From: Tomocerus qinae
Lineage: Eukaryota > Arthropoda > Collembola > Entomobryomorpha > Tomoceridae
Reading direction: 5' to 3'
Assembly: GCA_020055645.1 (NCBI GenBank)
Contig: CM034550.1
Location: 17,869,001-17,933,000 of the forward strand
DNA: 64,000 bases
Shown: positions 1 through 64,000 of the stretch, piece by piece
How positions within the stretch are numbered: position 1 is the first letter of the stretch
Layout of the letters: every line of letters begins with the position of its first letter
Made by a program: the position numbers and the translations under genes
Notes under the pieces: generated by a model
Seen by the model: only the letters and a program-made list of their open reading frames with translations
Databases searched by the model: none
What the model was told of the DNA's origin: nothing

Positions 1-1838
1 CAACTTCAACTAACCAATATTAATGGTCATAAAATAATTGTACCAAAAATTAACGCAGCTGAATTTATATTATGAATTAAAAAGTATAGATTTTTATTGG
101 GTAATACAATTTAAAGCAGGTCATGAGAATTTAGGTAGTAATTAGCCAATTTTAGTAACAAAACAGATAAGTATTTCACTCCGAGTAAATTTCAAAATGT
201 GAGAAGGTAAATAAAAGCTTAGTTAGATCATTCTACAAAACGATGTATAAATACAAACGATGGATGATGTATCTATCTTTGTATCGTTACATTCTGTGAA
301 CTGTGAAGTGTAAAATAATTGGGAACTTGACATTGCATTGTGAGTATGGGATATAGAAAAGTGTTTTTAGGATATACAAGTCAGTGACATGGCTGCGTGT
401 GAGTGTGACAGTGTGCACATATCTATTGCGTGTGTTTCGACTAGAGAACATTAATTTAGAGAAAATAACGCAATACAATAGAGATATAAGAGTGAGTTGT
501 TAGTTTTAGTTGAGAATAGAATTTAGCTTCCCCTCGATGCACCCCTCTTAGTAAAGATACGTTTTGTCATTAGCAGGAAGACAACTTATGACAAGCATGA
601 AACACTGTCATGAAGACAAGACGATGACAAGTAATCAAACTGTCATAATAAGTAAGCTCTCTGCAGTGCAGCAGTGTCACCATATGTCTTCAGATATTAT
701 AAGGATATTAGTGATGAGATAGCTAGTGTATCAGTTGGTGATATGAATAGAGGATATTTCGTATGTAATCTTCTAAGGCTTTATCCTCCCTTTCTTTATC
801 ATCCTTCTAGAATAAATATCACTTTCCTTGTCTTTGGGATGATACTATGTACTAGAGTAGTTCCAGATTGCTTATTGTTAGATTAGTTTGTACCTTACCT
901 TTTGTTAACTATATAGCAAAGAAAAGCCAAACTAAGTAATAGCAAGTCACAGCAAAGCAAACGGAATTAACGAATATAGTTGTATAGGGAAAGGGGGATT
1001 CATCTCTAAACTATTATCTACTTACATTAGCTTTAGCTTAGCTGTCTACACTTAGGACAGGAGCAATAGAATAACTGTTAGTGAACTAAAGTGAAGTCAC
1101 TCAGTGTACGCCGAGCATTAACGAAAACGAAACTAATCTAACTACCTAGGAAGACGTGCTTAATTGAAAATTTAATCAGCACCACCGTCTGCACTCACCG
1201 ACAGATAGATACGAGCCCTTTATTAAGATTGTAATAACATAAGCACTAAATACGATGCTCTGGATTTTATGTACCTACACACTAAACTTACCATTCCAAC
1301 ATGTAACTCTTATAATGAACTAACCAATTGGACTCCTGGTGTGTAGCCTAGCAGGTCATTTAGTTATTTAGTACTGTGGTCGATGCTTTATTCCTCTTTA
1401 CCTACCATCAACCTATTTTATTACACTCACTTGAATCCTGTACACTACATTAAATGCACTACCTACTGTTACACATAGGAGGAAACTTCATTAGACTAAT
1501 CTCATGAAATCAAAATCACAAGTGTGAAAATGTACTTTCACTTACACAATGAATGAATTGTTGAGCCTCCTTCCTACTACTACCAATTTCCAAATTGGAA
1601 ATATTTTGTTACTACATTGTTCGCACGTGTGTAACTCTATAAACTCGTCAAAACCTCTTCTGAAAGAGAATTAATTAAATTTTGTATTACTACTTAAACT
1701 GCAAAATAAATCTGGGAAATAGAGCGAAAATTTTAACTCACGCCATTTAGTTATCTGCATGTGGATTTACAAATTCTGATATCAAAATTAAATTCAGATT
1801 TTAACTGTATAAAATATCTCGTTTTTGTTGTAAAGCAG
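1..1838. other. No supported gene; upstream/intron sequence of the DUF7042-type gene
   Basis: AT-rich DNA with frequent stop codons in all frames. The short open frames here do not resemble known proteins and lack convincing splice sites. The first coding exon I can assign starts at 1839 and begins in the middle of a codon, so at least one upstream exon (expected to carry the start codon and signal peptide) must exist. I could not find it here; with introns of 1-3 kb in this gene it may lie before the window. Confidence 0.6.
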
Positions 1839-4800
1839 GTGAAAGTTGCCGTTTTCCCATCAGCTACTATGGGAGTTACTTCCAGTCTGGAGTTCATCAT
1901 TCCATAACAATCAATCGAAGTGCAATCACCAGCAAAGGGAAATGCTTAGAGGCTGACGGAGAAAAGTACCTACTTTACAATGAGTAAGGAAATACATTGA
2001 AAAATTGTAAAAAACCAATCAAAAAGTTTTTTTGGAAATTGAGCAGTGAATTGATGCTTGGAATTTCTTTTTTCAGACGTGATAGTTGTTATAGATGTTT
2101 AGTTTTCCATGAAAAGCATGCAAATGTTCTGCAATACAAAGAAAGTGAGTAAACTTGAATAATTAATAGTGATAATGATAATGAAAGCTTAGAGAAGAAT
2201 TTTAATATCATTTCTTCAATGTTTTCAGCATTTTGTATGCCAGAACGTCGATCTTTAAAGCACATTTGCTCAACTATAACGGGAGATGCAATGTTGTTCA
2301 GTATGTTCAGATTAGATGCTAAAGAAATAGATTGTCCATTCAAAGGGCCATATATTTTCTCATACAACCGAGGACATGGAGAATGCCGATCTCCAATGTC
2401 CTCGATGAATTCATGCATTAAGCCTTCTCGATTGTCTTTTAACTACCAAGCATGTCCAGATGTTGAATCAACAGAAAGTACAGGTAACCAAAATAATCCG
2501 CTCTCCTGAGGAATTGACCTAATTAAAATTTTATTCAAAAAAAATTCCTATGCTAATATTTTGAAATAAATGACTTTACGTTACTCGAAATCGAAGATTT
2601 ATTTTCAGGAATATTGTAGTAAAAGAATTCTGTTTTGTAATATAGTGGAAGAGGTGCAGTGTCTGGCGACGTGGAAAGAAGGTTCATCTCGGTATCTCCT
2701 CGGTTTGATCCAATATAAACACCACGAAGCATCGTATGAAGATAGATTCCGTTGCTTCGTGTACGAAAAGAGCAAAAGAGGAGAAGGAATGGGAAGTGGT
2801 GGGAGTTTTTCGCAATTCCACCACTCTCAACAATCTCAAAGACCCTCTCATGGACATTTTCCAAGCAATAACACTGATCACGTTTTCCGTGTAGCCCAAT
2901 CTGGTGACGCGACGTGTCAAGGAGTAGATGCTACGCAAAGTGCTATGGAAGGCTCCAGGACCATGACACTTCGCAGAGGTAAGCAAAATCTAAATTACTT
3001 GCCGTTGTCCCTCTTCGTTCCAAATCTCAGGAAGCATACTTATCACTATCTACTATTCGTAGTAGCAAGTAGAAACTATTAGAAGAGTACACCCACCCAT
3101 TTAGTTTTCCTAATGGATATATAGAGATATAAAATATACAGTTCTAAAATTGTTAAACTGCGATAATGAGACTCTTAAGGTTGAAAAGGTAGGTTTGGTA
3201 TAACTCTGTAAAACTATGTTAAGTAACGTAAGCAAAACTTGGTTAACGAAGCCAACTTTAGCTACTGATTCGTAAGCATTCTCATTTAGTTGGCAGGCAC
3301 CTTTCTTAATCTTAAGCATTTGCAATTTTGGTAATAATAATATTATATCTACCCCATATCTAAGTTGGAGAAGACATTCACATATGTATGAATAGATATC
3401 TAAAGCCAAAGCTTGCTTGGCAAGTTAATGAGCTCCTGACTTAAAATATGCGCCGAATTCACCCCAATAAAACAAAGTTTTCCTTTCCTTATAATGTACT
3501 GGTACGGGAACAGATGACTGGAAACTCGCAGTCTTCTTGTCATAAACTTTAGCCTTAGCTGATCTTATTAATAATTTCAAGTTTAATGAATTCAAAAGCT
3601 ATTTCGACCCCCGCTGTCGCTGCACTGCACTCTTTCTTTTAAAACTTTCTGTTTTCCACCATAATACAGGAGACACTTTATGATTCGCTTATTTTCATTC
3701 CGAATTCCGCCTAGTCTAAAAGTGGAAAATATTCTGGCCAAACTAAAAAGGCAAACACTACATACTATGGCAAATACCAAAAAGGCAACAATGTTGAAGA
3801 TAGGTAGACTATTCTGCAGAACCATAACTTATGTTGTAAATATTGATGTTTTTGTGCATAAAAACCATCGTAATACATTACACAGTAGGAAAAGTAAAGG
3901 AAATAGCAAGAAAAAAAATCCCTAGGAAAAATTGACAAGTGGAGATTTTACCAGGTAATATCATTAAGCTATCAGTGGTGAAAACCTGAAATCATAAGTT
4001 AAGGTAGAATTATTTTTTATTGTGTTCTAAAACATTTACCTCAAAAGTAAATAGAAAGAATCAACACAAATTGAAAATAATCTTTAGAATTCTAATATTA
4101 ACTACAAGTAGGTAGTAAATTCTTGTATGCGTAGGTGCAAAAGCATTTGGACTTTTGCCAAATATTTGTTCTGTGTGTTGTTTGCATTTTCAGTTTGCTT
4201 AAGAATGCTACTTAACATTAGTACATTTACAGAAGGATGTCAAATTATGAAATCTGTGAGAGAGAAATGGAAATATGGTAGAAACATGTTGTTCATTAAT
4301 ATCTGTGCAAAACACACATGAGTTTAGTTTAAAAAGGGTAGATCTACAAGAAACTGAAGAAAGTGCATTAAAATGTTTTAATTAGTAATTTAAGTACACA
4401 ATTCTAAGATGGTAGTATAGTAATGTGTAGTAGTTTAGTTGTTTGATAAGTTAGAGTGTTTATAAAATAGGATTGTAGTGTAAGGAGGGTAATTTAGTAT
4501 AGAGAAGGATAGTAATTCAGTGAGTGTGTACACAGTAGTTGACAGAGTGAAGACAGAATTGAATTAATGTAATATAGGAAGGAACCACAGCTTGGTTTGG
4601 TACTTAACTTACTTTTGAAAAGGAAAGTTTTTGTCGTGAGTAAGTTTGCAGTTGTAAGTAGTTGGGAGGAGGGAGTGGATGTTGTGTACGACAAGTCAAG
4701 TAGAATTAAAAGGAAGTTTGCAAGTACCTTTCTATGTTTGTATGAAGAAAATTCAGTCAAAGATGATAGAATTACAATTGATGCAGATGTAAAAGGAAGG

Positions 4801-7800
4801 GGAAGTCTTTTTGTGTGTTCCTCTCTACAACATAATAAGATAGGTACACTTCCATTGCCTATCTGGAAGGATCTATCAACTTTGTATTGTATCTTATGCG
4901 GTAAACAGTTAAGGATGGACTGCAGTAGAGATAGAGAGTACAAGGAGACACTTGAAGATAGCGGAATGAAAACTGTGAAGTCAAACATCAATTGAAAGAG
5001 TCTAGTAGTAGGGAAAGAGCCGCTCCTTCTCAGTTCTCTCCGCTTAGCCTGTCTTCGTTTGGTTTTCGTGTAATAAAACTTGGTCATAAATCAAGGCAGT
5101 TTCTGTGCATGCATATTTAGTTGATCTTAGATCTCCTCCGGTTGGTTGTTGGTTTTCTGTGTTGACTAGAGACTCCGACTTTTTAGGAAGCTTCTCTACT
5201 ATATAGTAATAGCACAGTATGATTCTATAGTTGATTTTACTCGGTTGTTCCTAACTTCATTTTCCTGGAGTCAACACGGAGAGTTTATCTTGGTGCACAG
5301 ACACTCTTATGGAACAAACTGTATGATATTGAACGTAGTATATTACATAATGTCAGACAACGAAGAAATTATACGCACCTACATATTAAAAAGCAAAGAT
5401 GCATCTTTCTCTGTCTCGTCCTGACTTACGTAATAGTAATGGGGATGTGATGTGATGCAATGCGGTGTGCCTCTCGATGTTTTATGTGGAATGCGTAAGT
5501 AGTAGTGTAATGTTCTTCAGTTTGTCTAGGCGAAACGCAAAACGCACGCTACGCAGCTTGTCTTGGATGAATAACCCGAATTTATCTCAAAGAAGAGTCA
5601 AGTCATCACATTAGCTCAAAGCCGACTATAGCTCAACAGTGCACCAAAGCGACAAAAACTCTAGACGTAGATGTAGCTATAAAGGAAATGCTAATGCTTT
5701 TCCACACTATTTCTCTATGAATAGCGCATTTGCGAGAAGTTTGTGGGAGCTTATCCAAATCTACCTTATTATTAAAAGATAATATATAATAATATAGGCA
5801 TATAATATGAGAGACTTGTATTTTGCGGTGAAGGTTGAAAGTTGACTTTGACTTGAGTTCCGAGTGGAAGGTACACAAAAGTAGAGGAGATGCATTATGT
5901 AAAAGTTTCAGCTTCCAAGGTTGAAGCGTTATTAAGAATATTAGTAACGATTTTTATACACTTTTTCTACCGTGTTTACAAACTACTTCCCTTTGTGTTT
6001 GTTGACACTGGAGAAAGCCCCAACCCTGATCTAATTGTTTCTTAATGATATTTTCCACGAAATCTGTCCGTCATTACGTCTTTGTTATTTGATTTTGATG
6101 AGAGTTGAAGTATAATCTACTTTATCTATAAAATGTAATTTGTTAGAAAACTTTTCTTCCTTATTACAGTGCACCAGCCAAAATCTTGTCAGTTTCCCTC
6201 CTGGGTTCAACAGCATAAACAATGGGATACTCTCGACCGGAAATCCGCTTTTGTATTTGAAGCAAATCATCTCCGTATTAATAATTCCACCGAGTCGGCA
6301 CCACACCATTCGCTTGAATTGTCTATGACAGCAATATGCTCACAAATTGTGGAAGATCCAACTTTGGATTGGGTAAAACTTGTCATCCACTCCACTCTTG
6401 GCTGGTAAAATTTAATTATTTTTTGTTTCAAGAGTTTACAGACTTATTTGCAGATTCTTTCAAACCTAACCTGTACCTTACTTTCAGTGTAAACGGATTT
6501 ATGTGTCTTTCAATATACCGGCGTGATGGTCACATTATTGAACTTCAAATGGGTAAGAAACAATTTTAATATCTGATCCACAAAACTTTTTGCGATTTGT
6601 AACACAACCAAGTTCCTTAAAATTACAGGCTGGCTTATTCATTCAGTGTGTTGATAGAGTTGCAACATTTCATGCAAAATATATTCGCTAGATAAAATAA
6701 CCCCCTTGCAAATCACAAAGATCCTTCCTAAGTCAGCTGTCATCAAAAGGATGGACAATGATACCTTAATTTAATTTCATGTAGTTAATTATTAGTGGAA
6801 TATTACGTGATTGACTTAGTATTAGTTGCAGACTTGTTTGCTAGAAATCGAGCTTTATTACTACATTGCACAATGGTTAATATAGCTAGCAAACGAAATT
6901 TAATGAAATTAGTGGTTATCCACATTTACAATTATAATTAGACATCATTCTTGTTGGATATGGATCAACGGAAAGTAAATTAAGTGTGTTATCCTGTTTC
7001 GATCAAAATGTCATTTATTCATTGTCACTCTTGTATTATGTCATAGTACATGTTGGAGATAAAGTTCCATTTAGAGCAACAGACATGTTGTGGCTTGTGA
7101 GTCTTTTCTTATGGTAATTATTGTAGTATAACCTGCCCTGTAATAATAATATGCATAATGCATCACTAAACTTCGAGCTACGTTCGTAATTGTCGCTGCC
7201 TAATGACAATGATCGTACAAAATAGTAACAATAATATACGAATGCTATTTCACTTAGGTCTATATTTGGATTAGATTTCCTAATGGAAGCCTAGAATGCC
7301 ATTCTAGTGTCACACATTGTAATTTGTGTTGTGACACACAAAACGCCCTCCCATTCCAACAAGAAAACATATTAGAGCCTAAATACCCAGTCACTGCATG
7401 ATGTTCAGTCAGCCTTATTGTCAACTTACCCTTTGCCATTCATTTAGACACAGCAGCCTTCTTCTATACTTTCCTCTATCCGGGTATACACCCAAACACA
7501 CGCAGTGTAAAATACAAGGCTTTACCGAATATACACGTGCGGTCTCTCAGTACACATTCTCATGATAATTCCTCTCTTTTTAATTGGACAGGTAACATGG
7601 CCCGGAGAGCTGAGGATGCCTGTCAACTGTCATATTTCGACCAGAGTCATTTACCGTACATCACATTAGTTTGTAAGTGATTTACCTTGTTTAACTTTAC
7701 ATTCACAACTTAATATTTTTCTTGACAATTACGCCCATAGAGAACAGCATAATATTTCACGATCGTTGTCTTTTATAGCTTAAGAACGAGTTTTTAAACA

Positions 7801-10800
7801 TCTCCACACAAGTATATAATGTAAGATCACGTATGTTTCTTATCTAGGTGAAATTTTAGTCTTGGTACGAACATAAAAATTTTAAATAGCTGATTTTATA
7901 TGTAGGGTATATCAGAATGGGGCTTTAAATTATTATCTTAGTATGTAATGAAGTTTAATTTTGCTGGAGAAGTGAGAGTAAGAGTTGACGCAGAGCAATG
8001 AACAGTATAGTCAAGACAGGGGCATATCGTACCCATATTTTTATGATAATAGCAGTAATAACTTGAAAAGTCGGGTATGTGTATGTGTATCTTGAATCTT
8101 GCTTATAAATTCATGTCACAGAGCGCCGTGATTTTCTATTGTGAACGTGTGGTTCATGGATGTATAATATTTCTGAATTGCATTGCGCCACACTGGCTTA
8201 TTGTTACTAATAATGCAGTATTGGAGAAAAAGCTTGTATTTCAGAGTACTTACATAGTTACGTATTATTTACAACACCAATAGGGCAGAGAGGAGGACTG
8301 GTTAGCTGAGGATTTTGCCACTAGCGAGTAGCAATACATAAACTTAGAGCAGACATAAGTACCTAAGTACTTGGTGCTATAAAATGTTTTACATAGAATA
8401 TTCCAAGGTCATTGTATGTAGGTATTTTATTCGGAATTTGGTGCAGCATACTCAGTGGGGTAGATTATATGAAAAGATATATGCCCACGTCTTGCATGTG
8501 TATTACATATAGGATTTAATGGACTCTGGGCTGAAATTGTTTTGTTTTTCGGTAGGCGAGCAAAGCAAATAGCGAAGCTTTAGGCTACAATTCTGAAAAT
8601 TTAGTTAGCAATACAGTAAGCTACAAAGTATGAGATCACATGCTCCACCACCACCAACGAACTCAATGGACACGTGTAGAATACAAAATAAGAATTATTC
8701 TCTCGGTGGAAAGTAAAAGCAGGATATAGAAAGTTGAGATGTTCTATGTAAAGATACGTCCTACGTACCCCCAACCAACATAAGTCAAACCCGGCACATT
8801 AAGTATAATATTACCAATATATGCAGTATATACTTGCCAAGTTGAGCGTATGAAGACACTGTCCTATGGAAAGTGTTCCTCCAGCATTATTGTATCGTCT
8901 GTCGGTAGTAAAATAAAACCCTTTTTCGGAAGGTTAGTTGGGAATCGTGTAGACTGCTGCATTGGAGTTTCTGACAAAAGAGAAAGATAGATAGGGATAG
9001 AAAATCTAAACTAACACTTCTCTGCACTCAATACATGCTTAAGTATTCAGGAGCATTAAGGACTTATAGTGCGAGACACAAGACAATAAGCTAAATATAT
9101 AAACTGCATGAAAAGCTAGACAATTCTCAATGCAAGCTGAACCGAATTGTGAATTTCACTTTGGGTTTACGCAATTTTCCAAAGACTGAGGTATTATCTT
9201 GTTACCATAACCAGTTGCAACATCAGGTTATCACTAGGGCCTACTACTCACATTAGAAAATGTCCTTGGAGTATATCGCACAGGATTCACATTACCCGGC
9301 TACTGTTACATAATGTACTAGAGAAGGAAATACAGAAAGCGAAACCCACTCAGTAAGGTCTAGATACTTAGTGACGGACAATTCTGTATAAAATACGACT
9401 AGGAACTACTTTAGTACTGAGGTAGGTACTCTTTATCAAAGTGTCGTTTACCCAAATGGTTATAGCCGATAAGAATAAAGTAGTCTTCGATAACCATCCT
9501 TATTGTTTCTTCCTATTCTCACATATATCATTCTATATATAGCTTCTGCAATCGAAACAAGACACTGTCCAAATTGGGGAAGGTTTTCTGTCACCGGACT
9601 CTCAAAGGAGGGGAGAAAAATCAATGACAAGTGCATTCATGGGGGATTTAATACTCTACTAAGTGTGGGTTGTAGCAGCTTGGACACTTTTCAATTTCGG
9701 TCAGACTGCGTAACACCCGCTGTGGATTTCACTCCTCAAGGTAACTTTTATTATTAGCCAGCACATCTGTAAGTACCAGTTTTTTTGACGGAAAACAGTT
9801 TAATTAAGATTGATTTTTGATGTTTAATTTACTTGTCAAAAGATATATTGACTTGGAAGTAAAATTGTGTTGGAAATTGTAGTATTGAGATGAAGGTTTA
9901 ATCGAATTAAGAAGGTTTTATTTTGATCTCAGACTACAACTGTCACGGGTGGTGGGAAGAGCAAGGGGTGAGTTACCTCATAGCAGGAACGAAATCCGGA
10001 TTCTCAAACTCTCAATCATCCTCTCACAATCATCGGCATGCGAAACAACGCTCGTGCTTCGTTTTCCGTGAAAAGACAACAGATCCGGAGACAGCTGCCC
10101 TCGAAACATCCTCTCGTCTTCACTCGCAGCACCAACAACAGGGAATTCACTTTGATGAGGACGAGTCCCTTTTGGATGGCAATGGTCAAGAGGATTTCAT
10201 TTCAAGTTCAGGTTCGAGCCAGAGGAGAATTCTTGAATTCTCTAGTTTTGCTGACTCATGCAGACGAAATGTTATTTTGGGAGTTGAAGGAACGATGGCT
10301 TTCAATGTCACTAGAAATGGCAAGTATTCTTTGGTTTTATTCCACACATTCGACATGCACAGAGTACAATTCAATAGACATTCCTTTAGAACTTTAGAAA
10401 AAGGTATGTCTGTATTATTTGTGTACCTACGTATATGGAATAATTTATATTCTATCGCATGACCATAGTCATGACGTAACTCTTTCTTCTTTTTCTTCGT
10501 CAAATATATATGGGGTTGGCTTCCTTGCTCTTCTGTTTATTTTGGATTTGAAGCCTGAATAGCTGTTCAGTTCAGTAATGTTACTCTCTCTGTGCTGTGA
10601 ATAGCCCATTGAAAATTCTAGGCGAGTCCTTAAGCTCGCAGACTTTGACTCAAGTCAAATACTTATGAAAACTGTTTGTTTATCTTTAGGTCAATGCTTC
10701 GACATCAACTCAGCGTCTGGAAAAGGCTGTTCTACTCTCATCTTCTGCATTTTGATTTCTTTGTATGCAGCTACTATCAATGTGCTATCGACAGTTTTTT

Positions 10801-10805
10801 CGTAG
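1839..10805 (+). CDS. Conserved arthropod cysteine-rich cell-surface/secreted protein, DUF7042-7045 type, 5' partial
   Basis: Ten exons join in phase: 1839-1983, 2077-2144, 2229-2483, 2646-2978, 6170-6404, 6488-6552, 7592-7672, 9543-9740, 9933-10319 (or 10403) and 10690-10805, giving about 626 residues to the TAG at 10803. Seen: repeated modules with spaced cysteines and motifs such as FQSGVHH, HEKHANVLQYKE, CPFKGPYIFSYNRGHGEC, CLATWKEGSSRYL, FRCFVYEK, GFMCLSIYRRDGHIIELQ, VGCSSLDTFQFRSDC and CHGWWEEQGVSYLI. From memory, these match a widely conserved insect protein annotated only as tandem domains of unknown function (DUF7042/7043/7044/7045); its biochemical role is not known to me. The last exon encodes a hydrophobic segment followed directly by the stop, which suggests a GPI-anchor signal or a C-terminal membrane anchor. 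Signal peptide and start codon are missing from the model. AATAAA at about 11589 is a plausible poly(A) signal. Confidence 0.85.
2979..6169. other. Large intron of the DUF7042-type gene
   Basis: A 3.2-kb intron between the exons ending at 2978 (donor gtaag) and starting at 6170 (acceptor ttattacag). A 197-codon open frame on the minus strand (4494-5087) is low-complexity in Ser/Leu/Thr and has no family motifs, so I treat it as chance. Nothing else recognisable. Confidence 0.7.
6553..7591. other. Intron of the DUF7042-type gene
   Basis: A 1.0-kb intron flanked by gtaag at 6553 and an ag at 7590-7591. Nothing recognisable inside. Confidence 0.7.
7673..9542. other. Intron of the DUF7042-type gene
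   Basis: A 1.9-kb intron flanked by gtaagtga at 7673 and tatatatag ending at 9542. No coding or RNA features seen. Confidence 0.7.
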
Positions 10806-13800
10806 TAAGCACTGGAAAAAAAAGCAAAGTCAAACTATCTGTGGAAGAATGAAGAAAAGTACATAGACTACAGGAAAATATAGTTCAGCTGTAGCTCATC
10901 TCATGAAATATTAAATTGTACACAACCATAGGATAGAATAACATAAAATACAAACGTATACGGAATACTTAATAAAACCAACGAAGAAGAAGTCAGCTCA
11001 ACAACAGCCATACCAACCAACCAGTCCAGTGAAAACTCCAGACTGTAAACTGGAAAGTCCTTTAGAGAGTAACCAGAGCAGAACTTGTCTTCTGGTTCTG
11101 CTACATGAAGATAGATTGATAGGTTGCTGTATAGATATACATACCAAGAGTGACATCACAAAATCTAACATGACTTGACATTACATGACAGGGTAAACAA
11201 AACAAAATCCATTATGAAAATTTAGTTTCGCATTGTTAGTGAGCTAGTAGAGAAAACACCAAAATCATGTCACAGTCTTGTGAATTGTATCTACTGCGGG
11301 AGAAATGGGAAAATATCGGTATACGACTCAAAATGCTAAATGGACATTCCTTTTAAAGACTATATAACACTAGAGTTAATTGTGTCCTCATGTCCCAATC
11401 GTTGCTTACCTATACATTCGGAGCGTATAATAGTGTAGTAATGTGTTGCACAATAACATTACTTACGTAACATGCCAGAAATAATCATTAAATTTTATGT
11501 AGTAGATTTGAAAATAGAAATAAGACTAACATTTCATTCATACTGTGATAAAATTTGTTTATGTAATGTATAAATGTGTAAGTTGTTAAATAAAATCTGT
11601 GATTGTAAAAGGAAAATCTGTTTTTCTTAGTTTCTTTCCATGTAATATATAGTTGGGGTAATCATTAGGGCACATTTTGAAACTATCTTTCAACAATGCA
11701 CGTAAATTATGGTTAGAACAAAACTCAAATGTATTTTTTCCTCCTCTCACTCACGACATTCTGTTTTGTAGTTTATGAAAATTATCACTGAAAGAGCGGA
11801 CGATAGTTTACAGAAAGATATCAAGTCACACTTTTAGGGTGTGAAACAAACTTTTCAAGTTGGGCATAACATTATGTCTGTCTGTGGGAAATGTATGTAT
11901 ACCTATATGTATGAACATTTCGGTGAGTATAAAAAAACTTTCCTAATGTGTTTTACGTTTACCCACCCAACTACTGAAGGACAGAGGATGTAGGTGTATT
12001 TTGTACATATGCCCCAACTAATACTAATATAACTCACATCACATCACTGCTTTCCAAATACCATCTTTTTTGAGAGAGGGGAGAATATAATATAATCCGT
12101 TGCGGCTCAGTTCCTGTCTCTCCCTCCCCCTTTTCTCTCCGCTTTTCTATTAACGTGGGGAATTTATGATATCATTGCGCCTCCGAGTGCTAAACATAAG
12201 CCAAGGTAGGACAAGATCAAACATTTTACTTCACGCACTAAAACTTTAAATCTTTACATTTCTGATATTCTAAATCCGTTACACATTTTTTGAGAAGAAT
12301 CTGCTTTTTGTTGTTTACATATTTATATAGATAGCAAGGTTTCAGTTGAGTTTATTTCTTTAGAACAAAATTCTAAACTATCTCATTACATTTTACTAAA
12401 TTCGTATAATTTGTGCTAAACTTTAATTTTTAAAGTAGTTAATAAACATGCACATTGAAGTAGTAAATTATTATATTTTCAACATCTGTTTCCATTTTTC
12501 AAATAAATCAGTATATTAGTATCTCAAATGAAAAATGGCTGCAACTAGGAGTAATGATGTGATTGCTAATTTAAGGAACAGATTTCCCAAACTATTTCCC
12601 GGTGCAACCTAATTGTCTCGTTTGATATCATTAATCAAGAAAACGCCGGGGACCTGATGAAACGCCCAGGAAGATGCCTAATTACTTGCTATACAGATTT
12701 ACATACTGTGAAACGTAGAAAAATGTTCAATCTCTATTTTCATGTAGGATAAAGTCCCCTATTATCCCATGAAATAAACATGGTAGCTGCGTATATTTTT
12801 CCTCAGGTAGTATCAATATCAAGATACGAAATAATAATAACGTAGAACAACGAAATGGTTATTTTAAAGAAAATAAATAACTGTACCTACCCTGATGTAT
12901 TTTTACTTTCTTCTGCATAGTGCTGGTTTAGTTTCATGGACTACGACAAAGCACGACAAGGTTTTCATAACCAACACTTTTTGACGTCATTACTTGGTTG
13001 TGGGTGTGTACACTTCTTCGTCTCGAATGCACTGCCGTTTTTTACATAAGAACTACATGCAAGACTTCAATCAAACTAGGAAAACCGAACTTTTTTACCA
13101 GAAAAGTGAAAGCTTTCGCTTACTCCATTTCCGGTGCTGCGTTTTCTGCTTTAGGTACTTTCGGTCCTTTATTTACCTCAGAGTATGCAATAAGAGTCGA
13201 CCCTTTCACGTTTTGTCGTTTTCCCTCCTCCTTCTCCCTTATTAGAATTTCTTTTCCACAGAATTTATTTTGTATAACGATAACTTAGATTCTCTAGTAA
13301 ACTATCAAGAACAAAAGAGAAGGAGCACCATGTCAATTTGATATAAAACTCACAATTATAATGCTACCTTTACCTGATGTAGATACGCGTGTAATAGAAA
13401 TACAGTTGGTAGATTTTGTTACTTTTCCCTCCTTCCTTCATTTCCCTATTTCAACCCTCTCAGTTTTACAACCCAGAGATGTAGTATACCCATTTTCTCC
13501 TCTACTACGCATTGATATTATTCTGTTAACTGTAAAAGGGTATCTCAACCTACTATTTCTCCGATTTTCTTCTCCTCTCACCCACAGAATCCATCATGCA
13601 ACTTTCACATTTACCTGTCCTATCCTTTTGATTGTTCCTAGATGCAATTTTCTCCGTCATTTCTCTTTTGACATGAAAATCAGGGAATGCACACCGCATT
13701 CATTTTACTATTTACTTCTCACTCCCAATTGAATGTTCTACCAATAATAATTCTCGTACTTAAATAATAATTTGTCGTTGGTAACACCGTTGTGAGCATT

Positions 13801-16800
13801 TACTTGTCTGACCAATATTTCTCTATATTAAATTGATTAGGTTGATTATTAATTCTTTGCTCTCCTTTGTACATTTAGTTTGTAAATTGTCAAATGTAAA
13901 TAATAATATTGTCTTCATAATAAATGCCAAGGGTATTTCGAGAAAATTAGAATACACACGGAAGTTCAGCAGCGGAACAATAATATGTGGATAATGATCT
14001 CTCGAATGAATTGTTACAGTTTATTCTGCGTAGTGTTTATTTATCAATGGTGATGGTTCATGGTGGTGTTGAATAGTGAATAAGAGAGCTAGCCACATTA
14101 AACTGTATTTAAAAAGCCATTTTCTCACGCCCAAATCCCTACCACTATGTACTTTAACAATTACCAAAGTTTCAATTGAATTTCGTCGGAGTGAACTAAA
14201 CTGTGCATGTGAAATATTGCAGTACGCGTCAGTGTGCACCTAATGTAACTAAAGTTAAGTTATGTAACGTAACCAATTTACATAAAGGGGTAAAAGACTT
14301 GGGTTTGGTTTTGGTTTCCCTTGCACTTACTACTATACAGAACGTTACATTTACTTTGAGCCACTTATTCATATTCTGTTTGGATTGGCATAGCGTGTCG
14401 TGGCACTTGGGACGGACGAGCGAGTCCCCTACTGTCATAAATTCAAGGGAATAAATATCAATGAAAACTCATGGTTGAGAGAATTTTCATTCATCAACTC
14501 TTTTATTCGAGCATTTATTCACTCTTCTTTACTCCTTCCATTATAACAAATCCAAAGGACTAAGAAATAAACCTTTGTACAGAACAGCACCGGAAAAATG
14601 GGCATTTTTATGCGTAAAAACTCGGTTCGTGCGATACAATGACACTATAAATGGGCACGACGAAAATACTCACTGAATTATAATGGATGAAAGGGGAAGT
14701 AACTGTCACTTGCTACTTAAATTACCAAGAGTGTTGAATCTTTCGATTACTCTCAATGAGATGCCCATCTTCCTTCAACTTCCACTACCTACACTTAAAT
14801 AACAAAATACTGTCACATCCATCAGTTTGGCCCACGACAGGCACTCACTCACGGGACCCTGTCTCAGTGTCATAAAACATACAAAACAAAAGGAGCACAA
14901 GTAACCCTTTTTAATTTCAAGAAAGGAAACTATAAATCCATTATTATTCAAATACTGTAGATAGAAAATTATTTTATTATTCATATTCTTTATAGATGTG
15001 GTAGTATAATTCAAGTTTTCGTACCGATTTCTACGAGTACCAGTATAAGTATATCAAGGAATAAGAAGAATACGAATTTTCAATATCCATTTGTTTGTTA
15101 ATGACTTTACGAGAGGTAAAATGATACATTCCATAAGTTTGAACCGTTTTATAGTGAATGGTTATTTGAAATAGGTATGATTGCGATTAGACATCTAATT
15201 ACCTAAATGTAGCGGTAAAAGTCACGCAGAAGTTGGCGTTGAAGTTACAATGACGATACCCCAAAGGAGAAGCAGAAGTTTTCGTTCGAGCTGGTTATCT
15301 CCATTTCCTGAAAACCCACAGTGAAAGCTTTATTTATTTTCCCAACTTCCGCTTGGCTGTAGTACACGCAGTATTTAATAACAAAATATCGGTTCATTTA
15401 ATAAATCAGTCTTTGTTTCCTAAATGTGACAGTCACTGTCGGATACATTCACCCAATCATCCAACCCAATACGACAAAAACATAATTCAGATTTTCAGAT
15501 CGCAGAATGAACGTTTGTTATTAAACGAAAACCTTTCAAGAGTTTATTATGCAGAACACCAGCAGCCTAGAATTGTAAAACATTTTAGCAAGTGTGAAGA
15601 AAACAAAATTATTTATGTTCATTCAACGTTTGCCTAAAATTCTATTTCAACTTTCAATTAATACGATGTTAAAATATAGAATGCCAATTGAAATGCTGTT
15701 AGTCCCATACTTATAAGCTATAAATACTTAAGCTCAAAATTCTAAGTGGGTCAAGAATTAAACCCTTGTCAAAGACAAGTTGTCACTTCCTTTACTTAAC
15801 ATTATTTGATAATTATTTAAGATAAGCATTTGATGCACTCCAGGATAAATATACAGTCACAGCAGGCACAAATTAATAGTAGTAGGTGAGTGAGTAGTGC
15901 GAATAGGTGAGATGACTGAAATGAAAATTACTTTTTCAATCCATTCCACCTTTCCTTACCTGTTCTATACCCTAGCGTATACCTAAGCTAATTAATAGCT
16001 AATCATGCAACAGTCACATTTACATTAGCGCACTAAAATAAGATGTCAAAATTATCGATCGAGAGAGGAAATGTAAATAGGGTGGCTACTTACAAAGCTG
16101 TTTTACTTCGACTGTAATTCATCATGCTCTAATGCTATATTTTACTTAAAAAATTGTGCCTACCTCTTTCAGCTAATTGTTCTGATAATAAGTAATTACT
16201 TCGCTACTGTGTAAGTACATGTATCACACGCTAATAGAAAATGAACTCAACTTTGATAAACTTGTAGATGCTTTGGACAATTTCATTTCACGGCTAAGGT
16301 AATTTCGATCTTTTAGTAGAAATTACATAATAAAGTATAATATTATATATTTGTTACATGCTATAATAAGCCTTTCTCACTAACTTTAGAATATTTGTTG
16401 TTCATGTAATTAACTTAAAAATGTTCCACTTACTCGTAACAGCCAGTTTAACTTAGTAGTATAATAATGTCGATCCCTTTATTATACAGAGTACGCTGTA
16501 ACATATTGTTATCGGTAATACTTCAAGATTTTCCATCTATATTTATCATCCTAAGTATAGCAATAAAAACACTTTTCATATTCATTAGCACTGGAAAGTT
16601 CGTAAAAGCATAATTGACTGTTAGAACGTCTAAATTACAGTTGATCTGACGGTAAAAAGTAAAAATCCTTGTAGAAAGGGCAGAGAAACTGCTTTTTCCT
16701 TTAATTAATAGAAAGTTCCCCGACAACCTCTCACTGCTTGGTCTCAGTAGAATTGTAACTGTACGGTAGAATAAAGTACAATACCAGGGCCGGGTATTCA

Positions 16801-17388
16801 AGGAGAATGTTTTAGTTTTAAAGTAACCAGACTGTCTGTCACTCTGACTTTTACGAGGAACATAGCAATTAGTTCGTTATCGACATCTGCACGATTCATC
16901 ATCACCCCCTCTTCTTCCGTTTCTCCAATTCGGTTCGATGTAACAAAGTAGCACTAAATCTAAATTACTAGCTCACTCCTATGCACATTGAATCATAATA
17001 TTCAGTCACAAAAGTCCATCTCATCCTCATCAAAGAATTAGTATTTAGTACCTACTTTTATTTACAATACAGTAAAGATGAAAACCCTCTTTGTAAGTTT
17101 ATGTGACTGAGACTTATCTGTAAAGTAGTCTTCTCTTATGCGTTCACCGTCATTCTTTCATACACAAAAGCTTCCCTCATACGTAGAATCACGGGAGTTT
17201 TCATGAAGAAGTCAGGAATCAATGAACGAAAAGTAAACGGAGGGTTTGCGAGAAAGGGAAAGAAAGCTTTAATTAACACAACGCAAAGCCGCCCCATTAC
17301 AGGACAAGGAACATCAAAGTAAATATTATTCCCAAGTCCCATTTCTATTTTCTAACAAAACTGTTCTCTTGATCTTGATATGATCCAG
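10806..17388. other. 3'UTR then intergenic DNA; no supported gene
   Basis: The first approximately 800 bases are probably the 3'UTR of the upstream gene, ending near AATAAA at about 11589. Beyond that, open frames are short, AT-biased and without recognisable motifs. I see no RNA genes or mobile-element ends. Confidence 0.5.
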
Positions 17389-17546
17389 GATCTACGACCA
17401 TTCAAGATACGTTCTTCGGGAACTTCGGATCCAGCAGCAGAGTTCTTCAAGAACAGGAATTCAGACAAGCAGCAGCAACTTTCGCACCAGTGTTGGGAGT
17501 TTTTGGAACTACAGTCCTTTGTCCAGTTTTAAAAATTGCCGCTTAA
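17389..17546 (+). CDS. Orphan exon-like open stretch, possible 3'-terminal exon
   Basis: After a possible acceptor (a pyrimidine-containing stretch ending in ccag at 17388), a frame of about 52 codons runs to a TAA at 17544. The predicted peptide contains TIQDTFFGNFGSSSRVLQEQ, then an alanine-rich and hydrophobic end. Base composition is richer in G+C and the codons more exon-like than in the surrounding AT-rich DNA. There is no in-frame start codon because an in-frame TGA lies at 17376. I do not recognise the protein and found no partner exon upstream, so this may be a last exon of a gene with distant exons, a gene relic, or chance. Confidence 0.25.
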
Positions 17547-20500
17547 ATTGGGCTAGACAATGTTAATTTATTTAGGCCATCATCATAAGCCTCGACAACA
17601 AAGACTTTGTTGTCAGATTTTATACACACAATCATCGCACACAAGAAGGTGGTTTTCAAAATGTATACAAAAAGTTTCGAATCTAACGTTTCACAATTGG
17701 ATGAAGGCAAGAAAATGTTCAAAATCCTTAACGAAGCATCTGAAAGGTAAATTGGTATCAAATGTGACACGGATGCATAAATAAATTTTTAAATTGAAAA
17801 GAAATCAAACGAGACGGATAATGAGCTAGTTTTTCTATTAAAATTGTAATTCTCATTTCTTGAGTATTTGAAGAGTCTAATAAGCAAAATGTATTTTGCA
17901 ACATGAATGTTCATGGAAGTACAAGTTACAAGAGGCTTACTTTGGTGTATAAATAGCAATTTCTGTTTACATATCATTCCGAATATTTTCAGAGTTGACC
18001 TATTTCTGAAACTTGCTAAGCGAGGCTGAAGAGATAAATTAGATATGTGTACTAGAGAGCTGCGATGGTAGTTTCCTAATGATATAGCATATGATTCATA
18101 CTGTCATTTCTATTAAATAGGAGCACTGCTAGCACATTTCTGCCATCGTGTGCATGTGCACCACTCGATCATTACGCCAACAACCTTACACTACTTTTCT
18201 GAGTGCATGCATGTTCTAAAATAATTCTATGCCTTCTCCAAATCTCAGTCTCAATGTTCCAGATTGTGCTTCCACACATAAACACGATCTTTTCAGACTA
18301 ACTCATATGCTGAGATTTTTAGTCATGGAAAACTGAATTAAATCTTCTTGTACTGTATATTCACATTTCATTCCACCCACAGTATATAACAAACAACGCA
18401 TAATACTGTCTTCTGGTGGGTATTGAAATTCTGTAGCACATTTTTGTATAAATAATTTTTTAGTTATGTCAATATTCATATTGATAAACATGATACTAGT
18501 AAATATTTTGCATGTGTTGACTCAATTAATTGGCATATTATAACAAGTTTTTATACAAATATGAGCACCCTTCTTGCATTGCATAATACCTTCGTGAGTA
18601 CAAAAACATGCTTAATTAAATTATTTACGCTACAAATAATACGCATAATATATTCCTTCCTCTTAACTCTAACAAACAAGACAAAAAATACTTAGATATG
18701 CTTAACATGGTCGTGTTAGTAAAAAATAAGAAAAATATTATAGCAACTATTCCAAATTTGCAGTGCAATAAAAATAGCATGACATGATGCATTGTGTATC
18801 TCGATGTATTGACGTGTGTATTGCAATAGTAGCCTGAGCGTGCATAAGTTCTTCAACTTGGATTTTTGTGTTAATACATTAGTACTTGTATTTATGTTTG
18901 TAGCCGCCCAGTACAAGAAAAATTGGAAAGCATTTTTATGATCAATTAATGGTATGTTCTTAATTTCTCGTACGTAGGTAACTGTAAATTAGATAAATGT
19001 TGTATTTTTACATGTTTGGTTTAGACTTTCTTGATTTTTAAGTGCTTACGACTAGTATGAGTCACTTATGAGTACATGTAAGTAAATTGTGCATCGTCTG
19101 TTGTACCAGTTTCCAATTTGTTGTAATATGACATAAATATTTGATTGAATACTTTACGGTCTATTGTGTTGACGGTACAATAGCATGATAGCAACCTACA
19201 TATTTCTTCGTTGGGGAAATTAGACCTATTATTATTGAGACCCGCATGTCTTATGTAACAAGGTATATTATAGGAGTGTAAAGTAGGTATACAAATGTAC
19301 AAGTTTAAGGGCTAATGATGATTGTAGTAACACACATCTGAATATTGTAGATGTGTTTATGTAGTACAATGAATGATATCAATCTTATTTCCACTACCTA
19401 TATGCCTATAGAACTACAGTAGTGTTAACAACTTTAACCTTGAACTTTATATGCTATTATACAATGTAATACTAGTGTTGGTTAGTAAGTAACCGCGTGT
19501 TGGGCTATGTACATCCGTCCATGCATACAATACGTACAATCTTAAACCCAATGTTCTACTGTAACGTGTTAAAGCTTGAAGCAATCCACAAAATGCGGCT
19601 TTCTACCTTTTCATACATTCTCAGTGGGAAAATCTTTTCTACATTGTAATAGGCAATGCTAGTAGAATTGAATATATCGATACCTACTGTAGTTAGATTA
19701 TACCGGGACAGAGAGGCTACATACCAAAACGATTGCCAGGATATACTTTGCTATTTTTTATAAAGGATGACTAGATTGGCTAGAGCCAGAGCTCAGCCGG
19801 ACTGAGTTGTGGAAGCAAAGTCACTGCAGGCTCAACTTGTTCATTCTTCTGCAGTTTTGTGAGAGTTGGGATCGCGAATCTACAATAGTCAAGTAGGAAG
19901 GAAATTTATAATATATGCGGACTGGAATAGTTTTGTGGAAGTGCTCCTGCATCGCAAAATCTTGTTTATATCGCTATATACGTGCTAGGATATATCTACC
20001 GCAATAAATAAATTGCGCGTGATCTTGCCGAACCATTTTTGCAAATGTGACTCTCTCAGTTTCTCTATTCAGTTTGAATTAACAACATACATTTATACGC
20101 TCTGCACAATAATCCCATTTTAAATCGTGGACATTATTTTTTTGTCCTTCTTCCTGTTTCTAACTGGATTAGTCTATTATAAATAAAAGTCAAAATAATC
20201 AAATATTTGATTGTGAATTGTTTTTGCAGTTTGTTTGTATGGGACAGACAGAGGTGGTGTGATTTGTGGCACAATTAAAAAAAAAAGTTGAGACAAACAC
20301 ATAAATGTCCTACTAAAGCATTCAATTAAATCCTTTGGTCCTTCACTTGGTCACTCCAAGTCAGGGTAAATGAGATAACTTGTCTAAAATAGAGTTATAC
20401 TTGGTATAGGGAGGAAGGCAGCTTTACTACTGATACAATTACAACTCACTCCTAAAGAAAAACTTGGTGTGCATTCGTCCTTATCGCGAAACGAAAGATT

Positions 20501-21138
20501 AGTTCACACAAACATATGGTATGTATATAGAGGTTATAGCCGAGTGTAGTATACAGTGTGCTGGAACATCTCTAGTGAAGAAGTGAATGATTAGATAGCA
20601 CAGTACCATTGACTTGGACTGCAAATTCAATCAAATAGGTTTGGTCTGTCTGGATTGGCTACACAAGACTAATCTACCAATATCTGTCTTGTGACTCTAG
20701 CCCACCACACAAACATATAAATAAATAGATAATCGCCTTAATACAGTATCACCTATATCTAGTAATTGTTACATCACTAATTCATTGAACGGACGTCCTT
20801 TCTACATAATACATTAATATTTCCTACGTACGTACAACGTACAACAACAGTCCCTGAAAATTAACTGACGTTTCAACAACAGAATTCCTCTCCAGTGCCG
20901 AGTGCACTGGGTATTAAAAAACCTATTAAACTTGATTACAAGATAAGCAGCTTCAAGAAATTACCTACTTATTTATTTATCAATACGAAGTCTTCCAGAT
21001 TAGTTTTCCAGATTAACCGAATAACGACTGCGTGCATTGGACTATCATTTTCAGAGGAATTGCATTATAAATTGTCTATTAAGTGGATAGAAGCAGGCAA
21101 ACAAAGGTTTAGCTTCAAATAGACTCTTCATTCGAAGT
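17547..21138. other. Intergenic, no supported gene
   Basis: AT-rich sequence with only short open frames on both strands and no motif support. The end of this stretch contains the promoter and 5'UTR of the carrier gene starting at 21139, but no clear core promoter element stands out. Confidence 0.5.
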
Positions 21139-22903
21139 ATGGAATTGGTGTTAGGAGGTGTTAGTGCAGTTGGAGCAGCTATCTTCACTAATCCATTAGA
21201 TGTTTGTAAAATTCGTATGCAATTGCAAGGCGAGCTACAATCTCCTGGAAAATACACAGTACACTACAGGTAAGATGCTCTTAATCCTTTCCTTATCAAA
21301 CTAATTCTACTAATGACACTAACACATCGTAGGAAAATAAGAACATTCTTAGGATTTAAATAGAGCATTAGAAAGTATTCCAATGCAAGTCATCTTGTGA
21401 CATCTCGGTGATAAAATTCTGAGAAATATCCCAATTTAATGACAAAGCATTTGCCAGACATGAAATGTAGATTTGATAATTCTGTTACATTGGCTTATAT
21501 CATTATTTTGTCCTTTTCTCCAGAAATGTGTTTCATGCAGCTTTGACTATTGCTTCTAAAGATGGACTAGTGGCTATACAGAAAGGATTAGTACCGGCAT
21601 TATGGTATCAATTTTGTATGAACGGTAAATAATAATTTATTTCATCTAATTGATTCATCTAATTTGTTTGATGACATTTATTATGTATGTTATAATATCA
21701 CGATAAAATAATTGATGATTTCGAAATGATTGCTGTTTTTTCCCAATCAGGAACTAGGCTTGGGCTTTACCACTTGTGTGATAAAAATGGACTCACGAAA
21801 ACAAAGCAAGGAAAAGTTGATCCTTTAGGAAGTGTTTTAGTAGCTTGTTTTGCTGGAACTGCCGGAGGTTTTGTAGGGTCGCCATTTTATTTGGTAAATA
21901 GTATTTTATGCAAATATAAACAAAAATAGAATTTTCCTTGTAGCTATTTTAACATTATTTATTTATAGGTAAAGACCCAACTGCAGTCTCGTGCAAACGA
22001 AGCATCAATAGCAGTTGGCACACAACATAATATCAAGGGCATGGTATCAGCCTTTTCTTCCATCTATGGAAGTTATGGTCTGTTTGGATTATGGAGAGGA
22101 ATGTCCTCAACTCTTTTAAGACTTGTCGTTGTTAGTGCAGGTAGGTATTCCGAATTTCTATGAAACTAACAAGGAATTTGTCGAGTTGAGTTAATTTATT
22201 ATTTATTTGTTTCTAGTTCAATTGCCAACTTTTGCAAAATCTCGGGGTGAGTGTTCTTGTTTATTAAAATATTTGAATTGAATCATATTTGTCCTCATTA
22301 CTGTCATGAATAGCTATAAGATAATTATTATTTTTACCAAGTAGAGATATTAATTAAATTTTTACTACTTAGAAATTGTAACTGCGAAGCATTATTTCCC
22401 CGAAGGAAGTCCAATGAATGCGTTTATCGCCAGTTTGATCTCTGGCCTTTTTGTGTCCATATCAATGGCCCCTTTTGATCTCATCTCCACGAGGTTCTAT
22501 AACCAAGGAGTGGATAATTATGGAAGGGGTAAGTAATATAGTAGCATTTGTCATGTGATGTCGTCAACTTGTTTTTGAGTACGTAATCTGGCTGAATGAA
22601 CGATAAAGCAAATAAACACATAACTCACGCCGTCGTCGTCCCTCAAAACATGAAAACATATTGTGAAATGCTTAGTGTACAAATCTTTGTTTAACTACTT
22701 TCTAATTATTTGCAGGTCTGATGTACAGCTCCGTATTAAATTGCGCAAGGAAAACCTACTCGTCTGAAGGTGTCAAAGGATTTTTTAAAGGCTGGACTGC
22801 AATCTACTTTCGCTTAGGACCGCATACCTTAATTAGTCTTGTGATCTGGGACCAACTGAACCATTATCACAATATCTATCAATCTAATAAGCAATACGAT
22901 TAA
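21139..22903 (+). CDS. SLC25A35: Mitochondrial solute carrier, SLC25A34/35-like
   Basis: Seven exons join in phase: 21139-21269, 21524-21624, 21751-21893, 21969-22140, 22217-22246, 22373-22528 and 22716-22903, for 306 residues, normal for the SLC25 family. The protein begins [14 protein letters not shown] and shows the threefold carrier signature: [17 protein letters not shown] in repeat 1, [15 protein letters not shown] in repeat 2, and [14 protein letters not shown] in repeat 3, each with the P-x-[DY] type turn. [21 protein letters not shown] and the C-terminal [12 protein letters not shown] closely match SLC25A35/A34 from memory. Family knowledge: six transmembrane helices in the inner mitochondrial membrane; the substrate of A34/A35 is not firmly established. 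Exon 5 is a 30-bp microexon. Choice between A34 and A35 is uncertain; the family assignment is secure. Confidence 0.93.
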
Positions 22904-23714
22904 CTTAGTGATACCTAATTCAATTATTTAAATTTTTAATGGATGAATTTGTATAATTCATTCATAAAAGTCATCAATATAGGTGCAGATTCCTAATAGG
23001 TAGTGATATATGTATAGACATGATATACATTTATATACTATGCACTTATCTCGTCCCTGACTCCCTCGTATATTTTAATACATAGTAGATATGCACCAAT
23101 TGTTATATAATATGTTATAGTTGCTCGTTATAGTAGAAAACAATTTTTGTTATCGCTTACTGCGCTGTTATTCATGCTAAACATAACACAAATGCTAATT
23201 TTTATCTATCTTTAACTCATGCCAACAAACCAATGTCATATTCTAATATTTCTTTACTGAATGTTCATCTTCATTGCTATTGAATTCACTATCAATGGTA
23301 CTTACATGATAACAAATAAGACACATTTTTATCGTTCATTGCTGAAATAACCTTTTAATGGTTTTCTTAGTTTTATGCATTCTTGCATTAAATAATGTTT
23401 ATTTTACTTAATTTATTAGGTTAACTACGATAAAAATTATATTTAGAGATTCAAAGAGACTGTGCCTTGGCCTATAAAAATGTGTATCAAAAAGCTAATT
23501 GCACACAGAATAAAAATCTCAACTTATTTATTAAAACCTACAAAATAATGCTAGAAAAAATTCTTTTTTAAATAATACAAATGCATACTTCATCAGCCCT
23601 AACAGGTAAGTTGCATATTTTAAGTGTACTAAAAAGTATATGCAATTTTTGTCAAACGTACATTTTAAATTATCTTTCAACTGACCAAATTAACTTACTG
23701 AAAAATTACTGCTC
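22904..23714. other. Convergent intergenic region
   Basis: The region holds the 3' ends of the plus-strand carrier gene and the minus-strand secreted-protein gene. AATAAA occurs on the plus strand at about 23509, and tttatt near 23526 gives AATAAA on the minus strand. No coding signal. Confidence 0.5.
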
Positions 23715-25376
23715 TCAATAGTAAGGAAATCCACTTCCATAATTATAAGTAGTCGTTTTCGGTTTTTTAGACTGGTAGCCATTGCCGTAGCCATAAGTTG
23801 TCGTTTTAGGTGGATATGGATCGTAGGTATCAAACTTAGTAGTACTAGTCCGCTTGGTGGGATAACTACTTCCATAACCGTATGTACTACTTTTAATCGG
23901 ATATCCTCCATAGCCATAAGTCGTTGTTTTAGGTTTGTAAGGAGTTGGAGTTGGATCAAGTTTGCCCAACCACTCGTCTTCATTTCTTGGACATTTCAAA
24001 TTTATCCCCATACTGTGGAACATGTCTTCCATAAATATTATCACATCGTCGTCGTCACAATATTCTTCGCTGAAATATTTCGCGAAACAATTCCTCACAG
24101 AATAAAATTTACTGCAAATAAATAAATTACGGAATTGAAAATTTAGATTTTCCCTCGGTTTGACATCCAAAAGTGGTTGAAGTTGAACTTAACTACATAG
24201 ACGATGTTTTCATAATATTATTACCTGCACAAAGAAGTTGCGTAAGTGTAGCCATCCTTTTTAATACAATTAACAATGCGTTCTTGAAGAGTGGGAAAAC
24301 ATATAAAAACTCCAGGAGCAATTATGTCTCTCTTTGTGAAACGGTCAACCAAATGAACTGTTAGAAACAGAAATACATTGTAATAAATAAATCAAATGTT
24401 AATACATGAATTTCATGGGAAAATCATACGTTCAGTGTCTTCTGGATCCCTGCAAATGTATTTAGTGTATGCCTCGGTGAATCTAAAAGCGTCATTTGCT
24501 TTGTAGACAGAATTTTTGCCATTAATACCACAATCGTCCAAATCGTCTTTGTAAACATCATAGCATCCTTTATTGTATCGCCACATCTCGCAAGCTTTTT
24601 CTATTGACCCATAAGGCCTACTTCGTATACCCAGTGGTAACAGCTCAGTTCGATTTAAACATATTCGTAAATCCTTGAAATAAAAACAGTTAAAAGTCAT
24701 TTAATTTTTATTTGATATTATCTAATTTTGAGAATAAACTAATTTATCAGATATTAGGGTGGATAGTATTGACAATCATGTAATCCAAGTTGGTTAAGAT
24801 TGTTGGCTGGATAATTCATAAAATTACTTAGTGATAATCTACCCAGAGGAGTAGTACAGATTTGTAGCAAATCATATCGACAGAAATATTTAAGATTTTA
24901 ATTATAATCCAAGATTTAATTACACTATGCAGATAACCTTGCAAAACGTGACGACAGGACCAAATGTCAATGTCATGCTTACAATTACCATTCTCAACGA
25001 TGAATTGCATACGACGGAGGTTTTTAAAGTGTTAATGTAGGAATGTATATGCAATTTTATGCATGAACATGATAATACATACATAAATAGACAACATTGT
25101 AGTATATTTAACCATTGAACAAAGGACACGGACAAATATAGTAATAAAGTTTCGTTTTACCTCTTCAGCAAATCGGTAATAATCTCTATCCTTGTTCTCG
25201 CAGTCAATTCCAAGAATGTGGAAGAAGTAGACGACGTTCAACGATCCGGATCCTAAAATATGTGCCATAATAACTGCTTCATTATATTGCTGAGGCTCTA
25301 TGTATTTCCCTGCACCTCCAACCACCGACATTATACCACACCACACAAGAACTACAAAATTTAATTTTTGGAACAT
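23715..25376 (-). CDS. Secreted cysteine-rich protein with Tyr/Gly repeat tail, function unknown
   Basis: Five exons on the minus strand join in phase: 25376-25161, 24992-24924, 24673-24430, 24357-24225 and 24111-23715, giving 352 residues. The start MFQKLNFVVLVWCGIMSVVGGAG is a typical signal peptide. The mature body (about residues 25-270) has regularly spaced cysteines, e.g. CKHDIDIWSCRHVL, CEMWRYNKGCYDVYKDDLDDCG, YICRD, FICFPTLQERIVNC and NCFAKYFSEEYCDDDD, consistent with a helical, disulphide-bonded extracellular domain. The last approximately 75 residues are a low-complexity tail with recurrent TTTYGYG/STYGYG units separated by Lys/Pro/Ser. The layout loosely recalls secreted 27-kDa hemolymph-glycoprotein-like or nematode T20D4.11-like domains, but I cannot assign a family. 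The exon 2 acceptor (after gttgag) has a poor pyrimidine tract and is the weakest junction. Confidence 0.75.
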
Positions 25377-28017
25377 TTTTAATTGTAGTTAAAACTTTAT
25401 TAGCATTAAATATTGGTTTATTTGAAATTAATATCCAGCTACATTACAGCTAAAGCTGTATCAACACAATTGCAACTGTTCACAGGAAGAAGGTATGGAC
25501 ATAATGAAAATGATTTCTGCATTGCAAAAGTGTTGTATTTCATAAATACTAAAGCTGTACATGTAAATCCTACTGAAAAACGACCTGGTTAAGTATCATA
25601 GTAAATTTTTCCCATAATGTTAAATTGTTAATAGACATCGTTTCCAATCCACGAGAATTCCCCTGCATATTATTACAAAGTTAACCTTTACATGGCTCCT
25701 GCCCTTTTGCATACCGATGATGGCTTTAATCATCTTCAGTACAAATAACAGCTTACTAGTGAATATCAAGACAATGTACCCTAGAAATAAAATTCTACAG
25801 CTAAGTATGTGATATATGGTGAGTATATGTTTATTGATGCAGGTAAACTATCGAGGACTTATCTTCATTTGAGACACAAGGCTTCCTGATAAATATTGGT
25901 AACTGCTTTAAGTACATGTGTAGGTCTTAAAGTTCTCTAACTCTACAAGGACACCTAGTTTTTTTCTCATAGTACCATCCTACAATTTGAAGTTATTCCT
26001 ACTTACTTCTATATCAACAGTAATGTACTGCACATTGAGTGACCACTACATTAATACACCTTCGTTTTATTATTGAATTACCTGCACTAAACCTTTCTTT
26101 GGCTTTGAGAGCTAGGATTATAATGTGCGAAATTATTTCCGCGTTACAATACCTACTTACTATATCAGGACTATTTGTAAAAACTAGTTTAATGAGATAC
26201 CTAATTGTTTGCCCGACATTCAACTAATGTAACTCCGTAGCTGACACAATACCTGAATCTTTATGATCAACCATTAAAATATTTGCAATTTGTGTTATGT
26301 ATATTCCAGATTATGACAATTTACAGATAAAAGTTGACGCACGGAGTGATAATCCGGTTTTTTAGGATTTCAGACAATAGAGTTTCAAATCTGAGTTAAT
26401 TGACAATTAAGCAATACCATTTTCAAGTTTATTGGCTTCAGCAATTCATTTCATGAAGTTTCTTATCTGCAATAAAAATTAAGATAGCAGTTGTTTAATT
26501 TCTTCCATGAAGTTTTAAGATCAGCAAGAGGATTAAATAACGAATTAAGCAAATGATAAGAATGCTTGTTAAGACTGATTGGTTAGTGCATGTTACAATT
26601 GTTATCCAACAATAGGCTGAAATTACTGAGACATTTCAGGTGTAATTATACTTAGAGCAGTTTAGTTATATCATTGCATCTAAAAATTTCATAATGCTAT
26701 TGGGTAAATAATAGAGCATAGTTTATCTTTCAGATAACGTAGAACTACTGACCAATTACGTATAATATTCACATCACTGCGAAATGAACTGCTGATGTTT
26801 TAAGAGATCTCTATTCCTGATATTGAAAAGTATGCTTACTATCTAAGATCATTAGGTCCAAGATTTGTATTTTGCTTGGCTGGATTTTCGTAGTAGACTA
26901 AACACAAGCGTCAGCATTTTCATTGCACAGAAAATTCATTAGAAGTTGCATAATATTATTGTTATTGTGTTTTGTCAAAACGTAGTCAAAACATCATTAC
27001 TACATTAACATTCCATTCAGTATTCCTAATGCATGCACATTATACATACGAGCACGAACAATATGTCAACATTACAGTCGAACCTATTTATACTAATTAA
27101 TCATAATAGAATTTAGGACTTAAAAATGCAATACTGGTAGCAAATTATTAAAATTTTCCCAAAATGCAAAACTGTAGATGCGACATTTACAAGTAAATAC
27201 TATTGTAGGTATAGGTGAGGTAAGTGTTTATTTTTGGGAATTCGCCAACGATAATGCAAAATGTTCGTGTTTATACACAATAACTGCACTAATAATACTC
27301 TCATATTTTCGAAACAAACTTTTATTCAGAGATTCATTAGCCGAAAGGATAAACAACCACATCAAAATGAAAATAGTACTTTAACAAGCATTATAGCATT
27401 CCAAACACCCAGTATAATAATATTTTTACGTTTAATCACACAGATGCAACACAAACATTATAATCTCTCTAATTACAAACTAATTATTTGTTATCTGTAC
27501 TATCAATTGACAAGTATAGTACTCAAGTGGTATACCATATTTTAGGTTACCGAAACCGAGTATAGTGCGAGTGCGTAGATTACATAATCTTAATCTCAGA
27601 AAAGCAGACAATATTAGATTTATTTCCTAATAATACTTCGGACGAGGACTAAATGGACACTTTACAATACTCTGATTAGGACCGGACACAGTTACATCCA
27701 TTAGTTTATTACACATTCCCTGACACAATATTACGTTTATTTTAAACAAATACAATGTTTCTCGACAAAATAATTTTTATTTTCTTTGGTTATTTTTTTG
27801 ACTAGCTAATTGACATTTAGAACGCTAAGGGGTCCTTACTACTTACGACACTTACCAGTTAAATTCACAGTTACATCGTTTTCACAATTAAAGCTGTCGC
27901 TTAAATAGCAACATATCTAACCATAGCTGATTCTTATTAAATACAGCTGCACCGAGATTTTTCTAGCCACCATTTAATTATCAATTGTCAGATTAAGTTA
28001 CACATACATTACACAGT
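25377..28017. other. Intergenic, no supported gene
   Basis: Upstream region of the minus-strand secreted-protein gene followed by AT-rich DNA. Short open frames here show no family motifs. No RNA genes or transposon ends seen. Confidence 0.5.
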
Positions 28018-28139
28018 TTACATTTAACATCAATGTAAACATCAATTTAACATCAATTTTAACATTAATTTAACATCAATTTTAACATTAATTTAACATT
28101 AATTTTAACATTAATTTAACATCAATTTAACATCAATGA
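28018..28139. repeat. Short tandem repeat, unit about 11-13 bp (AACATYAATTT)
   Basis: About ten imperfect tandem copies of a TTTAACATCAA / TTTTAACATTAA unit, with C/T variation and variable T-run length. This is a minisatellite-like array within otherwise unstructured intergenic DNA. Confidence 0.85.
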
Positions 28140-29115
28140 TCAATATTTAGACATTTATCTAATGAATGGCTAATTTTAAGACTATTACAAATGTTTTCTT
28201 TAAGAGTAGGAAATTCCGGAAATTGAAGTACAGACAAACGTTTTCTATCAACCCAAATAACAACAATTTTTGTAACTATTGTCTTTCCTCTAATGTACTA
28301 TAATTACATGGTTTGTACGGATACACCTTTTACAACGAACACTGGACAATTGACATGACAAAGGACACGAAGGGACGAGTGTACATGGGTACTTGGTGTA
28401 AATCTTTATCGATTTGTAGTATTTTTGAATTTAGGTAATCTCCGTTACTCTGTTACATTACTTATTGTTTTCACTGGATGATTATGTTGATTTATATGTA
28501 TTTTTATCAATACACTTGTACGTGACATGGAAAACCGTTTGTATATCATATTCAATTATTCAATCAAATTAGTCGAATTAATAAATTATTAGCACCCTCA
28601 ATAACCCGGATCTCGTTTCTATTTCTATCAGGTAACAATTTATAAAGATAATCTATTAGGTCAAATTTTCCAGAATTAACTATTTCTAATTCATGTATTT
28701 CTTAATACATTTGTACGTAATCTGGAGGAAGAAAGAAGTCTTGGTAATAATGCTCTGTATAATGATAAACGTTATAGCACCTTAAATTCCTAGAACGAAT
28801 CAGGGATTGTCACAGTTTGTATAAGGTAATTGAATTTGGTCTTCCTTTTCAATACTCCTTGGACATTAGACTAGGTAATGTTTATTCTTGGTACAGTGAG
28901 ACTAACGTCTCTTTCCTTGTTATCTTCTCACAGATGAAATAAAACCTATCTATAAAAATAACTTATGAAATTAAATCTTCGATGAAATTTCTACTCCCTG
29001 CAATAAAGGGTCATGTTCCTCTTTTCGATCTTATATGTGGAATTCTATGGAATATTGAAAAAATATCAGCTGTAGTAAGTAAAACCAATAAAAATCATTT
29101 TTCTAAGTATTTGTG
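28140..29115. other. Intergenic, downstream of F-box/LRR gene 1
   Basis: AT-rich, no coding signal. Contains the presumed 3'UTR of the minus-strand F-box/LRR gene, whose stop codon is at 29116-29118. Confidence 0.5.
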
Positions 29116-30954
29116 TTAGTAAGCTACCTTTTTTGGATTGACCAAAGAAATTTTCTTGATACGTGTGCAAAATGCAATTCCGAATAGCAAAGATATTTCG
29201 CTCAATTTGGCAGATTCAAGTGACACGATTCTGAGTTCTGAGAAATAAGACATTGGTAAAGTTCAAACGGTATAAATAACGAGTAAAAAAAAGTTTGGGA
29301 AAAGAAGAATGGATATTTACCTTTCAAGTTTCCAATGTATGGATGAATTCTTAGAGATTTGACTCTTTGGTCTGTGAGTGCCAAATCCTTTAGTTTATTG
29401 ATATCCACGGCTGGAATTCCAGTAATGCCCGAATCCGTAAAGAATCCTTCTGTAGCCGTGAATTCTTTAAGTTCCGGCAAATTCCCAAAGATAATTCGAA
29501 TAGATTCGTCAGTCATATGTCCCATAGTCAATTTGTTGAGATGAGGAAAGCGCTGACACATTACTTGAACTGTTTTTGCCATGCAAAGCTTGACTGTGTT
29601 ATTCTCAACGATAAGACCTTGAAGATCGTGAGATACATATCTTTTGGTAGCTGTGTGCTTCCACGGGTTTAAAATGTTAGCAAAATCCGAATTAGAAATA
29701 ACCAATTCTTCCAGCATGGCTACGCTATTCAAGAAGAAAATATTCCCGGTGTATTCCTCCAATTGGAGTTTTTTCAGTTTCTTCATGAAAAAAGAGCTTG
29801 GAATTGCATTTGTTGAGAATGTGCTGCACAATAAATGCTTGTTGAGGTGATTAATTTTTAAGAATGTAAGGGAATCACGGAAATTTTTCAGTGCTTCGTG
29901 AAGAACTCCAGTGCGGATGTTTCCTCCACATAAAACAATCGTTAGCTTCTGAAGAGGGAATTTCTTCTTTGCAAGTTTCACAAGATCGTTATTTTCAATT
30001 ATGATCAACTCCATATTTAATGTAGTCAGCTTATCCAGTTCAATCGAATCGTGATTGAGAAGCATCTGAGATAATATGAGATCCCCAAATCTGCTTGAAT
30101 TCGAAGTGGCGAATTTTTCCAAGAAATGGGTGATATTCATTTCGTTCCGAGGATTATGAAGATGATAATGAACTGGAACACCTCTACGAGGTCGAGCTAG
30201 ACGCTGCATCCGGAAATCAATTTGTCGACTGGAGACTGGAAATTGTGGGGCGCATTGAAGACTTGAAAGAGTATTTATGTTGCAGGCTGCAGCCAATATT
30301 CGGAGTAATAATTGACATGATGGATCATTGATCAAGTTGCAGTTGATAGAGAGATTTTTTAAATTTGGCAAATAAAGCTTCGGCATAGTTTGCAAGTTTT
30401 GAATCGAAGGTTCATGGTTGAAGCATAATTTCAATTCCAATAAATTTGGCACCGTTTTACCGAGAAGTTCCCACAAGGTAGAGTAGTCCCAGTATACTCT
30501 GTCTAAGTACAGATATTGTATGATATTTCCATTGGTACGAAATAATTTCTGCACCCATTCGTTTTCTAATTCTAGTGGAGCCCCCAATTTATAATTGATT
30601 GGATCAGCAAAGGAAGTATACGAATGTTCAAGGAATTCCTCGATTTTCTCTGGAGATTGAAATGATATTTGCGAGCATTTTCGCAAATATTTCCATGCCT
30701 CAATATTCCACTCGTGACAAACCAGTCTGCAAGTTTTCAGTTCTTCAATTTCACATAAACTTAAAATCCTTTCAGTGATCTGTAAAATATTAGCAATTGC
30801 AAAACCTCATGAAAATCCCGAATTAATTTAACATTTTCAACAATATTCTAATAATAAAAATGTAATCAGTTACCGATGGAATCAATAAAGCATTAAGGGC
30901 CGATTGCTCCGGCAGATGTTCGCTGTCAGTTTCCGCCACGATTTCGTCTTTCAT
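29116..30954 (-). CDS. F-box and leucine-rich-repeat protein, copy 1
   Basis: Three exons on the minus strand: 30954-30874, 30779-29321 and 29237-29116, giving 553 residues. The start ATG at 30954 opens a short acidic N-terminus, and exon 1 ends in NALLIPS. Exon 2 continues with ITERILSLCEIEELKTCRLV and C-x-W, the typical F-box helix pattern ending in VC..W. The rest is a degenerate leucine-rich repeat array, e.g. LKLCFNHEPSIQ, LPNLKNLSINCN and FPHLNKLTMGHMTDESIRII. Family role: F-box proteins bind Skp1 and recruit substrates, here through the LRRs, to SCF ubiquitin ligases; the substrate is unknown. The second intron splits codon 1 of the last exon, which reads ELRIVSLESAKLSEISLLFG and ends at a TAA. 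Same architecture and intron phases as the gene at 52869-55762. The initiator is the ATG in exon 1, not the TTG inside the LRR exon. Confidence 0.85.
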
Positions 30955-33160
30955 TTTCCAAAGATTCAATTTAGCAGCCTAGGATTTCATTACAGAACTA
31001 AAATAAATATGGAATTGCCATGAATTCTGAACACCTTATGTTACGGAGTGTTATAGGTATTTAATTTAGTGCGAGTACAGAAACTGTTTCTGGTAACCTT
31101 ATAATAACTGTTTGTGAATAGTAAAAATAAATATCTCTCTGTTCAATAATGTCATTGTTGAGTTGCGGGGAAGATTAGAGCAGCTCGTTAATAAATTCGT
31201 TTATTAGTCCTACATATTATTAAAAAAAGAATTTTAGCCTAATGCCGGAAGTCCCAGCAAGATGTACAAGAAAATAACAAATGTTTAAATGCCTGCTACT
31301 CCTTGTGCGACGCAAATCTGCTGTTCTCAGAAAAGCAAGTATTCGCATCGATTCTCACATCCCTCACTCTATATGAAATAACATGTTCACCTTATGTTCT
31401 TTATAGACTTTGCTCACACAGATCGCAGAACAAATGCTCCTCAAGAATTACCCGCATCCGCGTCTGTACAACTTCTTTCTACCTATATTGCTCTTTATTT
31501 TAAGATTACTTAGTATTAAATGCAGATATACCTCCTGATGTTTATAGCTATGAAAACAAAATAGGTACCAAGCTGAATTATATTATATGATAAAATATTT
31601 TTAACTCTCGAATACATCTATAAGAGCTGTTCGATGGTACTATTACAAACAGAAGCCATACAGTATAAAAGTTCATTCTCGAACCAGGTCAAACCTTATC
31701 TTGTCCTATAAGAGCATATCAACTATCTGTACATAATAGCTCCTGACAGACGAACACACGAGAAAACTTGGATATCCTACAATACAGGCACCTGTAGGAA
31801 AACATCATTCAGATCAAAAACTATATCTACATCCTTTCATAACTATTTCTACCAACTCCACCGTTCCAAAACACTTTATATCTATAAATCAAACATGTTT
31901 GCTAAATCGTATCGATTTTTCCATGTTATAGCGACGTTTACATGTTATCGATTTGTACAAAATAAACCGTCAGGTAGAATAAGCGTCGCTTTTGACTGTT
32001 ATCTCTTCTATTTTGCTCATCATAAATTCTGCAAAGCAATTCATTCCTTATGATGGGACTCAAATATTTTCATATGCTAAATAATTTATGCCAATGCAGC
32101 TGAACACGGACTTTTTTCAGTTAAACGTATTAGTACTAGCTTAAAGTTGGTAGCAAGACGTATTTTGGTGGTAAATAGTAACAATAATTACACCAATAAA
32201 GAAAAGATACGGTATGACAAACAACATATTTATGATACTTTCCTTATATTCCAAATCACATCTATGAATGAATATAAACCATAAACCAATACTATCGAGT
32301 TACAATCATTTTTTGAACAGGATATTAAAGGTTTTCGTCTGGATACTTTTTCCGAAATTTTATTTGTCCCATTATTTTCGAAGTATACAGAAGAAAGCAG
32401 ATACCTTGTAGTAACTAATACTCAGATATTACTCACGTAAAAGTACGACAAATCTTTGAATTCTTCACTGCGTTTGCGTTTTAGAGATGAACTAGCTAAA
32501 ATGGAAATAACTCTAATGTGGTTCTATATCAAATTATTAAATATTAAAAAGTCAACCCAACGCCAATAAATGTCCCAGAGGACATAAAAAAATACAAATG
32601 TTTTTTTTAAATTTTAGTTTAAAATCTTCAGCGTAGTTTTCAAAAGAAGTGTATCTGTCGCTGATCCCCAAAAAGAGATACTAACACCAGTTTAATGTAT
32701 AAATGAGACGATCGTATAGCATAATGGGTAAGATGAGCATACAGAAGAACTCCGCGGTTTTCAAATGCTCTCAAGTCAATCTCCGATCACGCAATGTTTA
32801 CTTGCTTAGGAAAACACTAAAGAAATACTCAAAGCTGTTTTCTTTAATACTGCAATTATTGATTACTGGGAGAAAGGTCTGACGAATTTTAGAAATATTT
32901 CCTAGAAAACTGAGGTAATTTCATGTTCTATTCGGTGTAAAGTATTTTCAACCTAAATATCCTAATTTGCGGAAGCAGGTTGTAAATATTCAGTAAGTGG
33001 TAAGTAGAAAATTTTGCCTTAACACTATTTTTTAGTTCTAAAAAAATTTGGGTATAAATACAAATTAAGTATTTATAAAATAAAAATAATCGAGTGTTTC
33101 TTTTCAGGTCATCATCCTTATCTGTGTAATAATTCTCAAGTATACATTAAAATTAACGAA
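30955..33160. other. Divergent intergenic region between F-box/LRR gene 1 and MLST8
   Basis: Promoter-containing region for two divergent genes. An acceptor-like ttcttttcag at about 33098-33107 just upstream of the MLST8 start suggests a 5'UTR intron. Around 32706-32790 there is a tRNA-like A-box (TAGCATAATGG), discussed separately. Otherwise nothing recognisable. Confidence 0.5.
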
Positions 33161-34850
33161 ATGGGCAGTCCGGGAACAGGATCCCCAAACCCAGACGACG
33201 ACGATGTGCATCCGTCAAATAACAGTAATCCAAATTCTTTGACATCTGTCGGAGGAGCTTCTCCAGTGTCCACAAATTCTCCAAACAATCCCCTTACAGT
33301 TGGTGATACGGTTTTGGCTACCGCGGGATATGATCATACAATAAAATTGTGGGCAGTGCACACATCGATTTGTGTGAAAACTTTGCAGCATCCTGATTCG
33401 GTAAAAGATTATTGCTCAAAATGTAAAAAAAATGATTAATTTTATTATCAAAGGTGATAAGGGATATTTACATTTTTGTAGCAAGTTAATGATCTGTCCA
33501 TTACCCCGGACCGAAGACTTGTTGCTGCTGCTGGATTTCAACATGTCCGAGTATATGATATTCAATCATCTAATCAAAACCCTTCTTTGAATTTCGAAGG
33601 ATTGACCAAGAATGTTACTACTATTGGATTTAACCGTGATGCCCAGTGGATGTACAGTGGAGGAGAAGACTACAATGCAAGAATTTGGGATTTAAGGTTT
33701 GATAATAGTCTTCCCATTTCACGTATGGAATAGAATTACGTACTTGTTTATGTTTTGCATAAGTTTATTATATTTCATTTCTAGATCAAGTAGTCCACAA
33801 TGTCAGAAAGTTTTCCAGACTCACTCTTCGCCCATTACTTGTGCAACGCTTCATCCTAATAATACAGAATTAATTATTAGTGATCACAGTGGAAATATTC
33901 ATGTTTGGGATTTGAGAAACGATCGGACAGAACAATTAGTAAGAAATCTGTATTTAATTTAATTTTTATATAAATTACGATATTTTTGTAAAAGATTTTA
34001 CAATCTCCAATGAATTCATGAAAATCAAGGAGATTCCTGATTTGATATCTTCTTGATGAGAATCCTAACATTTAACCATGCACGTGGATAAAATTTAAGA
34101 TACGGTAAAAATATACAAATAATTGCAAATGATGTAGGTCCCAGACCAAAATAGTTCTGTACCAGTTCAGCACGTCGCAATAGATCCGTTAGGCCGCTTT
34201 TTGGCTGCTGTAAATAACAAAGGGGATTGTTACATATGGAGTTTAGAAGGTAAAAATACTACATATAATTGCTTAGTCAGGTAATTGGAATAAACTAAAA
34301 TGGTATTTGATTGTACAGGAAGCGATACAGATCCATTAAGATTGAGTCCATTTCATAAAATGAAAGCCCATAAACGATATGCCTTAAAATGTTGCTTTTC
34401 TCCAGATGGAAGGTACGTTAATTTAATTACAAAAGTGTTGAAAGCGAACAGCAAGAAATTCACCTGTATACATTTGCAATAATTATTTCAATGCGTTTTT
34501 TGCAGTTTACTAGCTACTACATCTGCAGATCAAACATGCAAAATTTGGCGAGTAGAAGACTTTTCCCTGATGACAGATTTACATTGTTCTAGTCAGAGAT
34601 GGGTATGGGATGCAGCTTTTACTGGCGACAGTCAATACATCATCACAGGTAAGAAAAAGTTGTTTTTCGTGTATTTTACATTAATTTATAAATATAGGCA
34701 TGTAAAATATATTATTGTTTGTAAATAGCATCCTCGGATAATCTGGCTCGACTCTGGTCTGTCGAATCTGGGCAAACCAAGAGAGAATACAGCGGTCATC
34801 AGAAGCCACTTTGCTGTGTTAAGTTCCGAGACCCTAGTTTTAGTAACTGA
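33161..34850 (+). CDS. MLST8: mLST8 (GβL), WD40 subunit of TOR complexes
   Basis: Seven exons join in phase: 33161-33400, 33482-33696, 33785-33938, 34138-34249, 34319-34412, 34506-34648 and 34729-34850, giving 359 residues. The protein is seven WD40 repeats with motifs diagnostic of LST8: [82 protein letters not shown] and [19 protein letters not shown], ending in a short tail after [11 protein letters not shown]. Family knowledge: it binds the mTOR kinase domain in TORC1 and TORC2 and supports nutrient and growth signalling. The N-terminus carries an extra Ser/Pro/Asn/Asp-rich stretch of about 40 residues not present in the roughly 326-residue vertebrate protein. The start codon context and an upstream 5'UTR acceptor support this ATG. 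Confidence 0.95.
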
Positions 34851-36049
34851 GACTTTTTTATTTGTAAAATAGCTGTAATTTGTTTATATGTAGATAGGTT
34901 GTTAGATTCAAAATTCCTGCATGCAAAAATGTAGAGAAATTCAAAAAATGACAATGCCGTAGATTTATCATCTCTACAAAGCCCAATTTGGTGTAGGATT
35001 TATTATAAAATGCAATATTCTAACAATAACAGGTATAATATATTATGTATATGTGAATATTGTGAATATATCATTTAGCTACAGAATAATAATATGTTAT
35101 ACATTCATGACTTCCATTCTTCCAACTTGTGTTATAACAACAAAGCGAATAACAACGTGGATGGGTATTTTTACATATAGGCATGATAAGCTTAAATTGG
35201 TAATATATGCCATATATGCTACATCTACTCATTTTTACATGTTCTTTAATTTCATACAATGTCATTCAATGAATGAATTACTAAATAAGTGACTAAAGTA
35301 TTTTTAGTTGCTTATTGAGTTTTAACCTATAGAGCATACATTAGATAGACCCCTATGGAAAATTACGTTATATTATATAGTTAATAAGTGAAGTGTTGCA
35401 AGAACTTATTGTCAAAAATATACACCAGGAAAGGCAGAATGTAGTAAGGAGAGATCTCACTGGAATTCATCTTATTTTTGTCTTCCAAAGTCGTGTAACT
35501 TCTAATCTTGATTTTTCCATCTACGTGGTGAGTAGTAATTATTGTAGACATACAATATTCGAAGAGGCTGACATGTTAAGTCTGTGATGATAATCTACTG
35601 TTAGTCTACCTGAATGTAAGCATCAATCGTTTAAGGGTTTCAAAGGTTGAAAGTAGTTTTTTATAGAGCCAATTGTAAACCTGACTAAAAGATTTAATTT
35701 TAAATTACAACTAACACTAACCTAGTATTTCGACTTTTGATTTGATTTTGAAGCCCCGTTTTAAACTGTTTCAAACTCTTCTTTCAAATTGTCTTTCCTT
35801 GCACCTTGTAAACTAGATATTATTTACCTATAATTACATACGAGTAATATTTTGCCTCTATTGGTATAGGTAATATACATATCCCTGGAAATTGGCCCTA
35901 AAAATCGTTGCAGTCATTGATTAAAAGTATTAAATAGATATAGTTAGTGAAAACATTGGAGATTAGTTGTGTTGACTATATAGTACCATATTTTAGGGAA
36001 ATCGGAGTAAGTACTCTATTTAATATTCGTTAATTGGTAGTTTTTTCTA
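34851..36049. other. Convergent intergenic region
   Basis: 3' flanks of MLST8 (plus) and the α2δ gene (minus). Short AT-rich open frames only, no motif support. Confidence 0.55.
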
Positions 36050-39000
36050 TTAGTAGTAGAGTATAAGTAAACTGAGCAGTATTAAAGGGATCGATGTCTC
36101 AATAATTGATGATGAACCACCGCAGTCTTCACGTAGTTGACTCTCCTGTAACAGAATAAATACAAAAGTAGCAATATCCTTCAATTAAACACATTCTTTG
36201 AGTAGAAATATAATTACCTCTTCATGATAGGCAAAACAACTTTTTGGCCTTTTTCTATACATAGGAAGATAAGGTGTCCTGCATATCTGGGAGAGAAGTT
36301 CATTCTGGGCAGTTGCATTTAGCACTTCAATATCTAAATCATACTCCACTTCTTTTCCTTTAATATTGGTCTTCCTTTTTTCTCTGTTACATTCTGCGTC
36401 GATCACCACTAGTATCAAGTTTGTCTTTGGAATATTTGTTACTTGGATAAATCTAAAAGAAATAATATTACAGCATTTTTTTAGATTACAACAATGTAGA
36501 TTTTAAATATATGTATTTTGATTAGACGATTGAGATAACTTACCCGTTAGCACTACCTTGGTTAATACAATCGAGATTGTCTTGTCTATAAATGACTCTC
36601 TCAAATTTAGGGTCTTTGTTATTATGGTCCTTGCCACTAATTTCTTTAATGTAATCAGGACCAAATGTGAACAATGTGTATTCCTGATGACAAGGCCGCA
36701 ATCGAGTTTTATTTATAGAAGCCATCTCCAGAAAAGGGAAAGAATTGGGATTGTCTGGTTCCAATTCTTGCTCGTCATTAGCTGACACTACTACTCATAA
36801 TTAGAAAATTAAAAACTATATTCGTAAAAATTAAACTTTTGCCAACAAAATTCTTACCATTGACAAGGACAGAAGAAAAGTCTGGGTAAAAGAGGCTATG
36901 AAAGTTAACCTGAAGAGCTAACCAAGCCAATTTTGCCAGAAACCAATTGAAGATCATTTTTAGGTGGTTTAATGGCTGAAAGAAAATTAATACAATCAAG
37001 TTGTAAAGAATCATCAGAAACAAAAAATCTTCCTAGCGAAATTCATTTTGCTAGTCTGTAGTATTTACCGTGAGCAAAATATTAGCGAATCCAGTTTTGG
37101 CAACAAGGTGGTAACATATTGCTTGATAATCAATTACTTTTACTTTTTTGTAGATGCTCATTTCTACAAGCTTTTCCAGGACGTCTGTATCAACTTCACC
37201 AAAAAACCTCCCTGTTTAAACGAATGAAAAAGTTATGCTACTGCATGTAAATTATCATGATAAATATCAACAATATCCTATTTTGCAATCATGCTTAATT
37301 TACCCGTATCGGCAAACTTTATGGATGTATAAATAATGAAGGCGTTATCATCCAAAAGATAGCAATCAACATTAGGGGCACCACAAACCTAAAATTTCCA
37401 ATTAGATTTAATTTATGTTTTTAAAGATTCATGAAGATTTATTTGTTACGCACTTTATTAGATGCATTGATGAATCTTTCGGTAAACTTCTCGTAAGAAA
37501 ATTGGACTCCGGTGACCGCAACAGGAGCATGTCTCAAATTCGCACCGTTCTTTTTGACAAAGACAGCCCTTGTGGCAACTGCCAGAGGTGTGCTGTCGTT
37601 CCTTGTCCCCGAGTCAAAAGGCACAGAAATTACGTACGAGTCGGGTTCTACTTCATATCTGTCCACAGCCCTTTTGTACCACAGTTCTTCTGTGGCATGA
37701 GCATTGTCTTCTACAAACGGGCTAAAATAATCCAAAATTTCCATTACAAAGTAGTTAATACATGCAAAATATAAATTATGTGGGTACATGTAAAGAAAAA
37801 TGCAAGGAATGACCAAAACATATTACATGTCTGTTGGAGATGGATCTACAGGCGAAATTTCAATCCATCTAGTCAAACCACTCCGGGTTGCTATAAAACC
37901 GATGACAGCTCCAAAACTCTGTGCCACCTGTCTATCAAAAATTATGCGCGTAAATTCCTTGAATCAATATTTATAGTTATAATTATCAGCTACAACTAAA
38001 TAGATGTTTGTATATAAATATATGAAATATGATAGAGGGACAGTTGTGATTTTCCATTTCTCCAGGAAAGCAAAAAATGCAGCCAGATCAAACCAAATAC
38101 ATGTCCACCAGACTTTCATTAATTACCAATCATTTAATAATGTATGACCTACGGTACTTTACAATATGAAAGCCTGGTGGCTTCACCATAATTGAGAACC
38201 TTTGTGGAATGAAATGTTGGAATCAAACACGGTTACCTTCGATGTAGCTTCCTTGTACATCTTTGCTAAGGGGCTTTAATGTGTGCAAGGCAATGTGATT
38301 GTTATCATTACAATAATGTCAAACTTAAAAGTTAAAACTTTTAGTTAAGACAATTCAGAAAATTAAATCGCATATACTTAAGTAGATTAGGTGGGATTAT
38401 ATTATTGTTAAAATTCTTAATTCGAAATTGTTTCGTACTAAGTGCATGTCAACAGAGCTATTATATTTACCTCTCAGAATCATTCAACTTCCATTGTTTG
38501 TAATAATTGAAGCTTTCGGTGACATTTGCGTCAAAAACGAGACTTTGCACCAGATCCTTTTCACCTGTGAGATAATGAGGTCGATTTATTAACATTTCAA
38601 TATAATTATTTACGTATATTGCATACATTCAGATGGAAAAAAGCAACTCATATTTGGGAAATTTACAAGGAGCTGGATATTTACTTACATTTGTAAATAT
38701 CCTGTTCAAAGAACTTTTCTTTTTTCCCGTGGCCCCGGTTGATGCCTGTATTTTTCCAAGCAAATGAAGGTTGCGCATTTTGAATCATGCGAAGAAAATG
38801 AATGAGAAGATCTTCTTTGGTAATAAGATCAGGATGTTCTCCTTTTATAAATTCACAGTAAGTCCAGTCTGGATTAACTCTCCACTTCCGAGATTCGTTA
38901 ACTCCTTCGAAATAATGCGTTACATCAATTCCTTGGCCATCCCTCCTCAATTCGATTTCTCCAAAAAATCGATACTGGCCTGAATGAGGAATAGCTATTC

Positions 39001-42000
39001 CCAATGTATATTGAGTCTGGTTTATTTTCGCAAACGCGTATTTTTGTTTTCGAACTGTTACACGTTTCTGTAATTGAAACATTTAGAATAAGGTCTACGT
39101 AGCTTAGAATTATAAGGTTTATAACCAATGTTAGAAACTTACGAATTCGTCTTGAGCAATTCTAACTTTTAACGACTTAGACCGGCTAGGTCCTACTTCC
39201 ATATCTATCATATCCTTCCTCATCTGCAATGAAAAACATGTTTCCGAAAAGTTCCGTAGGTTAGAAATAATTGAATAGAAATAAGATTGAAAAATTAGGA
39301 ACTCACGGAAAGTAAATCTTCATCTTGATTTCTTGCGATGTCAGAGTCTATAAGTTCTACTTCAGTAAGATCTACAGTGTTGTAGTTTGGTTTGAGGATA
39401 TCTATCAGCTGGACATAAAATACTTATGTTTTATAAACATTGTCGAAAAAGTATGTCATGCAAAAGGTTTACTGGCCATTTACATTTACCAAGGGTCTCC
39501 AATCAGGATGAAAGACAATGTATCCATTTTCTGTGATGGCAAAGGCATATCCATTGACACCAAGTTTGAAAGGGGAGGTCATCTTATGTATATCTTTAAT
39601 GGGAATATCTGTTCCAACAACACCTAAGAAAATTGCAATTCTTTCCTGGAAAACCAAATAGAAATTCGATTAGTGCCTTCCCATGACTCGTTTTTATTTA
39701 ACAGGACAAAGAACATAGAAAGAGGAATGGAAAGTTGATGATAATTTTAACGGTAAAATGTTATCACATTATAGATTGCATTAAAAGTAGCCACAAAAGC
39801 GACATGCAAGTGCACAGTACCTCTCTATTTTCCAGAGTAGAATGGGAGTGATTAAATTGGACTTGAATTGTTTTATTCTATTAGTGTGCAGCAGCAGAGC
39901 ATGAAGGATAGAAAAGAAAAATAAATTTTGTGAGTTTTCCCTTTTCATGAATCAATTAGTAATGAATGATTAAATTGTCATTTGAGTAGTAAGATGTAAA
40001 AAGAAATGAACACAACACAACAATTAGCGTAGCTTAATTAATTAGACAGTGACATGATCATTTACATTTTGGTATACTAATTAAATACTTATAGTATTAA
40101 TGAGAATGTAAGTTAAATGGAGAGGTTTTGTGAGACCCAACTTTTTCCAGTGATTGATTGTGTTGTTTCATGACATTGTAAATGAATTATAATGGTTTTG
40201 GTACTGTAGGCAGAAGGTAGGTAGGTAAATTTGATCTGTCTGTGATCTAGTATTGTGATGGAAAGATTTGTGAAGGCGTGAATCGTGAATTAGGACAACG
40301 ATTACTGTATTGTGGCTGTTTATGGCGTGGCGTGACATGGACGGTGAAGTAGACGAAGACAGTTGTCGGTAGTAGGTAGGTAACACAGAAAGAAAATGCT
40401 CATTAGTAAGTAAGTACAGTAATTATAGTTAGTGCTTTGCATTGCTTAGCAAAGCAGTATAGCATCACAAATAATCATATATATTAATAATTGTAATTAA
40501 ATATATGAAATTTGGAAACGATAAATGGAAAAGTTAAGAACATTAATAGCATAATTTTACAAAAAATTCCCAAGTCATAAATAACACAGCATACATTGAT
40601 TTCCCAGTTAATTAATGTTATATTACACCAAAATCTTGTTTTCAGATTCAAAATGTATACACATGAAACAAGAAAAGATTAGGAAAATGAAGTGCAAAAC
40701 ATGGAACAAGTGCACAACAATGAGTGGAACAAAGTTGGAGCACTGCACCTCTTTGTCAGCTTTGTCTCTCCTTACTGTCGTGTTCCTCAAGTCGAAAACC
40801 GGAAGGGACACGGAAATCATGAACCGGAACTCTCGATCAGGAGGCCAATGGTGTAGCTTCGCCTAAGACACCGTGCAAAAAATGGTACAAAAAACAATTC
40901 ACATTAGTTAGCACATTTCAGAAGTCAGGGCCCGAAAAGTCTCAAAAGGTTCACAACTTGACGTTTTTACAAATCAATCCAACCAAATCTAAATTAGTAA
41001 TTGCCAACAACATTGCCAATTGCCAACCAACCAATTCAACTCAACTACCTTCTAGCTTCTACTGGTAACATCTATCTAAAATCTAAGCTAGAGACAAAAA
41101 AATCATGCTTGCTAGTTGCTATTGCTCTGGACTTCATGCATGCTCATTGCATATTGTCCCGGACCTGAGAACCGTCCTAGAATATGAAAGGGTCACTTAA
41201 ATTGTTAGTCAGTACTATTATAGGTATGGTAGAAACACTTGAAAAATGCTAGTACATAACAGTTTGACGTTTTCTTATAGACAAAGGATTAGAACATTCA
41301 AAGCGTATACATTAGGTAGAAGAGAAATACCCGTCTGTTTTCCTAAGTATGCCTTTTATCTTAGGTCATTCAGGTCTCTTTTTATGTAATTATTATACTC
41401 TTAACAATCTTAGGTCACATCAAAATCAAACGATAAATTGTAAAGGATACTTGAAAATCTATAATCAAGAAACCAAAGATTATTGCTTACTAAAAAATAT
41501 TTTGGAAAAAATTTAAATGGAGAAAATTGATTTTCCGCTAAATTTGAACAAAGAAAAGGAAGAGAGACCTCTTTTGATTAGTTTTTCGTTAGACAAAATG
41601 ACATTCATGAAAAGCAGCCCGACACCGAGTACGAACAAACGAACAACTCACGGTTATCAAACAAAAAAACGAAACGAACTAAACCGGTAAAGAACTGACC
41701 TCGGTTTCTTTTTGCTTGGCAATTTGAAATTCTAGTTTCTTTACAGATACTGCTTGGGCCCGCGGACGTGGAGTATCGTCGGCGGGGTTCTTCGGCTGCC
41801 TCTAGTGTAGTGAGTATTAGTAAAGCAGTTTTACAGACCAACAGAACAATAAATAAAATACAGGCAGGAAGTTGTCCGTGAAGAATGAGCAAGAACAGCA
41901 GAGCACAGTACTTAAGCAGTGCAAAATTGTGAAATTTTCATGTAATTTTTTCTAAATTGTACTGTGACTGTTCTGTACTGGCTAAATACTTTCAAAGTTT

Positions 42001-45000
42001 ACTTTTTACATAGTAAAACTGCGTACTGCATTCAATTGTCTTTACGTTTTCCTACTTGCATTACATCAAAATTCTATTTTCGTAAATATTTAGTCTTTGA
42101 CCAACTAAGCTACTATTAGCCCCTGGTTAGAGAGGTAATTCCTACTAATTTCAAATTTCAAACAATAATTTCTACCAATTTTTACAAATACACTAGTTTC
42201 TACTGTTTCCTCTTATTGTAGATTATATACTACCTGAGTGGATTATATTATTTCCATCTACACATTACATGGAACGATTTGGCCAAAAAATGTATTGAAC
42301 GTTGTACCTTATTTGATTTGTAAATAAGTAATAAGTAGCATAGGTTAGTTGATGTTCCAATCCAAAAGCAATAGAAGGTTGTAAGGAGTTAACAATTCCA
42401 CAACTCCATTTTGTTTCATGTCATTTTACAACAAGACAATCAAAACTATGTACGACTGTACATACAAACGATTGATACTAAATTCAGTCAGGTGACTTTG
42501 CAAAACAAAAGTGAGGTTTGTAACACTTTTATAGTTATTCAACTATAATACTTAATTTTTGGTATTTGGGTAAGAAATACTTATGCTAATTGACATATAT
42601 TATGAAAATTGTAGATAAAAATTAAGAAAAAGTAGATATCTAAGTTACTATTTAAATTACGGGCAATTACTTTTTCGATGCGTTCTTCAAGAGCCCATTT
42701 TTTGCGCAGAATTTCTTCATTTGGGTTTGTCATCCCATAGTCAAGAAATTCGGCAACTCGTTTTCCTGCAATTTTCCTTGCACCGTCCTTTCCCCCGTCC
42801 TCCGCTTCTACGTAGAACCCTGAACCTTCACTTTCGTTAAATACTTTCTTCACAAAAATTTTGTATCGCTCAGAACGTTCCTTTTGTCGTTTTTGGTTCT
42901 TCATATCCCATAGCCAGTCAGATTCCACTATTTCCTGTTTCAATTGGGTACATAATCACTGTTAATGCATTCTGACATTCTTCTCTCAAGATAGTTCAGT
43001 AAAAGAATTTTAAAAGGTTTATTTTTACAAACCGCTATGTCGGCATAGACAGGAGTCCACGAAATATTATGCTCTTGCTCTAAAACCATAGGTCTTGACA
43101 TTATCCACATGTATCTGAGCACTTGCTCCTGCACTTCACCCAAAGTTGTTATGTGCACGTAATAACCTGCAAAACGTTATGCATTGGTATGAATATTTAA
43201 TCAAGAATTCCCTAATTCACAACAACATTCTTAAACCAAAAGGAAACTTTCTCATAAATATTTTACCAAGCAATAAAACTGATTTTCTTTTCTCAGAAAA
43301 CAATTTACCTTTGTTATTGCATGCAATCCAAAGCACTTCTCCTTTTTGGGTTACCTCTCTTCCTATCAGATACGTGAAAACTCTGGTTTGTACTTTACGT
43401 GGCTGTGGTGTATCCGGTTCGTAAGAATTCGGATCTCTATTTCGTTCGTTAAATATCTCTTCATATTTGTAAGGGACTCCATCGGTTATCAACATTATCG
43501 CCTCGTTGCAATTTGAAGACTCGCAACCGTCAACATTACGATACTGAAAACACAAATAGGATACCATTTACAGAACTTTCAATCTACAATAAATTAAAAT
43601 ACAATTTAAATCCATACCCTTTCCAGTATATCAAAGGCAGTATTAAATGCAGCAGTAAAATTTGCAACTCCAGTAGTACGATCCTGATCCAGTCCAACTT
43701 TGAATTCCCGGATGTTTTCAAGATTTGCCTAACAGTATTAGCCATGATTTATAAATTACGAAGTTACATTTACATGGGCAATAGAATTGCTAAGCTATTT
43801 TACCTGCACAAGTCCATCTCTAAAACAAGGTACAACCGGCTGGGTTTCTTCAGAAAAATTGAAAACATTCACATAATCATTGTCAGTAAGAGTTTCCAAC
43901 ACGGTGTAGACAACATGTTTGGCAATTTCTCTACGAAGCCCAGTCATTGATCCAGACACATCATGTAAAATTATAATATTTTTCGGCGTGTTTGAAGCTG
44001 CGATGTACCACGGTCGGGTACGACAATCAAATAGATCAGGATTATATTTGTCTCCATTGTCATTTGGCCACTTCATGGCTAAAAAATATCAATCATTGAA
44101 TAAATAATTTTATTTCTAATTGATAACCACATGTAATTTCATATTTCAAATGTTGAAATAAATATTTGAAGGAATAATAATTATTTTGAGATGTACCAGG
44201 GTATTGTCTGAAAAATCCTTTATAGCTGCAAAAGTACTGCCAATACAACAGAGGGTTAGCTTGATAATTCGTAATGAAAAATTCGTCTAATTTAGTAGTC
44301 CATTCTATTCCCTCGAGGACATCTGGCCCTGTAATCAACCATTCAGTCATGCAAATATGGTATACTCACGGAATAGCATATTAATTAAGTAGGTTTGTTA
44401 ATTACTTTTGTCATAGATGCTTGTTGGAACATGAATGGCACTAAAATTAGTGTTGACACTAGTGCCAAAATGGGAGTCTTTCTTAAGGTCGACTTTCATT
44501 AGAAGTGGGTCCTGTTCTTCACCTCCTCCTACACTCTTATCCTCTGATGGTGGAATTGGTGTATTTATTTTTCTTGCATTTACATATTTCTCTGGCCATT
44601 TTATCTCTGGCTTTTTTCCATCAGGCCCTGGAGAAACATCGTACTTCTGAAAATGTTCTACAGCTACTTCTTCGGCAGTGGACATCACATTCTGTAAACA
44701 GAAAATAATGATCCATATCTTACACTTTAAAAATTGAAATACAATTTCTTTAAAGCAAGAATACATAATTTAGTGAATATTTTTAGCGAAAAAAATGGTT
44801 AATTCTTCCTTACTCTTATCGCTTTTATTCTTTCCTCAAAATCTTCATAAGTGTTTTTGATAATTTCTTCTACGATTTGATCTAATTCAACCCTACGGAC
44901 GTCTCCTGTGCTTTGCTGGAATCTCTGAAAAAGCGGAACAAACTCCTTGATTTACTGGAAATGATTTTTAAATTGTATACTTGAATTATTATTGGGATAA

Positions 45001-45293
45001 CTTACCCTTTGAACATCTGTATGTTTACTAATAATGTTACCAAAATTGAAGAAATCTAATCCAAAATCCTTAGCCATTTTCCTGAGACTGGATCATTGAA
45101 AATATTATTAGAGCATTAAATTAGTTAGAATAAAATAGATATGAAAATATCGGACAAAAATCCAGGTCAATGATGCATGTAAATATTATTTGTTAAAGAA
45201 AGTGACTTACGCCTTCTCCGTAACGGGGGTAGGCTGGACAATATTAACAAAGAGGAAGGGTACCCCCAGGATGAAGGGGAGTGACCACATCAT
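36050..45293 (-). CDS. CACNA2D: Voltage-gated calcium channel α2δ subunit
   Basis: Twenty-five minus-strand exons join in phase (45293-45211, 45081-45006, 44924-44814, 44691-44406, 44328-44197, 44078-43804, 43728-43618, 43543-43309, 43166-43033, 42934-42671, 41801-41700, 40862-40776, 39645-39490, 39408-39307, 39223-39143, 39067-38689, 38564-38471, 37931-37827, 37721-37454, 37388-37304, 37211-37069, 36975-36858, 36793-36544, 36452-36218, 36145-36050), about 1335 residues. Seen: signal peptide [24 protein letters not shown] region with [19 protein letters not shown]; a VWA domain with intact MIDAS DVSGSMT (about residue 270); a Cache-like part with [10 protein letters not shown] and [38 protein letters not shown]; and a C-terminus with ECGGG-like DCGGSSS plus a short hydrophobic end, as in GPI-anchored α2δ. 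Role: extracellular auxiliary subunit that traffics and tunes CaV channels. Orthology to a particular α2δ paralogue is not resolved. Exons 10-11 add a charged insert. Confidence 0.93.
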
Positions 45294-48200
45294 CCTTAAA
45301 ATAAGCAGTGAGGGCTGCAAGGGACCAACTGTGGTCACTTGGTCACTACCCCACCATACTATTGATTAGTTGTTTGAAAGAACGCTCCGCTCCAGTTTGT
45401 TCCGACTCAGAGCAAATTCCAGGGACTACGGCACCGATGCGGACTTTTGCTGTTTCCAACGGAGTCACTCGAAGTTGGAGGCAGAGTCACCGTCGGTTTT
45501 CTGTGCTATCTCCCCTTCTCACTCTACGGACCTCGTTAACATACTGGCCTGACTGGCACTTATACTCTGTCTTCCACCAACGAAGAATACCTATTGCAAT
45601 TACAAATATAAAATCCACGGAGGTATATGCATATGTGCAGTAGCGAGAGATTGAATTCGTTCGGTCGGTCTCCTTTCTAGATCAATATTATTCATCTGTT
45701 GCGCGTTTGTACATTTTAATGCAAAAGTGCTTGTAGAACGTAGACCTAGTCATTTCAGTTCAGTTATTCTGTCATATCAAATTCCTCCATTCTTCCATGA
45801 CATTCCCGTTTACCTTTCTCCATTCTCCCTTCTCTAAATAGCCTACACGGTAATGGAAAGCATTTGATATCCTTGCAAATTTTCTCATAACCTTCTCTTT
45901 AAAATGCAAATTGGATTTGGGATATAAAATCTCATTTTTATTACCACGCCTGGAAATTCCAATGTGGTACCTCCGGCAGACCGACCTTCTCATAGTAAAT
46001 CTACGTCAAAGTACATTAGCCAATTTTTTTGCAATATCCAGACATTTTTTTCATTCTCTTGAGGTTAGGGGCTCTGGGAAAGAATTTATATCAATCTCCT
46101 CTACGACTGTCTATACGCTTATTTGAATTTTATGGAAATTACCCACTAACACTTTCCTTATTGGAATATCGAACTAGAGAACTGCCAAAATAATTCTTAA
46201 TCAATGAAATTTTATCATAATCCACGTAATATTTGAACAAGTATTTGAAGTAAGTATAGATAAGAATAATAAATCTGGGTTATTGCCTCTTTTTATATCT
46301 TTGCATGGTTAGTTAACTTGGGAAAAACGGGATCTGAATTCATTTCTTGCCATTTGCATCACAGACTTAGTTTTTTTCTCAAAGTTCATGGAGTGTAGAA
46401 AGTTGAGCCAAATCAAATACTATAATCCACGAGAGCGAAAACCGAAATTGGAAGTGGTATTACTTTTTGCTTACCTTATATGTGTTATAGAATTCCTCTT
46501 AGGTTGATGAGTTAAAGATTTCGTGCGGAAGAATCCACTGTATTTCAGAGTAATTTCTGTAAGAAACGAAAGGTGGAAATGGAAAAGTGTTCTATTATTG
46601 GTGGAAAGACAATTCCTACTTATACAGGATTTATAAGCTTCGTTCTCAGTCTAATCCTTTCTGAAAGGGAGTATTACGTAGTTCCATCAGCAAGTAAATA
46701 CTAAAGGAATGAGATGTAATTTTTATGAGTTGGTCATAGACCACAAAACCCAGTTATATATATGATGTTTTTGTTGCAGGATGTTTATAATTTAGAGTTG
46801 GCGAAAGTATAAGTTATCTTGCGGTGGCTAAGAGCTTCAACTTGAACTATTTTCGGGAGTAACAGAGAAGTTCCGTGTTTTGACTCAATTTTCACTCTGC
46901 ACGTAGTTGTACATATTTCAAAGAAAATACAGTCTCGTTTACTGAAGTTACCCGTCTCATGCTTCTTCACAGATAAATATTGATCTACCCAACCGACCAT
47001 TTAAACCAGTTTCAGCTGATAGTAGTTTTATGGTGTTTTCTTTTACTAATTCATATAATCAGTTACGTATACATCAAGAAGCCAACGAAATCATTATATT
47101 TTTTACAGGCAAAAAGCCTTTCATATTAGACCACTTCTTCTCGCAACAACTTGCTTTTTCCTCACACAGAATAACAAATGAGACGTGGATATATAATGAA
47201 AGATGGCATGCATGCCATGCTCTGCCTTTTCATGAACAAACACTTCTCTATAACATCCATTAATCACAACACTCTTCAAACATGTTCCTTTTTGGCATGC
47301 CATGCCCTATGCCAGGCATCAATCAACAAGATTCTATATATTAATAGATCCAATAACCAAAACATCCTTTTTATTCTCGCTAAATATTCTGCAACATTGT
47401 TTCAACAAGAAAAAAATAAATATTTACACAAGCTTTTGGGAAAATTGTGTAATAATCTATAAAGCATAACCAAAGGAAGGATATGCGGGGAATTTTCTCA
47501 ACAAGAAGTTAATAAAGTGTTACATTGTCTGTAAAGTAAACGCAAAGTGGTACGATTACTTCCAGGAAATGGGCAAAAAAGGGTAATCTTGTAAATAATT
47601 CCGTTTTAAAGGCAGAAGGAGGGAGAGAATAGTGTCTTTACCGATTTTGGGGCATTATAAAACTTACACTTCGGTCCTATACATGGTGCTCACTTCTCGG
47701 TGCTCTCATTTCATTCGCTTGACTCACTAAAGGAAAGTTGGAATAAAGAAAGAAAAGAGAAAGTAAAAAAGAAAGGCAGGAGAAAGGAAGTAATAGAGCT
47801 TCAAGACGCGGATGGTAGATTCCATAATGAAATAATAAAAGTCATTATTAGAGAGTCATCAAAGGAACTGCGTCACACAAGTTTTTCATTGAGAATTTGC
47901 GGTCATTTTTTCGCTATAATTCTCCAACCCTATGGAACTAATGAAACTAAGTACTATATGTGAATTGCAATTAGTTATGGCGTTATGCTTTCGTTGCTTC
48001 ACACAGTTAATCTAAAGAAATAGAACTTTCTTTCTTTAGTTTGCGCTTGAGTATCATACTGTTTTATTGCACAATAATCCTTTATATAATATTATGTAGG
48101 TACTTCTGACGATTTATACCAATTATATTCTATATGCCACAACACTTCATTATATTCTATCCTATTATTAACTTGTTGCTCTGCCACAGACAGTTTTCTA

Positions 48201-49783
48201 TTGTAGGAGCTGTTATTATTATTACTTTCCCACACAACAGTGATTTATTATACAATAAACTTGCACAATAATGTTTTCTCGTCATTTTACCGTTGCTCCA
48301 TCCGCAACTCTATTCACACCGCCAAAGTACATAGCTCACGACCAGGTCGTTTATTTTACTCTTCCGTCTGCTTTACCTAGGATAATTTATGTTCAACACT
48401 AAAGACTTTATTATACCTATAGAAAACAGTTGACAAATACTAAAAGCTAGTTATAATTTATATACTGCTTACAATATACCCCGGGAAATCTGATTTTTGC
48501 TATATGCCTACAGATTTCCCTCAAGCACATTTAATTTACACATGATAAAACTGGCAAGACCAAAATTCATACTCCAAAAACCTGGAAACCAAATATTTGA
48601 CTTCGTATACAGATATAGAAATTCGATACATTTAATGGATTTTGCTGACACAGTTGCTCTACTTTGTGCTTAAGCAAAATCTGTCATAAATTCATAATCA
48701 AAAGGATTGCAAAATCCACTTATTTCTACTTTTGATAAATAAATTCACAGTTTTTACTTTGCTACCTGTCAAGTATGTATATACTTATTACATTACTAAC
48801 TTTTTCATTTAGCAGATACTTTTTGTTGACTTAACCATTACTTAAGTAAACTATCTATAGACCTACAGCTTTTGGTTAAAAAAATAACATTGACAGTCAG
48901 CTAATGTGATGGTATACGAATAATTGTCTAAATCCTCTATGGTATTTACAATTTAATTATTTTGTTGTCTAGATTATTAGATTAGTACGTTATAATCATT
49001 GGCTTTTAGTATACATAGGTCGAAACTCGAAAGGTCGAATAGCCACACTTATGCCCCGTGCTGTATTAAAGCATGCATACGTGTACACAGTCATTTATTA
49101 CATTGATATTATTGATCTTTGTTACAATAATTGAACTCTAGTAACAAACTCACAATGATCAGTACAAAGTAGAGCTAAAGTAGCTACGACATAACGGAAC
49201 ACTTTAAATTAATCAATCAGGTCTTCTGTAAAATGGTCGGTTGGTCATGGTATCAGTATCACTTTCCTCTAGATCCTACAGTTTAATTTGATAGTACTTC
49301 GCTTTTACTTAGTTGGTTTGATTGACTAGATTGACTAGTTTCCTAAATGGTAGCCACATTGATGTACAGGTAAATGTATCCTCTACTGTATCAGATTAAA
49401 GCTCGGCATTTTTTGTACAGTGGGTGTTTAGCACTAGATAATGAACATTCGTGAGTATTTGCCTAGTATACCCTAAAAATAACATAATTCGTTCAAAAGT
49501 TGTGATTTACTATAATTTAACAAAGGTACCACGAGACTTTTAGTATAGAAAAAGAAGATCTTAATTGATATTGTATAAATATGTACGGACTTTGTTATGG
49601 GAGCCGAAGACGAACACATTGTGTATATTGATTGAAAAATGAATACATTCACAGTTCGGTAATCAAAGTCAGTTCCAGTGGGCTTGACAATCAGCACGGA
49701 GCACATTGATCCAATTTTAGACATCCCGATCTGTATTCTGTAGTACGTACTACTATTATAGTAGATTAGCTAGACTCATGGCT
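45294..49783. other. Intergenic, no supported gene
   Basis: Promoter side of the α2δ gene, then about 4 kb of AT-rich DNA. Open frames at 45308-45643 (+), 47178-47462 (+) and 47700-47963 (+) show no family motifs or consistent splice partners. A short perfect palindrome (ggcatgcatgcc) lies near 47206. Nothing else recognised. Confidence 0.5.
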
Positions 49784-50653
49784 CTATTGCTGTAATATGA
49801 ATTTTTTAACATCTACAGCTGAAGTGGGTAATGGTGTTTTTGCTATAATTTCGTTGAGTAGATCCTTAATGACTCCTTCGAGCATGGTGGAAACTTTCCA
49901 TTTGACACGGTTTCCCACGACTTGAAGGATCTATTAGGTTAAATATAAACTGATAATCATTACATTACCTTCTATAAAAGCGGTAGAATGCTCTTTATCG
50001 ACATCAAAGAGCAAGAGCCACTACTTTTAAAAGTACAATTGATTGAAAGAAGTAATTTGGCAAATTCCATTAGCAGACTTACACTAGAGACGAGAAAATT
50101 TAGTACGGAGCCCAGTCCTGTGATCTTCGCTTTGAGAGAGCCTATATCTTTTACAGTTAGTTTCTCTAAAATGACTGTATCTGACCCTGGAGCTAAACAC
50201 AGCTGCACATCGCAGGTGACATGACTTAAACTCCCCGTAATCGAACCCCGAGGACCGTGATTCATGAACGTGGCATGAATATCATACGCCAGTTCTGTAT
50301 TTATTATTCCCACTTCTACGTCCACAATTACTCCTCCCATCTATATATAACACCCAAGAAATAGTGTCAAAATTGAAACTACCATCCTTCCAATTTATCA
50401 CTCGCTTTATAGCAAAACTTACGTTTATAGTTATGATAGCGTCACCCGTCCGATGGATCGTCTCTAGGCCTTTGAGTATTCCATTATATAAAACGGCTTC
50501 TCCATGCCAGGAAACACCAAGACGTCTCCTAGTAAAATTCGTTGTAGCGTCCGGAAGGTTTATGTTATTGAGACCGTTATCCACCATCTGAATATGTAGG
50601 CTATCTAAGACTGAATCTGTGTAACTGTTTGCAATTGCACTACTAATCTGCAT
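49784..50653 (-). CDS. Mite group-7-allergen-like lipid-binding protein
   Basis: Three exons on the minus strand: 50653-50423, 50340-50083 and 49930-49784, all phase 0, giving 211 residues. Seen: an N-terminal helical stretch (SSAIANSYTDSVLDSLHIQM), then alternating β-strand segments with NGILKGLETIHRTGDAIITI, IIDTELAYDI-like IINTELAYDIHATFMNHGP, CDVQLCLAPGSDTVILEKLT and VKDIGSLKAKITGLGSVLNFLV, and an amphipathic C-terminal helix with GVIKDLLNEIIAKTPLP. This pattern matches the arthropod group-7 allergen (Der p 7-like; Pfam Grp7_allergen) family, whose fold resembles BPI/takeout-type lipid binders and is normally secreted. A signal peptide is missing: the ATG at 50653 overlaps a possible acceptor (aaaatgcag before 50647), so a separate signal-peptide exon upstream is likely but was not found. 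Confidence 0.8.
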
Positions 50654-52868
50654 TTTGTATACTTTTAAATGTAGAAATTTGGTTCCTCTTTGACCCTATG
50701 ATTTTCCAAATAAAACGTGGTAACGATAAGATTTTTGATTTTCAAAGGGTGAGTCTTAATTTTTGGCGGAAAAGCCTTTTCGTTTCAGTTTGACCACTAA
50801 AAATAAAGAATTTATATTGGCGAACATTTCCTAACGGCTTTGCAATGACTGGTTACTGTGTAAGAAAGTAAATCAGAAAAGTAGTAAGCCCCTTAGAGCA
50901 GTGTTGTGGGATGAAGCAACAATTTATTTTCGTGTGTATATGCTTCATACAAGTGTCTTTGGTAGGATTAGGTAGAAGGTCTGTGTATTCGTATGTAGTG
51001 TGGTAATGTGAGATAAGTTTTCACATAAGAGTCGCTAATCTACCGGAGAAAGTCAAGAGTGGTGTGAATCTTGCTGGAGAACAAGTTAAAAGTAGGGAAA
51101 ACAAAGCTGATTGTGAATGGAAGAACGGAGGAAAAGGATACACACACTACACACGTGCTCCAACCAACTCCAGCGTCTATCTTGGCCGAGTCAATGATGA
51201 GAAAGAAATACAAATTCCGGATCGGATCCTAGGCAGAGCTCAGAACAGAGGAACGAAAGGAAATGGGGTGAAGATAGCTTTGAGCTGCTGAGAACTCCAG
51301 AAATACTCGAGCGAGTGTGTCGAGATATGATTTTCTATGTGTGTATGTATGTATAGTGAATTGATATAATTTGAAAGCCCCTCTGGTAGTCTGAGTTGAA
51401 CTTATGTTTAGAGAGCTGCTTTCCACACGAAGAAAAGTTTCCCTTCCAGACTACTTGTTCTGAATGAGTTGGCTCGGCTGTTGTGTCTGAGCTGTTGAGC
51501 TGAGCTGATTGTGTGTGAGCTGAAGAACAGAAGACGGGAGAGAAGGAGACAGAGCAGAACGGAACCGAAGAGTGCAGTAGTAGTAGTGCCCGGGCAGGAG
51601 CAGGGTGACTACTACATGTGTAATATGCTTACAACCGTAGAACCTTACACGACGACATCCAGAATCCTGACCAGACTAGAAGGACTAGAACCGGGTAAAG
51701 GGAAAGTGAAACCAGGGAAATTCCTGAATCAATAGTAGAATCAATATCACGTATATCCGTTCTGTGCTCCTTTCTCGTATGACTTCAATACAGAAAATCC
51801 TGAACCTATTTAGGTATAAATAAAGCTGTGTGAGAGCTTTGCATTTCGACAACTTTCCTTTCCCTCTACCTACATCTATGCTTTGACGTAAGTAAATCCT
51901 CCTATTTCCTTCTCGGAGGTCCAACTCCAACACAATCTTTTGCCCCTTGGCTTTGTAACTGTCTCGTTCTCGTCCTAGCTCTAAACTAAAGTGACTGACT
52001 TGACTCTGTCTCTCTACTAAACAAAATACAGTTAGTACATTGCATTTGGATTGTGGAAGCCTTGCTTAGTGAAAGCGGAGAAAGCCATTCATATTCTGCT
52101 TGAGTTTCTCCTTTCACTTCACAGAGAAAGTCATTCTCGTTCAAAACTGTCAGACAAAGGGAAGATTAGTTTCATCCAAGCATATGCTCCTGTTAGTTCC
52201 ATTGAAATGGATATCTCTCCTAGTTATCTATATACAATTTATGCCGTGCGTGGGGGCTAAAAAAGACTAGTTATTAAGGACAAACCGATATTACATGCAT
52301 TCTCATAATAAACTTTCCTAAAAGACGTCATTAGCAACTTTTACCGAATCATTTCCTGCAGATTCACCAATTCCCTACCTACTTAGAATAGAATATTTGC
52401 ATCGTTTGTCTTTTATTGTTGACAGTACGGCTTAATTGAAATTTATGAACTGGAAATCTAATAGAATGCTTTATTTGCACTTTACACATCAAACATACAA
52501 TCAGCGATGATCAATCTCCTCCTCCTTTGTGTACGGCAGTTTTAGACATTATTAACTTAAGTAGGTATCATCAAGGTATCCTTCAACATATATGAAAATG
52601 CTGTTCAGTTCTACCAGACTATTAAAATAAATGTAATATTAATAGTACCAGAATTCAATAAATAAATAAATACCAAGGGTAATCACAATTTTAACATGAA
52701 TATGAGCTGAATAATTTATTTTTGAAGTACTTTTAAAGGTTTTTTATGATGAACGCGGTGTACATTTATACGAAGGCAGTCAAAAAATAGAAATTAACTT
52801 CTTAATTAATTAACGTTAAGATTCTTGCTGGGTGAAACAAAAATTGATCATTGGTTTTGAAACAAAGG
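50654..52868. other. Intergenic, no firmly supported gene
   Basis: No family motifs. On the plus strand at 50911 an ATG opens a short signal-peptide-like frame that meets a possible donor (gtagg) near 50961; no second exon was found. Several purine-rich open frames around 51.1-51.7 kb look like chance. Confidence 0.45.
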
Positions 52869-55762
52869 TTATATTCCACTATACTCAATCTCTACATAAT
52901 CATCCGAAATATGATGTAGGTCACTACTATCCTCAAGTTTTTTTAGAACTACTTTGGCGGTGTCATTTTTCTTCAGGAATCTAACTATTTCTACCTTATC
53001 CATCGGTCCACTGTATTTATTTATAGACACATGATAACCTTTCATCTTCTCCTCAGCATAATTTTTAATATCTTCCGTTATTCTGCTACAAAATACAGTT
53101 TGTAAATAACTCAGTCGCATATCTTTCACAATCTTTTTAATAGAAACATCAGTTATCTGAAATTTAAAAAAATAGCGTAAAATATTTTTGAGTAGTTATA
53201 AGAATGGCAAATTAATTGCATACTAATAGTAAAGTGGAAAACTCACCGCGAAAGAATTCAAAGCCAGTTCTCGCAGACATTCGCATTCGCATATTCCATT
53301 GGCAATGGAAAAGTCAGTCAAGTATGGTGTCTCCAATTCTAATCTCCTTAATTCTGCAAAACAAATTATTAATCAAACTTAGTAACCTTAAAAGTCACTT
53401 TAATAGCCTGAAATATTTAAATTGCAGATAAAAAAACTTAAAATTCCACTTTAAGTTGCAAGTAGACACAACACAGTCGTTTCACGTTTCGTTCACAAAC
53501 TTTTTACTTTCTCTATTGATATGTTAAGAATTAAGACAATAACAATTGCCAAATATCGTACGATCCAATTAGTATTTAATTTTATTGTAACACCTTTACT
53601 TTTTCTATGCTAACATTCATGTAAAACTTTCACCGGTAAAGTCACGAGAAGTTCAGTAAATACGAATTAGCGTGGTGAAAGCTTGGAAACATGGAGTTAC
53701 AAAGAATAAAATGTCTAACTTTGTTTCATAATTTTAATATATATATATATATATATTGTATATATATATATCCTGGAATATTTTCTTATTTCTAAAAAAT
53801 TCTATCCCTGGAGCTTTTTTTAATTTCTAAAAATATTTTCCATCCCTGGAAATTTCCCCCATTTCGGAATTATTTCTCTATCTACGCAACCTTTGCCAGT
53901 GAAATGTCCATTTATTCACAAAATTATTAGCAATATACTCCATCGAATGAAATCAGAATTTAGTTGTAAAACATTATGTGTTGGTAAATATAAAAATTGA
54001 CGGTGAAAGCTTTTGGTGTTCATCATTGAAAAGAGAAAGTAGTTTAACAATTTAACATTACGTTTGGCTTATTACAGGAAAAATTAATGATTCTTACTTT
54101 TTAAGCTGGCGATGTAAGGTACATTAGGGGAACGAGTGAAATGAATTGATTTAAGGATATCGTCGGAATCAGCTGAGTGATGCTGTTTAGGTTCTAATCC
54201 ACAAATGCCTAAATCTGTGAAAAGCCCATCGACAAGCACCAGTTCTTCCAATTTAGGTAACTTTGAGAAAATCACACGGAGATTATCATTGTTGACTCCT
54301 TCCAGTCTTAGTCTTGTCAAATTAGGACATGCTTGTGTGAGCCTACTCATCACAGGATTGGGGTACGGGTTGCAAAACTGATAAATCTTTGAATCATGAT
54401 AAATTTCTAATGTTTTGAGACTGTACGGTTTTTTGCCTTCGTGGAAATTGATTGCGGCAAACTGAGGATGCAACACAGCTTGTTCCAGATTCACTCTTCT
54501 TAAAATTAAAGTTTTAAGTTCAGGAAGCTCTTCCAAAATGACTAAAGATCCTTTGAATCCTACGAGGGATAAATACTGCAATTTCTTTAGTTCCCCACCA
54601 GACGGAATTGAATCGGCGAAGGGAACATTTGGATGGTATTTGAGTCGTAAATGGGTTAGAGTATTTTTCAAGCTGCTGAATAAGAGACATAGCGTCTGAA
54701 GTTGGACATTGGGTGTAGGAGACAAATCCAGCTTTTCAAGAGGCAGATTCTTGGCTTGCAACTTTTTCACAGCACTGTCACTCCCAATCATGTGCACATC
54801 TAGGTCCTTTAATTTTCCAAATCTTGGTCCAGTTAGGCTTACAACCAGCTGCGACAATATGATATGGGACGACAGAAAAGGTAAATCTTCCACCACTGCT
54901 TCTGGCATTGACTCAGTTCGGTTGGCGATAAACTGCCGCCCAGATCTGAGCATGTCGTCAATGGTCAGCTCGAATCGGTTTTTCCGTTGAGGTTTCATTG
55001 CAGTCAATTTTTCCATGTTCGGCACCATCATAGTCAGTTCTTTCAACATGGGCGATCCAACATTGCACAGTTCCCAGTTCATTTTAAGATGTTTTAGCTT
55101 ACTTAAAACGGGGATATTTATATTCGGTAATTTTCTGCTACCGTTTTCCGCATAAATATTATTTATATTTATTGCAGCATTAGAAACTACAGCTTGTTCA
55201 TTGGGATTAGGAAAAATATGAACATTTTCCAAAATGACGTCAGGATTCGGATCTAAAATCAATTCTTCAAGGTTAGGTACTTTCTCACCGAGTATTACTC
55301 GTAAATCCGTGGATGTCCAGTTGACTTTATTAAAGTGAAGTGACTTAATCGTTGTTCCAAAGCGATTGAAAAAACTTCTCACGCACCATTTTGCCAATTC
55401 TAATTCTGGTCCTAGTTGAAAGCTATTTGCAAAACATCTATTAGGGTGAGTTCTCTTCTTGTGGTTTTGAATGTACTCCCGGACTATGCTATTTCTTGAA
55501 AAAACAACTGCTGTTTTACATTTCAGAAACTTCCGAGCTTCACATTCCCATGTTGAACAAACTAAACGACAAGTTTTCAGTTCTTCGACATTGGCATAGC
55601 TAAGCACCTCGTTGATTATCTGAATCATAAAAACACAAGCCTTTTACCCAACTAATTTCTTAAAAAAATGACGAAAAACATCAAAACTAATTAAATTTCG
55701 AAAACACTTACCGATGGGACTAGCAAAGGATGAATATTATGGCACTCATACACCACGGCCAT
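52869..55762 (-). CDS. F-box and leucine-rich-repeat protein, copy 2
   Basis: Four exons on the minus strand: 55762-55712, 55619-54098, 53353-53247 and 53156-52869, giving 655 residues. Exon 1 encodes a 17-residue start ending in HPLLVPS; exon 2 opens with IINEVLSYANVEELKTCRLV and C-x-x-W, a clear F-box. It is followed by an LRR array with repeated L-x-x-L-x-L units, e.g. LPNINIPVLSKLKHLKMNW, LKDLDVHMIGSDSAV, LKKLQYLSLVGFKGSLVILE and ACPNLTRLRLEGVNNDNLRV. Exon 3 continues the LRRs (KLRRLELETPYLTDF). Exon 4 adds a 95-residue charged end absent from copy 1. The role is inferred as a substrate receptor of an SCF ubiquitin ligase with unknown substrate. Compared with copy 1 the first two introns sit at the same places and phases, so these are duplicates, about 23 kb apart and on the same strand. 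I do not use the ATG immediately before the exon 2 acceptor as the start. Confidence 0.87.
53735..53772. repeat. TA microsatellite
   Basis: A run of alternating T and A interrupted once (attgta), inside the second-to-third exon intron of F-box/LRR gene 2. Confidence 0.9.
53769..53867. repeat. Imperfect direct repeat, three units of about 40 bp
   Basis: Three successive segments each start with ATCC(C)TGGA and continue into an ATTTCTAAAAA or similar stretch. They lie next to the TA microsatellite in an intron and probably arose by local duplication. Confidence 0.5.
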
Positions 55763-57250
55763 TGTACAGGTGTTCAAAATCTGTCCCTGGTTTAATTTAT
55801 CTAAATTTCTTCACACAGAACCTCTGCGTTGTCCAACTTAGTAATATCAACAGATCGAATTCTTAAGATGGAAAGTAATCTTGTCAACTTCATTTAAGAA
55901 TGTCAATAAAACTCCAGTGCAATAATTATAAATTATTTACAGCGTAAAAATAAATTAGACATTTGCATTGAAGTACTCCGTTTTGTTTCTCTCGACTCGA
56001 CTGAAGAGTTCTGCTCTTCCTCTTCGTTTGAGAAACTGCGGGTGTGCAGCCAGATCAGACAGAAAGAATGAAAAACGGCTATCATTCATGCACACACAGC
56101 ACAGATGGGAGTGAGACACTCAAAACCCAAACCTTCTCTCCGAATTTTATGCAAAACCGTTATTTGTTATTAACCGCTTCGGTTTCATTTCCATAATATC
56201 TAATTTCATGTAAAAATCGTTTGGTAAAACGAAATCAAATTGTGATATAATATATTATATTATTTATTATGAAGGTATGTACGAAAATAAACACGAAACG
56301 GCAGAATATTACAAAAATCAATGAAATGAATTTATTTCTCTTGAATTAGTCGTTCTTAGGTAATTTATTAACGTTTACTCCGTTTTAGCAACTACACCTT
56401 TCTACCTTAAATATTTCCTAAATATCTTTCTTAATATAAAATTTTCCTAATTTTGCTTTGTACCATATCAATCCTCGACTTTATTTTATGGGCATCATAG
56501 CCCTTCTCTGTGGGTAGGACGGAGGGAGAGGGAGCAAATGATTTAAAGTTCAAACATTAAATTAATTTAAAATTAAATTTTATATATAGGTAATCGAAAT
56601 ACAAAGTATTTTATTATTACAGAAATTGTCAAAATATGAATTAAATCTATCTGTAAGAAAATATACATTGGTCATAATATTATTCATTAATTCATTATTA
56701 TTATACTTTATTTTACATGATTTTACTAATCTATAGCAGTGTAAATAGTAATCAACTCAGAAACAAAATATAGTAACCGACAATGCTACATGACTAAACC
56801 TAATAGTAAACCCAAAATACTACTTAGCTTATTTCTAAAATTCATCGGATGGTTGACAATGACATTGCAATGTATTGATGTGATGAAAATTCTTAAAAAT
56901 TTTCATGGAAGACATCAATCACAACTAAATATTTTAAAAATGACAATATTTCTCTAGAAGAATTCAATATAGTTAGTAAACTCATAAGAATTACCATAAG
57001 CATAGCAGTATAGTTTATAAAATAATTCTTCTGTACTATTACTATTAATATCATCTGAAAGTTGTAACTTAAACATATACTACTACATATAAATAATGTG
57101 AAAGTTTGTGAATGTTATTTGAGTAGATTTTCAATAAAACTAGTGGATATTACGTAAAACGTAAGATGACTGTATAGGTAGAATCATTTATGTCGTAATG
57201 GCTGTTTGTGTACACTATTTATACAATACAATTTCTCATTCGTCTGAAGA
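55763..57250. other. Intergenic between F-box/LRR gene 2 and the SETDB1-like gene
   Basis: Promoter and 5'UTR side of F-box/LRR gene 2, then 3' flank of the minus-strand SETDB1-like gene. AT-rich, with no coding signal. Confidence 0.55.
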
Positions 57251-60200
57251 CTAGAGGAATTTTTCTTTGCAACCACTAGTGCCACAAAAGCAGGCCAACG
57301 ATTTATTTGTGTCGTCTTCAATAATACCTGTGTAGTCAAAAGTTAGTTCCGTTAGAGCTAAGATGTTTTGATTGGCAAAGAAAGAAACATAAGGCGTGAA
57401 TTTCATCAACGGATGTGATACAAAAACTGTCTGTGTGAACATGTTCGGTCGACATGAATGCTGCAAAAAACAGTTCATTTCAGATTTGTAAAAATCAATC
57501 ATATTTTCCTTATTTGTTTACGTAACATCTTCATTAAGTTGTAAAATTACATTAAAAAACCGAGCCAGATTGCCTTCTGTGGTAGCATCAATAATACATC
57601 TATTATCTCTATAATCCTCACCAACGAGTTTGGTTGGGATGTCACTGCTTGGCAAGGTAATTCTTACTTGATATTGTCCGTCTCCCTAAAAATTTAACAT
57701 TATCAATGGTCAAATAATTTCAACATGAATCATCTCTCGTTCATTATTTATTTATTATTTAATACCACTTACAGTATCAGCTTCATTTGCTAGCTTAACA
57801 AGTCCGACAAAATTACAAACAAATGCTCCATGAGGAATGTCTTGTAATGTCCTTACTCCCCAGCCGGTATTTTCAGTATTAACAATTTCTAAGCTCCATG
57901 CCATATTATTCTGGACCACTCTGTTGCAACAATTGCTGAAACAATGACACCTAAATGAAAAACAACAATATTTAATACAAAATTATAATTGTCTGAAGCA
58001 AAAAAAATTGATTTTATTTAAATGTTTTCTGTCCGCACATAGAACTGCATTCGAAAATTCCTATTTTATCCGGTTTTAGCAACTTTCGTAGCTGGTAGCC
58101 ATTACTTATTTTTAACTTCTTCATTGAATATTGAGACGACTCCAACTCATTTCGAAAATTTGTACTTTTCATACAATTACATTTAAATGGATCCTAACAA
58201 AATAAAACATTTTTTAACTCCATATATCAAATTGTTTGTCGTTTATTATGAATAGTGTAAATAAACGAATAAATGTAATATACATACCATGCAACCATTT
58301 ACACAATCGCAGCCGCAGCTTTCCGATAAAAATAATGAATCACTTTTATACAGGTCAGAATACTCATATTCTGATATATACCTAAAATAAGGGAGTTCTA
58401 GACCATTTTCAGTAGTTTTGCACTTAACAGGAATCAATTCCTTGCCATTAGTTATATCCTATAAAAGAGAAACAAAGCAAATTATATATTATTTGAACGA
58501 TTTCAATAATTAGTAACAACAAATTAAATAAATAATACTGATTACTGTGATTACAAAAACTTCTAAGTATTAGTAGTATTGTAACTGTAAGGGTTAGTAG
58601 AATGAATGACTGTATTCAATTATTAATACCTCGGTTAGTGTGCACGCATTTGAATCGAGATCAAAATATTGTTCTTTCATCCAATTATTAGGTGAGCATT
58701 CAACTTCGGGGTTAAAACAGAAGTTGTCAATAGCCAGATCTGGGTGGGCACCCTTAAGTAAGAACTCGAAAACTGATTGTTCATCAACAAACATTTTTCC
58801 ACAGGGTGTTTCATAGAACACTGATCTATCCTTAACTTTCCTGAAATAATATATAAATTGAAACTTAAACTTACAAATACTTTTTCTTGAAACATAAATT
58901 CGATTACCTAAATATATTTACAAAATTGGAAAATAGTAAACTATTGAAGTACCTTTCAAAACCAAAAACTCTGCAGCGGAATAGCTTGTTGTTTACCACG
59001 GATTTGGGAAATCCTGATTCGTTATAAATACAACAAATTTCCATACAGTCTTTTACAGTGTGAACTAACGAAGGATGATACATGGAAGCCAAAGGTTTTC
59101 TCGAGGTGGACGGTTGTGGCTGTGAATCAGAATTGGAATTTCTAGGCTTTCTTGGAGTGAATTTTCTACCACGACTTGGACTTGAGATTTTCTGTTTCGA
59201 ATTTGAAAAATTCAGAGGCCCGACTGAGGACCGCAGATCATTTTCCTGGCTACTGTTACTTATATTCGGACTGGAAATAGGAACATCCTGAGTATTAACT
59301 TTGATATTCGGTTTGTCAGTCTGTTGTTGACTATCAAGATTATCTAGGGAATCTTCTGTGAGGTCAATCACTATATTTTCTCTTTGTACTGTCACTGGAT
59401 TTTCAACTATTGCATTTTCAGCAGTTTCTGAGCTATTCACTCCCGCTACTGGACTAAATGTTTCAGTATTACCGGCTATTAATTCTGGGTTAACTGCCGT
59501 TTCTGAAATGCTGATTCTAGTTTCTGGATCACCAACTGCCGCTTCGTTATTAGCTTCTGCATTTTGGTGATTGCCACTACCATCTAAGTCTAAATTGCCC
59601 AGAATTTCTGACACTTCTGTTGAATTTTGATGAGGAAAAGGATCATCTTCAGCTTCCATACTATCAACTTTTATATTGCACACTTCAACTTTAACAATTT
59701 CTTGCTTAATATTGGAGATATCCACCGGTTCTGGTTTAATTTGGACTAGATCATTATTCGAATTTGGTTGCCGAGTATTTTCAACACTTGCTTCTCTTGA
59801 CGTGCGACTTAGGGATTTTAACTTGTATTGTCTCAGTGTATGATCGATGTTTATTTTCTCCAGACGCACAACAGGTACTGCAATTATAGTAAAGACATAA
59901 AAATAGCAGTAAACCCAACAATGAAAAATTCACTAAATTGGTGCAAAGCTTACGTGAATTAGGATTGCGATATGACGTCGTTGATGATCGTGCTGTATCA
60001 AAAAACTATATTCAATCAAAGAGAAAAGACATGTAAAAGGCAAATAAATAATATTTGAAAACGATTCTTACAACTTCCTTGTGACAACACATCGTCATTG
60101 TCTGCACTACACAAATTAGCCAGATTCAGTTGGTCATTGTCATTTACGCCATTCTCTTGCCTATTAGGAACTGTTGGGCAAAAAAGTAGATCATATATTA

Positions 60201-63200
60201 TAATATATAGTATATAAATATATACTCGACCATTAATGATTGCGCAATTTAAGCAGTACCAGTGTACCTTGAGACTGAAAGCATTGTTGCGAGTCATTAT
60301 TTCGTAACTGTTGGTTCCCCTTTCTAGTAGCTTTTTTAGGACCTGGACGTTGTGAAAAAACTTCAACTTCCTTTTCAATGACATTTTCATCAATTCCATT
60401 TCGCACTGCTGAAAAGTTTGAAGTTAATTCCTTCCCGGCGAAAATATTTTCCTTTGCGAAAAATGCAATATGGGGTAGACGGTATTCGAGTAGACAATCA
60501 GATTTTTCTTCAATGAAAACTGTTTGCATAAAAACATTAGATTTTGGTGCGTGCTGTAAAAATAAATACATTTTAAAATTATTAACAAAAACATTTAACT
60601 TGTCTATATTAAATTGTCAGTAAGAAATCAAATAAAATTGATAACACAATTCCAAAATATTTGTGGACGACTAAAGTAAAAAATCTTTTAGAAAAAAAAT
60701 TAAAATAAGATTAAAGTTTACATCTTACATTAATGAATCTTCCGACATTTCCTTCATTTGTTGCATCAATATACAGATTCTGGTGCTCGTAAGCATTTAA
60801 ACATGCGTGACGACCCCGTGTCTTTCTTAAAGGAGTCCTGCTATTTTTATTCGATGTCTCATCGCCTGATTGATGTTTGCAATTTTTATATGGACAGTCG
60901 TAAGGGGGGCCCAATTTGATCTGGTGTTTGTGTTCACCCTGTGTATGCAACAAGAACAGAATTACAACGGGCAATGTTGAATTTAATTAGCTAAGCTTTT
61001 ACACTATTCCACTTACATTAAGCGCTTCTTCTTCCATTACAATTCTTCCAATAAATTGACAAACAAAATGTCCTTTTGGAATATCGTGTAGAGTTCTAAG
61101 GCCCCAGCCATCAGCCTTTCTAAATACTTGAAGTTTCCACTTTATGGGAGCCTGAACGACTCGATTTCCGCAGTACACACCGTTATTATTGACAGTACAT
61201 TTGCACCTTAAAATCAATTGTTGATATTTAATATCCAATGCTATTATTACTATTATATTCCGCTTTTTGGCCAGTCGTGTGTGGAAAAGGCTAATATAAT
61301 TAAAACTATTATTTATTATTATAAGAGTTTATAGTAAAGTTTTTTACTTATAGTTGCATTCATATATTCCCCTAGGCACACTTCGTTGCAATCTTCTGAA
61401 ATCGTATCCCTTGTAACTGCCTTTGCAAGCGGAGGAAACGAATCCTTTTGTGTGCCGTTTCGTTGTGTCCGTCACACACGAACATCCCTTTAACACAATA
61501 CATTATTTATATTTATTCATTACCCTTAAGTGTATTTTTTAAACAAAAATGTTAATTATTATCCATGACATTACGTTTGATTTGCGTCATGAATATAAGT
61601 TGTTCGTCATCAATACAATGAGTTTTTACAACATTGTTGCAAGTTGCAATTGTGTTTAGAAAAGGTAAAACATAACGAACCTGGCAATCGTCTGTGCAAA
61701 TGCATTCGTTTCCAATATCAAACAGTGGAATATTTACGTTGTTGCCAGCTGTACTTCTTGTTATGTAAGTGAATTCGGGCAATACTTCCCTGTCAATTTC
61801 GTTGACACAAGTAATCGGCACTTTTTCCAAACCTTGAGTGATATTCTAAACAATCACAATCATTAGATTAGAGCCTGTATAACTACATAATCACAATTAG
61901 TTTCAATCTACACTATGGCACATTAAAAAGTTATCATAGGAATTTGTATGTATAAGCAATTCATGGCTATTTTACTATAGACTAATGACAGATTTGCAAA
62001 TTTTTACTAATCAGAGGTGCTCAATATCTTGTACTGGAGTTGAAATGCATAAAGCTAATTGCTCAACCTCAACCCAGTTCCTCCTTGTTCATCCAGTTTC
62101 ATTTCCAACATTTAAGATGGAAGAGAACAACTGATGACAATTAACCAGACAACGGAAATTATGGAGTGATTCACGGGTAGAAAATCGAAAAGAACCTTTT
62201 GGTATCTCCCACACCAGTACAAACAATCTTATCCAAAATTAAATCTCACCAAAAGTCATTGTTTGATTTGGCAGGCTAAATGGTCGTCTCATTTTGAGCC
62301 TTACTTTATTGATGCCGTTGTATACGGACACTGAGATGACCGATCTCTTTTGTGCATTGCTACTGCAGGACAAGATATTGACAAGACATGCACTTCTGAT
62401 TAGTAAAAGTCTGTAAGACAAATTAGCCTGTAGTATGAATTGCTTTTATACATACAAACTCCTATGATAACTTTTTAATGTGCCATACATATTCGTAATA
62501 CATACTATTGTTATTTCTTAATCTAATATCGACTTACTGGATTGATTACTTGCAAATCCCACACTGGAAATTCTACCATGTCTCTTATTTCGTATTCAAA
62601 ACTAAAAAAGTCGATCGTTATACATGGTTCCGTGCGATACGAAAAGTCAGTTCTTATTAAAAAGTCCATTACATCCTTATAAGTACCAAAAATCTTGCCA
62701 CATGGAGATTCATATTTAACGATTATGCCATCTATGATTCTATGTAAATTTTGAATTTATACTTAAGAAAGATTTGGAATTAATTGAAAATAAAATATAC
62801 ACGGTGGTTTCGGCCACTCACCTTTTCCATCCAAACGATTTGCAAAAAGAAAATGGATTCGTTAGTATTTTATGGTTAGATCGCACGTCTACATTCACGC
62901 AATCAGCAGTGCAATTTTTTTGTGAGTGGGGAACCGCTGCCCTCTGGAAGTTTCTTATTGTTCGAGTTGCCGGAACTAAATCTTTAAATGCATTAGCAAA
63001 ATGCTCAGCATAAGCCTGTATATCTACTTGACTATTTTGATTGTTAGTACGACTGCTTAGGGAAAAATCTGGGTCATTTTTGGCAACGGGAACTGGCTCG
63101 GTCAGACTTGTACTCTCCACATTTTTATTGTTAGGACCTAGAAGTGAAAAACACTATTATTATTAACCTATCATATTATATAGTAAGCACAGTAAGCAGT

Positions 63201-64000
63201 GCAGTATCTACAACCACTGAATCATAAAACGAAATTAGATATTTTACTTGTATTTGATTCATTATAGTTTGTTACGGTGGGGTTTATTTCATTCGTTACT
63301 GGAGATATTGCTACATCGAGTATATTTTCTTGCCCACTTTCTTCAGCAATATTGTCATTTAAGTCCATGGGGATCACATCAGGAGATAAAAAAACTTGTC
63401 GCAATAAATTTTCCAAAGAAACTTGATTGTCAAGTTTTAAAGTTCTGTAAAATAAGCAAACATTTACGTATTATGGAAATTAGACATTAGCATCACTAAA
63501 TCCTAACAATACGAATTTAGAAAAGTATGAACACTACGAACCTTGGATTTCTAAAAGCAAATATATTTCTATTGATAAAAAGAGCTGCTCCCGATTTTGC
63601 GTTTTCAAAAGATGCTTGCTTCAAAAGATCAGACAATCCAAGTAGGTTATTCAAAGTTAAGTATGGCTTCATTCTTACAGAAATACCTCCTACTGTACAA
63701 TTTGTCGATTGGAAAATCACAGTTTCAGCCTTTTCATATCTGCAATATTTACAGTACGCGCAAAACAAACAAATTAGAATTTAATCTGTAATACAGTGTT
63801 GTACAATTTACATTATGTTTTGCGTGGACACATTTTTATAAGAATAGTCCTAACCTCTGTTGGAAAGGAGTATCAAATAGATCTTGGTCGCATTTCAAAC
63901 AGTCAATAATTTCAAAAAATGTAACTTCATTGTCTATTACAAATTCGCCAAACACTATCATTTTATTTGGCAGTCTCAGCTTACGGTGTTGGCTGTTATG
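57251..64000 (-). CDS. Double-module SETDB1-like histone-lysine methyltransferase, N-terminus beyond window
   Basis: Nineteen minus-strand exons join in phase without a stop (64000-63855, 63739-63542, 63444-63248, 63137-62822, 62739-62538, 61845-61681, 61487-61348, 61206-61017, 60938-60729, 60553-60268, 60170-60072, 59992-59954, 59877-58953, 58840-58630, 58458-58288, 58193-58039, 57950-57773, 57685-57551, 57460-57251): 1390 residues in the window. Module 1 (about residues 286-650): MBD-like (YESPCGKIF), pre-SET with nine cysteines (ECICTDDCQGCSC; YECNYKCKC), and SET starting WGLRTLHDIPKGHFVC. Module 2 (about 1038-1390): MBD-like (YETPCGKMF), DITNGKELIPVKC, pre-SET (GCDCVNGCM; CHCFSNCCNRVVQ), SET with FFNHSCRPN and LTFDYTG, and post-SET CFCGTSGC. 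This order and these motifs are those of SETDB1/eggless H3K9 methyltransferases. Module 2 looks active; module 1 does not. No ATG in frame lies between module 1 and the first 100 residues of the linker, supporting one protein rather than two genes. The tandem Tudor region, if present, would be upstream. Confidence 0.85.
61916..62485. mobile_element. MITE-like element with long terminal inverted repeats and TA target duplication
   Basis: Both ends carry TGGCACATTAAAAAGTTATC in inverted orientation, and the similarity continues inward, with small gaps, for about 135 bp on each side (left arm to about 62050, right arm from about 62350). The element is flanked by TA at 61914-61915 and 62486-62487. 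No transposase is encoded. Size (570 bp), inverted arms and TA duplication fit a nonautonomous Tc1/mariner-type element. It sits inside a 692-bp intron of the SETDB1-like gene; without it the intron would be about 120 bp, like its neighbours. Confidence 0.85.

Follow-up and report, generated by a model that had tools for sequence, protein, structure and literature searches.

H3K9 methyltransferases operate under the control of partner proteins and, to our knowledge, contain one catalytic module each. Two described systems come close to the locus reported here. The plant proteins SUVH2 and SUVH9 have a diverged RFxNHxCxPN motif, lack a post-SET and could be inactive (PMC2582956). A class IV-C Su(var)-type protein of Chlamydomonas combines two SET domains in one chain (PMC5725981). 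A two-module SETDB protein was absent from the listed matches in the open PMC literature on SETDB, Collembola H3K9 and double SET domains, which is weak evidence of absence.

A reading frame with two consecutive modules

The window, the whole stretch of 64,000 nucleotides that was analysed, comes from the springtail Tomocerus qinae. Joining by frame and phase reveals 19 exons at 57251-64000 on the minus strand, which form one open frame with two consecutive MBD/pre-SET/SET modules. Read from the edge of the window down to its stop at 57251, this frame encodes 1390 residues, with all 18 junctions phase-consistent and no internal stop. The initial annotation, which had described two modules in SETDB1 order on one strand with matching phases and no stop, is upheld in this respect. 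The gene start lies outside the window, at position 1631 of the neighbouring stretch L009; including the remainder of exon 1 and four more exons, the extended chain comprises 23 exons and 1817 residues, with an ATG below an in-frame stop. The exons upstream of the first module are:

Exon 1, in-window part, 63855..64000 (minus strand): open frame, phase 0 at 64000, donor gttagg; the remaining 62 nt lie in L009
Exon 2, 63542..63739 (minus strand): N-terminal region without known domain
Exon 3, 63248..63444 (minus strand): N-terminal region

The N-terminal 170 residues had no Pfam match; their PDB matches were unconvincing, the best being nanobodies at E 0.063, and their sole matches in the genome were their own two exons. 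The 5' region gave no Pfam match at E values up to 10. Tudor domains were likewise absent from the 5' part, both as Pfam matches and as similarity to the canonical SETDB1 N-terminus.

We consider it probable that the locus is one gene, encoding a divergent, internally duplicated SETDB-family protein of about 1817 residues with a pseudo-enzyme N-terminal module and a likely active C-terminal module. This single-protein reading draws entirely on the open frame, the exon phases, the coding signal and splice-site scoring, from which a single mRNA across both modules is predicted.

Two modules in unequal states

The two modules occupy the following exons:

Exon 4, 62822..63137 (minus strand): 3' end is the first part of the module 1 MBD-like region
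Exon 5, 62538..62739 (minus strand): MBD-like region of module 1, 12.3 bits against a Pfam cut-off of 21
Exon 6, 61681..61845 (minus strand): NITQGLEKVPITCVNEID segment and first pre-SET cysteines
Exon 7, 61348..61487 (minus strand): middle of pre-SET
Exon 8, 61017..61206 (minus strand): end of pre-SET and N-terminal part of SET, GWG retained
Exon 9, 60729..60938 (minus strand): middle of SET, with His at one catalytic Tyr position (by eye)
Exon 10, 60268..60553 (minus strand): C-terminal part of SET, degenerate post-SET, then linker
Exon 14, 58630..58840 (minus strand): module 2 MBD, 21.1 bits (cut-off 21)
Exon 15, 58288..58458 (minus strand): DITNGKELIPVKC segment and pre-SET
Exon 16, 58039..58193 (minus strand): pre-SET
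Exon 17, 57773..57950 (minus strand): end of pre-SET and N-terminal part of SET (GWG)
Exon 18, 57551..57685 (minus strand): middle of SET, GDGQYQ, without the long bifurcating insert
Exon 19, 57251..57460 (minus strand): HSCRPN, LTFDY, post-SET CFCGTSGC, stop

The claim of two module copies stands for the domain order and the nine-cysteine pre-SET, which both modules display. The copies are not equal, as module 1 lacks catalytic and post-SET residues.

In module 2, the MBD, Pre-SET and SET all score above the Pfam cut-offs, the MBD marginally so. All 18 family-invariant cysteines are present, including 9/9 in the pre-SET, and the hallmarks of an active SET domain (GWG, NHSCxPN, FDY and the CxC....C post-SET) are all found. 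Module 2 is probably a lysine methyltransferase, and family membership suggests H3K9 as the substrate of the predicted enzyme. The best PDB matches of both modules were EHMT1/EHMT2, which some of the entries describe as H3K9 enzymes. The activity of module 2 is not certain, because some of its stretches (FVCNFVG, LTFDYTG) differ from the paralogues.

In module 1, Pre-SET and SET exceed the Pfam gathering score and the MBD falls below it. The pre-SET cysteines (9/9), GWG and the NRVVQ segment are retained. Missing are NHSCxPN, replaced in exon 10 by NHAPKSN (its first N encoded in exon 9), the tyrosine of LTWxY, which reads LTSNF, and all three post-SET cysteines, whose positions hold V, S and P (V.S....P). 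Of the active-SET hallmarks only GWG is kept, with NHSCxPN, FDY and CxC....C all absent. Five of the 18 invariant cysteines are lost in total: the NHSC one, the post-SET three and another immediately ahead of the pre-SET cluster. The degenerate post-SET lies at about 60364-60332 (hand-counted); the paralogues terminate in a post-SET here, and the module 1 frame continues into the linker. Judged by these residues, module 1 looks catalytically dead. It is not simply decaying, since it keeps 69 of the 116 columns that are invariant in the four paralogues described below, against 72 in module 2. At catalytic and post-SET columns, module 1 keeps 6/19 and module 2 13/19, a borderline difference (Fisher p 0.050).

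Relationship of the modules to each other and to the SETDB family

Aligned with each other, the two modules are identical at 129 of 367 residues (score 443, where the highest of 300 shuffles reached 57) and have all six intron positions and phases in common. A phylogeny, which the initial annotation had put forward as a check, places them as sisters in a six-sequence tree (support 95/93), though both sit on long branches. Rival groupings, compared in six tests covering four distinct splits, received AU p values of 0.004-0.045; when either module is left out, the placement of the remaining one is not fixed. In the six-sequence alignment, module 1 is 32.4% identical to module 2 and 32.9% to canonical SETDB1. 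Third codon positions are only 36.5% identical between the modules, so that no useful dN/dS can be derived.

The genome contains four other SETDB-type genes, each single-module as found and with intact motifs:

Copy A, canonical SETDB1, L023:2327-5977; C1:102.135-102.139 Mb: Tudor/MBD/bifurcated SET
Paralogue B, C2:56.57M: SETDB type
Paralogue C, C2:44.35M: SETDB type
Paralogue D, C1:13.45M: SETDB type

Copy A, the SETDB1/Eggless gene, resembles the window gene in its MBD, DIT-type segment, nine-cysteine pre-SET and SET, arranged in the same order, and is 32-33% identical to each module. Copy A has a single module, carries Tudor_4 and Tudor_5 domains and has its SET domain interrupted by a long insert. 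The window gene, by contrast, contains two modules, gives no Tudor match and is without the long insert in module 2. The bifurcating insertion is present in copies A-D, and module 1 has a short one that by eye is unlike the others. Paralogues B, C and D share the MBD-like region, pre-SET and SET with the window gene, but each has one module as found, and all carry NHSCxPN, LTWxYNY and CxC....C. Six module introns are common to B (the fifth matched by eye, being offset in the alignment) and four to C and D. The same positions are found in the single-module paralogue B, so the six introns are probably an ancestral feature of the family, and their sharing was discarded as proof that the locus is one gene.

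Domain order, the nine-cysteine pre-SET and a gene structure in common with a family member are all found in the window gene, which is best read as a divergent SETDB paralogue. It is no new enzyme class. Assignment as a SETDB1 orthologue was rejected, given the lack of tandem Tudor domains and of a long SET-bifurcating insertion. Among 181 pattern stretches in genome_contigs and 120 in viral_contigs, tblastn confirmed no relatives.

The linker and the possible roles of module 1

The modules are connected by a polar linker of 313 residues with these features:

Exon 11, 60072..60170 (minus strand): linker, phase 1-1, ATG-free, weakest acceptor of the gene, in-frame coding score +14.6 bits
Exon 12, 59954..59992 (minus strand): linker, phase 1-1, ATG-free, uninformative coding score (+3.1 in frame and +3.7 in another)
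Exon 13, 58953..59877 (minus strand): polar-rich linker, then start of the second MBD, 138.8 bits in frame
First in-frame linker ATG, 59657..59659 (minus strand): possible internal start, 72 codons into exon 13
VIDLT, 59357..59371 (minus strand): linker motif of a class that we take to be SUMO-interaction-like, a pattern match only

The absence of an ATG from exons 11 and 12 and from the first 72 codons of exon 13 had been noted previously and was borne out. The broader claim that module 2 has no obvious start of its own holds for the two small exons and is qualified by the in-frame ATG at 59659. The 72 codons before this ATG score +27.5 bits and contain no stop (about 0.2% expected at intron stop density); here and in exon 11, the other two frames score negative. 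At the tail of exon 10, a second open frame is also positive (+12.1 versus +20.7 bits in the joined frame).

The strongest competitor, which we regard as unlikely, is a pair of tandem genes: a dead SETDB ending soon after exon 10 and an active SETDB with its own promoter in the linker region. Tandem gene duplication would explain the common introns and the sister modules equally well, and intron 10, which fuses the modules, has the weakest of the 22 acceptors (at 60171; score -2.0, with 68% of the strand's AGs equally good). Without splicing, the exon-10 frame runs into a stop at 60233. The hexamers AATAAA (59855) and ATTAAA (59740) are also present, although the two combined number about 2.9 per kb on the same strand. 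A second gene could start at ATG 59659 or, if intron 10 is retained, in the exon-11 frame, which then stays open as far upstream as 60423 and offers ATGs at 60399, 60390, 60384 and 60297. However, that read-through is not coding-like (-7.7 bits), whereas exon 11 itself and the 72 codons preceding ATG 59659 are coding-like in frame, and neither exon 11 nor exon 12 offers an ATG. The second gene would also have no recognisable N-terminal region. The linker shows no homology to the N-terminus of the gene (451 of 500 shuffles equal or exceed the real score); such homology would have been a sign of whole-gene tandem duplication.

Less probable still is that one gene yields both the bimodular protein and, from a hypothetical internal promoter, a differently regulated module-2 isoform; exons 11 and 12 are symmetric and could be skipped in frame, and ATG 59659 lies upstream of the entire module 2. 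It is very improbable that both modules are active and form a covalent pseudo-dimer in which module 1 functions with atypical residues: GWG, the NRVVQ segment and the pre-SET cysteines are kept, but the NHSC cysteine, the LTWxY-type tyrosine and every post-SET cysteine are gone, and the other catalytic tyrosine is probably lost too (by eye). Internal duplication giving a bimodular protein, as originally suggested, is the reading best supported by the single frame, the six introns, the sister modules and the coding signal in most of the linker, and the proposal as a whole is partly supported.

Under the internal duplication model, an intron-bearing MBD/pre-SET/SET unit would have been duplicated at the DNA level to give the bimodular gene. 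Module 2 would be the catalyst, a probable lysine methyltransferase. Module 1 would most likely act as a pseudo-enzyme in cis, serving module 2 as a structural, recruiting or allosteric partner, because it has kept the fold signature and pre-SET cysteines and lost the catalytic motif and post-SET cysteines. The linker would tether the modules and may carry SUMO-dependent contacts, its putative SUMO and SIM motifs being pattern matches. Of the functional ideas offered at the outset, the regulatory/catalytic pair is favoured over the pseudo-dimer, because module 1 has lost its catalytic and post-SET residues. The arrangement suggests an enzyme with a built-in regulator. More tentatively, it could be a single-chain methyltransferase/pseudo-methyltransferase in which the dead copy serves as an integral reader or allosteric subunit; it would then stand in for the missing Tudor domains and perhaps also for the partners by which SETDB1 is controlled elsewhere.

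Should the locus encode a single protein, it would serve as a natural test of the functions that a SETDB module can have apart from catalysis, with the pre-SET scaffold and SET surface kept, the active site removed and an enzyme supplied in cis. A further lesson would be how a SETDB paralogue lacking Tudor domains could be guided to its targets, the genome in question having five SETDB-type genes.

The class IV-C protein of Chlamydomonas differs from the window gene in having an SRA and a pre-SET followed by two SET domains, rather than two MBD/pre-SET/SET modules. SUVH2 and SUVH9 resemble module 1 in their pre-SET/SET with a diverged motif and a missing post-SET (PMC2582956). Unlike module 1, they are separate SRA proteins that are not fused to an active module.

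One reading frame across two modules

The minus-strand SETDB-type gene at 64000-57251 of the window is a stop-free frame over 19 exons, whose phases agree at 18 of 18 junctions. This bears out the initial annotation, which had placed two modules in one phased frame. In the in-window chain, the N-terminal module 1 spans residues 250-683 and the C-terminal module 2 residues 997-1390. The proposed MBD/pre-SET/SET order holds in both modules for Pre-SET and SET, which exceed their curated Pfam cut-offs. The MBD passes in module 2 (21.1 bits, cut-off 21) but falls below the cut-off in module 1 (12.3 bits). Aligning the modules with each other yields 129 identical residues out of 367 and a score of 443 (maximum of 300 shuffles: 57). 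All six introns within module 1 recur in module 2, where aligned position and phase both agree.

The neighbouring stretch, L009, completes exon 1 with its first 62 nt and contributes four further exons, everything in phase with the window chain. The gene starts with an ATG at L009:1631, with an upstream stop in the same frame, and comprises 23 exons and 1817 aa in total. A Pfam scan of its 5' part up to E 10 gave zero matches and no Tudor domain, and comparison with the N-terminus of the canonical SETDB1 revealed no similarity (283 of 300 shuffles equally good). Searched against the whole genome (334 Mb, 115 contigs), in which the window occupies C5:17869001-17933000, the first 170 residues matched their own two exons and nothing else. 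Upstream of the gene, L009:8806-10000 is a tandem DNA array whose minus-strand translation shows repeats like IGxNWEGFGS. Other features of the window are as follows.

61914-62487, intron 5: long imperfect inverted repeat resembling a hairpin insert; arms 61914-61955 and 62446-62487 at 98%, inner arms at 85%; inside it, 62246-62277 is 72% like 63945-63976 of exon 1
49972-50695, minus strand: two overlapping frames, presumably exonic parts of a single gene, which match Group 7 allergen (E 1.6e-10 and 5.3e-14)
54084-55643 and 29202-30806, minus strand: long frames of 519 and 534 aa, alike by eye, with F-box-type starts under the Pfam cut-off
28022-28137: tandem array, period 23, 5.1 copies

Judged from the sequence, a transcript running over both modules is likely, the best reading and a two-isoform rival taken together. 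For one gene speaks the coding score of exon 11, which is +14.6 bits in the joined frame and negative in the others. As the initial annotation had stated for the linker exons, exons 11 and 12 contain no ATG; in exon 13 the first one follows after 72 codons. In the joined frame these codons reach +27.5 bits, the other frames again being negative, and a stop-free run of this length would be expected about once in 500 at intron stop density. As exons 11 and 12 are both phase 1-1, the frame also survives splicing of exon 10 to exon 12 or 13.

Against one gene speaks acceptor 60171, the lowest of the gene's 22. It scores -2.0, a value reached by 68% of AGs, in a matrix of 41 introns with each left out in turn, and is also lowest under a matrix from 18 introns; with the 41-intron matrix, the score is 9.0 for the exon-12 acceptor and 3.3 for that of exon 13. 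Moreover, a second frame with a positive score is open in the exon-10 tail, the unspliced exon-11 frame stays open up to 60423 and holds four ATGs, and an AATAAA lies at 59855. As exons 11 and 12 are both phase 1-1, the frame also survives splicing of exon 10 to exon 12 or 13.

Other SETDB-type genes and the kinship of the modules

Searching the genome with module 2 gave 24 matches, which lead, among others, to the window gene, the canonical SETDB1 and three intron-bearing paralogues:

Canonical SETDB1 (copy A): contig C1, 102.135-102.139 Mb (L023:2327-5977); 1217-aa frame without introns
Paralogue B: contig C2, 56.57 Mb; intron-bearing; with matches to the canonical protein's Tudor part
Paralogue C: C2, 44.35 Mb; intron-bearing
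Paralogue D: C1, 13.45 Mb; intron-bearing; MBD 3.5 kb upstream of the remaining parts, at the edge of the stretch examined

This count of five SETDB-type genes (on C1, C2 and C5) leaves aside other module-2 matches, such as those on C3, at C1:123.08M and at C2:22.36M, some of which, once compared, resemble other SET families. Five such genes are more than would be expected in one genome. The canonical protein passes Pfam for Tudor_4, Tudor_5, MBD, Pre-SET and SET; its intronless gene may derive from a retrocopy that displaced the original, or may have lost its introns. In the same scan, which covered copies A, B and C, paralogues B and C pass for SET and Pre-SET; the MBD passes in C (21.3 bits) and falls below the cut-off in B (18.2 bits). 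We assembled the MBD-to-post-SET parts of B, C and D with a purpose-written spliced aligner, which outputs the best chain per strand. Both tblastn of these stretches, with the two modules and the canonical protein as queries, and the genome-wide match list gave one match set for each of these genes and the canonical gene, and each was therefore taken as single-module.

A tree of six sequences, built on 439 of 555 columns, pairs modules 1 and 2 as sisters (support 95/93) and thereby takes up the phylogenetic check proposed initially, though the tree program warned that two long branches meet. Groupings that split the modules were 6.8 to 18.7 log units worse in six tests (AU p 0.004 to 0.045), which represent four distinct splits, two pairs being one split viewed from either side. 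When either module is omitted, the placement of the other becomes ambiguous, and by plain identity module 1 is as close to the canonical SETDB1 (32.9%) as to module 2 (32.4%). Because of the long branches, ambiguous placement and near-equal identity, common descent of both modules within this lineage is favoured by the sister support but falls short of proof.

Paralogue B has five of the module introns at the identical alignment column and phase; its sixth, between EANE and DGK, is displaced at the bifurcation in the alignment, and its correspondence was judged by eye. Four of the module introns occur in C and D, which both lack the intron between N and H. The shared introns suggest that the modules arose at the DNA level from a gene structured like B; on their own they do not establish a single gene for both modules. 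The internal duplication or fusion suggested by the initial annotation is supported by the sister modules and their same six introns, within the limits set by the introns in B and the meeting of long branches.

Losses in module 1 and the retained core of module 2

Of the 116 columns invariant in copies A-D, 69 are conserved in module 1 and 72 in module 2. The losses differ in location: the NHSCxPN, ELTWxYNY and post-SET segments contain 19 of these columns, of which 6 remain in module 1, a deficit relative to its other columns (63/97; p 0.0099), whereas 13 remain in module 2, which shows no deficit (59/97 elsewhere; p 0.61). Direct comparison of the modules in these 19 columns is borderline (p 0.050). 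Module 2 keeps all 18 invariant cysteines and module 1 keeps 13; the five missing comprise that of NHSC, the three of the post-SET CxC....C and another immediately ahead of the pre-SET cluster. In the DIM-5 structure, the NHSC cysteine and the three post-SET cysteines bind the post-SET zinc together, and the nine pre-SET cysteines bind the zinc triangle. Given these roles, module 1 would lack one entire metal site and fully retain the other. Its chain reads VFSQRPGP at the position of CFCGTSGC in module 2, and continues where the paralogues end in post-SET. Less surely, as matched by eye, GEHKHQ of module 1 against GDGQYQ of module 2 has H where another catalytic tyrosine is expected.

Proposed working and comparison with known systems

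Module 2 is probably the enzyme, acting on H3K9 by family, since it has GWG, NHSCRPN, LTFDY and CFCGTSGC and its best matches among solved chains are EHMT1/EHMT2. Module 1 would most likely act in cis as a pseudo-enzyme with its scaffold kept; DNA, histone or module 2 are its possible binding partners. The linker, 313 residues long, is 71% polar or disorder-promoting, vs 56-59% in other parts. By pattern match, it holds three of the four psi-K-x-E matches of the in-window chain and its single VIDLT. We would guess that this composition and these motifs suit SUMO-linked contacts.

No bimodular SETDB was found among the matches listed in the open-access literature searched. The nearest two-SET protein found in print comes from Chlamydomonas (PMC5725981); it is of Su(var) type, and SRA and pre-SET precede its two SET domains. 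For module 1, a comparable loss is described for SUVH2/9, which lack the NHxCxPN signature and post-SET and are possibly inactive in histone methylation (PMC2582956), though silencing requires them (PMC3402665).
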